Positions 1-64,000 of a stretch of 64,000 bases of DNA are shown here, piece after piece. Origin of the DNA: Gemmatimonadaceae bacterium (GTDB lineage: Bacteria; Gemmatimonadota; Gemmatimonadetes; Gemmatimonadales; Gemmatimonadaceae); the NCBI GenBank assembly GCA_020851455.1, contig JADZCT010000038.1, positions 1-64,000 on the forward strand, read 5' to 3'. Below the pieces are notes generated by a model. That model was given only the letters and a program-made list of their open reading frames with translations, was not told the origin of the DNA and did no database searches. Numbering within the stretch: position 1 is the stretch's first letter; each line of letters begins with the position of its first letter. Position numbers and translations under genes: made by a program.

Positions 1-26
1 GCCGGCCACCCCGCCATATTTACCGG

Positions 27-512
27 ATGCCAAGCCCCGAAGCCGGAATCCTCATGGGCTCGAAGAACGATTTCGAGACCCTCAAGCCGTGTTGCGATGT
101 GCTCGATGAGTTCGGCATCGCATGGGAGGCGAAGGTCCTCTCGGCGCACCGCACGCCCGACGCCGCCCTCGAGTACGCGTCAACCGCCGAAGAGCGCGGC
201 CTGCAGGTGATCATCTGCGCCGCCGGCGGCGCCGCCCACCTTGGCGGCTTCGTCGCCGCGAAGTGCATCCTCCCCGTCCTCGCCGTGCCGATCGCCGCTA
301 CGCCGCTGGGCGGCCTCGACGCCCTCCTCTCGATGGTCCAGATGCCGGGCGGGATTCCCGTCGGCACGCTCGCCATCGGGAAGTGGGGCGCAACCAATGC
401 GGGCCTCCTCGCGATCCAGATCATCGCGACGAAGCGGCCCGAGTTGCGCGATCGCATGCGCGAGTGGCGGAGCAAGAAGGCCGCCGCGGTCCTTGCCCAG
501 ACACTGCCATGA
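27..512 (+). CDS. purE: N5-carboxyaminoimidazole ribonucleotide mutase (PurE)
   Basis: Predicted class I PurE, which converts N5-CAIR to CAIR in cytoplasmic de novo purine synthesis. The 161-residue protein has the family landmarks in order: an N-terminal MGSKND phosphate-binding loop, SAHRTP at about residue 40, CAAGGAAHLGG at about 63, and the MPGGIPVGTLAIGKWGATNA block near 110-130. The usual AHLPG reads AHLGG here. Length matches the family. The ATG is preceded five bases upstream by a CATATTT box with no Shine-Dalgarno sequence, so the message may be leaderless. The stop overlaps the next start as ATGA. A purK partner is not in the window but could lie upstream of it. Confidence 0.95.
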   Translation: MPSPEAGILMGSKNDFETLKPCCDVLDEFGIAWEAKVLSAHRTPDAALEYASTAEERGLQVIICAAGGAAHLGGFVAAKCILPVLAVPIAATPLGGLDALLSMVQMPGGIPVGTLAIGKWGATNAGLLAIQIIATKRPELRDRMREWRSKKAAAVLAQTLP

Positions 513-2230
513 CACGAATCCGGCTTCCCATCGCCGCCGCCCTTGCCGCAGCAGCCGGCATCGCCCTCGCCGCGCCCGCGCGCGCCCAACGCATCGCCGT
601 TCGCCTCGACCCCGCGGCGGCGTCCGCGCCCATCACCGGACGCGTATTCGTCTTCCTCTCGAAAGCCGCCGACCGCGAGCCGCGTCTGCAAGGCGGCTCG
701 TACGGCGGCAGCGTTCCGTTCTTTGGCCTCGACGTGAGCGATCTGCGCCCGGGCACCGCCGCGACGATTGATGCTTCCGTCCTCGGCTACCCCTACAAGA
801 AGCTCTCCGAGGTTCCAGCCGGCGACTACTACGCGCAGGCGCTGCTCAACGTCTACACGCAGTTCCATCGGGCCGACGGCCACGTCATCTGGGTACACAA
901 CGATCAGTGGGAAGGCCAGCGCTTCAACACGTCGCCCGGAAACCTCGTGAGCGAGGTCGTGAAGGTCCACCTCGATCCGAAGTCCTCCACGCCCATCACT
1001 CTCGCCCTCATCCGCAAGCTCCCGCCGGTCACCGTTCCCGAGGACACCAGGTGGGTGAAGCGCATCAGGATCAAGAGCGAGATGCTCTCGCGCTTCTGGG
1101 GGGCGCCCATCTACCTCGGCGCCACCGTGCTGCTGCCCAAGGGGTTCGACGAGGAACCCGGGCGCACGTACCCCGCAGTGTACATCCAGGGGCATTTCGG
1201 GCTCGGAGCGCCGTTCGGGTTCGTTGACCCCACGGCGGCGGGTACAACGGGACGGGGCGGTCGCGGCGGTCGCGGCGGCGGCGTTCGCATGCAGCTCGGC
1301 GCGCCCGTGCCGTACGACGACGTCCCCACTTCGGCGCGCGAGTCGGGCCCGGAGTTCGCGAAGGCGTGGATGGCCGACGACTTCCCACGCTTCGTCGCGA
1401 TCACGTGGCAGCATCCCACGCCGTACTACGACGATTCGTACGCCGTGAACTCGGTGAACAACGGGCCGTACCAGGACGCGCTGCTCACCGAACTGGTACC
1501 GCTGCTCGAGAAGGAGTTCCGGCTCATCCCCGAGGGCAACGCGCGCTTCCTCACCGGCGGCTCGACCGGCGGATGGGAATGCGCGGCGCTCCAGTTGCAG
1601 CGACCCAGGTTCTTCGGCGGCGCCTGGTGCCTCTACCCTGATCCCGTGGACTTCCGGCGCAACCAGCTCGTGGACAACTACGCCGACACGAACGCCTTCA
1701 TCCCGAACGTGAGCGAGCCGCCCATCCCCGAGCGCTACATGATGCGCACGCCCGACGGCCAGCCGCAGGTGACGCAGCGCCAGATGAGCCAGCTCGAGGC
1801 AGTGCTCGGCACCAGGGCGCGCAGCGGCCAGCAGTTCGACGCATGGGACGCCGCATACGGCCCGATCGGCGCCGACGGTTACCCGCGCCGCCTCTGGGAC
1901 CGCCTCACCGGGCACATTGACAAGGAGGTCGCCGCCTGGTGGCGCGACAAGGGGTACGACCTCACGGTGCTGATGGCCAGGGAGTGGCAGCAGAACGGCC
2001 GCGACCTCGCCGGCAAGATGCACATGTACGTGGGCGACATGGACAACCACTACCTGAACCTTGCGGTCTACCTCATGGAGCAGGAAGCCGCGCGGCTCGA
2101 TGGCCCGAAGGCGAACTTCACCTTCGAGTACGGGCGGCCGATGAAGCCGCACGGGTGGCAGCCGTTCACGAACGCGGAACTCGTCCGTATGATGGACAGC
2201 TTCCGCAAGGCGCGCGCCACCACGCCATAG
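509..2230 (+). CDS. Secreted esterase-like alpha/beta hydrolase
   Basis: A 573-residue exported protein starting with a clear signal peptide (MTRIRLPIAAAL, Ala-rich core, cleavage near PARAQ). The first half is a beta-rich domain I cannot name. The second half looks like a putative-esterase alpha/beta hydrolase, with a nucleophile-elbow motif GGSTGGW at about residue 350 and a late His in GDMDNHYLN at about 510 that could complete the triad. Residues near 249-258 form an RGGRGGRGGG tract, unusual in an exported enzyme. The start is chosen because it gives the signal peptide and overlaps the purE stop as ATGA, suggesting cotranscription; the longer upstream reading is out-of-frame purE sequence. 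The substrate is unknown. Confidence 0.75.
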   Translation: MTRIRLPIAAALAAAAGIALAAPARAQRIAVRLDPAAASAPITGRVFVFLSKAADREPRLQGGSYGGSVPFFGLDVSDLRPGTAATIDASVLGYPYKKLSEVPAGDYYAQALLNVYTQFHRADGHVIWVHNDQWEGQRFNTSPGNLVSEVVKVHLDPKSSTPITLALIRKLPPVTVPEDTRWVKRIRIKSEMLSRFWGAPIYLGATVLLPKGFDEEPGRTYPAVYIQGHFGLGAPFGFVDPTAAGTTGRGGRGGRGGGVRMQLGAPVPYDDVPTSARESGPEFAKAWMADDFPRFVAITWQHPTPYYDDSYAVNSVNNGPYQDALLTELVPLLEKEFRLIPEGNARFLTGGSTGGWECAALQLQRPRFFGGAWCLYPDPVDFRRNQLVDNYADTNAFIPNVSEPPIPERYMMRTPDGQPQVTQRQMSQLEAVLGTRARSGQQFDAWDAAYGPIGADGYPRRLWDRLTGHIDKEVAAWWRDKGYDLTVLMAREWQQNGRDLAGKMHMYVGDMDNHYLNLAVYLMEQEAARLDGPKANFTFEYGRPMKPHGWQPFTNAELVRMMDSFRKARATTP

Positions 2231-2233
2231 GGT

Positions 2234-2257
2234 GCGGGCCGGCGCTTGCCGGCCCGC
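2234..2257. terminator. Hairpin between convergent genes
   Basis: A perfect 10-bp inverted repeat (GCGGGCCGGC, loop GCTT, GCCGGCCCGC) lies in the 32-bp gap between the stop at 2230 and the opposing stop at 2263. It is placed to end transcription from both sides. There is no strong T-run, so the mechanism is inferred from structure and position. Confidence 0.6.
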
Positions 2258-2262
2258 GTTCG

Positions 2263-3456
2263 TCACTTTGGCCGGTACTTCGCGAGCACTTCGCGCACCT
2301 TCGCGACGTCTATCGCCTGCACCGTGCGCCCGTTCCCCGTCACGGTGGTGGCCTTCAGGATCGAGTTGTAGACGGCTTCTTCCGTCGCCTCGATCGCGGC
2401 CTCGAACAGCGCCGACGCCTGCTCGTTCGACAGTTCCGTCGTCGTGAACCGCTGCGCATCCCAGGCGCGCCTCACTTCCTCCGCCGTCGAGAACGCGATC
2501 ACGAAGTCGCCGGATCCGTTCGACGCGCTCGAACCGGTGCGGCCGATCCCGAGCATGGCCCGGGCCGCCACGCGCTCGAGGTTCCGGTCGGAAAGCGGCG
2601 CGTCGGTCGCTACCACGATCATGACGCTGCCGTCGCCGCGCTCCGACGTCTCATTCTTGTACGCGTACTGCCCGAGCTCCTTCCCCACCGGCGCACCGCC
2701 AATCTGCAGCGCGCCGCCGTAGTTGCTCTGCACGAGCACGCCAAGCGTGTATCCGCCGAGCGAAGCCGGGAGTCGCCGCGACGAGGTGCCAATGCCGCCC
2801 TTCCAGCCAAACGCCACGGTGCCGCGCCCGGCCCCGACGCTCCCCTCCTCCACGGGTCCATCCGACGCGCCTTCGAGCGCGCGCCGCACGTCGTCGGCCG
2901 TCACGGGCCGCGACCTGATGTCGTTCAGCGTTCCGTCGTTCGTTTCGCCCACCACCGGGTTGAGCGACCTCACGCGCTCCATCCCGGGCTGCGCGAGCAT
3001 CCAGTCCGCCATTGCGTCGGCGGCCTTCCACACACAGAGCGTGCACGTGAGGAGGATCGGCGTCTCGATCTCGCCAAGCTCCTTCACCTGGGTTGCGCCC
3101 ACCAGCTTGCCGAACGCGTTGCCCACGTAGATCGCCGCCGGCACGCGCGAGAGGTACGTGTTGCCCGGGTGGGGAAGGATGGCCGTCACGCCGGTCCGGA
3201 TCCGGTCGCCACGGTCAATCGTCACCTGGCCCACGCGCACGCCGGCGACGTCGGTGATCGCGTTGTTCGGCCCTGGCGCAAACACCCCCGGCGCCACGCC
3301 AAGGTCGCGCGCGCGCGGACGCTCCCCGGAGCCCGCCTGCGCTTGGGCGAGCGCCGCGGCGCACGCGAGGAGCCCGACTGCACCCGAGTGCCGTGGCCCT
3401 CGCCACCCGGGCAGGCCAATCGCAGGCATCCGCAGTCGCGGCCATGAGGCATCCAT
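2263..3456 (-). CDS. P1 family peptidase (DmpA/L-aminopeptidase D-esterase type), secreted
   Basis: A 397-residue member of the P1/DmpA self-processing hydrolases, which cleave N-terminal residues from peptides or amides. Family features seen: TDVAGVRVGQVTI at the start of the mature domain, NPVVGETNDG in the middle, GVLVQSNYGG before the processing site, and GDGSVMIVVATDAPL. The Gly-Ser in that last block aligns with the autocleavage site whose Ser becomes the nucleophile. A hydrophobic N-terminal segment (residues about 24-42) suggests export. A TAAGAT box ends seven bases before the ATG with no Shine-Dalgarno sequence, so it may be leaderless. It is divergent from holB across a very short gap. 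The physiological substrate is unknown. Confidence 0.88.
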   Translation of the reverse strand: MDASWPRLRMPAIGLPGWRGPRHSGAVGLLACAAALAQAQAGSGERPRARDLGVAPGVFAPGPNNAITDVAGVRVGQVTIDRGDRIRTGVTAILPHPGNTYLSRVPAAIYVGNAFGKLVGATQVKELGEIETPILLTCTLCVWKAADAMADWMLAQPGMERVRSLNPVVGETNDGTLNDIRSRPVTADDVRRALEGASDGPVEEGSVGAGRGTVAFGWKGGIGTSSRRLPASLGGYTLGVLVQSNYGGALQIGGAPVGKELGQYAYKNETSERGDGSVMIVVATDAPLSDRNLERVAARAMLGIGRTGSSASNGSGDFVIAFSTAEEVRRAWDAQRFTTTELSNEQASALFEAAIEATEEAVYNSILKATTVTGNGRTVQAIDVAKVREVLAKYRPK

Positions 3457-3462
3457 GCGCTG

Positions 3463-3469
3463 TATCTTA
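3463..3469. promoter_or_regulatory. Symmetric -10 box shared by two divergent genes
   Basis: The seven bases TATCTTA read TATCTT on the plus strand, six bases before the holB GTG at 3475, and TAAGAT on the minus strand, seven bases before the peptidase ATG at 3456. Both match a TANNNT -10 pattern at a distance that would place transcription starts at or next to the start codons. Assignment is by inspection only. Confidence 0.4.
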
Positions 3470-3474
3470 TGGCT

Positions 3475-4533
3475 GTGCCGCTAACGCCGCTCATCGGACA
3501 TGCCGCCCTCCGCGCGCGCCTCGACGAACAGGTGCGCCGCGGTACGCTCGCGTCGAGCATCCTCTTCACTGGGCCGCCAGGCATCGGCAAGCAACGCCTC
3601 GCACTGTGGCTCGGCCAGCGGCTGCTCTGCGCGGAGCCGTCGTCACCCTGCGGCGAGTGCGCCCACTGCAGGTACGCCATCAACGCGCAGCACCCCGACC
3701 TCACCTGGGTCTTCCCCCGCCCGAACCTCGGCGACTCCAGGGCAGCGCCCGATGACGTCGCCGCCGATCTCGCCGAAGAGGCTGCAAACCGCGTCGCCGC
3801 TGGCGGCATCTACTCCCGGCCGGACGGGTCCGCGGGGATCTACATGTACGTCACGCGAATGCTCGTGGCCCGCGCGTCCCTCTCCCCGGCGCTGGCTCGT
3901 CGGAAGGTGTTCGTGATTGGCGAGGCGGACCGGATGATCTCCCAGGCCGCGAGCGACCAGGCGGCCAACGCATTCCTCAAGCTCCTCGAGGAGCCGCCGG
4001 CCGATACTACGCTCATCCTCACGTCGAGCGAGCCGGGCGCGTTGCTGCCCACCATCCGCTCGCGCGTGATCGAGATGCGCGTCCGTCCGCTGTCCGACGG
4101 CGAAGTGCGCGAGTTCCTCGCGCTCCCCGGAGCGGCGGCCATTGCCGGGGGCGCGCCGCTCGACGAGCTGGTCGCCCGCAGCCGCGGCGCGCCCGGCGCG
4201 CTGGCTGACGCAAAGCCGCTCCAGGAAGCCGAGCAGCGCGCCAGGGCAATGCTCGATGCCGCGGTTCGCGACAAAGACCGCATTTACCGCACCGCGTACG
4301 CGCAGGGCGCGAGCGGCGCGCGCGGGGCATTCTCCGACGCGCTCGATGCGCTCACCGGGCTGGTGCACGCCCGCGCGCGAGCGGCTGCAACTGCTGGCGA
4401 CGACACCGCAGCCGCCGCGGGCGCACGGACGATTGTCTTCATCGAGGAAGCAAAGCGCGATGCGGAGCGGAACCTCGCTCCACAGCTCGTCACCTTTCGC
4501 CTCCTCGAGCAGATCGCGCAGGAGTACCGATGA
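3475..4533 (+). CDS. holB: DNA polymerase III delta' subunit
   Basis: Clamp-loader AAA+ subunit of the replicative polymerase. The product has a Walker A motif FTGPPGIGKQ near residue 30, a zinc-binding cysteine cluster (CGECAHC, with an earlier Cys) near 55-62, the DRMISQAASDQAANAFLKLL sensor-1 region, LEEPPADT and SEPGALLPTIRSR (an SRC-like motif). This fits DnaX/HolB proteins; the short length (about 352 residues) and position before moaC favour delta'. I prefer the GTG at 3475 because a TATCTT box lies six bases upstream. The ATG at 3469 abuts that box but would add only two residues. Its stop overlaps moaC as ATGA. Confidence 0.88.
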   Translation: MPLTPLIGHAALRARLDEQVRRGTLASSILFTGPPGIGKQRLALWLGQRLLCAEPSSPCGECAHCRYAINAQHPDLTWVFPRPNLGDSRAAPDDVAADLAEEAANRVAAGGIYSRPDGSAGIYMYVTRMLVARASLSPALARRKVFVIGEADRMISQAASDQAANAFLKLLEEPPADTTLILTSSEPGALLPTIRSRVIEMRVRPLSDGEVREFLALPGAAAIAGGAPLDELVARSRGAPGALADAKPLQEAEQRARAMLDAAVRDKDRIYRTAYAQGASGARGAFSDALDALTGLVHARARAAATAGDDTAAAAGARTIVFIEEAKRDAERNLAPQLVTFRLLEQIAQEYR

Positions 4534-5033
4534 CGCAGCGCCGCGGCACGGCTGCCCGCCTCGCCCACGTCGGCAGGCACGGTTCGGCGAAGATGGTGGA
4601 CGTCGGCGCCAAGCCGGCGACGGAACGTCGCGCCCGCGCCGCGGGCGAGATTCGTATGTCGCCCGCGGCGTGGCGCGCCATCCGCGCCAACAGCATCAGG
4701 AAGGGCGACGTCCTCGCCGTCGCGAAGGTGGCCGGAATCCAGGCCGCCAAGCGCACCGCCGAGCTCATCCCGCTCTGCCACCCGCTCGCGCTCACCAGCG
4801 TTGACGTCTCGCTGCGCCTCGTGGCGCGGCCCGCGTCGGTGCGGGTCGAGGCCGAGGTGGCCACCACGGCGCCAACAGGCGTGGAAATGGAGGCGCTCAC
4901 CGCGGTGACGGTGGCCCTGCTCACCGTGTACGACATGGCCAAGAGCGCCGACCGCGGAATGCGGATCGGGTCGGTGCGGCTGCTCGAGAAATCGGGCGGG
5001 CGCTCCGGGCGCTACCGCGCCCGCAGCGCCTAG
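4530..5033 (+). CDS. moaC: Cyclic pyranopterin monophosphate synthase (MoaC)
   Basis: Second step of molybdenum cofactor synthesis: converts the MoaA product to cyclic pyranopterin monophosphate. Seen in the 167 residues: KMVDVGAKPATERRA near the start, KGDVLAVAKVAGIQAAKRT, the active-site stretch LIPLCHPLALT near 85-95, TGVEMEALTAVTVALLTVYDM and the conserved Lys-Ser in KSADRGMRI. Length is typical. The start overlaps the holB stop by four bases (ATGA), suggesting translational coupling with an unrelated replication gene. No other moa genes are visible in the window. Confidence 0.95.
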   Translation: MTQRRGTAARLAHVGRHGSAKMVDVGAKPATERRARAAGEIRMSPAAWRAIRANSIRKGDVLAVAKVAGIQAAKRTAELIPLCHPLALTSVDVSLRLVARPASVRVEAEVATTAPTGVEMEALTAVTVALLTVYDMAKSADRGMRIGSVRLLEKSGGRSGRYRARSA

Positions 5034-6604
5034 CGAACCGGTGGCTTGGCTGTCGCCGCCGGCTTCGTGGCCGGCCGTGCAGGCGTAGTGCTCCGCGCAC
5101 GGCGCGGATAACGCTCGATCGCAGGATTCGGGACGTCGCGGGCAGCGGAGACCACGGCTTTGCTCGGCACGAGAATCACCTGCCCTGCTGCTAGGTTCCC
5201 GCTCTTGAGCCGCACCGCCTTCGGGTTGTACCACCCGAGCTGCTTACTCGTCATCCCGTGCTTCCTGGCGATGGACGCCATGGACTCGCCCGTCTTCGAC
5301 TTCACCCGCGTCACCGCCACGAGGTCAGTCGAGTCGAGCGCCGCCAGCCGCTCAGCGAACCCGTCCGTGGCTCCCACAGACACCCGCACCCACATCGAGC
5401 CGCCCTCGGGCACCATCCCGCGAAGCAGGTGCGGATTCAGGTCGCGCACCGAATCCACCGCCATCAGCGCACCCGCCGCAACGGCCGCCATGGGCGTGCC
5501 GCCACCGACGAGCACGCTGTCGAACGCGAACGCCGGAAGCGAGTCCACCACCAGTCCGTAGCGATCGGGCTGCTTCGCCACGAGTGCGGCGGCAATGATC
5601 TTCGGGATGTAGTCGCGCGTTTCCGCCCTCAGAAACCGCGTGTCGGACAGGGCGAAGAACCTGTCCTCACCCTCGATCCCCTCCAGTCGCTTCGCGTACT
5701 GCGCCAGCCCGCGGCTCACGCGCCCCGGCCCGCCGTTGTACGCTGCCGCGGCCAGGAATGTCGAGCCGTACGCGTCGTTGAGCGAGCCGAGGAAGCGCAC
5801 CGCGCCCTCCGTTGCACGCACCGGGTCACGCCGCTCGTCCACCCACCAGTCCACGCGGAGCCCCACGTCCCGGGCGGTCTTGGCCATGAACTGCCACATC
5901 CCGACCGCCGCCGCCCGCGAGTAGGCATGTGGATCGTAGTAACTCTCTACCAGCGCCAGATAGGTTAGGTCGAGCGGCAGGCCCGCACCGCGCAGCCGTG
6001 CCTCGATCAGGGACGAGAACGCGGCCTGCCGACCGAGCGCCTTCTGGAAGGGCTCCTTGAGCCGGCCGGTGAAGATGTCCACGAAATACGAGACACGCTT
6101 GCGCTCCGCGTTTGCCTCTACTTCCAGATCCCAGGTCGGCGCGGGAGCCACGGCACGTCCTTCGGCCGCCGCGGCGGCAACACCCTCAGGCGCTGCAAAG
6201 ACGACGTCTGGCCCAGCCGCGGAACTGGCCAGGCGGATGCCGCCCCCTGGCTCGATGCCGGCGCCGCCAGCGACCATGGAATCGGCCACCAGCACTGAAT
6301 CCGCCACCAGCACCGAATCCCGGATCACGGTCGGAGCGCCCGCCGCACCCCCGCGTGGCGCGAAGGGACGCACCGTGTCTGGCGGCGACGCCGTCCGTGC
6401 GACCTGCCCGGCGTAGCCTGGCACGCGCGCCGGGAACGACGCCGGTCGCGCGGCAATCCCGGCAACGGTCGCGGGGGGAAACGCCGAGCCGTATCGCGCC
6501 TGAGCCGGGTAGGCGCACGCGGCCGCCAGCATCCATAGCGACGCCGTCGCCGCGACGGCACTCGGCTGGCAACCCCGGAATTGCATCCCGTATATTCGGC
6601 TCAT
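5030..6604 (-). CDS. MltD-like lytic transglycosylase with LysM domain
   Basis: Predicted cell-wall lytic transglycosylase that cleaves the glycan backbone of peptidoglycan. The 524-residue product has an N-terminal export signal (hydrophobic core ending near AAACAYPAQA, possibly a weak lipobox). The SLT domain has the catalytic Glu in TYLALVESYYDP, then AVGMWQFM and AAYNGGPGRVSRG. A C-terminal LysM repeat (ESMASIARKHGMTSKQL to QVILVP) binds glycan, and a basic Pro/Ala-rich tail follows. I chose the ATG at 6604 because AGGA lies eight bases upstream; an ATG at 6586 would also give a signal peptide. The start overlaps the divergent beta-lactamase-like start by two bases. Its stop overlaps moaC by four bases. 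Confidence 0.9.
   Translation of the reverse strand: MSRIYGMQFRGCQPSAVAATASLWMLAAACAYPAQARYGSAFPPATVAGIAARPASFPARVPGYAGQVARTASPPDTVRPFAPRGGAAGAPTVIRDSVLVADSVLVADSMVAGGAGIEPGGGIRLASSAAGPDVVFAAPEGVAAAAAEGRAVAPAPTWDLEVEANAERKRVSYFVDIFTGRLKEPFQKALGRQAAFSSLIEARLRGAGLPLDLTYLALVESYYDPHAYSRAAAVGMWQFMAKTARDVGLRVDWWVDERRDPVRATEGAVRFLGSLNDAYGSTFLAAAAYNGGPGRVSRGLAQYAKRLEGIEGEDRFFALSDTRFLRAETRDYIPKIIAAALVAKQPDRYGLVVDSLPAFAFDSVLVGGGTPMAAVAAGALMAVDSVRDLNPHLLRGMVPEGGSMWVRVSVGATDGFAERLAALDSTDLVAVTRVKSKTGESMASIARKHGMTSKQLGWYNPKAVRLKSGNLAAGQVILVPSKAVVSAARDVPNPAIERYPRRARSTTPARPATKPAATAKPPVR
6591..6596 (+). promoter_or_regulatory. -10-like box for the beta-lactamase-like gene
   Basis: TATATT stands six bases before the ATG at 6603, with no Shine-Dalgarno sequence between them. 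The geometry fits a leaderless transcript. The box lies inside the 5' end of the opposing transglycosylase gene. Confidence 0.4.
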
Positions 6605-7559
6605 GCGGCCATTCCTGCCAGTCCTCCTGGCCGTCGCGGGCTGCACGGCCACCCCTGCCCTCACCCCGTCGCCAGAGCCCCGCGAGGCCCCCTCCGGCCT
6701 CGCGGCCGCGCCGTCGCTGGGCGAATCACGGCGCGCGGCCCGCATCGGCGCCCTCCGCGGTGTAATCAGCGCCATTATTGCCACCCAGCCCGGAGCCGAG
6801 GTTGGCGTATGGTACCACGACCTTGGCCGCGGCGATACGCTCGGATTCGCCGCAGACTCATCGTTCCATGCCGCGAGCACCATGAAGGTCCCTGTGATGA
6901 TCGAGCTGTTCCGGAGGGCCGACGCAGGCGCCATCCGGCTCGACCACGCCACGCTCCTCGTCAACCGGTTCCGCTCCATCGTTGACGGCTCCTCGTACTC
7001 GCTGTCGCCGTCCGACGACTCCGACACCCTGCTCTACGCGAAGGTCGGCACGATGGTGACCTGGCGCGAGCTGAACGAGCGGATGATCACGCGGTCGAGC
7101 AACCTCGCGACGAACTACATCATTGACACGTTGGGCGCCGGGGCGGTGACCGCCACCGCGCACGCGCTCGGCGCCACGGGCATGCAGGTGCTCCGCGGCG
7201 TGGAAGACCAGAAGGCGTTCGACCGCGGCCTCAACAACACCGCCACGCCGCGCGCGCTTGGCGTGCTGCTCGAGACGATCGAGATGGGCCGGGCCGCCTC
7301 GCCCGCCGCGTGCGACACGATGCGCTCAGTGCTCCTGCGAGACGAGTTCAGGACCGAGATTCCCGCTGGCCTCCCGCCCGGAACCCCGGTCGCGCACAAG
7401 ACGGGATCCATCACGGGCACGCTTCACGACGCCGCGATAGTGTACCCGCCCGGCCGCGCACCCTACGTGCTCGTAGTGCTAACGAGGAAGATCGCCGACC
7501 CGGCGGCCGCGAGGCGGCTGATTGCCTCGATCTCGCGAGCAGTGTGGGAGCGGGAATAG
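6603..7559 (+). CDS. Class A beta-lactamase-like serine hydrolase, lipoprotein
   Basis: A 318-residue exported protein with a lipobox (LLAVAGC) and a class A beta-lactamase fold. The active-site motifs are present: SxxK as STMK in HAASTMKVPVM near residue 97, an SDN-like SSN in TRSSNLATNY, an omega-loop candidate Glu in RGVEDQKAFDRGLNN, and KTG in VAHKTGSITG. With all three motif groups kept, beta-lactam hydrolysis is plausible, but a wall-peptide hydrolase role cannot be excluded. It is divergent from a lytic transglycosylase gene with overlapping start codons, so the two may respond to the same envelope signals. Confidence 0.85.
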   Translation: MRPFLPVLLAVAGCTATPALTPSPEPREAPSGLAAAPSLGESRRAARIGALRGVISAIIATQPGAEVGVWYHDLGRGDTLGFAADSSFHAASTMKVPVMIELFRRADAGAIRLDHATLLVNRFRSIVDGSSYSLSPSDDSDTLLYAKVGTMVTWRELNERMITRSSNLATNYIIDTLGAGAVTATAHALGATGMQVLRGVEDQKAFDRGLNNTATPRALGVLLETIEMGRAASPAACDTMRSVLLRDEFRTEIPAGLPPGTPVAHKTGSITGTLHDAAIVYPPGRAPYVLVVLTRKIADPAAARRLIASISRAVWERE

Positions 7560-7563
7560 GGCC

Positions 7564-8724
7564 TCATCCTCGCCGCGGCCCGGTCGCCTCGCGGTAATCG
7601 GCAATCAACCGGTCGAACACCGCGTCCCACGTGCGGCCGGCTGCCTCCTCGAGCGCGGCCGACGCAATCGCCCGGCGCAGCGGCGCATCCACGACCAGCG
7701 ATTCCACGCGCGCCGCGAGCGACGCGGCATCCCCGGCACGGAACTGTGCCGCACGGGGCGGCGCCGCCAGCTCGGTAGTGGCGCCAACGTCGGGGGCAAC
7801 GACGGCGAGCCCGCTGGCCATCGCCTCGAGCACCACGTTCCCGAACGTCTCGGTGACCGACGGAAACACGAACACGTCGGCCGAAGCGTAGAACTCCGAG
7901 AGCGCCCGCCCGGTGAGCCGGCCGGCGAACACGGTGCCATCCGGCGCGGCCGCGCGGCAGTCAGCCTCCGCGGGGCCGTCCCCGGCGAGCGCAAATACCA
8001 CGCGCCCCGCGTTGCGCGCCAGCACCTCCCGCATCCCCTGGATCGCGACGTGAATCCCCTTCTCCGGCGCGATGCGCCCCACGTACGCCACCACCACCGT
8101 GTCGTCCGCGGCGCCCAGCCGCGCCCGCAGATCGCGCGACCTGAACGACGGGTTGAACCGCTCGTGCTCCACCCCCCGCGACCATACCCGCACGTTCCTG
8201 AACCCATGCTCGGCCAGCTCGGCGGCCACCACCCCGCTCGGCGCCCACGTGAGGGAGCCCGCGTTGTGGAACCAGCGCAGGAACGGCCACGCAATCGCGT
8301 TCAGCCAGCCGAGCCCGTAGTACTCGATGTACCGCTCGAAGTGCGTGTGGTAGCTCGTGACGAACGGCACGCGCGCCTGGCGAGCGGCAACGAGGCCCGC
8401 GAGCCCCACGCCGAACTCCGTCGCGGAATGCACCAGCGTCGGCCGCCACTCCTCGATCAGTTCCAGCGCCCGGCGGGCGTGCGGCGCCGCGATCCGGTTG
8501 TCCGGGTACGCCCAGAACGGCACGCTGGGCCACCGCTCCACGCGCGAATCCGGCGTGGCCGCCGTGTCGGTCGTCGTGACGATCCGCACCTCGCCGCCAC
8601 GCTTCTCGATGGCGTGCGCAAGCCGGTCGAGGGTCCTCGAGACTCCGTTCACCTGCGGAAGCCATGTGTCGGTGAAGAGGGCCAGCCGGAGGCCTTCGGC
8701 GGAGACCCCCTCGCGCGGATTCAC
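7564..8724 (-). CDS. GT4-family glycosyltransferase
   Basis: A 386-residue retaining GT-B glycosyltransferase resembling the GDP-mannose-dependent or phosphatidylinositol-type mannosyltransferases. Seen: DTWLPQVNGVSRTL near the N-terminus, TSYHTHFERYIEYYG, the VGRIAPEKGI motif that starts the nucleotide-sugar domain, LAGDGPAEADC, and the E-x7-E signature in SVTETFGNVVLEAMASG. The start is taken as GTG at 8724; further upstream reading runs into the preceding PAP2 gene in another frame. The gap to that gene is 31 bp, so they likely form an operon for glycolipid or envelope synthesis. Donor and acceptor are unknown. Confidence 0.88.
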   Translation of the reverse strand: MNPREGVSAEGLRLALFTDTWLPQVNGVSRTLDRLAHAIEKRGGEVRIVTTTDTAATPDSRVERWPSVPFWAYPDNRIAAPHARRALELIEEWRPTLVHSATEFGVGLAGLVAARQARVPFVTSYHTHFERYIEYYGLGWLNAIAWPFLRWFHNAGSLTWAPSGVVAAELAEHGFRNVRVWSRGVEHERFNPSFRSRDLRARLGAADDTVVVAYVGRIAPEKGIHVAIQGMREVLARNAGRVVFALAGDGPAEADCRAAAPDGTVFAGRLTGRALSEFYASADVFVFPSVTETFGNVVLEAMASGLAVVAPDVGATTELAAPPRAAQFRAGDAASLAARVESLVVDAPLRRAIASAALEEAAGRTWDAVFDRLIADYREATGPRRG

Positions 8725-8755
8725 CGTGCCGGCGCCCGCTGCCGCAGGGTGCGGA

Positions 8756-9283
8756 CTACCAGAGCGCCCGAACGGCCACGCCCGTCGCGATGGCGATGAG
8801 CTGGCCCACCAGGACGTCCCCCGGGTAATGCACGCCGAGCCGCACGCGCGAGAATCCCACCAGCGCCGCAAACACCAGCATTGGGATGGCGAGCGAGTGG
8901 AAGGTGGCCGCGTGGATGAACGCCACGCTCATCACCGCCGCCGCGTGCCCCGACGGGAACGAGAACCGGTCGGGGACGATCGCCAGCGCGCGTCCTTCCG
9001 CCGCGAGGTGCGGCCGCGTCCGCACGACGTTCCGCTTGATCACCTGCACGATGAGGTGCGAGATCGTCAGCGACCACGCTGCCTGCACGGCGGCAACCTT
9101 GAGCTGACCTTCAGCGAGCACGAGCGGCACCAGCGCGAACGCAATACTGGCGATCACGCCGCCGGCGTTCGTCAGCGCGGTCCAGAAGAACCGCTTGCCG
9201 GCCGATGCCGACCCGGTCAGCACCCACCTCAGGTACAGAGCCCTGTCGCCGTGTTCCAGTTTGTGGATCAACACGCTCCGCAT
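8756..9283 (-). CDS. PAP2 family membrane phosphatase
   Basis: A 175-residue integral membrane lipid phosphatase of the PAP2 superfamily, which may act on undecaprenyl diphosphate or phosphatidic acid. All three catalytic motifs are present: KRNVVRTRP (KxxxRxRP), SFPSGHAAAV (PSGH) and SRVRLGVHYPGDVLVG (SRxxxxxHxxxD). About four to five hydrophobic segments can be traced. It precedes the glycosyltransferase by 31 bp on the same strand, and the pairing suggests a polyprenyl- or glycolipid-linked pathway. Family assignment is firm; substrate is inferred. Confidence 0.9.
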   Translation of the reverse strand: MRSVLIHKLEHGDRALYLRWVLTGSASAGKRFFWTALTNAGGVIASIAFALVPLVLAEGQLKVAAVQAAWSLTISHLIVQVIKRNVVRTRPHLAAEGRALAIVPDRFSFPSGHAAAVMSVAFIHAATFHSLAIPMLVFAALVGFSRVRLGVHYPGDVLVGQLIAIATGVAVRALW

Positions 9284-9386
9284 ATCCGTGTTAATCTAGG
9301 CGAGTCCGGCCCCCGCGGGGAGCCGCGACTTGCGACGCCAGTGCCGCGGGCGCACCGTTCAGCTACCCCGAACAACCGAGGAGTGC

Positions 9387-10130
9387 ATGTCGGATCCCGC
9401 CATGATGCCACCGCCACCGCCCAGGCCCGACGGCCCCGGCATCATCGAGGACCTCGTTGACATCTTCGCGTCGCCCGCCAGGGTCTTCGCGCGACGCGCA
9501 GCCTCGGGCGGCGGCGTTGCCTTCCTCGTCGTCGCCCTGATCCTCGCGGCGCTCTCCTACGCAGGCAAGAACGTGTCGGAACCCATCATGGAGGCGCAGG
9601 CCACCAAGGCGATCGCCGCTGCGCAGAAGGCCAACCCCGCGATCACCAGCGAGCAACTCCAGTCCGGCCTCGCGTTCCAGCGCAAGCTCCTCCCAATCCT
9701 CCTGGTGACGGGCGCCCCGATCGCGATTTTCGGCCTTGGCCTGCTGGTATGGATCGTCGGCAAGGTCTTCGGCGCGGCGGTGACCTTCGGGTCGAGCATG
9801 ATGATCGCGTCGTTCGCGTACATCCCCCGAATAGTCGGGTCCATAGCCGTACTGGTCCAGGGGCTCCTCACGAGCGACGTCGGAACCCTCACCAACCCGT
9901 CGCAGCTCAGTCTCGGACCAGCACGTTTCTTCGACCCGAACACCACGGGCGCCACGACCCTCGCGCTGCTGCTACGGGTTGACCTGATGACGCTCTGGGT
10001 CACCGGGCTGATCGCGATTGGGTACATCGCCGCGGGGAAGCTGCCCAAGGGCAGGGGCGTCGCGGCCGCGCTCACGATCTGGGTGCTCGGCGCGCTCTTA
10101 CCGCTCTGGGGGGCGCTGCGGAGCGGTTGA
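9387..10130 (+). CDS. YIP1-like polytopic membrane protein
   Basis: A 247-residue membrane protein with a proline-rich N-terminus, a short amphipathic stretch (IIEDLVDIFASPARVFAR) and about five hydrophobic segments. The layout, a 'fasPxxvF' stretch followed by a Yip1-like bundle, matches the bacterial YIP1 family, whose role is not established. The start is set at the ATG preceded by GAGGAG six bases upstream; an in-frame ATG at 9330 lacks such a site. It stands alone between a divergent PAP2 gene and tRNA-Lys. Function unknown. Confidence 0.7.
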   Translation: MSDPAMMPPPPPRPDGPGIIEDLVDIFASPARVFARRAASGGGVAFLVVALILAALSYAGKNVSEPIMEAQATKAIAAAQKANPAITSEQLQSGLAFQRKLLPILLVTGAPIAIFGLGLLVWIVGKVFGAAVTFGSSMMIASFAYIPRIVGSIAVLVQGLLTSDVGTLTNPSQLSLGPARFFDPNTTGATTLALLLRVDLMTLWVTGLIAIGYIAAGKLPKGRGVAAALTIWVLGALLPLWGALRSG

Positions 10131-10145
10131 CGGGCGGAGCGCCCG
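10131..10145 (+). terminator. Short hairpin after the YIP1-like gene
   Basis: CGGGCG, loop GAG, CGCCCG follows directly after the stop codon. The stem is only six base pairs and has no T-run, so this is a weak terminator candidate. Confidence 0.3.
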
Positions 10146-10192
10146 GCTGCGCAGGGAAGGCCGGTGCGGACGTTGCGCGAGGTTGCGGGCGA

Positions 10193-10265
10193 TGACCCGG
10201 GTGGGGATCGAACCCACGACCTACGGCTTAAAAGGCCGCTGCTCTACCGACTGAGCTACCGGGTC
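10193..10265 (-). tRNA. tRNA-Lys(TTT)
   Basis: Read on the minus strand this folds as a complete tRNA: acceptor stem GACCCGG with CCGGGTC, D-arm GCTCAGTCGGTAGAGC, anticodon loop CTTTTAA giving anticodon TTT, and T-arm GTGGGTTCGATCCCCAC. It is 73 bases with discriminator A. The 3' CCA is not encoded and would be added enzymatically. Confidence 0.95.
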
Positions 10266-10370
10266 TGGCGTCCCTGCAAGTTAGCCCATTCGGGTGGCAC
10301 CGTGCGCGACTCACGCCCGTGCGCGTCCTGACACGCGGCGCGATCGTGGGATAGCTTCCTCACCTCTGCC

Positions 10371-11420
10371 ATGCACGTTCCCAAGCTCGTCTTCGACGCC
10401 TTCTACCCAGTCGCCGGGCTCGCACTCGGCGCGCTGCTCGGCTTCATCGTCCGGGTAGCCATCCTGCCGCACCTGGCCCGGCTCGCGACGCGCACGGCAA
10501 CCACCGTGGACGACGCCCTGTTCGATTCGGTACGGCGCCCGATCGTCTTCTGGGGCGCCTTCCTGGGGCTCTACATGGGAATCTCCCTCGCGTCGTACGA
10601 GCCGAGGGTGGTCGAGGCGATCCACAAGCCGCTGCTCGCCCTGGTGATCATGTCGGTGAGCTGGTCGGCAAGCAGCGTGGCGGCGGCGGCGGTCCAGCTC
10701 CCGCGCGCTGGCGGCCGCTCGCTGCCGGCGGTGCGAATCCTCTCGACCGCCGCACGCGTCGCGGTGCTCGTGGTGGGCGCGCTCGTAGCGCTCGAGACCC
10801 TCGGCGTCTCGGTGGCGCCGATGCTCACCGCCCTCGGCGTGGGCGGACTTGCCGTGGGACTCGCGCTGCAGGACACCCTCGCGAACCTCTTCGCCGGCTT
10901 CCACATACTCGCGTCACGACAGATCCGGCCCGGCGACTTCATCCAGCTCTCGTCGGGCGAGCAGGGCGTCGTCGAAGACATCACATGGCGCAACACCACG
11001 CTGCGTCAGCCGTCGAACAACATCGTCATCGTCCCCAACTCGAAGCTCTCGACGCAGATCGCGGTGAACTACTCGCTGCCCGCGCCAGAACTGTCGGTGG
11101 CCGTGACGGTGAGCGTGGACTACGGCGAGGACCTGCCCACGGTGGAGCGCGTCACGGGCGAGGTGGCGCGCAGCGTTCAGATGGACGCTCCCGGCGCCGT
11201 GCGCACCCACGTACCGCCGGTTCGATTCGACACCTTCGGCGAATCCGGCATCCGGCTCTCCGTGTACCTCCGCGCCGAGGCCTACACGGCGAACGACCTG
11301 ATCAGGCACGAGTTCATGAAGCGGCTCCACGCGCGCTACAGGGAGGAAGGCATCACGATCCCGCCGCCGCGGCGGGAGGTCTGGCTGCGCAGCGCAGCCG
11401 ACGGGCACGCGAAGCCCTAG
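10371..11420 (+). CDS. MscS-family mechanosensitive channel
   Basis: A 349-residue small-conductance mechanosensitive channel homologue. Four or so hydrophobic segments precede the pore-lining helix region ALGVGGLAVGLALQDTLANL near residues 158-180, which carries the Gly/Ala packing pattern and the conserved LQD of the family. The beta domain follows (IRPGDFIQL, GVVEDITWRNTTLR, VPNSKLS), then the alpha/beta C-terminal domain that forms the cytoplasmic cage. It is likely to release solutes on hypo-osmotic shock. Length is in range for a medium-size MscS protein. It appears to be monocistronic. Confidence 0.93.
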   Translation: MHVPKLVFDAFYPVAGLALGALLGFIVRVAILPHLARLATRTATTVDDALFDSVRRPIVFWGAFLGLYMGISLASYEPRVVEAIHKPLLALVIMSVSWSASSVAAAAVQLPRAGGRSLPAVRILSTAARVAVLVVGALVALETLGVSVAPMLTALGVGGLAVGLALQDTLANLFAGFHILASRQIRPGDFIQLSSGEQGVVEDITWRNTTLRQPSNNIVIVPNSKLSTQIAVNYSLPAPELSVAVTVSVDYGEDLPTVERVTGEVARSVQMDAPGAVRTHVPPVRFDTFGESGIRLSVYLRAEAYTANDLIRHEFMKRLHARYREEGITIPPPRREVWLRSAADGHAKP

Positions 11421-11489
11421 CGCGCCCGTGTCGGCGCTTCCCACCGGGTTCCGCAGGGCCGATATTGACTCACCTGCCCCGGATATGGC

Positions 11490-13262
11490 GTGACTCCCGT
11501 TACCGTAACCTGCTCCGGCTGTGGCGCGCCGGTTCCCGCCGGCGACCGCTTCTGCGGATCGTGCGGCAACCCGATCACGGGCAGCGCCATCCTTAGCTCC
11601 GAGTCCGCGGCGGCCGCGTACGACCCCTGGATAGAGCTCCTCCAGAAGCTGCGCCAGGCGACGATCGGCGAGTACGAGATCAAGGGCGAACTCGGCCGCG
11701 GCGGCATGGCGGCCGTGTTCCTCGCTCACGACCTGCATCTGAACCGGAAGGTCGCAATCAAGGTCATGCTCCCGGGGCTCGTGTACGGCGAGCGGATGTG
11801 GGAGCGGTTCCTCGCCGAGGCCCGAACCGCCGCGCGGCTCGACCACCCGAACGTCATCTATATCCACTCCGTCCGCGACAAGGACCGGTTCCTCTACTTC
11901 GTGATGAAGTACGTGGACGGCCGCCCGCTGGACGACATCCTCGCGCGCTCCGGCCCGCTCGCGCTCCCCGTCGCGCAGGTGATGCTCGTCGAGGTGGCGC
12001 GCGCTCTCGACTACGCGCACCGCGAGGGCGTGGTGCACCGCGACATCAAGCCCGCGAACATCATGATTGACCACCGCGGCAACGCGATCGTCATGGACTT
12101 CGGGATCGCCCGGGCGCACGACTCGGCCCACTTCACGCAGACCGGAGCGACGATCGGCACGCCGGCCTACATGAGTCCCGAGCAGTGCCACGGCCGCGAG
12201 ACCACCGCCGCCAGCGACCAGTACTCGCTCGGGATCGTCGCGTACGAAATGCTCGCCGGGAAGCCGCCGTTCACCGGCACGCCCATCGAACTGCAGCTCG
12301 CCCACATCCAGGAATCCCCGCGTCCGCTGCGCGAGCTGCGGCGTGAACTGCCGGAGCGGCTCGCGGCGGCGGTGATGCGCATGATGGAGAAGGATCCCGC
12401 GCGCCGCTTCGGGTCGCTCGCGGAGGTGGTTCGCGAGTTCGCCGAAGGCTGCGACGTGACCGACCCGGCCATCCGCGAGCAGATCGCGACCCTCGCCCGC
12501 TCCGGACCACCGCGCAGGCAGTCGTTCCCGCCAACGCCGGTGAGCCCCGCGCCAGGCAGTCTCGCAGCAATTGCAGGCGCCGACGACGCGGTCCGCTCAG
12601 CCGAGACGTCGTCCGTAAGCGCCCTCGCGCCCGACGACGCCCGCTCCCGTCCAACCGCGGCCATTGATTCCGGCTCGTTCGGCGCGGTCACCGCCGACGC
12701 CCCACTGCGCGACGGCCACGCGGGAACCACCGCGCCCGCGCCACGGCGCAAGCGCGGGCCGGCCCTGGCCGCGGCGGCAGTCGTGACCCTCACTGCCGCC
12801 GTGATCGTCGCCGTGGCGCTCACGCGCGGTGGCAAGGCCGCATCGGGGCCAGCGAAGCCGGATACGGCCAGCGCCGAGCTACCCGCCGCGGACGCTGCTT
12901 CCGCGGCCGCCGCGGCCCTGGGCGACTCCGTCGCAGTCGGACACGGGCCCGACGCCAGCACGCCCGTGCGCGGCAGGCGGCCGCGTACCGTCGCCGCCGA
13001 CGCCGTCGCCCTCCTCACGCCCTCGCTCGCGGGCGGGCTCACCGTGGGCGACACCGTCCGCGCCCACCTCGATGCCGTGGACGACGAAGGCGCCGCCGTC
13101 ACATCCCCCGACATCGTCTGGTCCACGTCCGACCCGCACGTCGTGAAGTTCGCCGGGCCCGGACGGCTCGTGGGCGTGAAGGAGGGCCGCGCGACGATTA
13201 CCGTGCGCGCGGCACGGGTCGAGGGTTCGATTCAGGTGACCGTCCGCCCCGCGCGCCGGTAG
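11490..13262 (+). CDS. Zinc-ribbon Ser/Thr protein kinase with membrane anchor and Big2-like outer domain
   Basis: A 590-residue one-pass receptor-like kinase. Residues 8-25 form a zinc ribbon (CxxC, ten residues, CxxC). The Hanks-type kinase spans about 62-320: glycine loop GELGRGGMAAVF, ATP-binding Lys in VAIKV, catalytic HRDIKPANI, metal-binding DFG in VMDFGIARA, and activation segment with GTPAYMSPEQ. An Ala/Pro-rich linker leads to a transmembrane helix near 428-447. The last 80 residues resemble a Big2 immunoglobulin-like domain (VWSTSDPHVVKF, GRLVGVKEGRATITV) that would lie outside the inner membrane. The start codon is GTG. The ligand of the outer domain and the kinase targets are unknown. 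Confidence 0.9.
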   Translation: MTPVTVTCSGCGAPVPAGDRFCGSCGNPITGSAILSSESAAAAYDPWIELLQKLRQATIGEYEIKGELGRGGMAAVFLAHDLHLNRKVAIKVMLPGLVYGERMWERFLAEARTAARLDHPNVIYIHSVRDKDRFLYFVMKYVDGRPLDDILARSGPLALPVAQVMLVEVARALDYAHREGVVHRDIKPANIMIDHRGNAIVMDFGIARAHDSAHFTQTGATIGTPAYMSPEQCHGRETTAASDQYSLGIVAYEMLAGKPPFTGTPIELQLAHIQESPRPLRELRRELPERLAAAVMRMMEKDPARRFGSLAEVVREFAEGCDVTDPAIREQIATLARSGPPRRQSFPPTPVSPAPGSLAAIAGADDAVRSAETSSVSALAPDDARSRPTAAIDSGSFGAVTADAPLRDGHAGTTAPAPRRKRGPALAAAAVVTLTAAVIVAVALTRGGKAASGPAKPDTASAELPAADAASAAAAALGDSVAVGHGPDASTPVRGRRPRTVAADAVALLTPSLAGGLTVGDTVRAHLDAVDDEGAAVTSPDIVWSTSDPHVVKFAGPGRLVGVKEGRATITVRAARVEGSIQVTVRPARR

Positions 13263-13291
13263 AGCGCGCCCGCAGCGCGACGCCCTCCTCC

Positions 13292-13960
13292 CTACTTGCC
13301 GGCCTTCCAGCTCTGCACGACCCGCGCGCTGTCAATCGAGTCGAGCCGCGGGAACGACTTCTGGAGGTACTTGTTCCCGGCGCCAGCCATCATCCCCTGG
13401 TCCGGCCCCTTCCCGTTGGGCGCGCCCTCGCCGTAGCCGCTGTAGAGCGAGTCCACCGACCCCATGCCGTTCAGCACCTCGCCAATGGGGGTGAAGCCGA
13501 GCTGGTCGAGGTTCGCGTTGGTCGCGGTGTTGATGAAAAGCTGCACGGTGCGCGTGTTCCGACCGCGTGACGCGAATGTGACGGCCCCGCGCACGTTCGG
13601 ATGCAGCACCGGCTCGTCGGGCATCGGGAAGGCGTCCCAGGCGCGCGTAATGGCCGGCTCGCCATTGAACCCGAACTGCGCCATGAACCCGGGGATCACC
13701 CGATAGAAGCGCACCCCGTCGTAGTAGCGCGCGCGCACGGCGTGGAACGCCCGGTCGGCGCCCCTGGGAGCCCACGCGCGCCGAACCCGCGCGGTAACGG
13801 GCCCTCTGGTAGTGAAAAACGTGACGTCGAAGCTGTCGGGGCCGGCAACCGCGAGCCCCTTGGCCGTCGGCATCGCGAGCGACGTTGCCTGCCGCGCCAC
13901 GAGCGTGGCGGCGCCCACGAAGACGATCCCAGCGAGGAGGCCCAGCGTCAGTTTCTTCAT
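13292..13960 (-). CDS. Cyclophilin-type peptidyl-prolyl isomerase, exported
   Basis: A 222-residue cyclophilin with an N-terminal hydrophobic anchor or signal (residues 5-22). Core motifs are kept: YYDGVRFYRVIPGFMAQFG, carrying the catalytic Arg-Val-Ile-x-x-Phe pattern, GAVTFASRGRNTRTVQLFIN, and LDQLGFTPIGEVLNGM. It probably assists proline isomerisation in the folding of exported proteins in the periplasm. It converges on the kinase gene with a 29-bp gap. Family assignment is secure; location is inferred from the N-terminus. Confidence 0.9.
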   Translation of the reverse strand: MKKLTLGLLAGIVFVGAATLVARQATSLAMPTAKGLAVAGPDSFDVTFFTTRGPVTARVRRAWAPRGADRAFHAVRARYYDGVRFYRVIPGFMAQFGFNGEPAITRAWDAFPMPDEPVLHPNVRGAVTFASRGRNTRTVQLFINTATNANLDQLGFTPIGEVLNGMGSVDSLYSGYGEGAPNGKGPDQGMMAGAGNKYLQKSFPRLDSIDSARVVQSWKAGK

Positions 13961-14133
13961 GGCGGGATAGGTTGGAATCCTGAGATTCTACTCCGGCGCC
14001 CGCCGATGCTCAATAGCGCCGGAACAGGGGCGCCGGATCGCGGGTAAGGGAACCCTATATATTTCTGGGTTGCGGCCATCGCGGGAACGGCGGCCCACGG
14101 CACTCACGAGCAAGGCATCAGGGGATCAAACGA

Positions 14134-14715
14134 ATGCAACGAACGACGTTCCGGGCGATCGCAGCGGGCGCCGCCCTCGCCGGCGCAATGGCCTGCGGCG
14201 ACAGCGCCAATAAGCCCGCGGCCGAATCCGCCTCCGCGGCGGCGCCGGGCAAGGACTTCCGCGCCGACCAGATGCGCTACGCCGACTCGGTGCTCGCCAC
14301 GGTCAAGGGACCGGGCGAAGTGGCGAAGAAGCTCGGCAAGCGCTACGACGTGGGATCGCCCACCCTGCGCGACACCATCGCCGCCCTGGCTGCGAATGCA
14401 AAGTGCTTCGACCGCGGGCGCCAGACGGATCCCTATCTGGCCGGCACGGCAACGATCTGGGTGAACATGAGCGCCATTGGCTCCGACCTCATCCAGGTGC
14501 AGGAGCCAGACTCCAAGTGGACGTCGGAAGCCGGCAACTTCGTGGTCGCGTGCCTGAACAACGCCGCCAAGGACTGGAAGTTCGACCCGTCGTTCGGCAA
14601 GCCGGGCGCGTACATCGTGCAGATCGAGTTCAAGCTGGATCCGAACGCGGCGCCCCCGGCACAGAAGGCGACGGGCAACAAGAAGCAGTCGCCGGCGGGG
14701 ACCGCCGGCGACTAA
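14134..14715 (+). CDS. Hypothetical lipoprotein
   Basis: A 193-residue predicted lipoprotein: short basic start, hydrophobic core, then lipobox AGAMACG around residue 21. The mature part contains two spaced cysteines (AKCFDRG and VACLNN), conserved-looking aromatic residues and a Lys/Pro-rich tail. I do not recognise a family. An AT-rich stretch (CCCTATATATTTCT) about 75 bases upstream may hold its promoter. The stop codon overlaps that of the opposing gene by three bases. Confidence 0.65.
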   Translation: MQRTTFRAIAAGAALAGAMACGDSANKPAAESASAAAPGKDFRADQMRYADSVLATVKGPGEVAKKLGKRYDVGSPTLRDTIAALAANAKCFDRGRQTDPYLAGTATIWVNMSAIGSDLIQVQEPDSKWTSEAGNFVVACLNNAAKDWKFDPSFGKPGAYIVQIEFKLDPNAAPPAQKATGNKKQSPAGTAGD

Positions 14716-15296
14716 GGCTTCGCGCCCCGCCCGGCGGCCGGCTTCGCTGCGCCACCGTCAGGGTGCAGCCGGTCGCTCAGTAGCAGCCAGTCCTCGCCCG
14801 CGGGCCGAACCTTCCATGTGGCGCCGTAGCGGCCCCGCTGCACGACCTTCGGCGCGGCGCCTTCGCGCTTCGACGTGATCACGTAGGTGCCAGAGTCGCC
14901 AACCGTCGAGTCCTTCAGGATGACGGTGACGAGCGGCGTCCGGACGAAATCCGCCATGCCGGTGCGGCGCGCCAGTGCAATGAGTTCGGCCGCCACGCCA
15001 GCCACGCCGCGGTACGAAGAATCCGGCGTCTGCAGCACGGCATCGGGCGCGTAGACGGTGCCCAGCATTCGCTGGTCGCCGCCCATGGAAGCAGCCGCGG
15101 CAACCGCGTACGCGCCGCCCGTGGCGCGCCGGGCGGCGTCAATCGCCTGGTGCGTGGCATCGGTGGTGTCCAGCGGCTGCGCCGGAGGAGCCGGCGGGGG
15201 CGCCAGCGCGATAACCGCTGGCTTGCCCGCATCCTTCGCGGAATCCGCGGGCGAACACGCGGCAGTGATCGCCGACGCGGCGAGGGTCGCCCGCAT
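14712..15296 (-). CDS. Hypothetical lipoprotein with NTF2/SnoaL-like domain
   Basis: Starting at 15296 gives a compact lipoprotein signal (MRATLAASAITAACS), followed by a Pro-rich linker. The remaining part (IDAARRATGGAYAVAAAAS, MLGTVYAPDAVLQTPDSSY, YGATWKVRPAGEDWLLLSDR) has the helix-then-curved-sheet pattern of DUF4440/SnoaL-like NTF2 folds, typically ligand-binding or scaffold domains. A longer reading from 15377 adds an Arg-rich stretch that would spoil the signal. The assignment to this fold is by pattern only. Confidence 0.6.
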   Translation of the reverse strand: MRATLAASAITAACSPADSAKDAGKPAVIALAPPPAPPAQPLDTTDATHQAIDAARRATGGAYAVAAAASMGGDQRMLGTVYAPDAVLQTPDSSYRGVAGVAAELIALARRTGMADFVRTPLVTVILKDSTVGDSGTYVITSKREGAAPKVVQRGRYGATWKVRPAGEDWLLLSDRLHPDGGAAKPAAGRGAKP

Positions 15297-15432
15297 GATG
15301 GACAAAGCGGCGCGCGAGCGCGGGTGGGATCGTGCACGCCGCAAGGCGGTCGGGAAGCAGGGTCTCTTGCGCGTCATCGCTCAAATATAGCCGTGCTGTG
15401 CGTGTGCTGGCCGCGTCCCGCAAGTGCACGAA

Positions 15433-15458
15433 GGGGCCCGGTCTTTCGACCGGACCCC
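15433..15458 (-). terminator. GNRA-loop hairpin after the Big2 lipoprotein gene
   Basis: On the minus strand GGGGTCCGGTC pairs with GACCGGGCCCC around a GAAA tetraloop, with one G-U pair, followed by TTCGTG. It lies about 40 bases beyond the stop of the large gene and is a good terminator candidate despite the weak T-run. Confidence 0.6.
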
Positions 15459-15496
15459 CTCGCTTCGCTCTGGTCCGCCAGCTCGATGCGCTGAGC

Positions 15497-18400
15497 TTAC
15501 GGAGTGACCGTCACCGTGGTGAAGGCAATCGGCGAGGCCAGTGCGGCGCCACGCGTGGTAACCGCAGTGCGCGTCTGGTTGGTGATGCCAACCGCCATCA
15601 CCTTGTAGACCGCGTTCGCCGGCGCCGACACCAGGTTCGGCGTCCACGTAAGCGTGAAGTACCAGTTGCGGCCGTTCGGAATAGCGCCGAGCAGGTCCGT
15701 CGTGCTCGTCGCGTTCGTCAGCGTGCCGATCAGGCGCCAACCCTCGTTGCCGAGGCCGGCAGTGGGGTTATAGGCGTAGAACTGCACCGCCGAGTACGGG
15801 TTGTCGAACACCGCGGTTACGCCTTCCGCGACGGCCGTAAGTGTCACGCTCGTCGGGACACCACCCGCCGCCGTGCGCGAGATGGTGAAGTTCGCAGGCA
15901 ACTGGGCGCCGCCTGTCGTCGGCGGGCTGGTGAGTGCCGGCGTGTTGCAGTTACCGGTCGTGCTCACCGCGCAGATCACCCAGTTCACCGGGCCACCGCC
16001 CGCCACACCGGAGTTTGCAATCTGCGTCAGGGCCGGGCTAACCGCGCCGAGCGGGATGCCGACCGTCGCCTGCATGCCGGCGGCGAGCGGGGTGACGCCG
16101 ATATTGACGCCCTGGTTGAACGCGAAGCCGCTCGCGGTCATCAGGTTGTTGCCGACGTTGTACACGAACGGACCGTTGCCCGCCGGGTTGGCGGCGGTGG
16201 TCTGCAGGTTCGTGAACACGCTCGAAACCGGGTACGAAATGTTGGTGTTGGTCACGAGCGACGACGGCCAGGTCGTGCAGAGCGCGTTCGGCTGGGCCGC
16301 TGGCGCCGGGCACGGGTTGACGAGCAGGTCGGTGAGCGCACCCGCCGGGCCGTTGACGTACTGCCAGAAGGTGGCGCCACCAGCCGCGCTGACCGGTGCA
16401 AAGGCCGCGCCGGTGCCGGCGTCGAAGAGCGGGGCCACGAACGCGTTCGCGCCGGCGTTGGTGCCGTAGCCGAGGCTCAGGCGGATCGCCTGGACGTCAA
16501 CGTTGTCACCGACGGTCGAGTTGAAGTTGATCGAGCCACCCGGCGGAATGATTGCCGGGGTGTAGCTGAGGCCGCCCCACGCCGCGTCCGTGCCATCCTG
16601 GACGGAGAGGAGCGAGAACATCGGCGACACGTTGCCGGCCTGGTCAATGATGGTGTTCGTCGCCAGGTAGTAGCCGTCGAGCACCGAGGCATGCGTGTCG
16701 GAGTAGGTCAGGTTCGTGTTGAACGCACCCGTGCCAGTGGCCGAGATGGCCGTGGCGCAGGCCGTGCTGGACGTCTGGTAGACGCCGGTGCCGCCGGTGA
16801 CCGGGGTCGGCGGGGCCGCTGCGCCCGGTCCGCACCAGTTGAGCGAGCCGGCCGCGTTACGCACCGTCTGGGTGGTCGTGAGCGGGTTCGCGCCGAGGTT
16901 GAAGAAGCCCGAGCCGATCGCGGGAAGCGTGGACGGGTCGGTCGCGAGGATGTTGTAGTTCGTGCCGCCGGCGCCAGCTGGCGTGGCGTAGATACGCGTG
17001 CCGTGCGGGTTGCCGCCGGCCAGCGAGAGCACCGGCTGGGTGAGGTCAACGCCGAACTGCCACGGCACCGTTCCGGCGCCGGTGACCGCGTTCGAGCTCG
17101 AGCCATAGTTCGCGGTGTTGCCGAGAATGTCCGTGCTCTGGATGCGGAGCTGGTAGGCGATGTTCGTCGCCGACTCCGCCAGGCCGCTCACGTTGGTGAT
17201 CGGGGTGCTGGCGTCAATGGTGGCGTTGGCCGTGCCGACCGTGCCCGCGCGGGCCGTGAAGGTCGTGCCGAATGCCGGGGCGACTCCGCCGACGATCACG
17301 CGACCCGAGCCGACGTCGGCGCCGGAGAGGATGATGCCGGTGGACGTCGTGGTGAGGCCGGTGCCGCCCCAGACGTTGGTCGCGCCGGTGCTGAGCCCGT
17401 TCAGAATGATCGCGCCGTTGAACCAGCAGTTGGTGCGGCCGCTGAGGCTGCCGGCGTTGACGATGCTCGCGCCGATGCAGCTGTTGTTGGCGGTTGCGGC
17501 CCAGGTGGCCGAGGCCATCTGGATGCGCGGCGCGGGGGGTGCGACGTTGTCGAGGCGGAAGACGATCGCCGGGTCCGGGTTGTTGGACGAGGCGAAGGTG
17601 TTCAGGACGCCGACGCCCGGGCCGGCCGCGGGGCCGGCGAGCGGGATGGCGTTGCCGTCGGAGCCGATCGCGGCGAACGAAACGATGTCGCCGCCTGCCA
17701 CGAACGCTGCCGGGCAGAGCGCCGGGTTGTACTCATACGCGCCCGAGTGCCACGCCGGGAGGGTTGCGCCCGAGGTGGTGTTGAGCGGCCACGTGCCGGT
17801 CCAGGGACCGACGGTGCTGGTGGAGCTGGTGTTGGTGAGCTGAACCGTGCGGGCGCCACCGGCCGAGCAGGCGCCGCCGGCGTTGATCGTCGCCGTGGTG
17901 CTGATCACGCTGGTGACGGCCGAGAGGCCCGGGGTGTAGGCAACGAAGAGCGCCGAGACCGACGGCTGGCCCTTGACCCACTTGAAGCCGGCCGCGTCGG
18001 TCGCCGAGGCGAACGCGTCGGCCGGGGTGTTGGTGCCGCTGCCGAACGACATCGTGACGTGGAACCCGTTCAGGTTCGCGAAACGGTAGGTCGTGACGGG
18101 CGACTGGCCCTGCGTGTTGGACGGCGTGCCGCCGGCCGTAACCGACTGCTTGCCGAACACGAGCGCCTGGAAGTTCTGGTTGCCGTTGAGGTACGTCGCG
18201 GTGCCCTGGGCGACGCCGCCCGCGCACGCAACGCTGTTCGCGTTGGTCGAGGCGCAGTAGTCGGCGGTGTTGAACGAGCCCGTGATGAGCACGCCCTGCG
18301 ACTGCGCATCGGCCTTCATGGACTCGCTGATGAGCGAGGCCTGCTGGGACGCGCTGAACGCCTGCTTGTAGGCCGTCTTGGTGCCGACGCGGAGCACGAC

Positions 18401-18931
18401 GGAGTCGAGCTGCGCGGTGCCGGCGTTGACGTTCATGACGACGTTGAGCTGCGGGCCGACGCCCACTGCGGTGCCGATAGCGCCCGGGGGAACCGGGGCC
18501 GGCTGCTGCACGCCAGCGCCGTTGGTGAAGTTGACGGCCGAGATCGAGACCGACGGCGGAACCGCCGTGGTGCCCGTCACGACCACCGAGGCGCAACCCT
18601 TCTTGTTTGCGTCGGCGGTCGAGGTGGCGCAGATGGCGACGCCAGGCGTGGCGGCGACAGCGGTCGCGACGCCAGCCGTGGACACCGACACCTTCGAGGC
18701 GTCGCTCGACGACCAAGACACGGTCGTGGCGGCGCCGTTCGCGACGTCAACCGCGGCCGAGAACGAAGCGGTCTGTCCGACCGACATCGTCACGACGCCC
18801 GGCGTGACCGTAACGCTGTTGACCCTGGGGGTGGTGTCGGTCGTTGGCGGACCGGCCACCGTCACCTTGTCACCGCACGCCGCGGCGAACGCCGCGAGTC
18901 CGATGACGAGAGTAGAACGAAGGACCTTCAT
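15497..18931 (-). CDS. Large Big2-domain surface lipoprotein
   Basis: A 1144-residue exported protein. The start at 18931 is fixed by a perfect GGAGGT six bases upstream, a signal peptide (MKVLRSTLVIGLAAFAAAC) and a lipobox Cys. Residues about 35-115 form a Big2 immunoglobulin-like domain (VNSVTVTPGVVTMSVGQT, VSWSSSDASKVSVSTAGVAT). The following 1000 residues are Gly/Ala/Ser/Thr/Asn-rich, low in Lys, with repeated short beta-type motifs and scattered cysteine pairs. They include TVRNAAGSLNWCGPG, YYLATNTIIDQAGNVSPM and similar 'D-x-A-G-N' stretches typical of extracellular Ig-like modules. It is probably an adhesin or surface-layer component; no catalytic motif is visible. A hairpin follows the stop. 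Confidence 0.75.
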   Translation of the reverse strand: MKVLRSTLVIGLAAFAAACGDKVTVAGPPTTDTTPRVNSVTVTPGVVTMSVGQTASFSAAVDVANGAATTVSWSSSDASKVSVSTAGVATAVAATPGVAICATSTADANKKGCASVVVTGTTAVPPSVSISAVNFTNGAGVQQPAPVPPGAIGTAVGVGPQLNVVMNVNAGTAQLDSVVLRVGTKTAYKQAFSASQQASLISESMKADAQSQGVLITGSFNTADYCASTNANSVACAGGVAQGTATYLNGNQNFQALVFGKQSVTAGGTPSNTQGQSPVTTYRFANLNGFHVTMSFGSGTNTPADAFASATDAAGFKWVKGQPSVSALFVAYTPGLSAVTSVISTTATINAGGACSAGGARTVQLTNTSSTSTVGPWTGTWPLNTTSGATLPAWHSGAYEYNPALCPAAFVAGGDIVSFAAIGSDGNAIPLAGPAAGPGVGVLNTFASSNNPDPAIVFRLDNVAPPAPRIQMASATWAATANNSCIGASIVNAGSLSGRTNCWFNGAIILNGLSTGATNVWGGTGLTTTSTGIILSGADVGSGRVIVGGVAPAFGTTFTARAGTVGTANATIDASTPITNVSGLAESATNIAYQLRIQSTDILGNTANYGSSSNAVTGAGTVPWQFGVDLTQPVLSLAGGNPHGTRIYATPAGAGGTNYNILATDPSTLPAIGSGFFNLGANPLTTTQTVRNAAGSLNWCGPGAAAPPTPVTGGTGVYQTSSTACATAISATGTGAFNTNLTYSDTHASVLDGYYLATNTIIDQAGNVSPMFSLLSVQDGTDAAWGGLSYTPAIIPPGGSINFNSTVGDNVDVQAIRLSLGYGTNAGANAFVAPLFDAGTGAAFAPVSAAGGATFWQYVNGPAGALTDLLVNPCPAPAAQPNALCTTWPSSLVTNTNISYPVSSVFTNLQTTAANPAGNGPFVYNVGNNLMTASGFAFNQGVNIGVTPLAAGMQATVGIPLGAVSPALTQIANSGVAGGGPVNWVICAVSTTGNCNTPALTSPPTTGGAQLPANFTISRTAAGGVPTSVTLTAVAEGVTAVFDNPYSAVQFYAYNPTAGLGNEGWRLIGTLTNATSTTDLLGAIPNGRNWYFTLTWTPNLVSAPANAVYKVMAVGITNQTRTAVTTRGAALASPIAFTTVTVTP

Positions 18932-18938
18932 GCTACCT
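18932..18938 (-). promoter_or_regulatory. Strong Shine-Dalgarno site
   Basis: GGAGGTA on the minus strand, ending a few bases before the ATG of the large lipoprotein, is the most complete ribosome binding site I noticed in the window. It decides the start against the longer upstream reading and suggests high expression. Confidence 0.75.
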
Positions 18939-19150
18939 CCGAAATAGTGAGAAAAAACATGCTGCGGCCTAACTGGGAAAAGATGATGCACTGAAGGCTG
19001 GACGGCAACCCCGCTCGCGCGTGGCAACCATCCCGCCCGTTGCATCATCATTTTGCCCTCGCACCGTGGCTGCCGGTGCGCGGAAAAAACTACGAACCCG
19101 TTAGCGTGCCGTCAAGCAATGAAGCGCCGCCTGCCGGCACACCCCGTCGG

Positions 19151-19879
19151 CTACCAGACGACCACGGGCGGGCCTGGTAACGGCGGTGCCGAAGATCCGC
19201 CGAAGGTCCGACTCCCCGTCGGCTGCCCGCGGCCAGCCGCGGCTACCCGCCGCGAGCCGCCGCGAGCCGGCGCGGCCCCGAGCGCGGTGGCGCAGAAGAG
19301 ACGCCGGTGGTGCGGGGTGAGTCCGTGCTCGCGCATCGCCGCGAGGTGCGCCGCGGTGCCATAGCCGGCGTTCGAGCCCCACCCGTACTGGGGGCGCCGC
19401 CGCGCCAGCGCGGCCATGAGCCGGTCGCGGGCAACCTTGGCCACGACGCTGGCGCACGCGACGGAATAGCAGAGGGCGTCGCCGCCAACCACCGCGCGGT
19501 GCGCTACTCCGAGCGCGCGCACGGGAAGGCCGTCCACCAGGACCACGTCGTACTCCACGCCGAGCCGTGCGAGCGCCCTGCGCATGGCGAGCGCGGTTGC
19601 CCCGGCGATGTTGAGCCGCTCGATCTCGGCGACGCTCGCGGCGCCAAGGGCGCAGCCGAGGGCGCGCGAGCAGATGAGGGGCGCGAGTCGCTCGCGCTCG
19701 CGCGGGGCCAGCTTTTTCGAGTCGCGCACTCCCGCGATGGCGCGCGCGCGCGGCGGCATGACGACGGCGCATGCGACGACGGGGCCCGCGAGGGGGCCCC
19801 GTCCGACTTCGTCAACTCCGGCGATGAGCCGGCACCCCTCGGCGCGGAGTCCGCGCTCGATGCCGCTCCAGCGCGGCAC
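19151..19879 (-). CDS. rnhB: Ribonuclease HII
   Basis: Removes RNA from RNA-DNA hybrids, including single ribonucleotides in DNA. The 242-residue protein has the type 2 RNase H signature: GVDEVGRGPLAGP with the first acidic pair, RDSKKLAPRERERL, VDGLPV with another Asp, and SVVAKVARDRLM. It also has the NAGYGTAAHLAAMREHGLTP motif. After about residue 205 comes a basic, Pro/Gly-rich tail beyond the usual end, which may be unstructured. It lies six bases after rplS in the ffh-rpsP-rimM-trmD-rplS order. Confidence 0.95.
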   Translation of the reverse strand: MPRWSGIERGLRAEGCRLIAGVDEVGRGPLAGPVVACAVVMPPRARAIAGVRDSKKLAPRERERLAPLICSRALGCALGAASVAEIERLNIAGATALAMRRALARLGVEYDVVLVDGLPVRALGVAHRAVVGGDALCYSVACASVVAKVARDRLMAALARRRPQYGWGSNAGYGTAAHLAAMREHGLTPHHRRLFCATALGAAPARGGSRRVAAAGRGQPTGSRTFGGSSAPPLPGPPVVVW

Positions 19880-19885
19880 TCCGGG

Positions 19886-20269
19886 CTACCCGGCGCTTTC
19901 CGCCGTACCCGTCTCGGGTACCGTCACCTTCACACGCTTCTCGCGGATGCGGGCCGACTTGCCGGTGAGGCCGCGCAGGTAGAAGAGCTTGGCGCGGCGC
20001 ACGCGGCCGCGGCGCACGACGCCGATGCTCTCGATCATTGGCGAGTGGACCGGGAAGATGCGCTCGACGCCGACGCCGTTGGAGATCTTGCGGACGGTGA
20101 ACGTTTCGCTCACGCCGGCGCCGCGGCGCGCGATGCAAACGCCCTCGAATGCCTGCAGGCGCTCTTTGTCGCCTTCGCGGACGCGCACGTTCACGCGCAG
20201 CGTGTCGCCGGCGCGGAACGGAGGGACCGCCCTGGTCCACTCTTTCTGGGTTTCGATGAACGGGTGCAT
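19886..20269 (-). CDS. rplS: 50S ribosomal protein L19
   Basis: Ribosomal protein at the 30S-50S interface. The 127 residues match L19 closely: [71 protein letters not shown] and [15 protein letters not shown] short acidic tail follows. It sits between trmD and rnhB in the conserved gene order. The 89-bp gap upstream to trmD could hold its own promoter, but I see no clear site. Confidence 0.97.
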
Positions 20270-20358
20270 TTGGCGCAGCTCGGTATTATCGGAGAGTCAG
20301 TCAAGATAGCGCGCGGGCGCCATGGCGACAACTGGCGGGGGGAGTGGGCGGGACAGGG

Positions 20359-20997
20359 TCACCCGTTGCCTTCGTTTCTCCGCCACGCCTCTATCTCGGC
20401 GTGATTCCCCGAGAGGAGGACGTCGGGCACGCGATGGCCTCGGTATTCGGGCGGCCGGGTGTACGACGGCGCGCTCAGGCCGCGACCGTCGAAGAACGAG
20501 TCGCCGCGCGCACTGTCCATGTCGCTCATCGCGCCCGGGAGCAGGCGCACGACTGCATCCACCACGGCGAGCGCTGCGGGCTCGCCGCCGGAGAGTACGA
20601 AGTCGCCGAGCGAGAGTTCCTCGGTGGCGAGGTGGTCGGCCACGCGCTGGTCCACGTCCTTGTAGTGGCCGCAGAGGAGGGTGAACTCGTCGGCGGCGGC
20701 AAGCCGCACGGCGTCGTCGTGGGCAAAGCGGCGGCCGCGCGGCGAGAGCAGGATTATCGGCGGCTTCGCGCCGATCGCCTCGACGGCCTCGAAGAATGGC
20801 CCCGGCTTCATCACCATCCCGGGGCCGCCGCCGTACGGGGCATCGTCAACGGTGCGGTGGCGGTCATGCGTGTAGTCGCGCAGGTCCACGAGCTGATAGT
20901 CAACGGCGCCCGCGGCGCGCGCGCGCGCGGGGATCGAGAGCGAGAGCGGCCCCTCGAAGAAGCCCGGGAAAATGGAAACGATGCGAACGAGCAGCAT
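20359..20997 (-). CDS. trmD: tRNA (guanine37-N1)-methyltransferase
   Basis: Methylates G37 next to the anticodon to prevent frameshifting. The 212-residue SPOUT enzyme has IVSIFPGFFEGPL, the loop DDAPYGGGPGMVMKPGP, LLSPRGRRF, the trefoil-knot SAM site LLCGHYKDVDQRV (the usual GRYEGVD appears as GHYKDVD) and LGDFVLSGGEPAALAVVDAV. PPEYRGHRVPDVLLSGNH ends the core. Shorter than some homologues at the C-terminus. The ATG follows directly on a GTGCG tandem repeat and has no recognisable Shine-Dalgarno sequence. Confidence 0.94.
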   Translation of the reverse strand: MLLVRIVSIFPGFFEGPLSLSIPARARAAGAVDYQLVDLRDYTHDRHRTVDDAPYGGGPGMVMKPGPFFEAVEAIGAKPPIILLSPRGRRFAHDDAVRLAAADEFTLLCGHYKDVDQRVADHLATEELSLGDFVLSGGEPAALAVVDAVVRLLPGAMSDMDSARGDSFFDGRGLSAPSYTRPPEYRGHRVPDVLLSGNHAEIEAWRRNEGNG

Positions 20998-21002
20998 GGC
21001 GG

Positions 21003-21120
21003 CGTGCGGGTGCGACGTGCGGGTGCGACGTGCGGGTGCGGCGTGCGGGTGCGGCGTGCGGCGTGCGGCGTGCGAGTGCGACGTGCGAGTGCGAGTGCGA
21101 CGTGCGAGTGCGACGGCGGG
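21003..21120. repeat. GTGCG tandem repeat between rimM and trmD
   Basis: About 17 copies of GTGCG follow each other, separated by G/A or GC/AC, giving mixed 6- and 7-bp units and in places a regular 13-bp unit (GTGCGGGTGCGAC). The array fills most of the 159-bp gap and ends a few bases before the trmD start codon, so it forms the trmD leader or ribosome binding region. Imperfect copies suggest slippage and recombination. Confidence 0.9.
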
Positions 21121-21156
21121 TGTGGCGTGCGCGCTGAACGTGGCCCGGCGGCGGGG

Positions 21157-21669
21157 TCAGCCGCCAGCGGCTGGCTCGGCGAGCCCTTCGGGCAGGCGGA
21201 CGGTTCTGAGCCGATCGGCGCGGTTCACGGAGGCGATGAACGCGTCGTTGAACGGGACGTCGGCGCGCCACTCGCCGCCACGCACTTCGAGCACGATTCC
21301 CTGCGGCAGCTCGTACCACGACGCGACGGCGCCGAGCGGGCCCAGCGATTCGTCGCTCACGCTCATGCCGGCGAGTTCGTGCAGGTACACTTCGTTCCCG
21401 GCGGGGGGCCTGAGTTCGTCCATCGGGGCGCTGAGGGTAGCGCCGCGCCAATCGTCGGCGGCGGTTCGGTCGCCCACGCCCTCGACTCTGAGGAGCCACG
21501 CCTGCTTGAACGCGCGCGCGCCGGCCACGACGCACTCGGAGCGGCGCGCGGGCCCATCCGTCGCCGCGCGGGTGGCGAACAGTCGGCGGCCGGGCGCGAA
21601 GACCGCGCCCGGCTCGCTGGTGACGGGTTCGACGAGGAGTTCGCCCTTGAGCCCGAAGGCCCGGCGCAC
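21157..21669 (-). CDS. rimM: Ribosome maturation factor RimM
   Basis: Needed for 16S rRNA processing and 30S head assembly; binds S19. The product shows RRAFGLKGELLVEPV at the N-terminus, a long RimM N domain with LRVEGVGDRTAADDWRGATL, and a PRC-barrel half starting near NEVYLHELAGMSV. The first usable GTG (21669) cuts into the first conserved strand, since the codons just upstream encode DAIVGR, the expected VGR motif. These upstream codons begin after the in-frame rpsP stop and offer only ACG or ATC as starts. The true start may therefore be non-canonical. It follows rpsP in the conserved cluster. Confidence 0.85.
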   Translation of the reverse strand: MRRAFGLKGELLVEPVTSEPGAVFAPGRRLFATRAATDGPARRSECVVAGARAFKQAWLLRVEGVGDRTAADDWRGATLSAPMDELRPPAGNEVYLHELAGMSVSDESLGPLGAVASWYELPQGIVLEVRGGEWRADVPFNDAFIASVNRADRLRTVRLPEGLAEPAAGG

Positions 21670-21696
21670 CCGCCCGACGATGGCGTCCGTGACTGG

Positions 21697-22035
21697 CTAC
21701 TCCGCGGCCGGGGCGGCGTCGGCGGCCGGTGACTCGGCCAGCGGCACCGCGGCGCCCGCGAGCTTCTTCGCGAGGCGTGCCTCGTGGCGCGCCTTGAGCA
21801 CGCCGGCGCGGCGGAGAAGCGAGCGGACGGTATCGCTCGGCTGCGCGCCCTTGTCGAGCCAGTGCGAGGCGCGGTCGGCCTTCAGGTTGAGGGCGTCGTG
21901 CCCGGCGCGCGGCGTGTACTGGCCGATCGCCTCGATGTACGCGCCCTGGCGCGGGGCGCGCCCGTCCACGACGACGATGCGGTAGGAAGGCGAGTTGCGG
22001 CGCCCGGTGCGGCGCAGACGGATTCGGACTGCCAT
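21697..22035 (-). CDS. rpsP: 30S ribosomal protein S16
   Basis: Small-subunit assembly protein. The 112 residues begin MAVRIRLRRTGRRNSPSYRI, followed by VVDGRAPRQGAYIEAIGQY and the GAQPSDTVRSLLRRAGVL motif near 65-80, all typical for S16. An Ala-rich tail of about 25 residues extends beyond the core. Its TAG stop is in the same reading frame as rimM, which begins within about 30 bases. It lies between ffh and rimM as in many bacteria. Confidence 0.97.
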   Translation of the reverse strand: MAVRIRLRRTGRRNSPSYRIVVVDGRAPRQGAYIEAIGQYTPRAGHDALNLKADRASHWLDKGAQPSDTVRSLLRRAGVLKARHEARLAKKLAGAAVPLAESPAADAAPAAE

Positions 22036-22170
22036 GATGCGATCCTCGACTGAAGGCCTGGTGCTGCGCCCGGGCTCATCGCGCGCCGGGAGTATCCCGG
22101 CCGCACCCGGCGGCGCCGCGGCTGGCGTGGCGCCATCCCGCGCCGGCGATGTGGCCGGCTCGGGCAGCCG

Positions 22171-23505
22171 TTAACGATAACCGCCGAACATCCCCGGCGG
22201 GAGGCGTCCGCCGCCGGCGGCGGATGCCTTTTTCATCATCTTGCGCATCTCGCGGAACTGCTCGAGGAAGCGGTTGACGTCGCTGATCGAGCGACCGCTC
22301 CCCCTGGCGATCCTGGCGCGCCGCGAGCCGTTGATGATCTCGGGCTGCTTGCGCTCGTGGGGGGTCATCGAGAGTACGATCGCCTCGGCGTGCCGCAGCC
22401 GGTTGGGGTCGCTGTTCACCTGGCGGAGCATCCTGGCGTTCACGCCGGGGAGGAGCTTGAGCACCCCTTCGAGCGGGCCGAGGCGCTGGATCTGCTTCAT
22501 GGAGGCGAGGAAGTCTTCGAGGTCGAGCCCTTCCCTGCGCACCTTTTTTTCGAGCTTCTTCGCGGCGTCGGCGTCCATCGCGGCCTGGGCCTTCTCGACG
22601 AGCGAGAGGACGTCGCCCTGCTGGAGGATGCGGCCGGCCATACGCTCTGGGTGGAACTCCTCGAGCGCGTCGGGCTTCTCGCCCGTGCCGATGTACTTGA
22701 TGGGCTTCCTGGTGACGCCGTAGATGGAGAGCGCGGCGCCGCCGCGGGCGTCGCCGTCGAGCTTGGTGAGGATCACGCCGGTGAGGCCGAGCCGGGCGTC
22801 GAAGCCCTGCGCGATCTTCACTGCCTCCTGGCCGGTCATGCCGTCGGCCACGAGGAGGATCTCGTCGGGGCGCACGGCTTCCTTGAGCCGCGCGAGCTCG
22901 GCCATCATCCCGTCGTCAACCTGCAGGCGGCCCGCGGTGTCGAGCAGCACCACGCGATCGCGGGCGCGGCGCGACTGGTCGAGCCCGGCGAGCGCGATGC
23001 GGGCGACGTCGTTCGTGGATCGGTCGGAGTAGACGGGGACGTCGAGGTCGCGGCCGAGCGTTTCGAGCTGGTCAATGGCCGCGGGCCGGTAGACGTCGAG
23101 CGCCACGAGGCGCACCTGGCGGCCTTCGCCCTTCAGCTTGTACGCGAGCTTTGCGGCGGTGGTGGTCTTGCCGGAGCCCTGGAGCCCGACAAGCATGACG
23201 ACCGTGGGCGGCACGGTGGAGAGTCGAAGCCCTTCGCGCCGCTCGCCGAGGAGCGCGACGAGTTCGTCGTGGACGATCTTGACGAGCTGCTGCGCTGGCT
23301 GGACGCTACTGACCTGCGCGATGCCGACGGCGCGTTTCTCGACGCGCTCGAGGAACTCGCGCGAGAGCTGGAAGTTGACGTCGGCCTCGAGGAGGACGCG
23401 GCGGATTTCGCGCAGCCCTTCCTTGATGTCGGCCTCGGCGAGGACGCCGCGGCCGCGCAGGCGGGCGAAGGTGGCGCCGAGCCGTTCCTGGAGTTCGTCG
23501 AACAT
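22171..23505 (-). CDS. ffh: Signal recognition particle protein Ffh
   Basis: SRP54 GTPase that binds 4.5S RNA and signal peptides to target nascent membrane and secreted proteins. The 444-residue protein has the N domain, the G1 loop VGLQGSGKTTTAAKLA, the DVYRPAAIDQL and DTAGRLQVDDGMM motifs, TKLDGDARGGAALS and the closing GTGEKPDALEEFHPERMAGRIL. The Met-rich M domain follows, with RRARIARGSGRSISDVNRFL, the RNA-binding helix-turn-helix, and a Gly-rich end. It is the first gene of the cluster and is divergent from lon across about 21 bp. Confidence 0.97.
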   Translation of the reverse strand: MFDELQERLGATFARLRGRGVLAEADIKEGLREIRRVLLEADVNFQLSREFLERVEKRAVGIAQVSSVQPAQQLVKIVHDELVALLGERREGLRLSTVPPTVVMLVGLQGSGKTTTAAKLAYKLKGEGRQVRLVALDVYRPAAIDQLETLGRDLDVPVYSDRSTNDVARIALAGLDQSRRARDRVVLLDTAGRLQVDDGMMAELARLKEAVRPDEILLVADGMTGQEAVKIAQGFDARLGLTGVILTKLDGDARGGAALSIYGVTRKPIKYIGTGEKPDALEEFHPERMAGRILQQGDVLSLVEKAQAAMDADAAKKLEKKVRREGLDLEDFLASMKQIQRLGPLEGVLKLLPGVNARMLRQVNSDPNRLRHAEAIVLSMTPHERKQPEIINGSRRARIARGSGRSISDVNRFLEQFREMRKMMKKASAAGGGRLPPGMFGGYR

Positions 23506-23526
23506 GGGTGGAGCAATCTAGTTAGG

Positions 23527-25968
23527 TTGCAGCTCGTGCCTGCGCCCCCGACGCGGACGATACCCGAGACGCTGCCTCTCCTGGCGCTGCGCAGCACGAT
23601 CGTCCTCCCGCACGGCCGGATAGCGGTGCAGGTCGGGTCGGCGGAGAACGTCGCCGCGCTCGACGCCGGGCTCGTGCTGGTGGCGTTCGTTCCTGGGACC
23701 GCCGTGCCGGGGGCGGATCTCACGGGCCGCATCGGCGTGGTGGCAAGGGTCAGCGGCAAGGTGCCAGCCGGCGCGGGCACGGTGCAGGCAACGCTGGAGG
23801 GCACTGCCCGGGCGCGGATTCGCCGGGTGACGCCCGAGCGGGGAGCGCTGGTCGCGTTCGTGGAGATGGTTGACGAGGCGCCGGCCACCGTGGATGCCGC
23901 GCGGCCGGCGATCGAGCGGATCGTCGCAGCAGCGGAGTCTCTCGCCGAGTCCGACGAGCGGTTCCCGGCCGAGGCGGCCGGACTCGTGGCCCGCGCGGCG
24001 GGCGACCCGTCGCGCGCGGCTGACATTGCGGCGGGCAACGCGAACATGCGCGCCGCGGACCGCGACGAGATCGTGCAGTGCCTCGACGTTGGCGAGCGGC
24101 TCGAGCGGGTGGCGTCGCGGCTGGAGCGCGAGCTGGCGCGCGCTCATGTGCTCGGCGAAGTGGAGCGCCGGACCGCGGTGCACGTGGAGCAGCACCAGCG
24201 CGAGTTCTTTCTGCGCCAGCAGATGGCGGCGATCCGCGCGGAGCTTGGCGAGGGCGACGGCGCCGACTCCGACGCCGACGCCGTCATGCGTCAGGTAGGC
24301 GAGGCGGGCCTGCCGCCGCACGTTGAGAAGGAGGCGCTGCGCGAAACTGCGCGGCTCCGCGCCCTTGCGCCGGCGTCGAGCGAGTACCAGGTGCTGCGCA
24401 ACTACCTCGACTGGCTGCTGGCGCTGCCGTGGAGCAGGAGTTCCGGTACGGCCGGCATCCCGCTCGGCCGCGTGGAGCAGTCGCTGGACGGGCGGCACTA
24501 CGGACTCGAGGAAGCGAAGGAGCGGATCCTGGAGTACCTGTCGGTGAGGCAACTGCTGGGCGGCGCGGGCACGGACCCGCACGGACCGATTCTCTGCTTC
24601 GTGGGGCCGCCGGGCACGGGCAAGACTTCGCTTGGCGAGGCGATCGCCGAGGCGATCGGGCGCGCGTTCTACCGCATTTCGGTGGGCGGCGTGCGCGACG
24701 AGGCCGAGGTGCGCGGACACCGGCGGACGTACGTGGGCTCGATGCCCGGTCTCGTTGTCCAGGCGCTGCGGCGCGCCAACGTCAGAGACCCCGTGCTGAT
24801 GATAGACGAGATTGACAAGATGGCCGGCGGCGGGCCCGGCGGCGACCCGCTGGCGGCAATGCTGGAAGTGCTCGACCCGTCGCAGAACGCGGCGTTTGTT
24901 GACCACTACCTCGGGGTTCCGTTCGACCTCTCGCGCGTGCTCTTCATCTGCACGGCGAACTCGGTGCTCGACATACCCGCGCCGCTTCGTGACCGGATGG
25001 AGGTGATCCGAATCGCGGGCTACACGGTGGAGGAGAAGGTCGAGATCGCGTGGCGCTACCTGCTGCCGCGGCTCTTCCGCGAGCACGGGATCACCGACCT
25101 CGACCTGCAATTCACTGACGAAGCGTTGTCGGCGGTATCGAGCCGTTACGCCCGCGAGGCGGGGCTGCGGGGTTTCGAGCGCAACGTCGCGGCGCTCATG
25201 CGGCGGCGCGCGCGTCGCAAGGCGCAGGGCGAGGCAGGCGCGTGGGTGGTTGACACGCCGCTGATCGAGGAGGTGCTTGGCCCGCCGCGCTACCCGGTGG
25301 CGGAGGCCGAGGTGGAGCCGGAGCTCGGCACGGCGACGGGGCTCGCGTGGACCGCCGACGGCGGCGAGATCATGACGATCGAGGCGCTGCGGATGCCCGG
25401 AACCGGCAAGCTCCACGTGACCGGGCAACTCGGGGGCGTGATGCGTGAATCCGTGGATGCCGCCTGCTCGTACGTAAGATCCATGGCCCGCGCGCTTCGC
25501 ATCGAGGACGCCGAAATGAAGGTGACCGACCTGCACATCCACTTCCCCGCCGGCTCGGTGCCGAAGGACGGCCCGAGCGCGGGCGTGGCGGTGACGCTCG
25601 CGATCGCGAGCGTGATGAGCCGCCGGGCGGTTCGCCGCGATGTCGCGGTCTCGGGCGAGGTGACGCTGCGTGGGAAGGTGCTGGAGATAGGCGGTGTGAG
25701 GGAGAAGGTGCTGGCGGCGTACCGGGCGGGGCTGCGCGAAGTGATCCTGCCCGCGGCAAACGAGAAGGATCTGCGCGGCCTTCCCGACGCCGTGCGCGGC
25801 CACGTGCGCGTGACGTTCGTGAAGGCGATGGACGAGGTGCTCGGGATGATGCTCCTCCCGGCCCTCGTCGTGGAGGCGCACGCGGACGGGCACCCCGACG
25901 GCGGCGCGCCCCGCGGGATCGGCATTCCCCAGCGGCGCAGCGGCGACCAGCGTCCGTGGACGGACTGA
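23527..25968 (+). CDS. lon: ATP-dependent protease Lon
   Basis: Cytoplasmic protease for damaged and regulatory proteins. About 813 residues: an N-terminal LON substrate-binding domain from LPLLALRSTIVLPHG, a coiled region with EQHQREFFLRQQMAAIRAEL, and an AAA+ module with Walker A VGPPGTGKTS and Walker B LMIDEIDKM. The C-terminal protease domain has the catalytic Ser in PKDGPSAGVAVTLAIAS and a Lys in KVLAAYRAGLREVILP. The start is uncertain: TTG at 23527 or GTG at 23536, neither with a good ribosome site. Longer readings run into ffh on the other strand. A DUF445 gene overlaps its end by 13 bases. Confidence 0.96.
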   Translation: MQLVPAPPTRTIPETLPLLALRSTIVLPHGRIAVQVGSAENVAALDAGLVLVAFVPGTAVPGADLTGRIGVVARVSGKVPAGAGTVQATLEGTARARIRRVTPERGALVAFVEMVDEAPATVDAARPAIERIVAAAESLAESDERFPAEAAGLVARAAGDPSRAADIAAGNANMRAADRDEIVQCLDVGERLERVASRLERELARAHVLGEVERRTAVHVEQHQREFFLRQQMAAIRAELGEGDGADSDADAVMRQVGEAGLPPHVEKEALRETARLRALAPASSEYQVLRNYLDWLLALPWSRSSGTAGIPLGRVEQSLDGRHYGLEEAKERILEYLSVRQLLGGAGTDPHGPILCFVGPPGTGKTSLGEAIAEAIGRAFYRISVGGVRDEAEVRGHRRTYVGSMPGLVVQALRRANVRDPVLMIDEIDKMAGGGPGGDPLAAMLEVLDPSQNAAFVDHYLGVPFDLSRVLFICTANSVLDIPAPLRDRMEVIRIAGYTVEEKVEIAWRYLLPRLFREHGITDLDLQFTDEALSAVSSRYAREAGLRGFERNVAALMRRRARRKAQGEAGAWVVDTPLIEEVLGPPRYPVAEAEVEPELGTATGLAWTADGGEIMTIEALRMPGTGKLHVTGQLGGVMRESVDAACSYVRSMARALRIEDAEMKVTDLHIHFPAGSVPKDGPSAGVAVTLAIASVMSRRAVRRDVAVSGEVTLRGKVLEIGGVREKVLAAYRAGLREVILPAANEKDLRGLPDAVRGHVRVTFVKAMDEVLGMMLLPALVVEAHADGHPDGGAPRGIGIPQRRSGDQRPWTD

Positions 25969-27068
25969 CGGGGTTCTGGCCGGACCTCGCGATCAACGTC
26001 ATCGTAGGGACGATCGCCGGCGGCGTGACCAATGCGGTGGCTGTGTGGATGCTCTTCCATCCGCACGAGCGGCGGTTCGGGCTGCACGGCGCGATCCCCA
26101 AGAACAAGGCGCGTCTGGCGAAGAGCATCGGGCGCACGGTTGGGGAGCGGCTGCTCACGGCGGACGACATCGTCGCCGAGCTGCACGGGGCCGGGTTGCG
26201 CGACTCGATGGACCGGAAGATTGAGGAGTTTTTCGACGGCGTGCTCGAGCGCGACCTCGGGTCGCTGCGCTCGATGCTGCCGGCAACGGTGGCCACCGAG
26301 GTGGAGCGAACGCTGGCCGGCCTCGGCCAGCCGCTGGCCGAAGCGTGGGCGCGCGAGGTTCACTCTGAGGAGTTCGAGCGGCAGGTGCGCGGGCTCGTTG
26401 CGCGCGTGCGCGAGGAAATCGCGCTGGTTCCCGTTGGCGCGGTGCTCACCCCCGACCGCCGCGCGGACCTCGCGGCCCAGGCAGCGGACCTCGCGGCCGA
26501 CGCGATCGCGGAAGGACGTAGCGACGAGAGCCGCACCGCACGGGCCCGGCTCGGGGACCTCGTGCTGCGCATTGCGGGCGCCGAGCGCACGCGGGAGTTC
26601 GTGGAGAAGACGGTGCGCGACGCGCTCGGCAGGGCGGAGTCGCGCACATGGGGGGAAGTGCTCGCGCCGCTGCCAGACGAGGAGGTCGTGCAGTGGGTGC
26701 TCGACGCCGTGCGATCGCCACGGGCCGCGGAACTTGCGGCGGGCGCTGCCGGCGGCGTTGCGCGGGGCGCGCTCGAGCGGCCAGTCGGGCGGCTCGCGCG
26801 GTGGCTGCCGCCGGATGCCGCGCGCAGGATGACGGCGGCGGCGGCGCCGGCGGCGTGGAGCTGGTTCGTGGCTCAGGTGCCGAGGGTTCTCGAGACGCTG
26901 GACCTCGAAGGGATGGTCGAGCGCAAGGTGCTCGGCTTCAGCACGCAGCGGATCGAGGAGCTCGTGCGGGGAGTGACGCAGCGCGAGCTGGACGTGATCG
27001 TGAACCTGGGCTACGGGCTCGGCGCTGTGATCGGCCTGCTCACGTTCCTCGCAGGACGCGCGCTGTAG
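25956..27068 (+). CDS. DUF445 (YheB-like) membrane protein
   Basis: A 370-residue DUF445 family protein. Diagnostic motifs: an N-terminal helix with GGVTNAVAVWMLFHPHERRF, then HGAIPKNKARLAKSIG, and at the C-terminus RGVTQRELDVIVNLGYGLGAVIGLL, which carries the second membrane segment. The middle 250 residues are charged and largely helical, probably an extended cytoplasmic or periplasmic rod. The family's role is unsettled. The GTG start lies inside the lon 3' end (13-bp overlap), suggesting cotranslation with the protease. Confidence 0.88.
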   Translation: MDGLTGFWPDLAINVIVGTIAGGVTNAVAVWMLFHPHERRFGLHGAIPKNKARLAKSIGRTVGERLLTADDIVAELHGAGLRDSMDRKIEEFFDGVLERDLGSLRSMLPATVATEVERTLAGLGQPLAEAWAREVHSEEFERQVRGLVARVREEIALVPVGAVLTPDRRADLAAQAADLAADAIAEGRSDESRTARARLGDLVLRIAGAERTREFVEKTVRDALGRAESRTWGEVLAPLPDEEVVQWVLDAVRSPRAAELAAGAAGGVARGALERPVGRLARWLPPDAARRMTAAAAPAAWSWFVAQVPRVLETLDLEGMVERKVLGFSTQRIEELVRGVTQRELDVIVNLGYGLGAVIGLLTFLAGRAL

Positions 27069-27122
27069 GCGCCGAACCCGACGGCGGATGCGCAAGCCAG
27101 CGGCATGAGGCCCGCGCCGGAC

Positions 27123-27142
27123 GGCCGCCGCGCGCGGCGGCC
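27123..27142. terminator. GC-rich palindrome between convergent genes
   Basis: GGCCGCCGCG followed immediately by CGCGGCGGCC forms a perfect 20-bp palindrome between the DUF445 stop and the opposing stop at 27148. It is probably a bidirectional terminator, but lacks T-runs. Confidence 0.5.
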
Positions 27143-27147
27143 CCGCG

Positions 27148-28032
27148 TCAGTACGTCGCGGTGGTGATGAGCTTGCCGCTGCCCCGTCCGCCGGCGTCGC
27201 CCTGGCCCGTGAACCGACCGGTGAACACCTGCGGCGGCTTGCCGCGCACGTTGATCGTCACGACGTAGTTGGTGGCCTCGGCGGAGCAGTTCGACCAGTG
27301 GTCCACGCGGACGACGTAGTCGCCGCGGGGCGCCACGAGGCCGCTCGCCCAGAAGATATTCTCGGCGCGGGGTCCGTCGGAGCCGCAGCCGGCGTTCGAG
27401 TCGAGGTCGAGCTGACCGCCCGACACCGAGCTTCTGTGCGCCCAGTACACCTCCTCGCCCAGCGGATCCACGACGTGAAGGTCAACGTCGGCGCGCGAAT
27501 CCCACGTGACGTTCACCTGAACGTCGCCGGTACCCACGTTGATCATGCTCACGGGCGCGGTCTGGTACACGCCGTACGCGCCGCCAAGGCCGCCGGCAAA
27601 GCGCATCTGGAAGACGGGGACCGGAACGTTCTGGCTGAATACGATGAGGATCTGCTGCGACGTGACGGCCGCCGGGAGCCGGAGCTCCCAGTAGTCGTCG
27701 AGGTCAGGGATTACCACGGCGATTTTGTCGAACGGCGTGGCGGACGAGGCGGTGACCTGGATGGTGCCGCCGAGGAGGATGAGCGCCGGGATCGGCGCGG
27801 TGACGACCGGGTTCGCTCCTCCGGCGGGCGCGGTTCCCGGCTGCAGGGTTGCCTTCGCCGCGCCGCCGACCGTCTCGACCGCCGCGATGTAGTTCGCGAT
27901 CGTCGGCCGCTCGCTCTCCGTGGGCTGCTTCCACTCGATGCAGCCGGCGAATGCCAGCAGCGCAGCCGCCGCGGCCGCGGGCCGCACCGATCGCATCGTC
28001 GTGCGCAGGACTATTGGAGCGCGCGTGTTCAT
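27148..28032 (-). CDS. Lipoprotein with YfaP/DUF2135-like domain
   Basis: A 294-residue predicted lipoprotein: lipobox LLAFAGC near residue 31. A middle beta-rich region leads to a C-terminal DUF2135 (YfaP-like) domain marked by VNVTWDSRADVDLHVVDP, GEEVYWAHRSSVSGGQLDLD, ENIFWASGLVAPRGDYVVRV and YVVTINVRGK. The Asp pairs in the first and second blocks suggest calcium binding. The start overlaps the upstream metalloprotease stop as ATGA, so the two are probably made together. An internal ATG at 27996 would also give a lipoprotein signal. It may bind or be processed by the protease, which is inference. Confidence 0.78.
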   Translation of the reverse strand: MNTRAPIVLRTTMRSVRPAAAAAALLAFAGCIEWKQPTESERPTIANYIAAVETVGGAAKATLQPGTAPAGGANPVVTAPIPALILLGGTIQVTASSATPFDKIAVVIPDLDDYWELRLPAAVTSQQILIVFSQNVPVPVFQMRFAGGLGGAYGVYQTAPVSMINVGTGDVQVNVTWDSRADVDLHVVDPLGEEVYWAHRSSVSGGQLDLDSNAGCGSDGPRAENIFWASGLVAPRGDYVVRVDHWSNCSAEATNYVVTINVRGKPPQVFTGRFTGQGDAGGRGSGKLITTATY

Positions 28033-29375
28033 TCCTTCCCTCCGGACTGGCGGAGCGGGGCCACCCGCACCCGCGAGAGCTCGATCATCCTCGTGGACGC
28101 TCCCTGGGGAACGTCGGTGTACAGCACTGCAGGGTGTCCCTGTACCGTCGTTGCAATCACCTCGACCGCCCGCCCCTTCGCCGCGTACCGGAGCACGCTG
28201 CCGACGCCACCGCTGCCTTCGCGGAGGTCGAACCGGCGCTCCAGCGCCTGCGACAGCACGAACCGGAACTCAGCCGCCTCGAACTGCGAATCCCAGACCG
28301 AAAGCCAGGTGATGCCCGCGCCCCGTGGCGTGTTCACCACCATGTACCGGTCGCCGCCCCACCCGGACGCGCCGCGCGACGCGGTTGCGGCGTCCTTCAA
28401 CTGCTGAAACAGCACGAGCCGGGTCTCGAACTCGCCGAGCCCGTTCTCGTATATCACCGACCCGCCCGACGGCCGCGGGAGGACGACTTCCAGTGGAGGA
28501 TCGTCCCCTGCCACCGCCTTCTCGGGATGCAGCACCTGCTCGGTGGATTGCGGAACGAACCCGAGCGGGTTTTCGCCCGGCTTCAGTTCCGTGATCCTGC
28601 GCACGTACTCCGCGCCGCTCAGGTACGGAAAGAGCAGCGTCTCCTGGATGAACACCGGCGCCGTCCCCAGCACCGGCATCGTCCCCTGGGCATCGCGAAT
28701 CATCTCCCGCACGCGGTCCCATCCGCCCGGGAGCCGCGAAAGCATCTTCCCTCCGCCCAGCATGACGTTCAACTGCTCGAACGTGGCGTATCCCTCCACC
28801 AGCGCCTGCACCGCCATCACCCGGTCGTTGTCACGCGAGGCGTGGACGAGCGAGTCGAGCGGCATGTACTGGTCCTGCAGCGCGTGCACCAGTTCGTGCG
28901 TGATCGTGACCTGCACCACATCGGGCGCGGGCTGCGCGCCCGCATCCCCGCCGACCACGTACAAGACTTTCGTGGCCGGGTCGTAGTAACCAACCACCTG
29001 CTCGGAGAGGAGCGACAGCAGGAAGCTGCGCAGGTCGAGCGTATCCGGGAGGAGGCCAAGGAGCTTGTAGGCCTGCTCTTCGCCTGCGATGTCGAGGGCC
29101 GGCTGTTCCTCGTCGAACTTTTCGCGCAGGAACTCGCGAAGGTCGGCCCGGTCGCGAATCTCGACCTTTGGGGGGACCTTGAACCTGAGCCCCGTGGCCT
29201 TCTCGATTTTCGGGATGGCGGCTGCCACCTCGCGGCCGTACGGGCCAGGATACGCTGGGTTCCGGTCCCGGCAGGCCGCTCCCGCTACGGTGACCGCCGC
29301 CGCGAGGGCGATTGCCGCCTGGGCGCGGGACAGGTGGATGCACAATCGCTGGCGGCGAGCGTGGGGGGGAGTCAC
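28029..29375 (-). CDS. Predicted zinc metalloprotease, exported
   Basis: A 448-residue exported protein with a hydrophobic signal ending near VAGAACRD, possibly a lipoprotein. The zinc motif HELVHALQDQ at about residue 160 fits HExxH, and EGYATFEQ about 35 residues later offers a third ligand, as in gluzincins. The domain start is preceded by EQVVGYYDPATKVLYVVGG, as in other uncharacterised secreted metalloproteases. The rest is helical with a short beta region at the end. The start codon is GTG. It is coupled to the downstream YfaP-like lipoprotein by a four-base overlap. Substrate unknown. Confidence 0.72.
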   Translation of the reverse strand: MTPPHARRQRLCIHLSRAQAAIALAAAVTVAGAACRDRNPAYPGPYGREVAAAIPKIEKATGLRFKVPPKVEIRDRADLREFLREKFDEEQPALDIAGEEQAYKLLGLLPDTLDLRSFLLSLLSEQVVGYYDPATKVLYVVGGDAGAQPAPDVVQVTITHELVHALQDQYMPLDSLVHASRDNDRVMAVQALVEGYATFEQLNVMLGGGKMLSRLPGGWDRVREMIRDAQGTMPVLGTAPVFIQETLLFPYLSGAEYVRRITELKPGENPLGFVPQSTEQVLHPEKAVAGDDPPLEVVLPRPSGGSVIYENGLGEFETRLVLFQQLKDAATASRGASGWGGDRYMVVNTPRGAGITWLSVWDSQFEAAEFRFVLSQALERRFDLREGSGGVGSVLRYAAKGRAVEVIATTVQGHPAVLYTDVPQGASTRMIELSRVRVAPLRQSGGKE

Positions 29376-29438
29376 GACGTGGCGTCCTTCACGAAGGTCG
29401 GGCCGGGGCGCTGGATCACGGATCGGTCGAGGCGGGCG

Positions 29439-30260
29439 TCACCCGGTGAGGTGTCCGACGTACCAGTCAATGAGCGCGTTGCCCCAAAGCAACGCGACCG
29501 CCGACGCAGGCGCAAGGAAGACACCGAAGGGGACGAGCGGGGTCTCGAACGGCTGGCCGCGGGCGCGGGCACGGAACCACCCGATCGGCATGACGAACAC
29601 GAGGAAGGCGACGGCGCCGATCGCCGCGGCCAGCAGGATCGCCAGGAGCGACCTCGCGGGCCCGAGCGCGGCGCCGGCCATGGCCATGAGGGTCGAATCC
29701 CCGAAGCCCATCGCTTCCTTCTTCAGGGCGACTTCGCCCAGCCATCCGACGATCGTGATCGCGCCGGCGCCAACGCAGGCGCCAAGGAGCGCGTCGAGGG
29801 GGCCGCTGAACGGGTACTGGCTGCCCGAGAAGACGCCTGCCACGCTGGCGGCGGCAACGAAGATGAGCCCGGAAACGGTGAACCCGTCGGGGATCACATA
29901 CGAGCGCAGGTCCGTGATGGCGATGCCGAGGAGGATCGAGGCAAAGACCGCGAGGCGGACGGCGAGGAACCCGGGGCCGGCCGCGGCGAAGGCAGTCACC
30001 CAGATGGCGCCGGTTGCCGCCTCGACGAGCGGGTACATGGGCGAGATGGGGAGGCCGCAGTTCCTGCAGCGGGCGCGCAGCACCACCCATGAGACGACGG
30101 GCACGTTGTCGTACCATGCGAGCGTGTTGCCGCACCTGGGGCAGCGGGAGCGCGGCCTGACGACCGATTCTTCGGCGGGCCAGCGGAGGATGCAGACGTT
30201 CAGGAAGGAGCCAATACTGGCCCCGATGAAGAACACGATTACGGCGAGGGCGGCGCTCAT
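29439..30260 (-). CDS. Prepilin peptidase (PilD/GspO type)
   Basis: Membrane aspartic protease that cleaves and methylates type IV pilin-like precursors. The 273 residues carry the N-terminal A24_N domain with FFIGASIGSFLNVCILR and the zinc tetracysteine CPRCGN and CRNCGL. Two catalytic Asp follow, in ITDLRSYVIPDGF and GFGDSTLM, separated by hydrophobic helices (about eight in all). Its start overlaps the upstream RNA methyltransferase stop as ATGA. It is probably the processing enzyme for the pilus or secretion system whose ATPase is at 54386-56698. Confidence 0.94.
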   Translation of the reverse strand: MSAALAVIVFFIGASIGSFLNVCILRWPAEESVVRPRSRCPRCGNTLAWYDNVPVVSWVVLRARCRNCGLPISPMYPLVEAATGAIWVTAFAAAGPGFLAVRLAVFASILLGIAITDLRSYVIPDGFTVSGLIFVAAASVAGVFSGSQYPFSGPLDALLGACVGAGAITIVGWLGEVALKKEAMGFGDSTLMAMAGAALGPARSLLAILLAAAIGAVAFLVFVMPIGWFRARARGQPFETPLVPFGVFLAPASAVALLWGNALIDWYVGHLTG

Positions 30261-31033
30261 GCGAAGAGTTCGTACATGAGGATGCCCGCGGCGACGGCGA
30301 CGTTGAACGACTCGACACCAGCGGCCATCGGGAGCGACACGATCTCCGCCGCCGCCGCGCGGACTGCCTGGGAAAGCCCGGCGCCCTCGTTGCCGACGGC
30401 GAGCGCGAGCGCAGGCGGCGGAGTCATGGAGCCGACGGGGCGTCCTCCAGCGTCGGCGCCCCAGAGTGGGGCGCCCACACCCTGCAGGCGCGCGACGAGT
30501 TCTTCAACGGTTGCGGTGGTCACGGTCACGTGAAAGTGGGCTCCCGCGCCGCCGCGCACCACCTTGGCATTCCAGAGGTCGGCCGTGCCGGGGAGTGCGA
30601 CGACCGCGGTTGCGCCGAGGCCTGCAGCCGTTCGCACCAGTGCGCCGGCGTTGCCGGGATCCTGGACTGCGTCGAGGACGAGGGAGCGCCGGAGCCCGTC
30701 GGCCGGTACCGACGAGAGCGGCACGACGGGCACCTCGGCAATCGCGAGGACCCCCTGCGGCGCCTCGGTGGACGCCGCCGAGGCGAACTCGGCGTCGGAG
30801 ACAATCAGGTGAGTCGCTCCGGCCGCATCGAGGAGAGCGGCGACCCTGGGCGACCGGGCCGCCGACTCCGCGACCAGAAGGCCGATCACCGCGCTGCGGG
30901 CGTGGATGAGTTCATCAACGACGCGCACGCCCTCGGCGACGAACTGCGCACCCCGCTCACGCGCCTTGCGGCGCTTCAGGTCACGGGCGAGGGTTAACAG
31001 GCGGTCCGGACGCACGGTCTGCTTTCGATGCAT
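30257..31033 (-). CDS. SpoU/TrmH-family RNA 2'-O-methyltransferase
   Basis: A 258-residue SPOUT methyltransferase acting on rRNA or tRNA. An N-terminal L30e-like substrate domain (LTLARDLKRRKARERGAQF) is followed by the catalytic domain: motif 1 DAVQDPGNAGALVRTAAG, motif 2 in AVGNEGAGLS and motif 3 SLPMAAGVESFNVAVAAGIL. The ATG at 31033 is supported by AGAGGTGA five bases upstream; the longer reading lacks homology. It is divergent from the M48 protease gene with 13 bp between start codons, so each promoter must lie in the other gene. The exact RNA target cannot be told from sequence. Confidence 0.92.
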   Translation of the reverse strand: MHRKQTVRPDRLLTLARDLKRRKARERGAQFVAEGVRVVDELIHARSAVIGLLVAESAARSPRVAALLDAAGATHLIVSDAEFASAASTEAPQGVLAIAEVPVVPLSSVPADGLRRSLVLDAVQDPGNAGALVRTAAGLGATAVVALPGTADLWNAKVVRGGAGAHFHVTVTTATVEELVARLQGVGAPLWGADAGGRPVGSMTPPPALALAVGNEGAGLSQAVRAAAAEIVSLPMAAGVESFNVAVAAGILMYELFA

Positions 31034-31046
31034 ATCACCTCTAAAG

Positions 31047-31889
31047 ATGACCATACAGCAAGCGATCCACCGAAAGACGCACGGCCGCGGCTGGCCGTTT
31101 CCCGCCGCCCTGCTCGTGCTCGCCGCGGTGGGGTGCGCGGTCTCGCAGCAGCAGGAAGTGCAGATGGGCCAGCAGTACGCCGCCCAGATCCAGGAGCAGT
31201 TGCCGATCGTCCGGGACCCCGAGATCGTGAGGTACATCAACGTGCTGGGCGACTCGCTGGCGAGCGTAACGGACGACCGCTCGCTGCAATGGCACTTCTA
31301 CGTGGTTGACCAGATGGAGATCAACGCGTTCGCGCTGCCGGGCGGGTACATCTTCGTGAACCGTGGGCTGATCGAGCGCGCGAAGACCATGTCGGAGGTG
31401 GCGGGCGTCATCGGCCACGAGATCGGCCACGTCACCAGGCGCCACAGCATCAAGCAGATGCAGAAGGCGCAGGGCGCGAACGTGGGCGTCACTCTGGCCT
31501 GCATCCTTACCAACGTATGCAGCAGCGACGTAGCGCGAACTGGGATTGACCTCGCGGCCGGCGGCCTGTTCGCGCGGTTCAGCCGGGATGACGAGGCCGA
31601 GGCCGACGCCGAGGGCGTCAAGACCGTGATCAAAGCGGGGATAGACCCGCGCGGGATCCCGGCGATGTTCAGGATCCTGCTCGACGAACGGAAGCAGCAG
31701 CCGGGCGCGGTCGAGACGTTTTTTGCGTCGCACCCGCTGGAGGAGAGCCGGATTGCCGCGACGGACGCGCTGATCGCGAAGTACCCGCCGGCTCAGTTGA
31801 AGGGGCTGACGGTGGACTCACCCAACTTCGAGGCCTTCAAGGCGCGGCTGAAGTCGCTGCCGCCCAGCCCTCCGCCGAGGAAGCGGTAG
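31047..31889 (+). CDS. M48-family zinc metalloprotease, lipoprotein (BepA/LoiP-like)
   Basis: A 280-residue exported lipoprotein with lipobox LAAVGC. The M48 active site is VAGVIGHEIGHVTRRH (HExxH) with a third zinc ligand Glu in DDEAEADAEG. Upstream landmarks: VRYINVLGDSLA, INAFALPGGYIFVNRGLI. The C-terminal part (FFASHPLEESRIAATDAL) is the usual end of the peptidase domain. No TPR repeats follow, unlike BepA, so it is closer to the short periplasmic M48 proteases that help clear misfolded outer-membrane proteins. The start ATG lies 13 bp from the divergent methyltransferase start. Confidence 0.92.
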   Translation: MTIQQAIHRKTHGRGWPFPAALLVLAAVGCAVSQQQEVQMGQQYAAQIQEQLPIVRDPEIVRYINVLGDSLASVTDDRSLQWHFYVVDQMEINAFALPGGYIFVNRGLIERAKTMSEVAGVIGHEIGHVTRRHSIKQMQKAQGANVGVTLACILTNVCSSDVARTGIDLAAGGLFARFSRDDEAEADAEGVKTVIKAGIDPRGIPAMFRILLDERKQQPGAVETFFASHPLEESRIAATDALIAKYPPAQLKGLTVDSPNFEAFKARLKSLPPSPPPRKR

Positions 31890-31892
31890 CGC

Positions 31893-32714
31893 TCAGAGGA
31901 GCGTAACGGCCGCTTCGAGCAGGTCGCCGAGCCGCGCGGAGGCGACGCGTCCCGCCTCGATCACGTCTTCGTGGCGGACGGGTGCGTCGGTAATGCCGGA
32001 CGCGAGGTTGGTCACGAGGCTGATTCCGGCGAACTCGACGCCAATGGCCGCGGCGACGAGCGCCTCTCCCACGGTTGACATGCCAGTGACGTCGGCGCCG
32101 AGCGCGCGGAGCATGCGCACCTCGGCGGGCGTTTCGTAGGCCGGGCCCAGGAGGCCTGCGTACACGCCGCGCCGCAGCGGGCGGTTGCCAGCGGCCTTTG
32201 CAAGCAGCGACCGGAGGCGTGGCGAGTAGGCAGCCGACATGTCGGGGAAGCGCGTGTCGCCTTCCTCGAGCGTGCCCTCGAGCGGGTTTCGCCCGGTGAG
32301 GTTGATCTGGTCGTCAATCAGGACCAGGTCGCCCGGGGAAAGCGTAGCGTCAATGCCACCCGCGGCGTTGGTGGCGACCATTACCTTCGCGCCAAGCGAG
32401 TGGGCAACGCGAACCGGAAAAGCCGACGCGGCCGCCGGGTGGCCTTCGTACATGTGGAAACGCCCGGCGAAGACGATTACCGGACGTCCGGCAAGCGTGC
32501 CAGCCACGACCCTGCCCGCATGGCCCTGGACCGCGGTGTCGGGGAAGCCGGGAACCGAGGAATACGGGACTGACCGGGCGTCTGCCACGCGGTCAACGAC
32601 GGACCCGAGGCCCGACCCGAGGATGAGGGTCAGCAGCGGTTCGCCGATCCCGATGCGCGGCGCGATGACGCTGGCAGCCGCGCGCGCCGCTTCGTAGCCC
32701 CATGACGCGCTCAC
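31893..32714 (-). CDS. punA: Purine nucleoside phosphorylase (trimeric type)
   Basis: Splits inosine and guanosine to base and ribose 1-phosphate. The 273 residues match the class II trimeric PNPs: LILGSGLGSVVDR, VPGFPDTAVQGHAGR (phosphate and base region), FAGRFHMYEGH, VMVATNAAGGIDATLSPGD, INLTGRNPLEG, GPAYETPAEVRMLRALGAD and VGMSTVGE-type TGMSTVGEALVAA. The GTG start overlaps the add stop as GTGA. It is the last gene of a four-gene operon running from the double nucleotidase through adenosine deaminase, so it completes conversion of exported nucleotides to bases. Confidence 0.95.
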   Translation of the reverse strand: MSASWGYEAARAAASVIAPRIGIGEPLLTLILGSGLGSVVDRVADARSVPYSSVPGFPDTAVQGHAGRVVAGTLAGRPVIVFAGRFHMYEGHPAAASAFPVRVAHSLGAKVMVATNAAGGIDATLSPGDLVLIDDQINLTGRNPLEGTLEEGDTRFPDMSAAYSPRLRSLLAKAAGNRPLRRGVYAGLLGPAYETPAEVRMLRALGADVTGMSTVGEALVAAAIGVEFAGISLVTNLASGITDAPVRHEDVIEAGRVASARLGDLLEAAVTLL

Positions 32715-33763
32715 GCTGCCGCTCCCGCGTCGCGACGGAACGCAGCAATGGCGGCGTCGGCCTCGGCGACGAGCGCGCGGCGCTCGCGATCCGGCAGGAA
32801 CGCACCCTCGAAGCCGTAGCGCGCCACGCGGCAGACGTCGTCGAGGTTGAAGCCAAGCGAGGTGACCGCGTGCATGTACTCGTCGGTGAGGGTGGTGCAG
32901 CTCATCAGGCGGTTGTCGGTGTTCAGCGTGAACTTGACCCCGCGGTCGAGCCATTGGCGCGCGGGATGCGAGTCGTAGCCGGCGGCGGCGTGCGTCTGGA
33001 CGTTGCTGGTGAGGCATGCCTCGAGGACGATACCGCGTTCGGCGATCTCGTCGAGGAGGCGCGGGTCCTCACCCGAGCGCGTGCCATGGCCGATCCGCTG
33101 GGCGCCGCAGGCGTAGATCGCCTCGCGCACCGACTCAGGGCCGGTGCCTTCCCCTGCGTGGCAGGTGCATCCGATGCCGTGATCGAGCGCATGGCGGAAG
33201 GCCGCGGCGTGCGGCGCCGCGGGGTTCCCTGCCTCGCCGCCCGCGAGGTCGAAGCCGACGACTCCGCGCCCCGCATGGGCCACTGCCAGCCGCGAGAGGT
33301 CCATCGAGGTGGCGGGCGGCAGGTGGCGCAGCGAGCAGATGATGAGCCCGCTGCGGATCCCGAAGGCCGTGGTTGCGCGCTCCATGGCGCGGCGCGGCGC
33401 GGCGACGATTTCGTCGAGCGTGAGGCCACCGCGGAGGCTGAGCGCGGGACAGTAGCGGATCTCGATGTAGCGCACGCCGTCGGCGTGGGCATCTTCGAGC
33501 AGTTCCCACGTCACGCGCTCGAGTGCATCCGCACGCTGCAGCACGGCGAGGGTGATCTCGAAGCGCGTGAGGTAGTCCTCGAGGTGCCGGGCGTCGCGGA
33601 CCCACATGTGGTGCGCAAGCGCCTCCGGGCTCGATGCCGGCATCGTCACGCCCTGCTCGCGTCCGAGCTCGAGGAGCGTGCTCGCGCGGAGCGAGCCGTC
33701 GAGGTGGCAGTGAAGCTCGGCCTTTGGCAGGCGGCGGACGAGTTCGCGAGTGAGGGTGGTCAT
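32711..33763 (-). CDS. add: Adenosine deaminase
   Basis: Converts adenosine to inosine. The 350-residue amidohydrolase shows LPKAELHCHLDGSLR (first zinc ligands HxH), CTCHAGEGTG (third His and catalytic region), QRIGHGTR and LNTDNRLMS (final Asp). Length is typical. It overlaps its upstream neighbour (a 99-residue protein) and its downstream neighbour (PNP) by four bases each. Within this operon it supplies inosine to the phosphorylase. Confidence 0.96.
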   Translation of the reverse strand: MTTLTRELVRRLPKAELHCHLDGSLRASTLLELGREQGVTMPASSPEALAHHMWVRDARHLEDYLTRFEITLAVLQRADALERVTWELLEDAHADGVRYIEIRYCPALSLRGGLTLDEIVAAPRRAMERATTAFGIRSGLIICSLRHLPPATSMDLSRLAVAHAGRGVVGFDLAGGEAGNPAAPHAAAFRHALDHGIGCTCHAGEGTGPESVREAIYACGAQRIGHGTRSGEDPRLLDEIAERGIVLEACLTSNVQTHAAAGYDSHPARQWLDRGVKFTLNTDNRLMSCTTLTDEYMHAVTSLGFNLDDVCRVARYGFEGAFLPDRERRALVAEADAAIAAFRRDAGAAA

Positions 33764-34059
33764 GCCGGGCCGGCGCCGTCGCGTTCGTGAGCCGGCCCGG
33801 CAAGGATCTCGGGCGTGCGCATCGGGCCGGGCGCGCGGGGCGCACGGGACGACACGACGCGGAGCACGGCTCCGCCCGACACGAGGGTGTCGGAGGGGAC
33901 CGCGAGGCCGCGGCTGTCGGCGACGGCGCGCGTGCCCGCCTCCACCGCGTCGGCGAGGGCCGGGTCCGCGGCGCGAACTGCGTCGAGGAGGGTCGCGCCG
34001 CGGGGGACGTCAACTGGCGCGCCGTCAACGAACGCGCGAAGGGTTGCCGGCTCGCTCAT
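33760..34059 (-). CDS. Small predicted beta-grasp protein in a nucleoside operon
   Basis: A 99-residue protein that I do not recognise as a named family. The first 70 residues look like a beta-grasp fold: AFVDGAPVDVPRGATLLDAV gives a hairpin and helix, and LVSGGAVLRVVSS the closing strand. This resembles ThiS/MoaD-type or 2Fe-2S ferredoxin N-terminal domains. There are no cysteines and no C-terminal Gly-Gly, so neither sulfur transfer nor an iron-sulfur cluster is supported. It overlaps both neighbours by four bases (ATGA), so it is made in step with the double nucleotidase and adenosine deaminase. Coding is likely given this tight coupling. Confidence 0.65.
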   Translation of the reverse strand: MSEPATLRAFVDGAPVDVPRGATLLDAVRAADPALADAVEAGTRAVADSRGLAVPSDTLVSGGAVLRVVSSRAPRAPGPMRTPEILAGPAHERDGAGPA

Positions 34060-37000
34060 CGCTGCGGTACCTCGCGGATCCGGACGGTCGTATCGGCACG
34101 GATGATGCCTCCGGGCATCGTGCGGACGTAGTCAACCAGCGCGTCGAGGTCCACGATGCCCAGGTGCTCGGTTTTCGATTCCGCGTCGGGAATGCCCTGG
34201 CCGTCACCCCCGGTCGCCATGAAGTCGCTCATTGCGATGGTGTAGCGGCGGGCGGGGTCGAGGGGCATTCCGTCAACCGCGAGCTCGACGATGCGCGAAC
34301 CGCGCGGGCGCGAAGCATCGTATGCCAGCTCCGCGCCGCTCACGTGGGAGTTGACGGCGCGGCCTCCGACGACGCGCTCGAAGTAGGCGCGCAGCTCGTC
34401 GCCGGTCACGGTGATGCGAACGAGCAGGTTGCTGAATGGAGACACCTCGAAGAGCGAGCCGTAGGTAACGGATCCCGCGTCGAGGTTGGCGCGGATACCG
34501 CCGTTGTTCATCACGGCCACGTCGGCATGGGCCGCGGCGCGCTGGGCGTCGGCGATGAGGTTCCCGAGCGGGTACTGCGGCCCGGCGCGCCGGAGCGTGG
34601 CCGGAAGCTCTGCGATCGGGCGTGCAATGAGCGCCTGCACGGGCGACATGGCATTGGCGACGATGCGCGCGATGGCCGGGTCGGCGGGAATGGTGTCGGT
34701 CCCGACGAACACGACCGTCGGGTCGAGGCTGCCGCGGGCGGAGCGGTCGAGCGGCAGGTCAACATAGGCCACCGAGCGTCCGCTCGATCGCGCGCGAATG
34801 AGCGGCACGCCCGCGATGACGGCGGTGAACTCGTTGTGGAGGTGCCCACCCACGATGGCGTCAATGTTACCCGCGGCGGCGCGCGCGAGGTCGGCCATCT
34901 CGCCGTCGCAAGTCTGTGGGTTGCAGGACGCCCCTGCATGCGCGATGACTATTACGACGTCGGCTCCCCGTGCGCGGAGCGCCTTCGCGCGCGCGTTCAC
35001 GATGGGCGCGGGCGCGGGGAATCGGAGGTTCGCGACATTTCGCGCCATCGTGACCTGAGGCGTGCTCACGGTGGCGAGCCCGACGATCCCGATGCGGACG
35101 CCTCCGCGCTCGACGATCGTGTCGGCGCGGATCCACGGGACCGGGCGGCCGTCGGCGAGGGTAACGTTGGCGGCGAGCATTGCGTAGTTGGCGTCGCGCA
35201 TGCGCGCGCGGAGCGTATCCTGGCCCCAGTCGAAGTCGTGGTTGCCGATGGCCGCGGCTGCGTAGCCGAGGGCGTTGTAGAGCGCGACGATCGGGCGCCC
35301 GAAGGCGAGGTTCGACGCCGGCGTACCCTGGAACTCGTCGCCGCCGTCAACGAGCACCGACACGCAGCTGCCCGAGCAGCCTGCCTCGACGCGCTTGACC
35401 GCGGTGGCAAACTGCGCCGCCCCGCCGCGGAGCCCGGCGTTGCCGTCGGGGCGGGCCTCGAGCGCGCCGTGGAAGTCGTTCGTCGAGACGATGCGGAGGA
35501 CAGCGGGCCTGCCGCCCGGGCGGGCGGCAGGCGCGGCCGCTGCCGGCGAGCCGGCGGCAGAGCGCGCCGGGCTCTTCACGGCGTCGAAGTCCGCCTCGCC
35601 GTTCAGCGCCTGCTGAACCTGGGCTGCGAGCGAAGCCGGGAGCAGCCGCCACGACCGCGTGAAGTAGTCGGCGGGCCTGAGCGTTCCCCTGCGCGCGACT
35701 TCCTCGATGAGCAACTGGCGCACCTCGCGCTGGTCGTCGGCCACGACCGGAGCGCCGATGAGCATTCCGTAGCCGCCGGTTCCGCTCGCACGGTAGTTGG
35801 AGAGCGCGACGTTGAACGAGTCTGTGGCCGCGACCGGCCGCCCGCGCACGGCCAGTCCGACGATGCGCGAGCCGGCCGCGCGACCGAGGTCAACGTCGTA
35901 TGACGCGCCGACGACGACCTCGAAGTTGTAGCCGATGAACGCGGGGTCGGGCGCGGCCTTCGCGGCGGCGCCGCTGCCGGTGACCTTGTAATACTCGGCG
36001 CTGCGTTCGAGAAACGCCTTGAGCTGCGCGCCGGAGAGCCGGAGCACTCGGATGGTGTTGTCGTACGGATACAGCTGCGCGAGCCGCGCGGCTGTGATCT
36101 TGCCGGCAGGCATGCGGACGCGCGTCGAGAAGACCGCGGTGGACGCAAGATCCGCCCCGGTCGCGCGCCGCATCACCTCGCCGATGAAGTCAATGATGGG
36201 CGTGTCGGCCGTGCGCGAAGAGTCGGTGCGCCACGCGACGTCGGTGGTGCCGATCATCGTGTTTGCCCACGTGCGGGCAGCTTCATGGCCTGCCTCGACG
36301 GCCGCTACCACCGACGGATCTTCCCCGTGACCCGCCGCGCGCACGATCACGCCCCGTCTGGAAACCACGCGCCACCCCGGGCCGCTGCGCTCCATGCGCA
36401 GCGATACGATGGACGCGCTCGCGCCCCAGTTGCGGGGCTGCACGAGGAGGACGCCGTTGATGGTGGTGTCGGCGACCTCGCGATGGGAATGGCCGAAGAC
36501 GATCACGTCCACGTCTGGCACGTCGCGCGCGACCTCGGCCATGGGGTTCTCCGGGGGGATCCCGGCCACCGCCACGCCGCCGCCCGGGCCGCCGTCGAGC
36601 CCCGCGTGCGCGAGCACGATCACGACGTCGGCGCCCGCGGCGCGCGCCGCCCTGGCCTGAGTGCGCACCGACGCGAGAATGTCGCCGAGCGTCGCCTTGC
36701 CATCGAGGTTGAGCTTGTCCCAGACCATGGACCACGGCGTCGTCTCGCCGATCACGGCGATGCGAACCCCCTCGCGCTCGATCCACGCGACTGCGGGCCA
36801 CGCGGGCCGGCCGTCCAGCCGCGAGACGTTCGCCGCGACAACGGGGAACCGGGCTCCGGAGAGGGCGCGGTCGAGCGCGGGGAGGCCGTAGTTGAACTCA
36901 TGGTTCCCGAGGACGACGGCGTCGTAGCGCATCGCATTCATCGCGGCGACGATCGGGTTCGGGCCGCGCGCGTCCGTGCGCGAAGCCACGTACGCCACGG

Positions 37001-37262
37001 GCGTACCCTGCAGGAAGTCGCCGGCGTCGAGAAGAATCGTACCCAGCGGGAACGCGCGCCTCACCGAGTCAACGACGGTCGCAAGCCGGGCAAGGCCGCG
37101 GGCCGACTCGGCGGTGTCGGCGAAGTAGTCCCACCCGCGGATGTGGCCGTGCGTGTCGGTGGTTGATACGATCCGAAGGTCAACCGCCTGGGCGCCGGCC
37201 GGGCGCGGCGCCGCAGCGGCGAGAAGGCCTGCTGCTGCCGCGAGTGCGAAGGTGCGTCTCAT
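34056..37262 (-). CDS. Tandem double 5'-nucleotidase, secreted
   Basis: A 1068-residue exported protein holding two complete 5'-nucleotidase units. Unit 1 (about 30-560) has TDTHGHIRG, LLDAGDFLQGTP, GNHEFNYG, IVLAHAG and VFGHSHRE, then a 5-nucleotidase C domain. An Ala/Pro-rich linker leads to unit 2 (about 590-1065) with TNDFHGALEARPDGN, DGGDEFQGTP, GNHDFDWGQ, IAHAGASCN and VGGHLHNEF, then NNGGIRANLDAGSV. Both metal sites look intact. It probably hydrolyses extracellular nucleotides or cyclic 2',3'-nucleotides to nucleosides. The start at 37262 follows a TAATTT box by seven bases; a TTG at 37271 falls inside that box. First gene of the salvage operon. Confidence 0.9.
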   Translation of the reverse strand: MRRTFALAAAAGLLAAAAPRPAGAQAVDLRIVSTTDTHGHIRGWDYFADTAESARGLARLATVVDSVRRAFPLGTILLDAGDFLQGTPVAYVASRTDARGPNPIVAAMNAMRYDAVVLGNHEFNYGLPALDRALSGARFPVVAANVSRLDGRPAWPAVAWIEREGVRIAVIGETTPWSMVWDKLNLDGKATLGDILASVRTQARAARAAGADVVIVLAHAGLDGGPGGGVAVAGIPPENPMAEVARDVPDVDVIVFGHSHREVADTTINGVLLVQPRNWGASASIVSLRMERSGPGWRVVSRRGVIVRAAGHGEDPSVVAAVEAGHEAARTWANTMIGTTDVAWRTDSSRTADTPIIDFIGEVMRRATGADLASTAVFSTRVRMPAGKITAARLAQLYPYDNTIRVLRLSGAQLKAFLERSAEYYKVTGSGAAAKAAPDPAFIGYNFEVVVGASYDVDLGRAAGSRIVGLAVRGRPVAATDSFNVALSNYRASGTGGYGMLIGAPVVADDQREVRQLLIEEVARRGTLRPADYFTRSWRLLPASLAAQVQQALNGEADFDAVKSPARSAAGSPAAAAPAARPGGRPAVLRIVSTNDFHGALEARPDGNAGLRGGAAQFATAVKRVEAGCSGSCVSVLVDGGDEFQGTPASNLAFGRPIVALYNALGYAAAAIGNHDFDWGQDTLRARMRDANYAMLAANVTLADGRPVPWIRADTIVERGGVRIGIVGLATVSTPQVTMARNVANLRFPAPAPIVNARAKALRARGADVVIVIAHAGASCNPQTCDGEMADLARAAAGNIDAIVGGHLHNEFTAVIAGVPLIRARSSGRSVAYVDLPLDRSARGSLDPTVVFVGTDTIPADPAIARIVANAMSPVQALIARPIAELPATLRRAGPQYPLGNLIADAQRAAAHADVAVMNNGGIRANLDAGSVTYGSLFEVSPFSNLLVRITVTGDELRAYFERVVGGRAVNSHVSGAELAYDASRPRGSRIVELAVDGMPLDPARRYTIAMSDFMATGGDGQGIPDAESKTEHLGIVDLDALVDYVRTMPGGIIRADTTVRIREVPQR

Positions 37263-37323
37263 CGTGAACAAATTACCCCGGCCGCGGCAGGACGTGCGAG
37301 GTCGCCCGTGCTAGTATTCGCCT

Positions 37324-37947
37324 GTGCGCACCCTGATCATCGGCATCGCCGGCGGCTCCGGATCCGGCAAGACGACAGTCGTGCGGCGGATGGCAGCGGC
37401 CCTCGCGCCCGCCAGCGTCGCGCAGATGGACATGGACGCCTACTACCGGCATCACCCCGGGATGACGCTCGACGAGCGCCGGCAGCTCAACTGGGACCAT
37501 CCCGACGCGCTCGACATCGAGCTCTTCGTCCGACACCTCGACGCGCTTGCCCGCGGAGAGGCGGTGGACAAGCCGGTTTACGACTACGCGACGCACCTGA
37601 GGCGGCCCGAGCCGGAGCGGATCGGCCCCGCCGACGTCGTGATCGTGGACGGGATTCTCCTGTTCGTGGACGCAGCCGTCCGCGCGCGCCTCGACCTCAA
37701 GGCGTTCGTGGACGCGGACGCGGACGAGCGCTTCGTGAGGCGCCTGCGCCGCGACGTGTCCGAGCGCGGCCGGCCGATGGACGAGATCATAGAGCAGTAC
37801 CTGAATACGGTGAAGCCGATGCACCTGCAGTTCGTGGAGCCCACCAAGCGGTACGCCGACGTCATCGTGCCGCGCGGCGGCGACAACATCGTCGCGATTG
37901 ACCTCCTCGTGTCCATGGTGCAGCAGCGGCTCGATGGTGTGGCCTGA
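37324..37947 (+). CDS. udk: Uridine/cytidine kinase
   Basis: Phosphorylates uridine or cytidine in pyrimidine salvage. The 207 residues begin with Walker A GIAGGSGSGKTTVVRRM, then MDMDAYYRHHPGMT, the LNWDHPDALDIELF block and VVIVDGILLF, and later RRLRRDVSERGRPMDE and YADVIVPRGGDN. All are typical of Udk. The start is GTG, preceded six bases upstream by a TAGTAT box and no Shine-Dalgarno sequence. It is divergent from the double nucleotidase operon across 61 bp, so purine and pyrimidine salvage genes face each other. Confidence 0.95.
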   Translation: MRTLIIGIAGGSGSGKTTVVRRMAAALAPASVAQMDMDAYYRHHPGMTLDERRQLNWDHPDALDIELFVRHLDALARGEAVDKPVYDYATHLRRPEPERIGPADVVIVDGILLFVDAAVRARLDLKAFVDADADERFVRRLRRDVSERGRPMDEIIEQYLNTVKPMHLQFVEPTKRYADVIVPRGGDNIVAIDLLVSMVQQRLDGVA

Positions 37948-37951
37948 CCGC

Positions 37952-39583
37952 ATGACGCAACACCGCCTCCGCGTCCAGCCCGGCAGCGTGCAGCCGCGCC
38001 CGCCGCGCGAGGCAGGCACTCAGCGCATCGCCGCGATCGGGATCGGGTCGAACTCCATCCGCCAGATCGTCGCCGACATCGCGCCCAGCGGCACCATGCG
38101 GGTGGTTGACGAGATGAAGGCGGCGCCCCGCCTCGCGGCCGGGCTTGGCCGCCACGGGCGGCTCTCGGACGAGGTGATGGCGCGCGCGATCGAGGCGCTC
38201 GGGCGAATGGCGACGCTGGCCCGCCAGGTCGGCGCGCGCCGGATCGAGGCGGTGGCCACCAGCGCGGTGCGCGAGGCAACGAACGGGGCTGCCTTCATCG
38301 CAGCCGTGCGCGCGGAGACAGGGCTCAAGGTGCGCATTCTCGCGGGCGCGGAGGAAGCGCGGCTCGCCTACCGGTCGGCGCTTGCCCACTTCGAGATGGG
38401 CAAGGGCCGCGCGGTCGTGGTTGACATCGGCGGCGGCTCGCTCGAGCTGGCGCTCGCGGCGGAAGGGATCGTCGAGCGGCTCATCTCGCTCCCGTTCGGC
38501 GCCGTGCGGCTGACGGAGCGATTCATCGAGAAGCACCCCGGCCCGCGCGGCGTGGAGAAGCTCCGCAAGCGCGTGCGCCGCGAGATCGAGCGTGCCCTCC
38601 CCATCCGGAACTGGCGTGGCGCCGACGTCATCGGATCCGGCGGCACGTTCACCAACCTCGCGGGGATCTTCCTCGCCCAGCAGGGGATGCGCGCCGCGCG
38701 CTCGGTGCACGGCACGAGAATTCCGCCAGGCGACGTGGAGGCCATCCTGCAGATGCTGGCGGGGATGACGCCCGAAGAGCGGCTCGCGGTGCCGGGGCTC
38801 AACCCGGGCCGCGCCGACATCATCGTCGCCGGGCTCGCCGTGGTGGCGGAGGTGGTTGGGCGCGTGCAGCCCTCGGGCGTGACAGCGTCGGCGTTCGGAA
38901 TCCGCGAGGGACTGCTTCTCGACACGGCGAGGGTCGTACCGGCGGTGGCGGATCCGGGGGAAGCGCGGGAGCGCTCGGTACGCGAGTTCGCCGAGCGGTG
39001 CCGTTACGAGGCAGCGCACTCGCGCCAGGTGCAGCGGCTGGCATTGCAGATCTTCGACTCCCTCGGCGTCCGGCTCGGGCTCACCCCCGCCGACCGCGGG
39101 ATCCTCGCCGACGCCGCCCTGCTGCACGACGTCGGCTACCACATCAACTACGACGGCCACCACAAGCACTCGTTCCACCTCGTGCTCCACGCCGACCTGC
39201 TGGGGGTGCCGCCGGACGAGCAGGTGATGATCGCGCACGTCGCGCGCTTCCACCGCGGGGCGCCGCCGAGCAGGAAGCGCCACCGCGGCTTCGCGCAGCT
39301 CGATCGGCCCATGCGGCGGCGGATCCGGGCGCTCTCGGCGATTCTGAGAGTGGCGGACGGCCTCGACCGCGGTCACGCAGCGGCGGTTGAACTCGTGAGG
39401 GTGCGCTGGGTCGAGCGCGCGGTGCGCATCACGCCGGTCGCGAGCGGCGACGCCGCTTCGCTCCGGCTCGAACTGTGGGGCGCCGCGCGCAAGGCGGCGC
39501 TGCTGGCGCGCGTGGCTGGAGTGCCGGTCGAAGTGATCGGCCCCGACGGCAAGCCGGTCGAGCCGGACGCCGGCCGCGGCTGA
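37952..39583 (+). CDS. Ppx/GppA phosphatase with C-terminal HD domain
   Basis: A 543-residue exopolyphosphatase or pppGpp phosphatase. The ASKHA-fold N-terminal part (about 25-330) has IGIGSNSIRQIV, AGAEEARLAYRSA, VVVDIGGGSLEL and IGSGGTFTNLA, with the catalytic Glu expected in the AEEARL region. The C-terminal part is an HD domain: HSRQVQRLALQI, ALLHDVGYHINYDGHHKHS and the VADGLDRGHAAAV end. This layout fits long-form Ppx (Ppx2/GppA-HD). It starts four bases after udk and converges on ppk with a three-base gap, so polyP making and breaking genes sit face to face. Confidence 0.9.
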   Translation: MTQHRLRVQPGSVQPRPPREAGTQRIAAIGIGSNSIRQIVADIAPSGTMRVVDEMKAAPRLAAGLGRHGRLSDEVMARAIEALGRMATLARQVGARRIEAVATSAVREATNGAAFIAAVRAETGLKVRILAGAEEARLAYRSALAHFEMGKGRAVVVDIGGGSLELALAAEGIVERLISLPFGAVRLTERFIEKHPGPRGVEKLRKRVRREIERALPIRNWRGADVIGSGGTFTNLAGIFLAQQGMRAARSVHGTRIPPGDVEAILQMLAGMTPEERLAVPGLNPGRADIIVAGLAVVAEVVGRVQPSGVTASAFGIREGLLLDTARVVPAVADPGEARERSVREFAERCRYEAAHSRQVQRLALQIFDSLGVRLGLTPADRGILADAALLHDVGYHINYDGHHKHSFHLVLHADLLGVPPDEQVMIAHVARFHRGAPPSRKRHRGFAQLDRPMRRRIRALSAILRVADGLDRGHAAAVELVRVRWVERAVRITPVASGDAASLRLELWGAARKAALLARVAGVPVEVIGPDGKPVEPDAGRG

Positions 39584-39586
39584 CCG

Positions 39587-41671
39587 TCAGCCGGAGAAAA
39601 GCCCCCATGAGTCGCGGAGCAGCCGCTGCTGAGTCGCGCGGTCGCTGCCGGGTTCCGGCAACCTTCGCGCGTAGCTGCCGCCGGACGTGAGATCCCATGC
39701 CTGCCGGTCGTCGGCAAGGCACGTGCGCAGGAGCGACGCCAGCAGCGGGTGCAGCGAAGCGTCGTCAATCGGGACGGCCACCTCGACCCGCCGGCTGAAG
39801 TTGCGCGGCATCCAGTCGGCCGAGGCGATGTAGTACTCGGCGGCTCCGCCGTTGGCGAAGTGCCAGACGCGCGAATGCTCCAGGAACCGGCCGATGATGC
39901 TCACGACGCGAATGTTGTCGGAGGCGCCGGGAACGCCCGGGCGCAGGCAGCAGATCCCGCGGACGACGAGGTCAACCCGCACGCCCGCGCGGGATGCGTC
40001 GTAGAGCGCCTCGATCGTCTCTCTGTCCACGAGCGCGTTCATCTTCGCGATGATGCGCCCCTGCACGCCCTCGCGGGCGTGCGCGGCCTCGCGCTGGATG
40101 AGCTGGATCACCCGCTCCCGCATCCCCGTGGGCGCGACGATGAGGCGTCGGTACACCCTCTGGTGCGAGAAGCCCGTGAGGAGGTTGAAGAGGTCGCTGA
40201 CGTCGGCGCCTACGGGCTCGTTGCAGGTGAAAAGCCCGATGTCGGTGTACACGCGCGCCGTCTTGCCGTTGTAGTTCCCGGTCGAGATGTGCACGTAACG
40301 CCGGATGCCGTCGGGCTCACGGCGCACGACGAGCGCGACCTTGGCGTGCGTCTTGAGCCCCGGCATTCCGTAGGCCACGTGCACGCCGAACGACTCGAGC
40401 GTGCGCGCCCAGGTGATGTTGTTCACCTCCTCGAACCGCGCCTGGAGTTCCACCAGCACAGCCACCTGGATGCCACGCTCGGCCGCCTCGGTGAGGGCGC
40501 GCACGATGGCGCCATCGCCCGACGTGCGGTAGAGCGTCATCTTGATCGCGAGCACCGCGTCGTCGCGGCTCGCCGCCTCGATGAACTGCTCGACGGTCGC
40601 AGCGAACGAGTCGTAGGGGTGGTGAACGAGAAGGTCGCGTTCGCGAATCACTTCGAAGATGGACCGCTCGGGCTCACGCAGCGGCGCCGGCACGCTCGGC
40701 GTGAACGGCGGGTCGCGAAGGACAGGCAGTTCGAGCCCCGCGAGGGCGAGGAGGTCGCCCATGTCCAGCAGCGGGCCGTGCTCGTGAATGTCGGCGTCGG
40801 CGAGGGGGAGCGCGTCCTCGTCCTCCGGCTCGCGGAGCTCGTCGAGCAGCAGCGCGCGGACAGCCGGCGGCGTCCCCGCCTGCGCCTCCAGCCGAACCAC
40901 CTCGCCGAACCGCCGCTGGAACACCTGCTCCTCGATGAGCGCGAGGAAGTCCTCCGATTCCTCGCTGTCGGCGAGTTCGAGGTCGGAATAGCGCGTGATG
41001 CGGAATGCGTGCGAACTGACGACCTGCATGCCCGGAAAGAGGGCGCCGAGCTGCGAGCCGATGATTTCCTCGAGCGGCACGAACTCGTTCGTCCGCCCCG
41101 GGACAGGTACCCAGCGCGGAAGTGACTTGGGCACCTTCACGCGGGCGAACCGGTCCACTCCTCTTTCCGGGTCGCGCAACTCGACGGCCAGCGAGAGCGA
41201 GAGGTTGGAGATGTACGGGAAGGGATGCCCCGGGTCCACCGCCAGCGGCGTCAGCACGGGGTACACCTGCGCCGCGAAGAACGCGTCGAGCCCCTGGCGC
41301 TCGACCGCAGTGACATCCGCCATGGCGACGATGCGGACGCCATACTCGGCGAGTCGCGGCAGGAGGTCGCCGTAAAGGCAGCGCTGGGCCGCCTCGATCA
41401 TCTCGCGGACACGCGCCGAGATCAGGTCGAGTTGCTCCTGCGGCGGCATGCCGTCGGGCGCCGCGTTCGCGAACCGGCCAGCCACCTGGCGCCTCAGCCC
41501 GGCAACCCGCACCATGTAGAACTCGTCGAGGTTGGTCCCGAAGATCGCGAGGAACTTCAGACGCTCGAGGAGCGGCACGCGCTCGTCGAACGCCTCGGCC
41601 AGGACGCGCGCGTTGAACTCGAGCCACGACAGCTCGCGGTTCAGGAAAAGCGGCCCGGGCTGCGTCGGCAC
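39587..41671 (-). CDS. ppk1: Polyphosphate kinase 1
   Basis: Makes polyphosphate from ATP at the membrane. About 694 residues: FLNRELSWLEFNARVL at the N domain, GTNLDEFYMVRVAGL, PYISNLSLSLAVEL, then the catalytic phospholipase D-like domains with HHPYDSFAATVEQFI, MTLYRTSGDGAIV, LKTHAKVALVV and the phospho-His region YVHISTGNYNGKTARVYTD. SADWMPRNFSRRVEVAVPI lies near the end. I chose GTG at 41671, directly after the pit stop, because it places ELSWLEF 13 residues in, as in known PPK1. A TTG at 41722 would overlap pit by 47 bases. Last gene of a DUF47-pit-ppk1 run. Confidence 0.95.
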   Translation of the reverse strand: MPTQPGPLFLNRELSWLEFNARVLAEAFDERVPLLERLKFLAIFGTNLDEFYMVRVAGLRRQVAGRFANAAPDGMPPQEQLDLISARVREMIEAAQRCLYGDLLPRLAEYGVRIVAMADVTAVERQGLDAFFAAQVYPVLTPLAVDPGHPFPYISNLSLSLAVELRDPERGVDRFARVKVPKSLPRWVPVPGRTNEFVPLEEIIGSQLGALFPGMQVVSSHAFRITRYSDLELADSEESEDFLALIEEQVFQRRFGEVVRLEAQAGTPPAVRALLLDELREPEDEDALPLADADIHEHGPLLDMGDLLALAGLELPVLRDPPFTPSVPAPLREPERSIFEVIRERDLLVHHPYDSFAATVEQFIEAASRDDAVLAIKMTLYRTSGDGAIVRALTEAAERGIQVAVLVELQARFEEVNNITWARTLESFGVHVAYGMPGLKTHAKVALVVRREPDGIRRYVHISTGNYNGKTARVYTDIGLFTCNEPVGADVSDLFNLLTGFSHQRVYRRLIVAPTGMRERVIQLIQREAAHAREGVQGRIIAKMNALVDRETIEALYDASRAGVRVDLVVRGICCLRPGVPGASDNIRVVSIIGRFLEHSRVWHFANGGAAEYYIASADWMPRNFSRRVEVAVPIDDASLHPLLASLLRTCLADDRQAWDLTSGGSYARRLPEPGSDRATQQRLLRDSWGLFSG

Positions 41672-41675
41672 GGAA

Positions 41676-42713
41676 CTAGAGGGTGACGATCCGGCTGAGG
41701 ACGAGATAGCTGGCCCCGGCAATCGCGGCCGCAGCCGGGATGGTGATGACCCACGCCCAGACGATCCGCCCGGCCAGACCCCACCGAACCCCGGAAAGTC
41801 GCTGCGTCGCGCCCACGCCGACGATCGAGCCCGTGATCGTATGGGTGGTGCTCACCGGGACGCCAAGCTTCGAGGCATACAGTATCACCAGGGCGCCCGC
41901 GCCCTCGGCGCAGAACCCGCTCACCGGCTTGAGCCGCGTGATGCGCGAGCCCATGGTGTGCACGATCCGCCACCCGCCGAGGAGCGTCCCGAGCGAGATC
42001 GCCGCGTACGCGGGGAGCGCGACCCACTTCGGCACGACGCCCGCGTCAGCCAGGTAGAGGTGGTGCAGGAAGCCCGTCTGCTCCGCGAAGCGGTGATTCT
42101 CGGCGACGAGCAGGGCCACGATCACGCCCATCGTCTTCTGCGCGTCGTTCTCGCCGTGCGCGAACGAGAGCATCGCCGAGCTGACGAGCTGGCCCGGCCG
42201 GAAGAGCCGGTCCACGAGATGCGGGGTAGCGAAGCGGAGGATGTTGAAGACGGCGACCATCAGGGCGAGGGCAACCAGCATGCCAAGGAGCGGCGACACC
42301 GCGATCGCGGCGACCGTCTCGATCCATTTAGTGCCCCAGGTGAGGGCGGCGAGGCCGCCCTTGGTGAGCGCCGCGCCGGCGAACCCGCCAATCAGGGCAT
42401 GCGAGGAGCTGGACGGAATCCCGTAGAACCAGGTGAGCAGGTTCCAGGCGATCGCACCGATGAGGGCAGCGCAGATCACGTTCGCATCCACGACCGACTG
42501 GAGCACATAGCCGCTGCTCACAGCCTTCGCCACGGCCGTCGAGCCGAAGAACGCGGCGGCGAAGTTGAACGATGCGGCCCAGACGACAGCGGCGAACGGC
42601 GAGAGCACGCGCGTGCCGACGATGGTGGCAATCGAGTTCGCCGAGTCGTGAAACCCGTTGATGAAGTCGAACACGTACGCGATGACGATGATCGCGACTA
42701 CATAGATGACCAC
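41676..42713 (-). CDS. Low-affinity inorganic phosphate transporter (Pit)
   Basis: A 345-residue PiT-family phosphate permease driven by protons or sodium. The two repeat signatures are plain: GFHDSANSIATIVGTRVL at the N-terminus and AHGENDAQKTMGVI in the second half, with GVPVSTTHTITGSIVG and YGIPSSSSHALIGG as the paired loops. About nine to ten membrane segments. Start codon GTG. It follows the DUF47 gene by six bases and precedes ppk1 by four, so phosphate import is physically linked to polyphosphate storage. Confidence 0.95.
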   Translation of the reverse strand: MVIYVVAIIVIAYVFDFINGFHDSANSIATIVGTRVLSPFAAVVWAASFNFAAAFFGSTAVAKAVSSGYVLQSVVDANVICAALIGAIAWNLLTWFYGIPSSSSHALIGGFAGAALTKGGLAALTWGTKWIETVAAIAVSPLLGMLVALALMVAVFNILRFATPHLVDRLFRPGQLVSSAMLSFAHGENDAQKTMGVIVALLVAENHRFAEQTGFLHHLYLADAGVVPKWVALPAYAAISLGTLLGGWRIVHTMGSRITRLKPVSGFCAEGAGALVILYASKLGVPVSTTHTITGSIVGVGATQRLSGVRWGLAGRIVWAWVITIPAAAAIAGASYLVLSRIVTL

Positions 42714-42719
42714 GGCCGG

Positions 42720-43337
42720 TCAGCTGTTCTTGATCGAGATGCTCCCGAGCACGTTCAGGACGTCTTCACACTCGTCAATCGCGTGCTCGATGTTGTCGTA
42801 CAGCTCTTTCCAGGTGATGATCTCGATCGGGTTCGACGTGTCGCCGGAAAAGAGCGCGCCCACGGCGTCCGAGTAGACGGCGTCGCCTTCCTCCTCGAGC
42901 GCCTTCATGACCCGCCCGAGCCGCGCCACTTCCTTGGGCTGCCGCAGCTTCTGCACGGCCTCCTTGATCGTGGTGGTTGCCCGCACGAGGATATCGGTGA
43001 GCTGGATTGCCGGCTCCCTGCCCGTCTTGATGTGGAACATCTTCGCGCGTCGCGCCGTACCGTCCATCAGGTCAACGACGTTGTCGAGCCGCGTGGCAAG
43101 AGCGTGGATATCTTCGCGGTCGAGCGGGGTAACGAAGCTCTGATCGAGACGGGTGACGACCTGGAGCATGATGCCGTCCGCCTCGTGTTCGAGCGCCTTG
43201 ATCCGCTGGGCGTGCTCCTCCAGACGCTCCGGGTGGGCGAACAGTTCCTCGAGGACGGCAGCCGACTGGGTCATGCGGTCGGCAAGGGCATCGAAGAGTT
43301 CGAAGAATCCTTCGTCCTTCGGAATGAGGCGCACCAA
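42720..43337 (-). CDS. DUF47 (PhoU-like) Pit accessory protein
   Basis: A 205-residue all-helical PhoU-like protein of the DUF47 family that regularly precedes pit genes and probably gates the transporter. Seen: IPKDEGFFELFDALADRM, ALEHEADGIMLQVV, FVTPLDREDIHALATRLDNVVDLMDG (the family core) and a final EITWKEL-like ITWKELYDNIEHAIDECED. The start is TTG at 43337 with GGAG six bases upstream; a GTG three bases later is equally possible. Operon with pit (6-bp gap) and ppk1. Confidence 0.92.
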   Translation of the reverse strand: MVRLIPKDEGFFELFDALADRMTQSAAVLEELFAHPERLEEHAQRIKALEHEADGIMLQVVTRLDQSFVTPLDREDIHALATRLDNVVDLMDGTARRAKMFHIKTGREPAIQLTDILVRATTTIKEAVQKLRQPKEVARLGRVMKALEEEGDAVYSDAVGALFSGDTSNPIEIITWKELYDNIEHAIDECEDVLNVLGSISIKNS

Positions 43338-43504
43338 TGGTGGCTCCGGCGGGGGATCGTGAGAGGGCGCGACGCTGCTGAAAAGTACCGATCGGCCATC
43401 AATCCCGGCATGGGGCGCGTATGGCCCGCTCGCGGCACAGCGCTAACCCGTTACCCGGCAACGCGTTGATCCCCCAGCACGTGCCGGTGGATCACAACCA
43501 GCAG

Positions 43505-44278
43505 TCAGCCGGCCGGGATCCCCCACTTCGCGAAGGCCGCGCGCCTCCGCCCCACGAGGACGGGGCTCTCGAACGGGCGCACGAGCGTAACGCCCGCAAC
43601 GAACCCGCCCACGTGCGCCCAGAACGCCACTCCCCCGGTGGCCGACTGCTGGCTGGCAAGCATCTCCGGAAGGCCGCTCAGGAGTTGCGAGGCGAACCAC
43701 CAGATGAGCACCGCCCATGCCGGAAAGGCGATGATGGGGAAGATGATGAGGAGGGGGAAGAGCATCTTCACCCGGACTCGCGGGAATAGGACGAGGTACG
43801 CGCCCATCACGCCGGAGATCGCCCCCGAGGCCCCCACGGTCGGCACGGGGGATGCCGGGTTTACCGCCACCTGCGCCGCGCTCGCCGCCAGCCCGCAGAT
43901 GAGGTAGAACACGACGAAGCGCATGCGCCCCATGACGTCCTCGACGTTGTTCCCGAAGACCCAGAAGAAGAGCGCGTTGCCGAGGAGGTGGAGCCAGCCG
44001 GCGTGAAGGAAGATCGAGATGAAAGGAGTGAGCCAGTTGACCGGCTCGCGATCCACGACGCACGACAGGCCGGACGCTATGGGGATCGCCATGCCGACGG
44101 GAGCCCGGCCCGTGATCTCCCCGGGCACGAGCCCGAGGTTGCAGATGCTGGCCGCGAGCGTGTAGGCGCTGAAGCCGGCGTCCTGCACCACCACCCAGAC
44201 GAACCCCATCGCAAGGAGGATCCCGATCGTAGCGACCGGGGTCCGCAGCGTAGGGTTCTCGTCGGCGATAGGAATCAT
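43505..44278 (-). CDS. Rhomboid-family intramembrane serine protease
   Basis: A 257-residue polytopic protein with six or so membrane helices. Rhomboid catalytic features: the first-loop [20 protein letters not shown], the nucleophile in [14 protein letters not shown], and the His in [10 protein letters not shown]. Arg/Lys-rich cytoplasmic tail. It would cleave membrane-tethered substrates; none is evident nearby. It is divergent from dnaK across about 206 bp, the longest gap in this half of the window. The 167 bp after its stop, up to the DUF47 start, hold nothing I recognise. Confidence 0.93.
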
Positions 44279-44484
44279 CGGGCGAACGGGAATCTATGCC
44301 GCGGCGGCAACTGCCAAAATGCCACCTGCCAGTACTCTTCCTCGCCGCTGACTCCTTGCCGATTTGGCACGGATATCTGGCCCCTAACTTGCGCCATCAT
44401 GACGCGATCGCACATCGAGCGGCGCAGGAGGCGCGCATTGCCGCCGGCGCCAGGACAAGCCAGCAGGAAACACCGAGGAATCAA

Positions 44485-46413
<1,929 letters not shown>

Positions 46414-46417
46414 ATTT

Positions 46418-46457
46418 CACTCGGGAGGCGGCGGAAACTTCCGCCGCCTCCCGAGTG
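46418..46457 (+). terminator. Strong hairpin between dnaK and htrA
   Basis: A near-perfect 19-bp inverted repeat (CACTCGGGAGGCGGCGGAA paired with its complement around AC) starts five bases after the dnaK stop. No T-run follows. It probably terminates or attenuates dnaK transcription before htrA, or stabilises the dnaK 3' end. Confidence 0.75.
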
Positions 46458-46496
46458 TCTGAGAGAGAACCCCTTCCTGTGCAGGGATACGCCGCA

Positions 46497-48095
46497 ATGC
46501 AGACGTCAGTCAACCGCGCCCGCGTCCTCGCGATCGCGACCACCGCGTTCGTCGCGGGAATCGTGTTCGCGTCCTCGATGGACTGGACCTCCCTGCTCGG
46601 GGCGCAGCCGCGTACGGCGCCCGTGGTGAGCATGGCCGGCCCCGGCGGCCCCGACATCCAGGGCGGGTTCGTCGCCATCGCCGACCAGGTCACACCCGCC
46701 GTGGTGGCAATCCAGGCCGTCCGCGACCCGAAGCCGGTCGCCAGCAACCGCGGGCAGCCAAGGACGCAGGAAGAACTGCTCCGGCAGTTCTTCGGCCGGC
46801 CCGATGACGACGCGGGCCCGGTGAACTCATCGGGCACCGGGTTCATCGTCAGCAAGGACGGGTACGTCCTCACCAACAACCACGTGGTCGCCGGGATGGA
46901 CCGGATCACGGTCTCGCTCACCGACCGGCGCGTGTTCAAGGCCAGGGTGATCGGCCGTGATCCGCAGACCGATGTGGCGGTGATCAAGATTGACGGCAGC
47001 AATCTTCCCACCGTGACACTCGGCGACGACAACGCGACGCGGGTTGGCGAGTGGGTGCTGGCGATCGGTAACCCGCTCGGCCTCGACTTCACCGTTACAG
47101 CCGGGATCGTGAGCGCCAAGGGGCGATCGAGCGAACTCCAGTCCCTGCGGCAGAGTTCGTACGCCATCCAGGACTTCATCCAGACCGACGCGGCAATCAA
47201 CCCGGGCAACTCGGGCGGGCCGCTGGTGAACGCGCGCGGCCAGGTGATCGGCATCAACTCGGCAATCGCCAGCCGGACGGGCACATACAGCGGCTACGGA
47301 TTCGCGATCCCGATCACGCTTGCCAAGACGGTGATGGACGACATCGTCGCGCACGGCCGCGTGCGGCGCGCGATCATGGGCGCCTCGATGAGCGAAGTGA
47401 ACGCCGAGGATGCCGCGATCAACGGGCTCAAGCAGATTGCCGGCGCCAAGATCCAGGATCTCTGCGTGGCGGACCCGCAGACCGGCGCGTGCACCGTCGA
47501 GGGCCCCGCGGAGAAGGCGGGAGTCGAGCGCGGCGACATCGTCGTGGGCGTTGACGGCCAGCCGATTGACCAGGTCAGCACGCTGCAGCGGGTCCTCCGC
47601 GGCCGGCAGCCCGGCGACGTTGTCTCCCTCGACATCGTTCGCTATGGCGACAAGAAGACGATCAAGGTGAAGCTCGCCGAGGCGCCCTCCGACGATGCCC
47701 GCCCCGTGGCCGCGGCCACGCCGCACCCCGAAAGCGAGGGTGCAGTTCCGGGCGCGGCGGCGGTGCCGAAAATCGGCGTGTCCGTCGAGACGCTTACCCC
47801 GAAGGGCGCCGAGTCACGGCGCCTTCCTGGCGGCCTGAAGGGCGTCGTGGTTGCGTCCGTCACGCCCGGCTCGGACGCCGAGGGGAAACTGTTCGAGGAC
47901 GACGTGATCGTCGAGGTGCGCATTCCGGGCAGCGGCGGCGCCACGCGGACGCCGGTAGCCACGGTGGCCGAACTGCAAAAAGAGATCGGCAAGGTTCGGA
48001 CTGGCCAGTACGTGAGCCTGCTGGTTCGGCGCGTGAGTGACCCACGCACGGGCGCGACGGTCACGAGCGTGGTGAACCTGAAGGTGGGCGAGTAG
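46497..48095 (+). CDS. HtrA/DegP-family periplasmic serine protease with two PDZ domains
   Basis: A 532-residue envelope protease-chaperone. N-terminal membrane anchor or signal (residues 9-26), then the trypsin-like domain: His in LTNNHVVAGMD, Asp in DPQTDVAVIKI, Ser in NPGNSGGPLVN. The first PDZ follows (VEGPAEKAGVERGDIVVGVDG), then a linker of Ala/Pro, and a second PDZ (GVVVASVTPGSDAEGKLFEDDVIVEV). A cysteine pair in LCVADPQTGACTVEG sits inside PDZ1 and could be a disulfide. The ATG at 46497 is preferred; GTG at 46479 is possible. It follows dnaK after a strong hairpin. Confidence 0.95.
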   Translation: MQTSVNRARVLAIATTAFVAGIVFASSMDWTSLLGAQPRTAPVVSMAGPGGPDIQGGFVAIADQVTPAVVAIQAVRDPKPVASNRGQPRTQEELLRQFFGRPDDDAGPVNSSGTGFIVSKDGYVLTNNHVVAGMDRITVSLTDRRVFKARVIGRDPQTDVAVIKIDGSNLPTVTLGDDNATRVGEWVLAIGNPLGLDFTVTAGIVSAKGRSSELQSLRQSSYAIQDFIQTDAAINPGNSGGPLVNARGQVIGINSAIASRTGTYSGYGFAIPITLAKTVMDDIVAHGRVRRAIMGASMSEVNAEDAAINGLKQIAGAKIQDLCVADPQTGACTVEGPAEKAGVERGDIVVGVDGQPIDQVSTLQRVLRGRQPGDVVSLDIVRYGDKKTIKVKLAEAPSDDARPVAAATPHPESEGAVPGAAAVPKIGVSVETLTPKGAESRRLPGGLKGVVVASVTPGSDAEGKLFEDDVIVEVRIPGSGGATRTPVATVAELQKEIGKVRTGQYVSLLVRRVSDPRTGATVTSVVNLKVGE

Positions 48096-48115
48096 GCGCC
48101 AGGATCGAGCAGGCT

Positions 48116-48197
48116 GCGGGAGTGGCGGAACTGGCAGACGCGCAGGACTTAGGATCCTGTGGGGCAACCCGTCCGGGTTCGACTCCCGGCTCTCGCA
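48116..48197 (+). tRNA. tRNA-Leu(TAG)
   Basis: A complete class II tRNA: acceptor GCGGGAG with CTCTCGC (one G-U pair), D-arm GGCGGAACTGGCAGACGC, anticodon stem CAGGA/TCCTG around CTTAGGA giving anticodon TAG, long variable arm GTGGGGCAACCCGT, and T-arm CCGGGTTCGACTCCCGG. It is 82 bases with discriminator A and no encoded CCA. It lies between htrA and tig. Confidence 0.96.
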
Positions 48198-48255
48198 CTG
48201 AGGCAGGCAAGACCCGCGTTGCAGGGCGTCCCGGCGGACCACTGCGGCCGCCTGG

Positions 48256-48261
48256 TATCTT
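48256..48261 (+). promoter_or_regulatory. Possible -10 box upstream of tig
   Basis: TATCTT lies about 60 bases before the tig start in the short gap after tRNA-Leu. A perfect 12-bp palindrome GGCCAATTGGCC at 48291-48302 follows, and could be an operator in the leader. Both are by inspection only. Confidence 0.3.
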
Positions 48262-48321
48262 TCGCGTGAGGCACGCAGCGCAGGCAATCCGGCCAATTGG
48301 CCTTTCCGCAATTCAGCATCC

Positions 48322-49566
48322 ATGGACATTCAGGTAACAGACCGCAAGTCGCAGGGCGCGGAACGCCGGCTGCGAGTGAGCATCAGCGCCGAGACCGTCA
48401 CGGAGGCGCGGGAGCGCGCCGCCACGCGGGTTGCGAAGCAGGTTCGCATCCCCGGCTTCCGCCCGGGCAAGGCGCCGCCGAACGTCGTGCGCAAGCAGTT
48501 CGCCGAGGCAATCCGGCAGGAAGCGCTGGACACGCTCATGCGCGAAGCGTACCAGCAGGTGATCGAGTCCGAGAAGATCGAGCCCGTCACGCAGCCGCAC
48601 GCCCACGGGGTGAGCTACGAGGACGGTCAGCCGCTGACGTTCGAGCTTCACTGCGAGGTGCGCCCCGACATCGCACTGAACCGGATCGAGGGGTTCCGGG
48701 TGAGGCGTCCGTCGGCGACCGTTGACGACGCCGCGGTTCAGGCGCAGCTCGACCACCTTCGCGACCAGAAAGCGGCGTGGACGCCGGCCGGAGGACGGCC
48801 GCACGAGGGCGACCTCGTCACTGTGAGGCTCGCCATCACCGGCGGCGACGATGCCACCGGCACGGCCAAGGAGTACCACCTCGTGCTGGGCGCCGGACAG
48901 GTGATCGCGGCGATCGAGGAGCTCATCATGGAACTCGAACCCGGCGGCACGGTCGAACGTTCCGTGCGGTGGCCGGACGACTTCCCCGACGAGGCGCAGC
49001 GCGGCAAGGCCAGGGACGTTCGCGTCGAGCTGGCCGAGGTGAAGCGCAAGTCGCTGCCGGCGCTCGACGACGCGCTCGCGCGCGAACTGGGCGACTTCGA
49101 TACGTTGGACGCGCTTCGCACGACAGTGCGCAACGACCTCGCGGCGCATGCCGCGCGGGAAGCCGACGCCGCGGTTCGCGGGGCGCTGATGGACGAGATC
49201 CTCGCCGCCAACGCCTTCGACGTGCCGCCGAGCTGGGTGCGCCGCCTCATCGAGGCATACGCTGAGGCGTACCAGATCGGCGAGGCCGAGCTGGAGAAGT
49301 TCGCGGGGGACTTCGGGCCAACGGCCGAGCGTCAGGTTCGGCGCGACCTGGCGATCGGGGCGATTGCCGAACGTGAATCGCTGGCGGCGAGCGAGGCGGA
49401 CATTGACGCGAAGATCGCCGAACTGGCGGAGAAGCGCGGTTCGAAGCCCGGCGAGGTTTACGCCGCGCTGCAGAAGTCCGGACAGATCAAGGAGATCGAG
49501 CGGGGCATCACCGAAGAACGCGTGTTTGCGTGGCTCCAGGAACGCAACACGGTGGAGCAGGCGTGA
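48322..49566 (+). CDS. tig: Trigger factor
   Basis: Ribosome-bound chaperone and prolyl isomerase. The 414 residues have the ribosome-binding loop in [20 protein letters not shown], a PPIase (FKBP) domain in the middle around [13 protein letters not shown] and [16 protein letters not shown], and a long helical C-terminal chaperone arm. It is the first of tig-clpP-clpX, a widely conserved order linking folding and degradation. The next gene clpP begins 95 bases after its stop. No clear Shine-Dalgarno sequence precedes the ATG. Confidence 0.96.
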
Positions 49567-49661
49567 GCGCAGGGGGTGGCGCGCCTCGCAGTCACCACGG
49601 CGAATCCGCCCTGAGTACGGCGGGGCTGGCCAGCGGCCCGGCACACCAACAGGAACCATCA

Positions 49662-50282
49662 ATGCCCATTATCCCGAATCCCTACGTCATCGAACGGTCG
49701 AGCCGCGGCGAGCGGAGCTACGACGTCTATTCACGGCTCCTGATGGACCGCATCATCGTCCTCGGCACGCCGGTGAACGATGACGTGGCCAACATGATCA
49801 TCGCGCAGCTCCTGTTCCTCGACGCCGACAACCCCGGCAGGGACATCTACCTCTACATCAACTCCCCCGGTGGCGTGGTGTCGAGCGGGATGGCAATCTA
49901 CGACACGATGCAGTTCCTCCGGTCGCCGGTGGCCACGATCTGCATGGGAATGGCTGCCTCGATGGGCTCGTTCCTGCTCGCGGCAGGCAGGAAAGGCAAG
50001 CGGTCTGCCCTCCCCCACTCGCGCATCATGATCCACCAGCCGTCGGGCGGCGCGCAGGGAACTGCCGCCGACATCGAGATCCAGGCCAAGGAGATCCTCT
50101 ACCTCCGCAACCAGATGAACCACCTGTACGCCAAGCATACCGGGCGCCCGGTGGAGCAGATCGAGCGCGACATGGAGCGGGACTTCTTCATGTCGGCCGA
50201 GGAGGCGAAGGAATACGGCATCATTGACACTGTCATAACGCAGTCGCCGGAGATGGCCAAGGAGCATGCGGCAGCGAAGTAG
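49662..50282 (+). CDS. clpP: ATP-dependent Clp protease proteolytic subunit ClpP
   Basis: The 206-residue serine peptidase that forms the double-ring chamber used by ClpX. Seen: [17 protein letters not shown] at the start, [18 protein letters not shown], the nucleophile in [16 protein letters not shown], His in [11 protein letters not shown] and the Asp region in [18 protein letters not shown]. Start ATG with AGGAA a few bases upstream. It lies between tig and clpX. Confidence 0.97.
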
Positions 50283-50416
50283 CCGCCCGTGGCGCGTTGT
50301 CGTTCGGCGTTCCGCGGGGTAGTGTTACGGGAGGGGCCGTGGCGCGTCGAACAAGGCGCCCCGGCGGCCGCCGGTTGGCACCTGTTTCAGCGCAGTGCAC
50401 GCACGCCAGGATCACC

Positions 50417-51673
<1,257 letters not shown>

Positions 51674-51737
51674 CATCCCGACTGCGGGGCGCTCCGCGCG
51701 CCACCCTGCCCCGGCGGACGCGCCGGCCGATCCGCTG

Positions 51738-52343
51738 GTGATCCGGAGTCTCGAGTTCCTCGGTGGAATGGCCGAGGCCGGCGGCTGGCGCCCCGAGCCC
51801 ACCCTGCCGGAGGTCGCATTCGCCGGCCGCAGCAACGTAGGCAAGTCGTCGCTGCTGAATCGGCTCGTGCGGCGGAAGTCGCTGGCGAGGGTGAGCACCA
51901 CGCCAGGCCGCACCCGCGAGATCAACTTCTTCCGCGTGAACGACCGCTTCGTGATCGCCGACCTTCCCGGCTACGGCTACGCGCGGGTCGCCAAGGCGCG
52001 CCGTGCGTCATGGCGCCCACTCATCGAGGGTTACCTTCGCGGGAGCGCAGGCCTGCGCGGCGTGGTGCTGCTTGTTGACGCTCGCCATGCGCCGTCACCG
52101 GACGATCACTCGATGATGGCTTACCTCGCGGAGATCGGAGCCCCGACGCTCGTGGCTCTGACGAAGATGGACAAGCTCCCGCCGCGCGAGCGGGGGGCCC
52201 GGGCAGCCGCGCTTGCGGAAGCGCTGGGAGTCGGCGAGGATCAGGTCGTGTCAACGAGCGCGCAGGACGGATCGGGCCGTGATGAACTCGCAGAGGCAGT
52301 AGTGGCGCTGCTCGACGCGCCGCCGTGGCGGGAAGCGCTGTGA
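51738..52343 (+). CDS. engB: Ribosome-biogenesis GTPase EngB/YsxC
   Basis: Small GTPase for late large-subunit assembly. The 201 residues: [14 protein letters not shown], then the G1 motif [19 protein letters not shown], a G2-type [12 protein letters not shown]3 [11 protein letters not shown]4 TKMDKL and G5-like STSAQDG. The start is GTG. Its stop overlaps the next gene as GTGA. The location after clpX (and often lon) is common for this gene. Confidence 0.95.
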
Positions 52344-53077
52344 AGCCGGCCGCTTCGCCGGGGCCGCCGAGCGCTCCAGGGCGGCGCGCGCTGGCGGCCT
52401 CCCTCGCAGCAACATTCCTGTTGCCGACGATGCTGCGTGCACAGCAGCCGCCCGGCGACACGGGCTCTGCAGCCGCGCGCACTCTCGTGCCGGCAGGGTA
52501 TGGCTCGCTCCGGCGGGAAGACGTCGCCATCGAGGTTCGCGACGACGGGCTCACGATTCGCGCGATCCCGCTCGAGGAAGGCATCATCAGGACGCTCGCG
52601 CCGGATTCATACCAGTCGCTGCACGCCCTACGCGAGCGGGTGGCCCCTCAGCTCGCGCGCGTTGCCGCGCGTACGGGCCTGCAAACGGTGCAGGCGTGGC
52701 ACGTGCAGTTCTTCAACGTGCGGCAGGGCGACGCACGCTACGACCCGCGCGGCATGCAGGTGCGCAGCGCCGGCCGCGACTTCCGCCCGCTCGACGTGCT
52801 GCCACTCGTTCCCGGCTACGACGACGGCCGCCTCGCCCAGGGGCGCGCGGTTGACGCCGTCTTCGTGTTCGACCCGGCAATCGCGCTCGACCAGCCGCTC
52901 ACGGTGACGCTCGGCGCCCAGCAGTCCACGGCGTGGTCGGACGTGCTGCTGCAGCGGCTCGACCGTGAGCGCACCGCGATCTGGTCGCGCGCCGCCGCCA
53001 ACCGCAAGCCGACGTCAACCGAGGAACGCTATCCATGGCAACCAGGCCGCTTCGCAAGCTCGATCCCGCACCCGTAG
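52340..53077 (+). CDS. Hypothetical exported protein
   Basis: A 245-residue protein with a signal peptide (Ala/Leu-rich core ending near LRAQQPP). The mature part is soluble, Arg-rich and of mixed alpha/beta character, with WHVQFFNVRQGDARYDPRGM and VFDPAIALDQPLTVTLGAQQS as its more distinctive stretches. I do not recognise a family. The GTG start overlaps the engB stop, and its own 3' end overlaps the acetyltransferase gene by 43 bases, so the three are probably one transcript. Confidence 0.65.
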   Translation: MKPAASPGPPSAPGRRALAASLAATFLLPTMLRAQQPPGDTGSAAARTLVPAGYGSLRREDVAIEVRDDGLTIRAIPLEEGIIRTLAPDSYQSLHALRERVAPQLARVAARTGLQTVQAWHVQFFNVRQGDARYDPRGMQVRSAGRDFRPLDVLPLVPGYDDGRLAQGRAVDAVFVFDPAIALDQPLTVTLGAQQSTAWSDVLLQRLDRERTAIWSRAAANRKPTSTEERYPWQPGRFASSIPHP

Positions 53078-53880
53078 CCACCGCGGCCGACGCATGGCTT
53101 GAACGGGTCGAGGCGTCGCTCTCCAACGCCGGGCTCGACCGGGCCGAGTTCTGCCGCACCACGCTGTGCGACCTGGCGTACCCGCAGTACTCGGCGAACT
53201 GGGCAGAGGCAGTCAACGACACGCGGCTGCCGCTCGGGACGCGCCTTGCGCTCAGCGCGCTCGACCCCCGCAACGTCACACTCGAGCCCGAGTACTACGC
53301 CGAGTGCGACGACGCGCGGTTCCAGGCGGTGAAGCCGCTCCTCTGGCTCTGGTACTCATTCGACCGGCTGCCGATCGGCGGGCAGAACGTGGACCTCGGA
53401 GTGCGGCTGCGCCGCCTCCTCGCGCCGCGGATCTTCAAGCGGTGCGGCGAACGATTCAAGGCGTTCCAGCACGTGGAGTTCTCGTTCGGGTACAACGTGG
53501 AGTGCGGGGACGACGCCGTGATCCACCGGCACGTGCTGCTGGACGACCGTGGCGGGATCGTGATGGGCAACAAGGTTTCCATCAGCGACTACGCGAACAT
53601 CTACAGCCACACTCACAGCATCGTGGACGCCGTTGACGTGACCAACGCGCCAACCGTGCTCGAGGACGGCGTCCGCGTTACCTACCATGCGACGGTGCTG
53701 GCCGGCGTGCGGGTTGGCGTGCAGGGAATGGTAGGCGCCGTTGCCGTTGCAACCAAGGACGTGAGGCCGTACCACGTGAACGTGGGGATTCCGGCAAAGA
53801 GCGTGCGGGTGAAGCCCAACGCCCCTAAGGATGCGTGGGACCCCGCACGCACCGCGCACGCCAGCGGGCGGGCCGACTAG
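53035..53880 (+). CDS. Left-handed beta-helix acyltransferase
   Basis: A 281-residue hexapeptide-repeat (LbH) O-acetyltransferase-like protein. The first 130 residues are helical and family-specific. From about 155 the beta-helix coils are seen: HVEFSFGYNVECGDDAVI, HRHVLLDDRGGIVMGNKVSISDYANI, the active-site-like YSHTHSI, VRVTYHATVLAGVRVGVQGMVGAVAVATKDV, and the closing NVGIPAKSVRVKP typical of maltose/galactoside acetyltransferases. It probably acetylates a sugar or glycan; acceptor unknown. It starts 43 bases inside the preceding gene. Confidence 0.85.
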   Translation: MATRPLRKLDPAPVATAADAWLERVEASLSNAGLDRAEFCRTTLCDLAYPQYSANWAEAVNDTRLPLGTRLALSALDPRNVTLEPEYYAECDDARFQAVKPLLWLWYSFDRLPIGGQNVDLGVRLRRLLAPRIFKRCGERFKAFQHVEFSFGYNVECGDDAVIHRHVLLDDRGGIVMGNKVSISDYANIYSHTHSIVDAVDVTNAPTVLEDGVRVTYHATVLAGVRVGVQGMVGAVAVATKDVRPYHVNVGIPAKSVRVKPNAPKDAWDPARTAHASGRAD

Positions 53881-53887
53881 GCCGCCG

Positions 53888-54364
53888 CTACCTGCCGCGG
53901 GGCCTGGCAACGAGAAGCACGTCCTCGGTGACGCCAGCGTCACCCGTGCGGAGCATCCAGGCGATTTGGCGGAGCAGTTCGTGGGTCCGTGGCCAGGCGA
54001 GATACGTGCGGGCCGTGCCGAACGCCGCCCAGCGCCCTCGAACATGCTCGGCGCTCAACCGGAACCGCTCACCCGTGACGACCGCGGCGAACGCCACTGC
54101 CAGCTGGACTGCGTCGGCCTTGGGCAGGAAGAACGGATTCACGCCAATGCTGTAGACCCGTTCGGGCACCAATCCGGTTTCCTCGCGCACCTCGCGCAAC
54201 GCGGCCTGGACCGGCGTTTCGCCTTTCTCGATGTGGCCGTGAATGACTTCCCACGCACCCGGACTCCTCGTGCCCTGTGCGCGCTCGAGCGTGAGCACGC
54301 GCCACGCTCGCCCCACCCGCCTTATCACGGCAACTTCCACGACGCCTGGCACTACCGTAGTCAC
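53888..54364 (-). CDS. Nudix hydrolase
   Basis: A 158-residue Nudix protein that hydrolyses a nucleoside diphosphate linked to another group. The Nudix box is intact: GHIEKGETPVQAALREVREE followed by TGL (G-x5-E-x7-REVxEExGL). The family also includes dihydroneopterin triphosphate and MutT-like enzymes; the substrate cannot be read from sequence. GTG start. It follows the PilB-receiver gene by 21 bp on the same strand and converges on the acetyltransferase. Confidence 0.9.
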   Translation of the reverse strand: MTTVVPGVVEVAVIRRVGRAWRVLTLERAQGTRSPGAWEVIHGHIEKGETPVQAALREVREETGLVPERVYSIGVNPFFLPKADAVQLAVAFAAVVTGERFRLSAEHVRGRWAAFGTARTYLAWPRTHELLRQIAWMLRTGDAGVTEDVLLVARPRGR

Positions 54365-54385
54365 AGGTGCCCGCCCCCTGCCGCC

Positions 54386-56698
54386 CTATTCGCGGGCGCG
54401 GGCCAGCAGTGAGTGCAGCCGTGCCGACAGGGCACGCGGCCGGAATGGCTTGGTGAGGTAGTCGCTCGCGCCGTACTCGAATACGCGCACCTCGCTGTCC
54501 TCGTCGCCCTTCGCGGTAAGCACGATCACCGGGAGAGCCGCCGTGGCCGGCCGGGAGCGGAGGTGGCTCAGGACGCCGTACCCGTCGAGCCGCGGCAGGT
54601 TCAGGTCGAGCACGACGATGTCGGGAGCGGAGCGGTCTATCTCGTCGAGCGCGACGACGCCGTCTGCCGCCTCGAAGACCACGAAGCCTTCGCGTTCGAG
54701 GAGATCCTTCATGACTCGCCGAAGCGTGTCTTCGTCCTCGACCAGGAGGACGCTCTTGCTCCGGCCGGCGAGCGCGCCACCGTCGTCGAGCAGCTCGAAC
54801 GATTCGCCCTCGAAAGCCGCCGGCGGCGTGGAGTGGAGCGTGCGCACGCCTCCCGCAGGCGGCGCAAGGCCGACGCCTGGCGCCACGTCGCGCTCCGGCG
54901 GCGCTGCGGTGGCGCCAGCGCTGCCAGGGGCCCGCGTCCCGCCGCGCCCGTGCGGTGAAGCCGGCTCGACGGAGCGCGGGACCGCGGCGGACGCACGGTC
55001 CGCGGCGTCGGGCGGCACCTCGATGACGCGCAGGATCTCCTCGATGCTCGTCGTGCCGTTCTTCGCGTGCTGCACGCCAGATTCCCACAGCCCGCGCATC
55101 CCGCCCTCGCGCGCAGCGTCGGAAATGCGGTCAACCGGCTCGTTCGCCGCGATCCGCCGCTCGACCTCGGGAGTCACGACCAGCACCTCGGTCAGGGCGA
55201 GCCGCCCTCGGTAGCCAGTCTGCGAACACTCGGAACAGCCAACCGCGCGGTACAGCGTGGCTCCCGCCGGGAACCAGCGACGGATCCGCTCGGGCACAGC
55301 GGTCACTTCGAGTTCGCGACAGTGCGGGCAGAGCCGGCGCACGAGCCGCTGCGCCAGGACGGCCTTGAGCGATGCGGCGATCTTGTACGTCTCGACCCCA
55401 ATATCCACGAGACGGGTCACCGAGCTCGCGGCGTCAATCGTGTGCAGCGTCGAAAGCACCAGGTGCCCCGTAAGCGACGCCTGCACCGCGATGGACGCGG
55501 TCTCCTTGTCGCGAATCTCGCCGACGAGGATGACGTCCGGATCCTGCCGCAGGATCGAGCGCAGCGCGGAGGGGAAGGTCAGCCCCGCCTTCTCGTTCAC
55601 CTGCACCTGGACGATTCCCTGCAGCCGGTACTCGACGGGATCTTCCACCGTCACGATGTTCACGCCGCGTTGCTGGATGGCGCGCAGCATCGAGTACAGG
55701 GTCGTCGTCTTTCCGGAGCCCGTGGGCCCCGTAACGAGTATGATTCCCTCGCGGATGTCTATAAGCGATCTGATCCGCTCGAGTTCGTCGGGGTTGAGCC
55801 CCATGTGCTCGAGCGAGAGCACCGTGGCGCGCTGGTCGAGGATGCGGATGACGACCTTCTCGCCCTGCGACGCCGGCAGCGTCGAGACGCGGAGATCAAC
55901 GCGGTTTCCGCTGACGGCGACACGCGCGCGGCCATCCTGCGGACGGAGCCGGTCGGCTATGTCGAGCTGGGCCATGATCTTCACGCGCGACACGAGCGGA
56001 ACGCCGGCCGCCTTGGGCAGGACCATCACCTGACGCAGTACGCCGTCAATGCGGTAGCGTACCGCCACCCCCGACTCCTCGGGCTCGAGGTGGATGTCCG
56101 ACGCGCGCGACTGGATCCCCTCGGCGAGGATCCGGTCCACGAGCTGAATGACGGGGCGTTCGGACGCGCGGCTTGCCCCAAGCTCCAGCTCGGCTTCGTC
56201 AACAGTCTCGTCGAGCGCCTGGATGTCATAGTCGCCCGCGACGTTCTCGAGCAGCTTCTCGAGCACGTTCTCCGGCCGGTAGATCTCGTCGAGGCGCGCC
56301 GCGATCTGCGACGGCGAGGCCAGCGACATGCGCACGGTACGCCCCAGCGCAAAGGCGAGGGTCCGCTCGCAGTCGAGGTCGTGCGGGTCGGCCGTCGCGA
56401 TGTCGAGCACCGAGTCAGATATGCCGAGGGGCAGGACACGGTACCTGCGCACGAGTTGCTCGGGAACCAGCTCGCGCGCCTGTTGCGACACCTGCGAGAC
56501 ATCCGCGACGTTCATCCGGAAACGCCGGGAGAGCGCGGCAAGCACCTTCGCGTCCGTGACGAAGCCCCGCTGAACGGCCTCGGCCCAGTAGCTCTCCACG
56601 CGCGCCGACCGCAACTGCTCCGCCTGGTCAGGCGTCAGCAGCCCTTCGAGCGTGAGGAGGATCCACTCGTCCCGTGCTGGCTTGGCGGAGGTGCCCAT
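54386..56698 (-). CDS. PilB/GspE ATPase fused to a response-regulator receiver domain
   Basis: A 770-residue assembly ATPase of type IV pilus or type II secretion. Residues 1-170 carry two T2SSE_N-like modules; the ATPase spans about 190-575 with RASDIHLEPEESGVAVRYR, Walker A VTGPTGSGKTTTLYS, Walker B region PDVILVGEIRDKETA, TGHLVLSTLHT and the zinc tetracysteine CPHCRELEV plus CSECSQTGYRGR. A Pro/Ala linker leads to a receiver domain (about 650-770) with the acidic LLVEDEDTLRR, phospho-acceptor Asp in DIVVLDLNLPRLDGYG, the Thr in VIVLTAKGD and Lys in YLTKPF. All phosphorylation residues look intact. Phosphorylation could tune pilus motor activity. Confidence 0.93.
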   Translation of the reverse strand: MGTSAKPARDEWILLTLEGLLTPDQAEQLRSARVESYWAEAVQRGFVTDAKVLAALSRRFRMNVADVSQVSQQARELVPEQLVRRYRVLPLGISDSVLDIATADPHDLDCERTLAFALGRTVRMSLASPSQIAARLDEIYRPENVLEKLLENVAGDYDIQALDETVDEAELELGASRASERPVIQLVDRILAEGIQSRASDIHLEPEESGVAVRYRIDGVLRQVMVLPKAAGVPLVSRVKIMAQLDIADRLRPQDGRARVAVSGNRVDLRVSTLPASQGEKVVIRILDQRATVLSLEHMGLNPDELERIRSLIDIREGIILVTGPTGSGKTTTLYSMLRAIQQRGVNIVTVEDPVEYRLQGIVQVQVNEKAGLTFPSALRSILRQDPDVILVGEIRDKETASIAVQASLTGHLVLSTLHTIDAASSVTRLVDIGVETYKIAASLKAVLAQRLVRRLCPHCRELEVTAVPERIRRWFPAGATLYRAVGCSECSQTGYRGRLALTEVLVVTPEVERRIAANEPVDRISDAAREGGMRGLWESGVQHAKNGTTSIEEILRVIEVPPDAADRASAAVPRSVEPASPHGRGGTRAPGSAGATAAPPERDVAPGVGLAPPAGGVRTLHSTPPAAFEGESFELLDDGGALAGRSKSVLLVEDEDTLRRVMKDLLEREGFVVFEAADGVVALDEIDRSAPDIVVLDLNLPRLDGYGVLSHLRSRPATAALPVIVLTAKGDEDSEVRVFEYGASDYLTKPFRPRALSARLHSLLARARE

Positions 56699-56760
56699 CG
56701 TGCGGTGAGGGGTGGCAGCGTTCAGGCGCCGGACAGTGGAAAACTAACGCCGTAGCAGCT

Positions 56761-58863
56761 CTACAGCACCGGCCAGAAGGCGCGTCCGAAGTCCAGGCGC
56801 AGCTCCCAGCGGCCGCCCGCGTCCACGCCGCGCACCACATCCAGCCGGAGCGCATCGTACAGCGTCACGAACCCCATCCCGACGCTTCGGCGCCACCCCA
56901 GCGCCGACGCATACGCTGCAGCGGCGAACGGAACGGCCTTCACCTCGACGCGTGGCGCGCCAAAGCGGCCGAGCGGCACCGCGAGCCCTGCGACTGGCAC
57001 GGCCCACTCCATGCGAAGCGCGCCTGCCTCGCGCCCGCGCAGCGAGTGCGCCTCGTAACCGGGGCCGGTCACCGGGCCGCCAAGCGAGGGCATGGCCTGC
57101 GTTGGCAGCGACGGCCCCGCCGCAGCCGCAAGCACGACCGCGAGCGCAAGCTTCCCCGCACCAGCATCGCCCTCCACGCGGCCAGCAGCGAAGATCCGCG
57201 CGAATGGCGGCATGACCCGCTCGCCGCTGCTGGGTCCGGGGATAAGCGTCTCGTGGCCTTCCTGGCCCGGCGCGTCGCCCGCGACCGGGATTACGACGCG
57301 CGCCTCGGAGAGCCAACTGCCGGTGAACCCGGCGACGGCCGCGCGGCCGTCGGCTCCTGCGCCGAGCGAAGTCGCGACCAACCGAGTCGCCGGTGCCGCT
57401 GCCCTGAACGCGCCAGAGGATGGCCGGGCGTGGACGGCAAGCGGCGTCTCCCGGGAGCGCTCCACGGCAAAGCGCCAGCGCGTGGCGCTCCCGCCCTGCA
57501 CGAAGGCCCGCACGCCGGACGCACGGTACTCGTCCGTTACGTCGGATCCGAACTCCTGCGCGGCGATGGAATTTCCGAACCGACTCGCTTCGGGAACGAG
57601 CCCGAGGTCCCGGAACGTGTCGAACACCGACGCACCGATCATGGACACCCCGCCTCCGGCCAGTGACACGCCGGCGTCGTACTTCACGACGCGGTCGTCG
57701 AGTCCATAGCGGGCGCCAAGATCAACGGCCACGCGCGCGCCAATCAGCCCGACCGTCCTGCCGCCGAGCGCGAGCCCCTCGACGCGGTTCACCCTGGCGA
57801 AGTCGCTCACCGACGCGCCAGCGAGCCGCCAGCGCTGCGCCGAGCGGAGCGCGGCTGCGCCAACCAGCGCGGTGGCGCGCGCGCGCACCGCCGCGGCAGC
57901 GGGCTCGTCGAACGCCGCGCTCGCGAGCGCGGGAATCGAATCGGAAATAAGCCCGGTAAACGGATACGCTGCGAGTTCTGCCGGAGGGGCGAAGGTGATT
58001 TCCGGGCCGGCGAAGAGCGCAGGCGACGGGTCGCGATTCACCTCCACGCAGCAGATGTCCCATGTGCCGTGGATGATGCCGCGAACGGGAAAGTCGAGCC
58101 ACGTGCCCGTCCGGCGGATTGTTATGTCCTGGCGGCGCGGAAGCCAGAAGCGTCCCTCAACCAGCCCGTTGTCGAGCACGACGGACACGTCCTCGAGCGC
58201 GGGATCAATCAGCGCTGCCCTCGTGAACGCAATGCCAAGGCGCACGACGGTCGCTGTTTCCCTGTCGAGGTACACCGCCCCGACGGCCCGCGGCAGCCGC
58301 TCGTCGCGTGGCCGGAACTCCACCGTCACGACATCCCACGCGCGACCGGCAACCTGGATGCGCAGCGAATCGGCGATGGCGAAGTCGTAATCGTCGCGCC
58401 CGGCGAGCGAGAGGGGATGGGGCACGTCGCGAACCTCGTCACCGTCGCCGAGCCGGATGATGGCCGGGAAGTTGTTCTGCACGACAGCGAGGTGGTCGCT
58501 GTGGTAGGCGATGTCGGTCGGCTTCACTACGTCGAAGCGCCGGCCCACGACACGCTGCTTGCTCTGGTTCGGCGCCCGCCAGTAGACTTCCACGGCCAGT
58601 TCGTCGGCACGCACGACCTGCGGCGGGTCGCGGAAGCCCTCGCCCATCTGAGCGAGGAAGGTCACGTACCCGTGGGCGGTTGCCTTGTAGTCGGCGAGGC
58701 CCGAGTCGGCGAGCTGGGCGGTGCGCCGTGCGATGGCCCGGGCGATCAGATCCAGCGCCGCCGGGGAGTTCCAGTCGCGCTGCTGGGCGCCCTGCGCTTC
58801 GGCAACCGAAGCACAGGCTATAACCATGGCAGCGGCCAACGCCGCTGCCCTGCGAGGAGGCAT
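56761..58863 (-). CDS. Predicted outer-membrane or periplasmic protein
   Basis: A 700-residue exported protein (signal peptide MPPRRAAALAAAMVIACASVAEAQG). The N-terminal 300 residues have a DUF5686-like feel: VTFLAQMGEGFRDPPQ, VEVYWRAPNQSKQRVVGRR, VYLDRETATVVRLGIAFTRAALIDP and EGRFWLPRRQDITIRRTGTW. The C-terminal half alternates hydrophobic and polar residues as in beta-barrels. There is no known catalytic motif. A GATAAT box lies six bases before the ATG without a ribosome site, so it may be leaderless. It is divergent from trpE across 69 bp. The assignment to a surface barrel is inference. Confidence 0.65.
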   Translation of the reverse strand: MPPRRAAALAAAMVIACASVAEAQGAQQRDWNSPAALDLIARAIARRTAQLADSGLADYKATAHGYVTFLAQMGEGFRDPPQVVRADELAVEVYWRAPNQSKQRVVGRRFDVVKPTDIAYHSDHLAVVQNNFPAIIRLGDGDEVRDVPHPLSLAGRDDYDFAIADSLRIQVAGRAWDVVTVEFRPRDERLPRAVGAVYLDRETATVVRLGIAFTRAALIDPALEDVSVVLDNGLVEGRFWLPRRQDITIRRTGTWLDFPVRGIIHGTWDICCVEVNRDPSPALFAGPEITFAPPAELAAYPFTGLISDSIPALASAAFDEPAAAAVRARATALVGAAALRSAQRWRLAGASVSDFARVNRVEGLALGGRTVGLIGARVAVDLGARYGLDDRVVKYDAGVSLAGGGVSMIGASVFDTFRDLGLVPEASRFGNSIAAQEFGSDVTDEYRASGVRAFVQGGSATRWRFAVERSRETPLAVHARPSSGAFRAAAPATRLVATSLGAGADGRAAVAGFTGSWLSEARVVIPVAGDAPGQEGHETLIPGPSSGERVMPPFARIFAAGRVEGDAGAGKLALAVVLAAAAGPSLPTQAMPSLGGPVTGPGYEAHSLRGREAGALRMEWAVPVAGLAVPLGRFGAPRVEVKAVPFAAAAYASALGWRRSVGMGFVTLYDALRLDVVRGVDAGGRWELRLDFGRAFWPVL

Positions 58864-58932
58864 GGTGGCATTATCGCGGACCGGTCAGGCGGCGGCAACG
58901 GCTCCGGAGGCCCGGCTGGCGCGGGCGGCAGG

Positions 58933-60465
58933 GTGAGCGGCGGGTTCGAGGCGTTCCGCTCGAGGGCCCGCAGGCGCGCGCTCGTCCCCGTGTGGCGCGA
59001 CGTCCTGCTCGACCTCGACACGGCGGTGGCGGCGTTCGCGCGGCTGCGCGGCGCCGGCACGCCGGATGCGGCGCGGTTCGCGTTCCTGCTCGAAAGCGCG
59101 CCGGCGGGCAGCGATACCTGGGCCCGGTACACCTTCCTCGGCGCCGACCCGACCGCGGCGTGGCGCCTGACGGACGGAACGGTCGAGGACTGGGACGCAA
59201 AGCGGGGGTGGCACGCCGCACGAACGCCGGCGGACCCGATCGCCGACCTGCGGGCGAAGCTCATGCAGCACGAGCCCGTCGCCGCCCCGGAGCTGGGCAG
59301 GTTCTGGGGCGGAGCCGTTGGATGGCTCGGATACGACGTGGTGCGCTGCATCGAGCGGCTGCCAAGCCCGCCGCCGCGCGGAGTGACCGTCCCCGACGCG
59401 CTGTTCGTCTTCACCCGCACGATGGTGATCGTTGACAACCTCAAGGCGCAGGCCCGCATCACCTGCACCGTCGCCGTTGACGATGATCTCTCGGATGCCG
59501 CGCTCGGCAAACTGCACGCCGACGCCGAGCGCGACATTGACGCGGTCGCCGCCCGGCTGCGCACGGGGCCGTCGCTCCCGCCGCTGGATTTCGACCCGGA
59601 CGCGCCGCCCGCGGAAGGGCGGTCATCGTATGAGCGCGCACGCTTCCTTGCCGACGTGGATCGCATCAAGGAGTACATCCTGGCGGGTGATTGCTTCCAG
59701 GCGCTGCTGGCGCGCCGAATCACGGTTCCGCACGACTTCGACGCTACCACCCTCTACCGCGCGATCCGCGCCCTCAACCCCTCGCCGTACATGTACCACG
59801 TGGTCGCCGATGGGGTGGAGATCGTCGGGAGTTCGCCCGAGCTCCAGGTGCGGGTCGCCGACGGCCGCGCGATCGTGCGGCCAATAGCGGGAACGTGTCC
59901 GCGCGGCCGCGACGCGGACGAGGACGCGCGGCTCGCCGCCGCGCTCAGCGCCGACGAGAAGGAACGCGCCGAGCACGTGATGCTGGTGGACCTCGGCCGC
60001 AATGACATCGGCCGCGTGGCCGAATACGGCTCCGTGCAGGTAACGCAGCTCATGCAGGTCGAGCGGTTTTCGCACGTGCAGCACCTCGTGAGCGAGGTGC
60101 GGGGCAGCGTGCCGGGCAGGTCGGCACTGGATGTGTTCCGCGCGACCTTTCCGGCGGGAACGATGACCGGCGCGCCCAAGGTGCGTGCTATGGAGATCAT
60201 TGACTCGCTCGAGCCTGAGCGGCGTGGTCCCTACTCCGGCGCCATTGGCTACATCGCGTACGGCGACCAGGCCATGGACCTTGCGATCGTCATCCGAACC
60301 TGCGTCCTGGCCAATGGAGAGGCCACGATCGGAGCGGGCGCGGGAATAGTCGCCGACTCATCGCCGGAGCGCGAGTGGGCGGAGACGGAGGCCAAGGCGA
60401 GGGCCATGCTGACCGCGATCGGGCGGGCGCGCGCAGCCAACCGCCCCGGCAGCGCCCCGGCGTAG
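58933..60465 (+). CDS. trpE: Anthranilate synthase component I (TrpE)
   Basis: Converts chorismate to anthranilate for tryptophan synthesis. The 510-residue product has the LLES motif (FAFLLESAPAGSDT) that takes part in tryptophan feedback. It also has the chorismate-binding domain: RFLADVDRIKEYILAGDCFQ, NPSPYMYHV, IVGSSPELQVRV, PIAGTCPRGRDADED, MLVDLGRNDIGRVAEYGSV, FPAGTMTGAPKVRAMEII and GPYSGAIGYIAYG. Start GTG at 58933; longer readings lie in the divergent gene. No trpG partner is nearby. PabB is an alternative, but the LLES block favours TrpE. Confidence 0.92.
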   Translation: MSGGFEAFRSRARRRALVPVWRDVLLDLDTAVAAFARLRGAGTPDAARFAFLLESAPAGSDTWARYTFLGADPTAAWRLTDGTVEDWDAKRGWHAARTPADPIADLRAKLMQHEPVAAPELGRFWGGAVGWLGYDVVRCIERLPSPPPRGVTVPDALFVFTRTMVIVDNLKAQARITCTVAVDDDLSDAALGKLHADAERDIDAVAARLRTGPSLPPLDFDPDAPPAEGRSSYERARFLADVDRIKEYILAGDCFQALLARRITVPHDFDATTLYRAIRALNPSPYMYHVVADGVEIVGSSPELQVRVADGRAIVRPIAGTCPRGRDADEDARLAAALSADEKERAEHVMLVDLGRNDIGRVAEYGSVQVTQLMQVERFSHVQHLVSEVRGSVPGRSALDVFRATFPAGTMTGAPKVRAMEIIDSLEPERRGPYSGAIGYIAYGDQAMDLAIVIRTCVLANGEATIGAGAGIVADSSPEREWAETEAKARAMLTAIGRARAANRPGSAPA

Positions 60466-60488
60466 CCGCCGGGGCCGGCGCCGGGCCA

Positions 60489-60494
60489 TATTTT
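60489..60494 (+). promoter_or_regulatory. -10-like box before the cyclase gene
   Basis: TATTTT stands five bases before the ATG at 60500 with no Shine-Dalgarno sequence, as at several other starts in the window, suggesting a leaderless message. Confidence 0.4.
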
Positions 60495-60499
60495 CGGGA

Positions 60500-62116
60500 A
60501 TGGCGTTCAAGCTCGTCGGCATCGAGAACGAGTACTCGTTCGAGCTGCGGCCGCGGACGACGATGGTCGTCGGGCGCGCCGTGAGCTCCGACTGCGCCAT
60601 CGTGGACGCCACGGTGTCCCGTCGGCACGCGGAGCTCGCCGTGCAGGACAACGGCTTCCAACTCAAGGACCTCGGATCGAGCAACGGATCGTTCGTGAAC
60701 GGGGCAAAGGTGGACTCGTACTTCGTCGCGCCGGGCGACACGGTGGTCTTCGGGAAGGTTGCATTCGCGGTGCACGAACTGGCTCCTCCCGTCGCAAAGC
60801 CGCCGCAGCCGCCGCAGCCGCCGCAGCCGCCGCCAGGCGCCGCCAGCGCGCCGCCACCAAAGCCGGGCGCGACGATCGTCCGGCCAATCTCCTCGCCCGA
60901 CGTTTCCGGCCTCGGCCCGCACAGCGGAAGCATCAAGGCGGCAATGGCCGGCGCCGCCAGCGAGGCCGACAAGGACAGGCAGAAGCTTGCGATCCTCCTG
61001 GAGGTCTCGAAGGGACTCACGCGCGCCGCCGACGTGGACGCGCTCCTGAAGAAGGTCACCGACTTCGCCTTCGAGATCCTCGAGGCTGACCGCTGCGCCA
61101 TCCTCCTGTTCGACGATCGCGGCAACCTGATGACCAAGATCGCCCGCGACCGACGCGGGGCAGACCAGGCGCAGGCAGTGCCGCAATCCATCGCCCGCAT
61201 GGCCGTGGACGAGAAGTCGGCAATCGTCTCGGAAAACGCCGGCGAGGATACCCGCTTCACGGGCCAGTCCATCCTCATGCAGCGCGTGCGCTCGGCAATG
61301 TGCGTGCCGCTGATGGGCTCCGAGGCCAAGGTTCTCGGCGTGCTCTACGTAGACAACTTCATGAGCACGCACCAGTTCAACGAGGCCGACGTGGACTTCG
61401 CGATTGCTTTTGCCGGCATCGCCGCGGTCGCGATCGAAAACGGGCAGTTCTCCGATCGCATCAGGCAGCAGGCGCTCGTGCGGAGCAACTTCGAGCGTTT
61501 CTTCACGCCGCACCTCGCAGCGCGCATCGCGAACAGCGCCGACGCCGTGAAGCTCGGCGGCGACAAGCGTCGCGTCGCGGTGCTCTTCAGCGATATACGC
61601 GGCTTCACCGCACTCTCGGAAACCATGGAGCCGGACGCCATGGCAAGACTGCTCACGGAGTACTTCAGCGAGATGGTGGAGTGCGTTTTCCGCCACGGCG
61701 GTACGCTCGACAAGTTCATCGGCGACGCTGTCATGGCGCAGTGGGGCGCGCCGCTCGGCGAGTCCGACGACGCCGACCGGGCAATGTCGTCGGCCATGGA
61801 CATGATGGAAGCGCTCGAGAAGCTGAACGAGCACTGGGCTCAGCAGGGCCGGCCGACGCTGCAGATCGGCATTGGGCTCAACATCGGCGACGCATTCGCC
61901 GGCAACATCGGGAGCGAACGCCGCCTCGAGTACACCGTCATCGGCGACACCGTGAACGTCGCCAGCCGACTCTGCGGCAAGGCGGGGCCTGGCGAGATCC
62001 TCGTGAGCGAGGACTTCACCAGGGCGCTCAAGACGCCGCCGCGAATGTCGCCCATGCCGCCCATGGAGCTCAAGAACAAGACCCAGCCGGTCCCGGTATT
62101 CCGGATCGTGCGGTAG
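60500..62116 (+). CDS. FHA-GAF-class III adenylate cyclase
   Basis: A 538-residue signalling enzyme. Residues about 20-95 are an FHA phosphopeptide-binding domain (VGRAVSSDCAIVDATVSRRH, GSSNGSFVNG). A Pro-Gln/Pro linker follows, then a GAF domain (about 165-320, AILLEVSKGLTRAADVDALL, RCAILLFDDRGN, MCVPLMGSEAKVLGVLYVDN). The cyclase domain has metal-binding Asp in VLFSDIRGFTAL and KFIGDAVMAQWG, whose Lys specifies adenine, and VIGDTVNVASRL with the transition-state Asn/Arg. It is soluble and probably makes cAMP. The FHA domain could read phosphorylation by the Hanks-type kinase, which is speculation. Confidence 0.94.
   Translation: MAFKLVGIENEYSFELRPRTTMVVGRAVSSDCAIVDATVSRRHAELAVQDNGFQLKDLGSSNGSFVNGAKVDSYFVAPGDTVVFGKVAFAVHELAPPVAKPPQPPQPPQPPPGAASAPPPKPGATIVRPISSPDVSGLGPHSGSIKAAMAGAASEADKDRQKLAILLEVSKGLTRAADVDALLKKVTDFAFEILEADRCAILLFDDRGNLMTKIARDRRGADQAQAVPQSIARMAVDEKSAIVSENAGEDTRFTGQSILMQRVRSAMCVPLMGSEAKVLGVLYVDNFMSTHQFNEADVDFAIAFAGIAAVAIENGQFSDRIRQQALVRSNFERFFTPHLAARIANSADAVKLGGDKRRVAVLFSDIRGFTALSETMEPDAMARLLTEYFSEMVECVFRHGGTLDKFIGDAVMAQWGAPLGESDDADRAMSSAMDMMEALEKLNEHWAQQGRPTLQIGIGLNIGDAFAGNIGSERRLEYTVIGDTVNVASRLCGKAGPGEILVSEDFTRALKTPPRMSPMPPMELKNKTQPVPVFRIVR
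60800..60834 (+). repeat. CCGCAGCCG microsatellite coding a Pro-Gln linker
   Basis: Nine-base units CCGCAGCCG repeat about three and a half times in the cyclase gene, encoding PPQPPQPPQPPP between its FHA and GAF domains. Loss or gain of units would change linker length in frame. Confidence 0.8.
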
Positions 62117-62137
62117 ACGCGGCCCGAGCGCGGCACC

Positions 62138-62944
62138 GTGAAATTCACAGGAGCGACCGTCCACGGCGTTCCGGACGGGTACCGCGCGAGCGCACGCGGC
62201 GGCACACTGCTCGTGGCGCGGGATGACGCCCATGACGCGCTGGCTGGCGCGCTCTGCAGCGGCACGCTGCACGCGTGGGCGTCGCACCAGCCCGATGCGT
62301 GCGCGTTCGAGGGACGCACCGTTGCATGGGCGACGCGACTCCCGTCCGCAGGAGGCATCGTCGTGCGGCACTCACGCCACGGCGGGCTGCTCCGCGGAAT
62401 CACGAGAGACCTCTTCCTCGCCCCGTCCCGCGCGCCGCGCGAACTGCGCGTAGCGCTGCGGCTGCGCGCAGCGCTGGTGCGCACGCCGGACGTCATCGGC
62501 TATGCAACGTACTCAGCGCCTGGCCCGTTCTGCCGGGCCGACGTGGTAACCGCGCAAATCGCCGGCGCCGACCTGCCGGCCGCGTGGGTGGCCGCCGCCA
62601 AGGACCGTTCCGCACGGCTCGGCATTGCCCGCGCAACCGGCGCCCTGCTCAGCTCGATGCACAGCGCGGGAGTCGTGCACCCTGACCTCAACGCGAAGAA
62701 TATCCTGGTCGCCCGTTCCGGTGACGAAGCTGAGGCGTGGCTGCTGGACGTGGATCGCGTCAGGTTCGTGCGACCTGGCGACAGGCGCGCAGCGGATATG
62801 AACCTGGCGCGGCTCGATCGCTCGCTGGGCAAGCTGCGACGGATGGGCGCCATTGACATTGACGCCGAAAGCTGGGAGGCCCTGCAGAGCGTGGCGCGCG
62901 CCGCAGCGCCACCCGCCACGGCGAACGCCCGAGGCGCGCATTGA
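62138..62944 (+). CDS. Kdo-kinase-like LPS kinase (KdkA/WaaP type)
   Basis: A 268-residue member of the 3-deoxy-D-manno-octulosonate kinase group, which phosphorylates LPS inner core. Key blocks: VVRHSRHGGLLRGITRDLFL (the glycine-type loop and RHGG signature), catalytic HPDLNAKNILV (a kinase HxDL..KN motif) and LLDVDRVRF with the metal-binding Asp. GTG start, 21 bases after the cyclase stop. It overlaps the following glycosyltransferase start region, consistent with an LPS core operon. Confidence 0.88.
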   Translation: MKFTGATVHGVPDGYRASARGGTLLVARDDAHDALAGALCSGTLHAWASHQPDACAFEGRTVAWATRLPSAGGIVVRHSRHGGLLRGITRDLFLAPSRAPRELRVALRLRAALVRTPDVIGYATYSAPGPFCRADVVTAQIAGADLPAAWVAAAKDRSARLGIARATGALLSSMHSAGVVHPDLNAKNILVARSGDEAEAWLLDVDRVRFVRPGDRRAADMNLARLDRSLGKLRRMGAIDIDAESWEALQSVARAAAPPATANARGAH

Positions 62945-64000
62945 CGCCTGCTCGCGACACCTCGGCGGCCGGCAGCTCAGTGAGCCTGGAACGCGTGTGC
63001 ATCGTGATGATGAGCGCCGTCGGCGACGCCGTGCACGTGATGCCTGTCATCCACTCGATCAAGCGGGCGGCGCCCGACGCCCGAATCACCTGGGTTCTGC
63101 AGCCTGGGCCCGCCACGCTCGTGCGCGGGCATCCGCTCGTGGACGACATCGTCGAGTTCGACCGCACCGCCGGGCTGCGCGGATTCCTCCGCGTTCGGCG
63201 CGCACTCGCCTCGCGGCCGGCCACCGTCGTCGTCAACCTGCAAGTCTACTTCAAAGCCGGAATCATCACCGGCTTCAGTCGCGCGCCGGTCAAGCTGGGC
63301 TTCGACCGCGCCCGCGCACGCGACGCCAACTGGATCTTCACCAACCATCGCATTCCGCAGCACGCAATGCAGCATGTCCAGGACCAGTACCTGGAGTTCT
63401 GCTCCTGGCTCGGCGCTCCAACCGACCGCGTGGAATGGAACCTCGGCCCGTGGAACGACGAAGAGCGCGCCTGGCAGCACGACTTCTTCGCGCAGTTCGA
63501 CCGTCCGGTCGTGCCGATCGTGGTCGCGACGAGCAAACCCGAGAAGGACTGGATGCCAGAGCGCTGGGCAGAGGTGTGCGACGCCCTGAACGCGGACTTC
63601 GGACTGCAGCCCGTGCTCGTTGGCGGCCGGTCGCCCCGTGAACTGGCGGCCGAAGCGGCAATCCTCGCCCGTGCGCGGCACCGGCCGGCCTCGGCGCTTG
63701 GCAGCGGCCTGCGGCGGCTCGCCGCGATCCTCGATGGCGCCGAGCTTGCACTCACGCCCGACACCGGTCCGCTCCACTTGGCGGTCGCGCTGAGGACGCC
63801 GGTCATTTCGCTGATCGGCTACTCGAACCCAAAGCGCGTGGGGCCATACCGGTGGTGCCGCGACCTCGTAATAGATGCCTACGGTGACCCAGGCGAGGAC
63901 TACCCCATCTCGATGGAGAACCGGCCCGGACGCATGCCGCGCATTGCCGTCCGCGATGTCCTCGACCGCGTGGAGCGGTGGCGGGCCGCCAAGAAAGAGG
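62941..64000 (+). CDS. GT9-family glycosyltransferase (heptosyltransferase-like), truncated by the window edge
   Basis: Open at the window end (353 codons visible). ADP-heptose:LPS heptosyltransferase-like enzyme: N-terminal MMSAVGDAVHVMPVIHSIKR, TWVLQPGPATLVRGHPLVDDI, FDRARARDANWIFTNHRI, then in the second half VATSKPEKDWMPERWAEVC and the nucleotide-sugar motif TPDTGPLHLAVALRTPVISL followed by GYSNPKRVGPYR. The start is TTG at 62941, overlapping the previous stop as TTGA with GAGG upstream; GTG at 62980 is the alternative. It probably extends the LPS core made with the adjacent Kdo kinase. Confidence 0.9.
   Translation, partial: MTPARDTSAAGSSVSLERVCIVMMSAVGDAVHVMPVIHSIKRAAPDARITWVLQPGPATLVRGHPLVDDIVEFDRTAGLRGFLRVRRALASRPATVVVNLQVYFKAGIITGFSRAPVKLGFDRARARDANWIFTNHRIPQHAMQHVQDQYLEFCSWLGAPTDRVEWNLGPWNDEERAWQHDFFAQFDRPVVPIVVATSKPEKDWMPERWAEVCDALNADFGLQPVLVGGRSPRELAAEAAILARARHRPASALGSGLRRLAAILDGAELALTPDTGPLHLAVALRTPVISLIGYSNPKRVGPYRWCRDLVIDAYGDPGEDYPISMENRPGRMPRIAVRDVLDRVERWRAAKKE

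Follow-up and report, generated by a model that had tools for sequence, protein, structure and literature searches.

A small protein with a predicted ubiquitin-like fold is probably an accessory component of nucleoside recycling in soil bacteria

The analysed window is a stretch of 64,000 nucleotides from a Gemmatimonadaceae bacterium (contig JADZCT010000038.1). It contains four consecutive salvage genes on the minus strand. They encode, in the order of transcription, a nucleotidase-like protein of 1071 aa (34056..37271), a small protein of 99 aa that is the subject of this study (33760..34059), an adenosine deaminase (ADA) of 350 aa (32711..33763) and a purine nucleoside phosphorylase (PNP; 31893..32714). 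The ATG of the small gene shares the tetranucleotide ATGA with the stop codon of the upstream nucleotidase gene (34056-34059), its own stop codon shares a second ATGA with the start of the downstream ADA gene (33760-33763), and the GTG start of the PNP gene overlaps the ADA stop codon within GTGA. All three junctions are 4-bp overlaps, which are typical for operon genes with translational coupling.

We verified the identity of the neighbours by Pfam and NCBIfam searches. The deaminase matched Pfam A_deaminase (2.5e-96), scored above the cut-off of the adenosine deaminase equivalog model TIGR01430 and, by inspection, carries the zinc and active-site motifs HCHLDG, HAGEG, GHGT and NTDN. Taken together with the barrel of a fused homologue described below, which is 35% identical to mouse ADA, this identifies the partner of the small gene as a true ADA. 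The NTDN site, which holds the substrate-binding aspartate pair, varies among relatives: it reads CTDGWL or CTDSWL in some relatives resembling family f2 (ADA of loci L132 and L117) and NTDG in the fused ADAs of f2, and a change in ADA specificity is possible. The PNP matched Pfam PNP_UDP_1 and exceeded the cut-off of the purine-nucleoside phosphorylase equivalog model NF006054. In the nucleotidase, Pfam 5_nucleotid_C and Metallophos each matched two stretches, NCBIfam nucleotidase models matched without exception below their cut-offs, and the N-terminus appears signal-like by inspection (MFTMRRTFALAAAAGLLAAAA). Its product is probably an exported two-module 2',3'-cyclic-nucleotide phosphodiesterase/3'-/5'-nucleotidase-like protein. 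The two metallophosphatase/nucleotidase modules are arranged in tandem; the nucleotidases of the Acidobacteriota loci discussed below have one full module and, in some cases, a second nucleotidase C-terminal match.

Spurious ORFs are abundant in GC-rich DNA, and we therefore judged the reality of the small ORF by its conservation. Homologues were present in 17/17 genomes of the same genus that were searched (57-70% identity) and were also widespread across the host family and order. A search with a profile built from our alignment A1 detected homologues in 153 of the 298 genomes of the phylum Gemmatimonadota, usually one per genome. Ten comparisons of relatives gave dN/dS values of 0.05-0.24 between close species pairs. 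The small gene is real and under purifying selection; the initial annotation, which had been made from the sequence alone, had given its coordinates and length exactly and had named conservation in relatives as a test, which the gene passed. The window protein carries ~18 additional C-terminal residues (33763-33816), ending in LAGPAHERDGAGPA, that its relatives lack.

An AlphaFold2 model of the window protein, built from an 11-row alignment, has the order beta-beta-alpha-beta-beta (strands at residues 6-11, 14-19, 44-47 and 65-70; helix at 24-41). The mean pLDDT was 82; averaged over blocks of 10 residues it reached 92-96 across residues 11-60, and confidence was low in the tail beyond approximately residue 72. 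The core comprises residues 5-72, followed by a C-terminal tail that is variable in the family. The best match in a fold search was the TGS domain 3hvz (Z 8.8 over ~63 residues, rmsd 1.9), with the SpoT/RelA type of TGS domain next (Z 8.7 for SpoT, ~63 residues, rmsd 1.8-1.9) and complex-I ferredoxin domains tied with TGS at Z ~8.4. The top matches being beta-grasp domains, the model supports the beta-grasp (ubiquitin-like) fold that had been proposed from the hairpin and helix in the sequence. D48 is invariant in both phyla in which the family was found (alignments A1 and A7) and opens the conserved turn D48-S-R-G51 of the beta3-beta4 hairpin, encoded at 33907..33918 on the minus strand. By their place in the predicted fold, the invariant or near-invariant residues D48, G21 and G63 look like turn formers. 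The conserved residues in the alignments include no catalytic set.

NCBIfam holds no family for the small protein, and Pfam gave matches below cut-off only. The best of these for the window protein was Fer2_4 (PF13510; E 0.0057), covering the N-terminal hairpin and helix; TGS (PF02824) reached 12 bits, short of its cut-off at 22.2, and matched weakly in 5 of 35 family members, with a best E of 0.018. As both scores lie below the cut-offs, we filed the protein in neither family. Matches to a viral X protein and others were put down to composition noise. When the A1 profile was searched against PDB sequences, its top matches were confined to the first hairpin in the 75 kDa subunits of complex I, at E 0.008 or worse.

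These similarities bear on whether the protein might be a sulfur or ubiquitin-like carrier of the ThiS/MoaD type, or a 2Fe-2S ferredoxin domain of which a remnant without cysteines is left. The Fer2/Fer2_4 domain of complex I (NuoG/NDUFS1) resembles it in the hairpin and helix and in overall fold, and ThiS, MoaD and ThiS-like proteins (PF14453) are likewise small stand-alone beta-grasp proteins from metabolic operons; one Acidobacteriota homologue matched PF14453 with an E of 0.0018, below cut-off. However, the window protein has neither a cysteine nor a terminal Gly-Gly, as had been noticed at the outset, and a conserved cysteine is absent across 35 homologues, so that the four ligands of a 2Fe-2S site are missing. 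The C-terminal tails are not conserved, and the ones read all lack a final GG, the terminus of ThiS/MoaD/ubiquitin-type carriers. Ferredoxin and carrier roles are therefore disfavoured. Moreover, the annotations of the neighbouring genes include no E1-like or sulfur-transfer gene. We regard this explanation as very improbable: a working carrier or ferredoxin is largely refuted, and descent from one would be possible.

We then compared the surroundings of ADA genes in the window genome and its relatives. The small gene lies directly upstream in 37 of 44 main ADA loci and accompanies none of the five remote ADA-like genes in the same genomes. The seven main loci without it belong to families f3 (four loci, one of which, L049, begins at a contig end and has a short upstream side), f2 (two) and f1 (one). 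A further 80 genomes carry the small family; in 77 of these, its gene precedes ADA by 33-122 bp on the same strand, and the exceptions are one genome with the matches on different contigs and two without ADA. One ADA gene (G016; L083:7172-8213) was found as two pieces in different frames with overlapping query ranges, which suggests a frameshift or an assembly error. Coupling between the small gene and ADA is thus very strong but not strict, and ADA is the most frequent partner of the family in Gemmatimonadota. The initial annotation had described the coupling to ADA and the nucleotidase as strict, which is too strong: seven main ADA loci lack the gene and two genomes, G220 and G245, retain it without ADA, which does not fit an obligate ADA subunit.

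In 12 loci the small domain is fused in frame to the N-terminus of ADA. Mapped on a 63-row tree of ADA, fusion requires three changes, located in one clade of f2, in the two f7 genomes and in one f1 genome. This repeated fusion argues for a functional and probably physical association with ADA. In a structural model of a fused protein, the N-terminal beta-grasp domain is well folded and the ADA barrel is of the usual kind (Z 48.6 to mouse ADA). Since the ADA part is an ordinary barrel, the small module is an addition and not a missing piece of ADA. The linker region (66-70) had a pLDDT below 50 and the pTM was 0.81; the model therefore supports no docked pose of the beta-grasp domain on ADA.

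The fusions also bear on the possibility that the protein, like TGS domains, which have been described as RNA-binding (PMC1949818), binds RNA and autoregulates the mRNA of the salvage operon. TGS is the closest fold, shared with SpoT/RelA, ThrRS and OBG-type GTPases. Yet fusion to ADA at three places of the tree indicates a role with the enzyme, and the TGS score lies far below the Pfam cut-off. The family differs from TGS also in its partner, which is ADA or a nucleotidase, and in occurring as a stand-alone protein as well as a domain. We consider RNA binding improbable.

An ADA barrel with an extra N-terminal module, as in the fused homologues, is known from ADA2/ADGF and from Cad1 (CARF-adenosine deaminase). 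In ADA2/ADGF this module is a PRB/dimerisation domain and not a beta-grasp domain. The module of Cad1 is a Rossmann CARF domain instead of a beta-grasp domain, and Cad1 is an antiviral ATP deaminase. Its activation by cyclic oligoadenylate has been described, and its CARF domain controls the ADA barrel (PMC11645235). By analogy, the beta-grasp module might bind a purine nucleoside or nucleotide and switch ADA on or off. Such allosteric sensing would fit the existence of ADA barrels with N-terminal sensor domains, the presence of Cad1 chains among our fold-search matches and the closeness of the fold to the TGS domains found in SpoT/RelA, which are regulated enzymes. On the other hand, the family shows no pocket-like set of conserved residues beyond the turn glycines and D48, and it is kept in the two genomes without ADA. 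We therefore treat ligand sensing as a rather unlikely, though not negligible, refinement.

In those two genomes, ADA was not detected, G220 being assembled as a single 5.5-Mb contig. The small gene lies there directly before the genes for a CNT-type Na+-dependent nucleoside transporter (L093:6019-7404 and L214:7474-8856) and PNP. Many f2 relatives likewise have a CNT gene, placed between those for ADA and PNP, and the operon of the window's own family has none.

Using profile re-searches, we found homologues in 12 of 396 Acidobacteriota genomes. The Gemmatimonadota and Acidobacteriota groups are homologous by hhalign (97.5%, E 5e-12). All 12 Acidobacteriota homologues are encoded just upstream of a UshA-like nucleotidase, within operons for nucleoside salvage. 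The initial annotation had proposed looking for the same neighbour in other genomes; this neighbour is ADA in Gemmatimonadota and the nucleotidase in Acidobacteriota. The loci read further were of two types: one continues from the nucleotidase with thymidine kinase, then a protein of the Metalloenzyme superfamily resembling phosphopentomutase, and finally PNP; the other continues with uridine kinase, a phosphoribosyltransferase and ADA. In two loci (L201:6094-6300 and L202:6181-8466), the small domain and the exported nucleotidase share one open frame. Translated as one protein, it would place the beta-grasp domain in the cytosol, ahead of the membrane segment of the nucleotidase. Both frames contain an internal ATG, a possible start of the nucleotidase alone, and because it is preceded by a ribosome-binding-like GGAG, the fusion may not be made.

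The ADA-less CNT/PNP loci, the Acidobacteriota loci and the open frames with the nucleotidase together suggest that the family belongs to nucleoside salvage generally. ADA cannot be its sole partner, since the gene is kept without ADA before CNT and since the neighbour in Acidobacteriota is the nucleotidase. The persistence without ADA would be accounted for if the protein were a tether linking transporter, nucleotidase and ADA: it might hold cytosolic ADA near CNT or the membrane end of the nucleotidase, where adenosine would be passed on after import. Consistent with this are the CNT within the operon in many f2 relatives, the position beside CNT and PNP where ADA is gone, and the adjacency to the nucleotidase in Acidobacteriota, twice in one frame ahead of a membrane segment. 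The lack of CNT in the operon of the window's family and the GGAG and internal ATG of both open frames speak against it, and we rate tethering as unlikely, somewhat more so than ligand sensing. The sensing and tethering explanations are both refinements of an accessory module acting on ADA, and the present data do not separate them.

Four phyla were searched for the family. Besides Gemmatimonadota and Acidobacteriota, these were Krumholzibacteriota (80 genomes), where the profile gave weak matches only (best E 9.9e-4), and Myxococcota (282 genomes), also with weak and mostly partial matches (best E 4e-5). The Krumholzibacteriota match was rejected; it sits within a larger protein resembling a glycosyltransferase. 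A scan of 80 ADA loci from many phyla with the fused alignment found the small domain in Gemmatimonadota loci only. In the open-access literature, we found no paper linking adenosine deaminase with the TGS domain, and papers containing both 'adenosine deaminase' and 'beta-grasp' had other subjects according to titles and abstracts. Titles and abstracts of the matches listed for ADA, Gemmatimonadetes and purine salvage likewise did not reveal the association, and the main texts of the principal beta-grasp surveys (PMC1949818, PMC1779556) mention neither deaminase nor nucleotidase. Within the open-access literature and the few phyla covered, the fold is known, and the small family and its association with ADA appear to be undescribed.

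We conclude that the small protein is best explained as an accessory module with a beta-grasp fold and no catalytic role, which binds ADA and exerts its effect by protein contact; we assign this reading a probability of roughly 0.55. The overlaps on both sides, the adjacency in 77 of 80 genomes, the 12 fused loci and the absence from all five remote ADA-like genes support this reading. In Gemmatimonadota, the small protein would be made together with ADA and would most likely bind it; where the two are separate chains it would do so as a subunit, and in the fusions as a linker-attached N-terminal domain. There it would most likely serve as a scaffold or modulator of ADA, working by contact rather than through a chemical reaction or covalent attachment, in a putative pathway leading from the nucleotidase, in some cases via a nucleoside transporter, to the deaminase and the phosphorylase. 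Of the roles first suggested (regulator, carrier or subunit), regulator and subunit are consistent with the adjacency, the 4-bp overlaps and the fusions at three places; carrier was lost with the missing conserved tail and Gly-Gly. More tentatively, and with clearly less confidence than in the ADA module itself, the family may comprise beta-grasp adaptors for nucleoside salvage that bind ADA and a second partner, CNT or nucleotidase, and so couple adenosine uptake to its first processing, with ADA under the control of a ubiquitin-fold protein.

Textbooks present adenosine deaminase as an enzyme of one chain. If our reading is true, some bacteria regulate or scaffold ADA by means of a conserved partner that has repeatedly joined the enzyme. 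The natural fusions make this partner hypothesis directly testable. It would assign a function to an unnamed family spread over Gemmatimonadota and some Acidobacteriota, in which a small ubiquitin-fold protein is probably a helper part of the nucleoside-recycling pathway.
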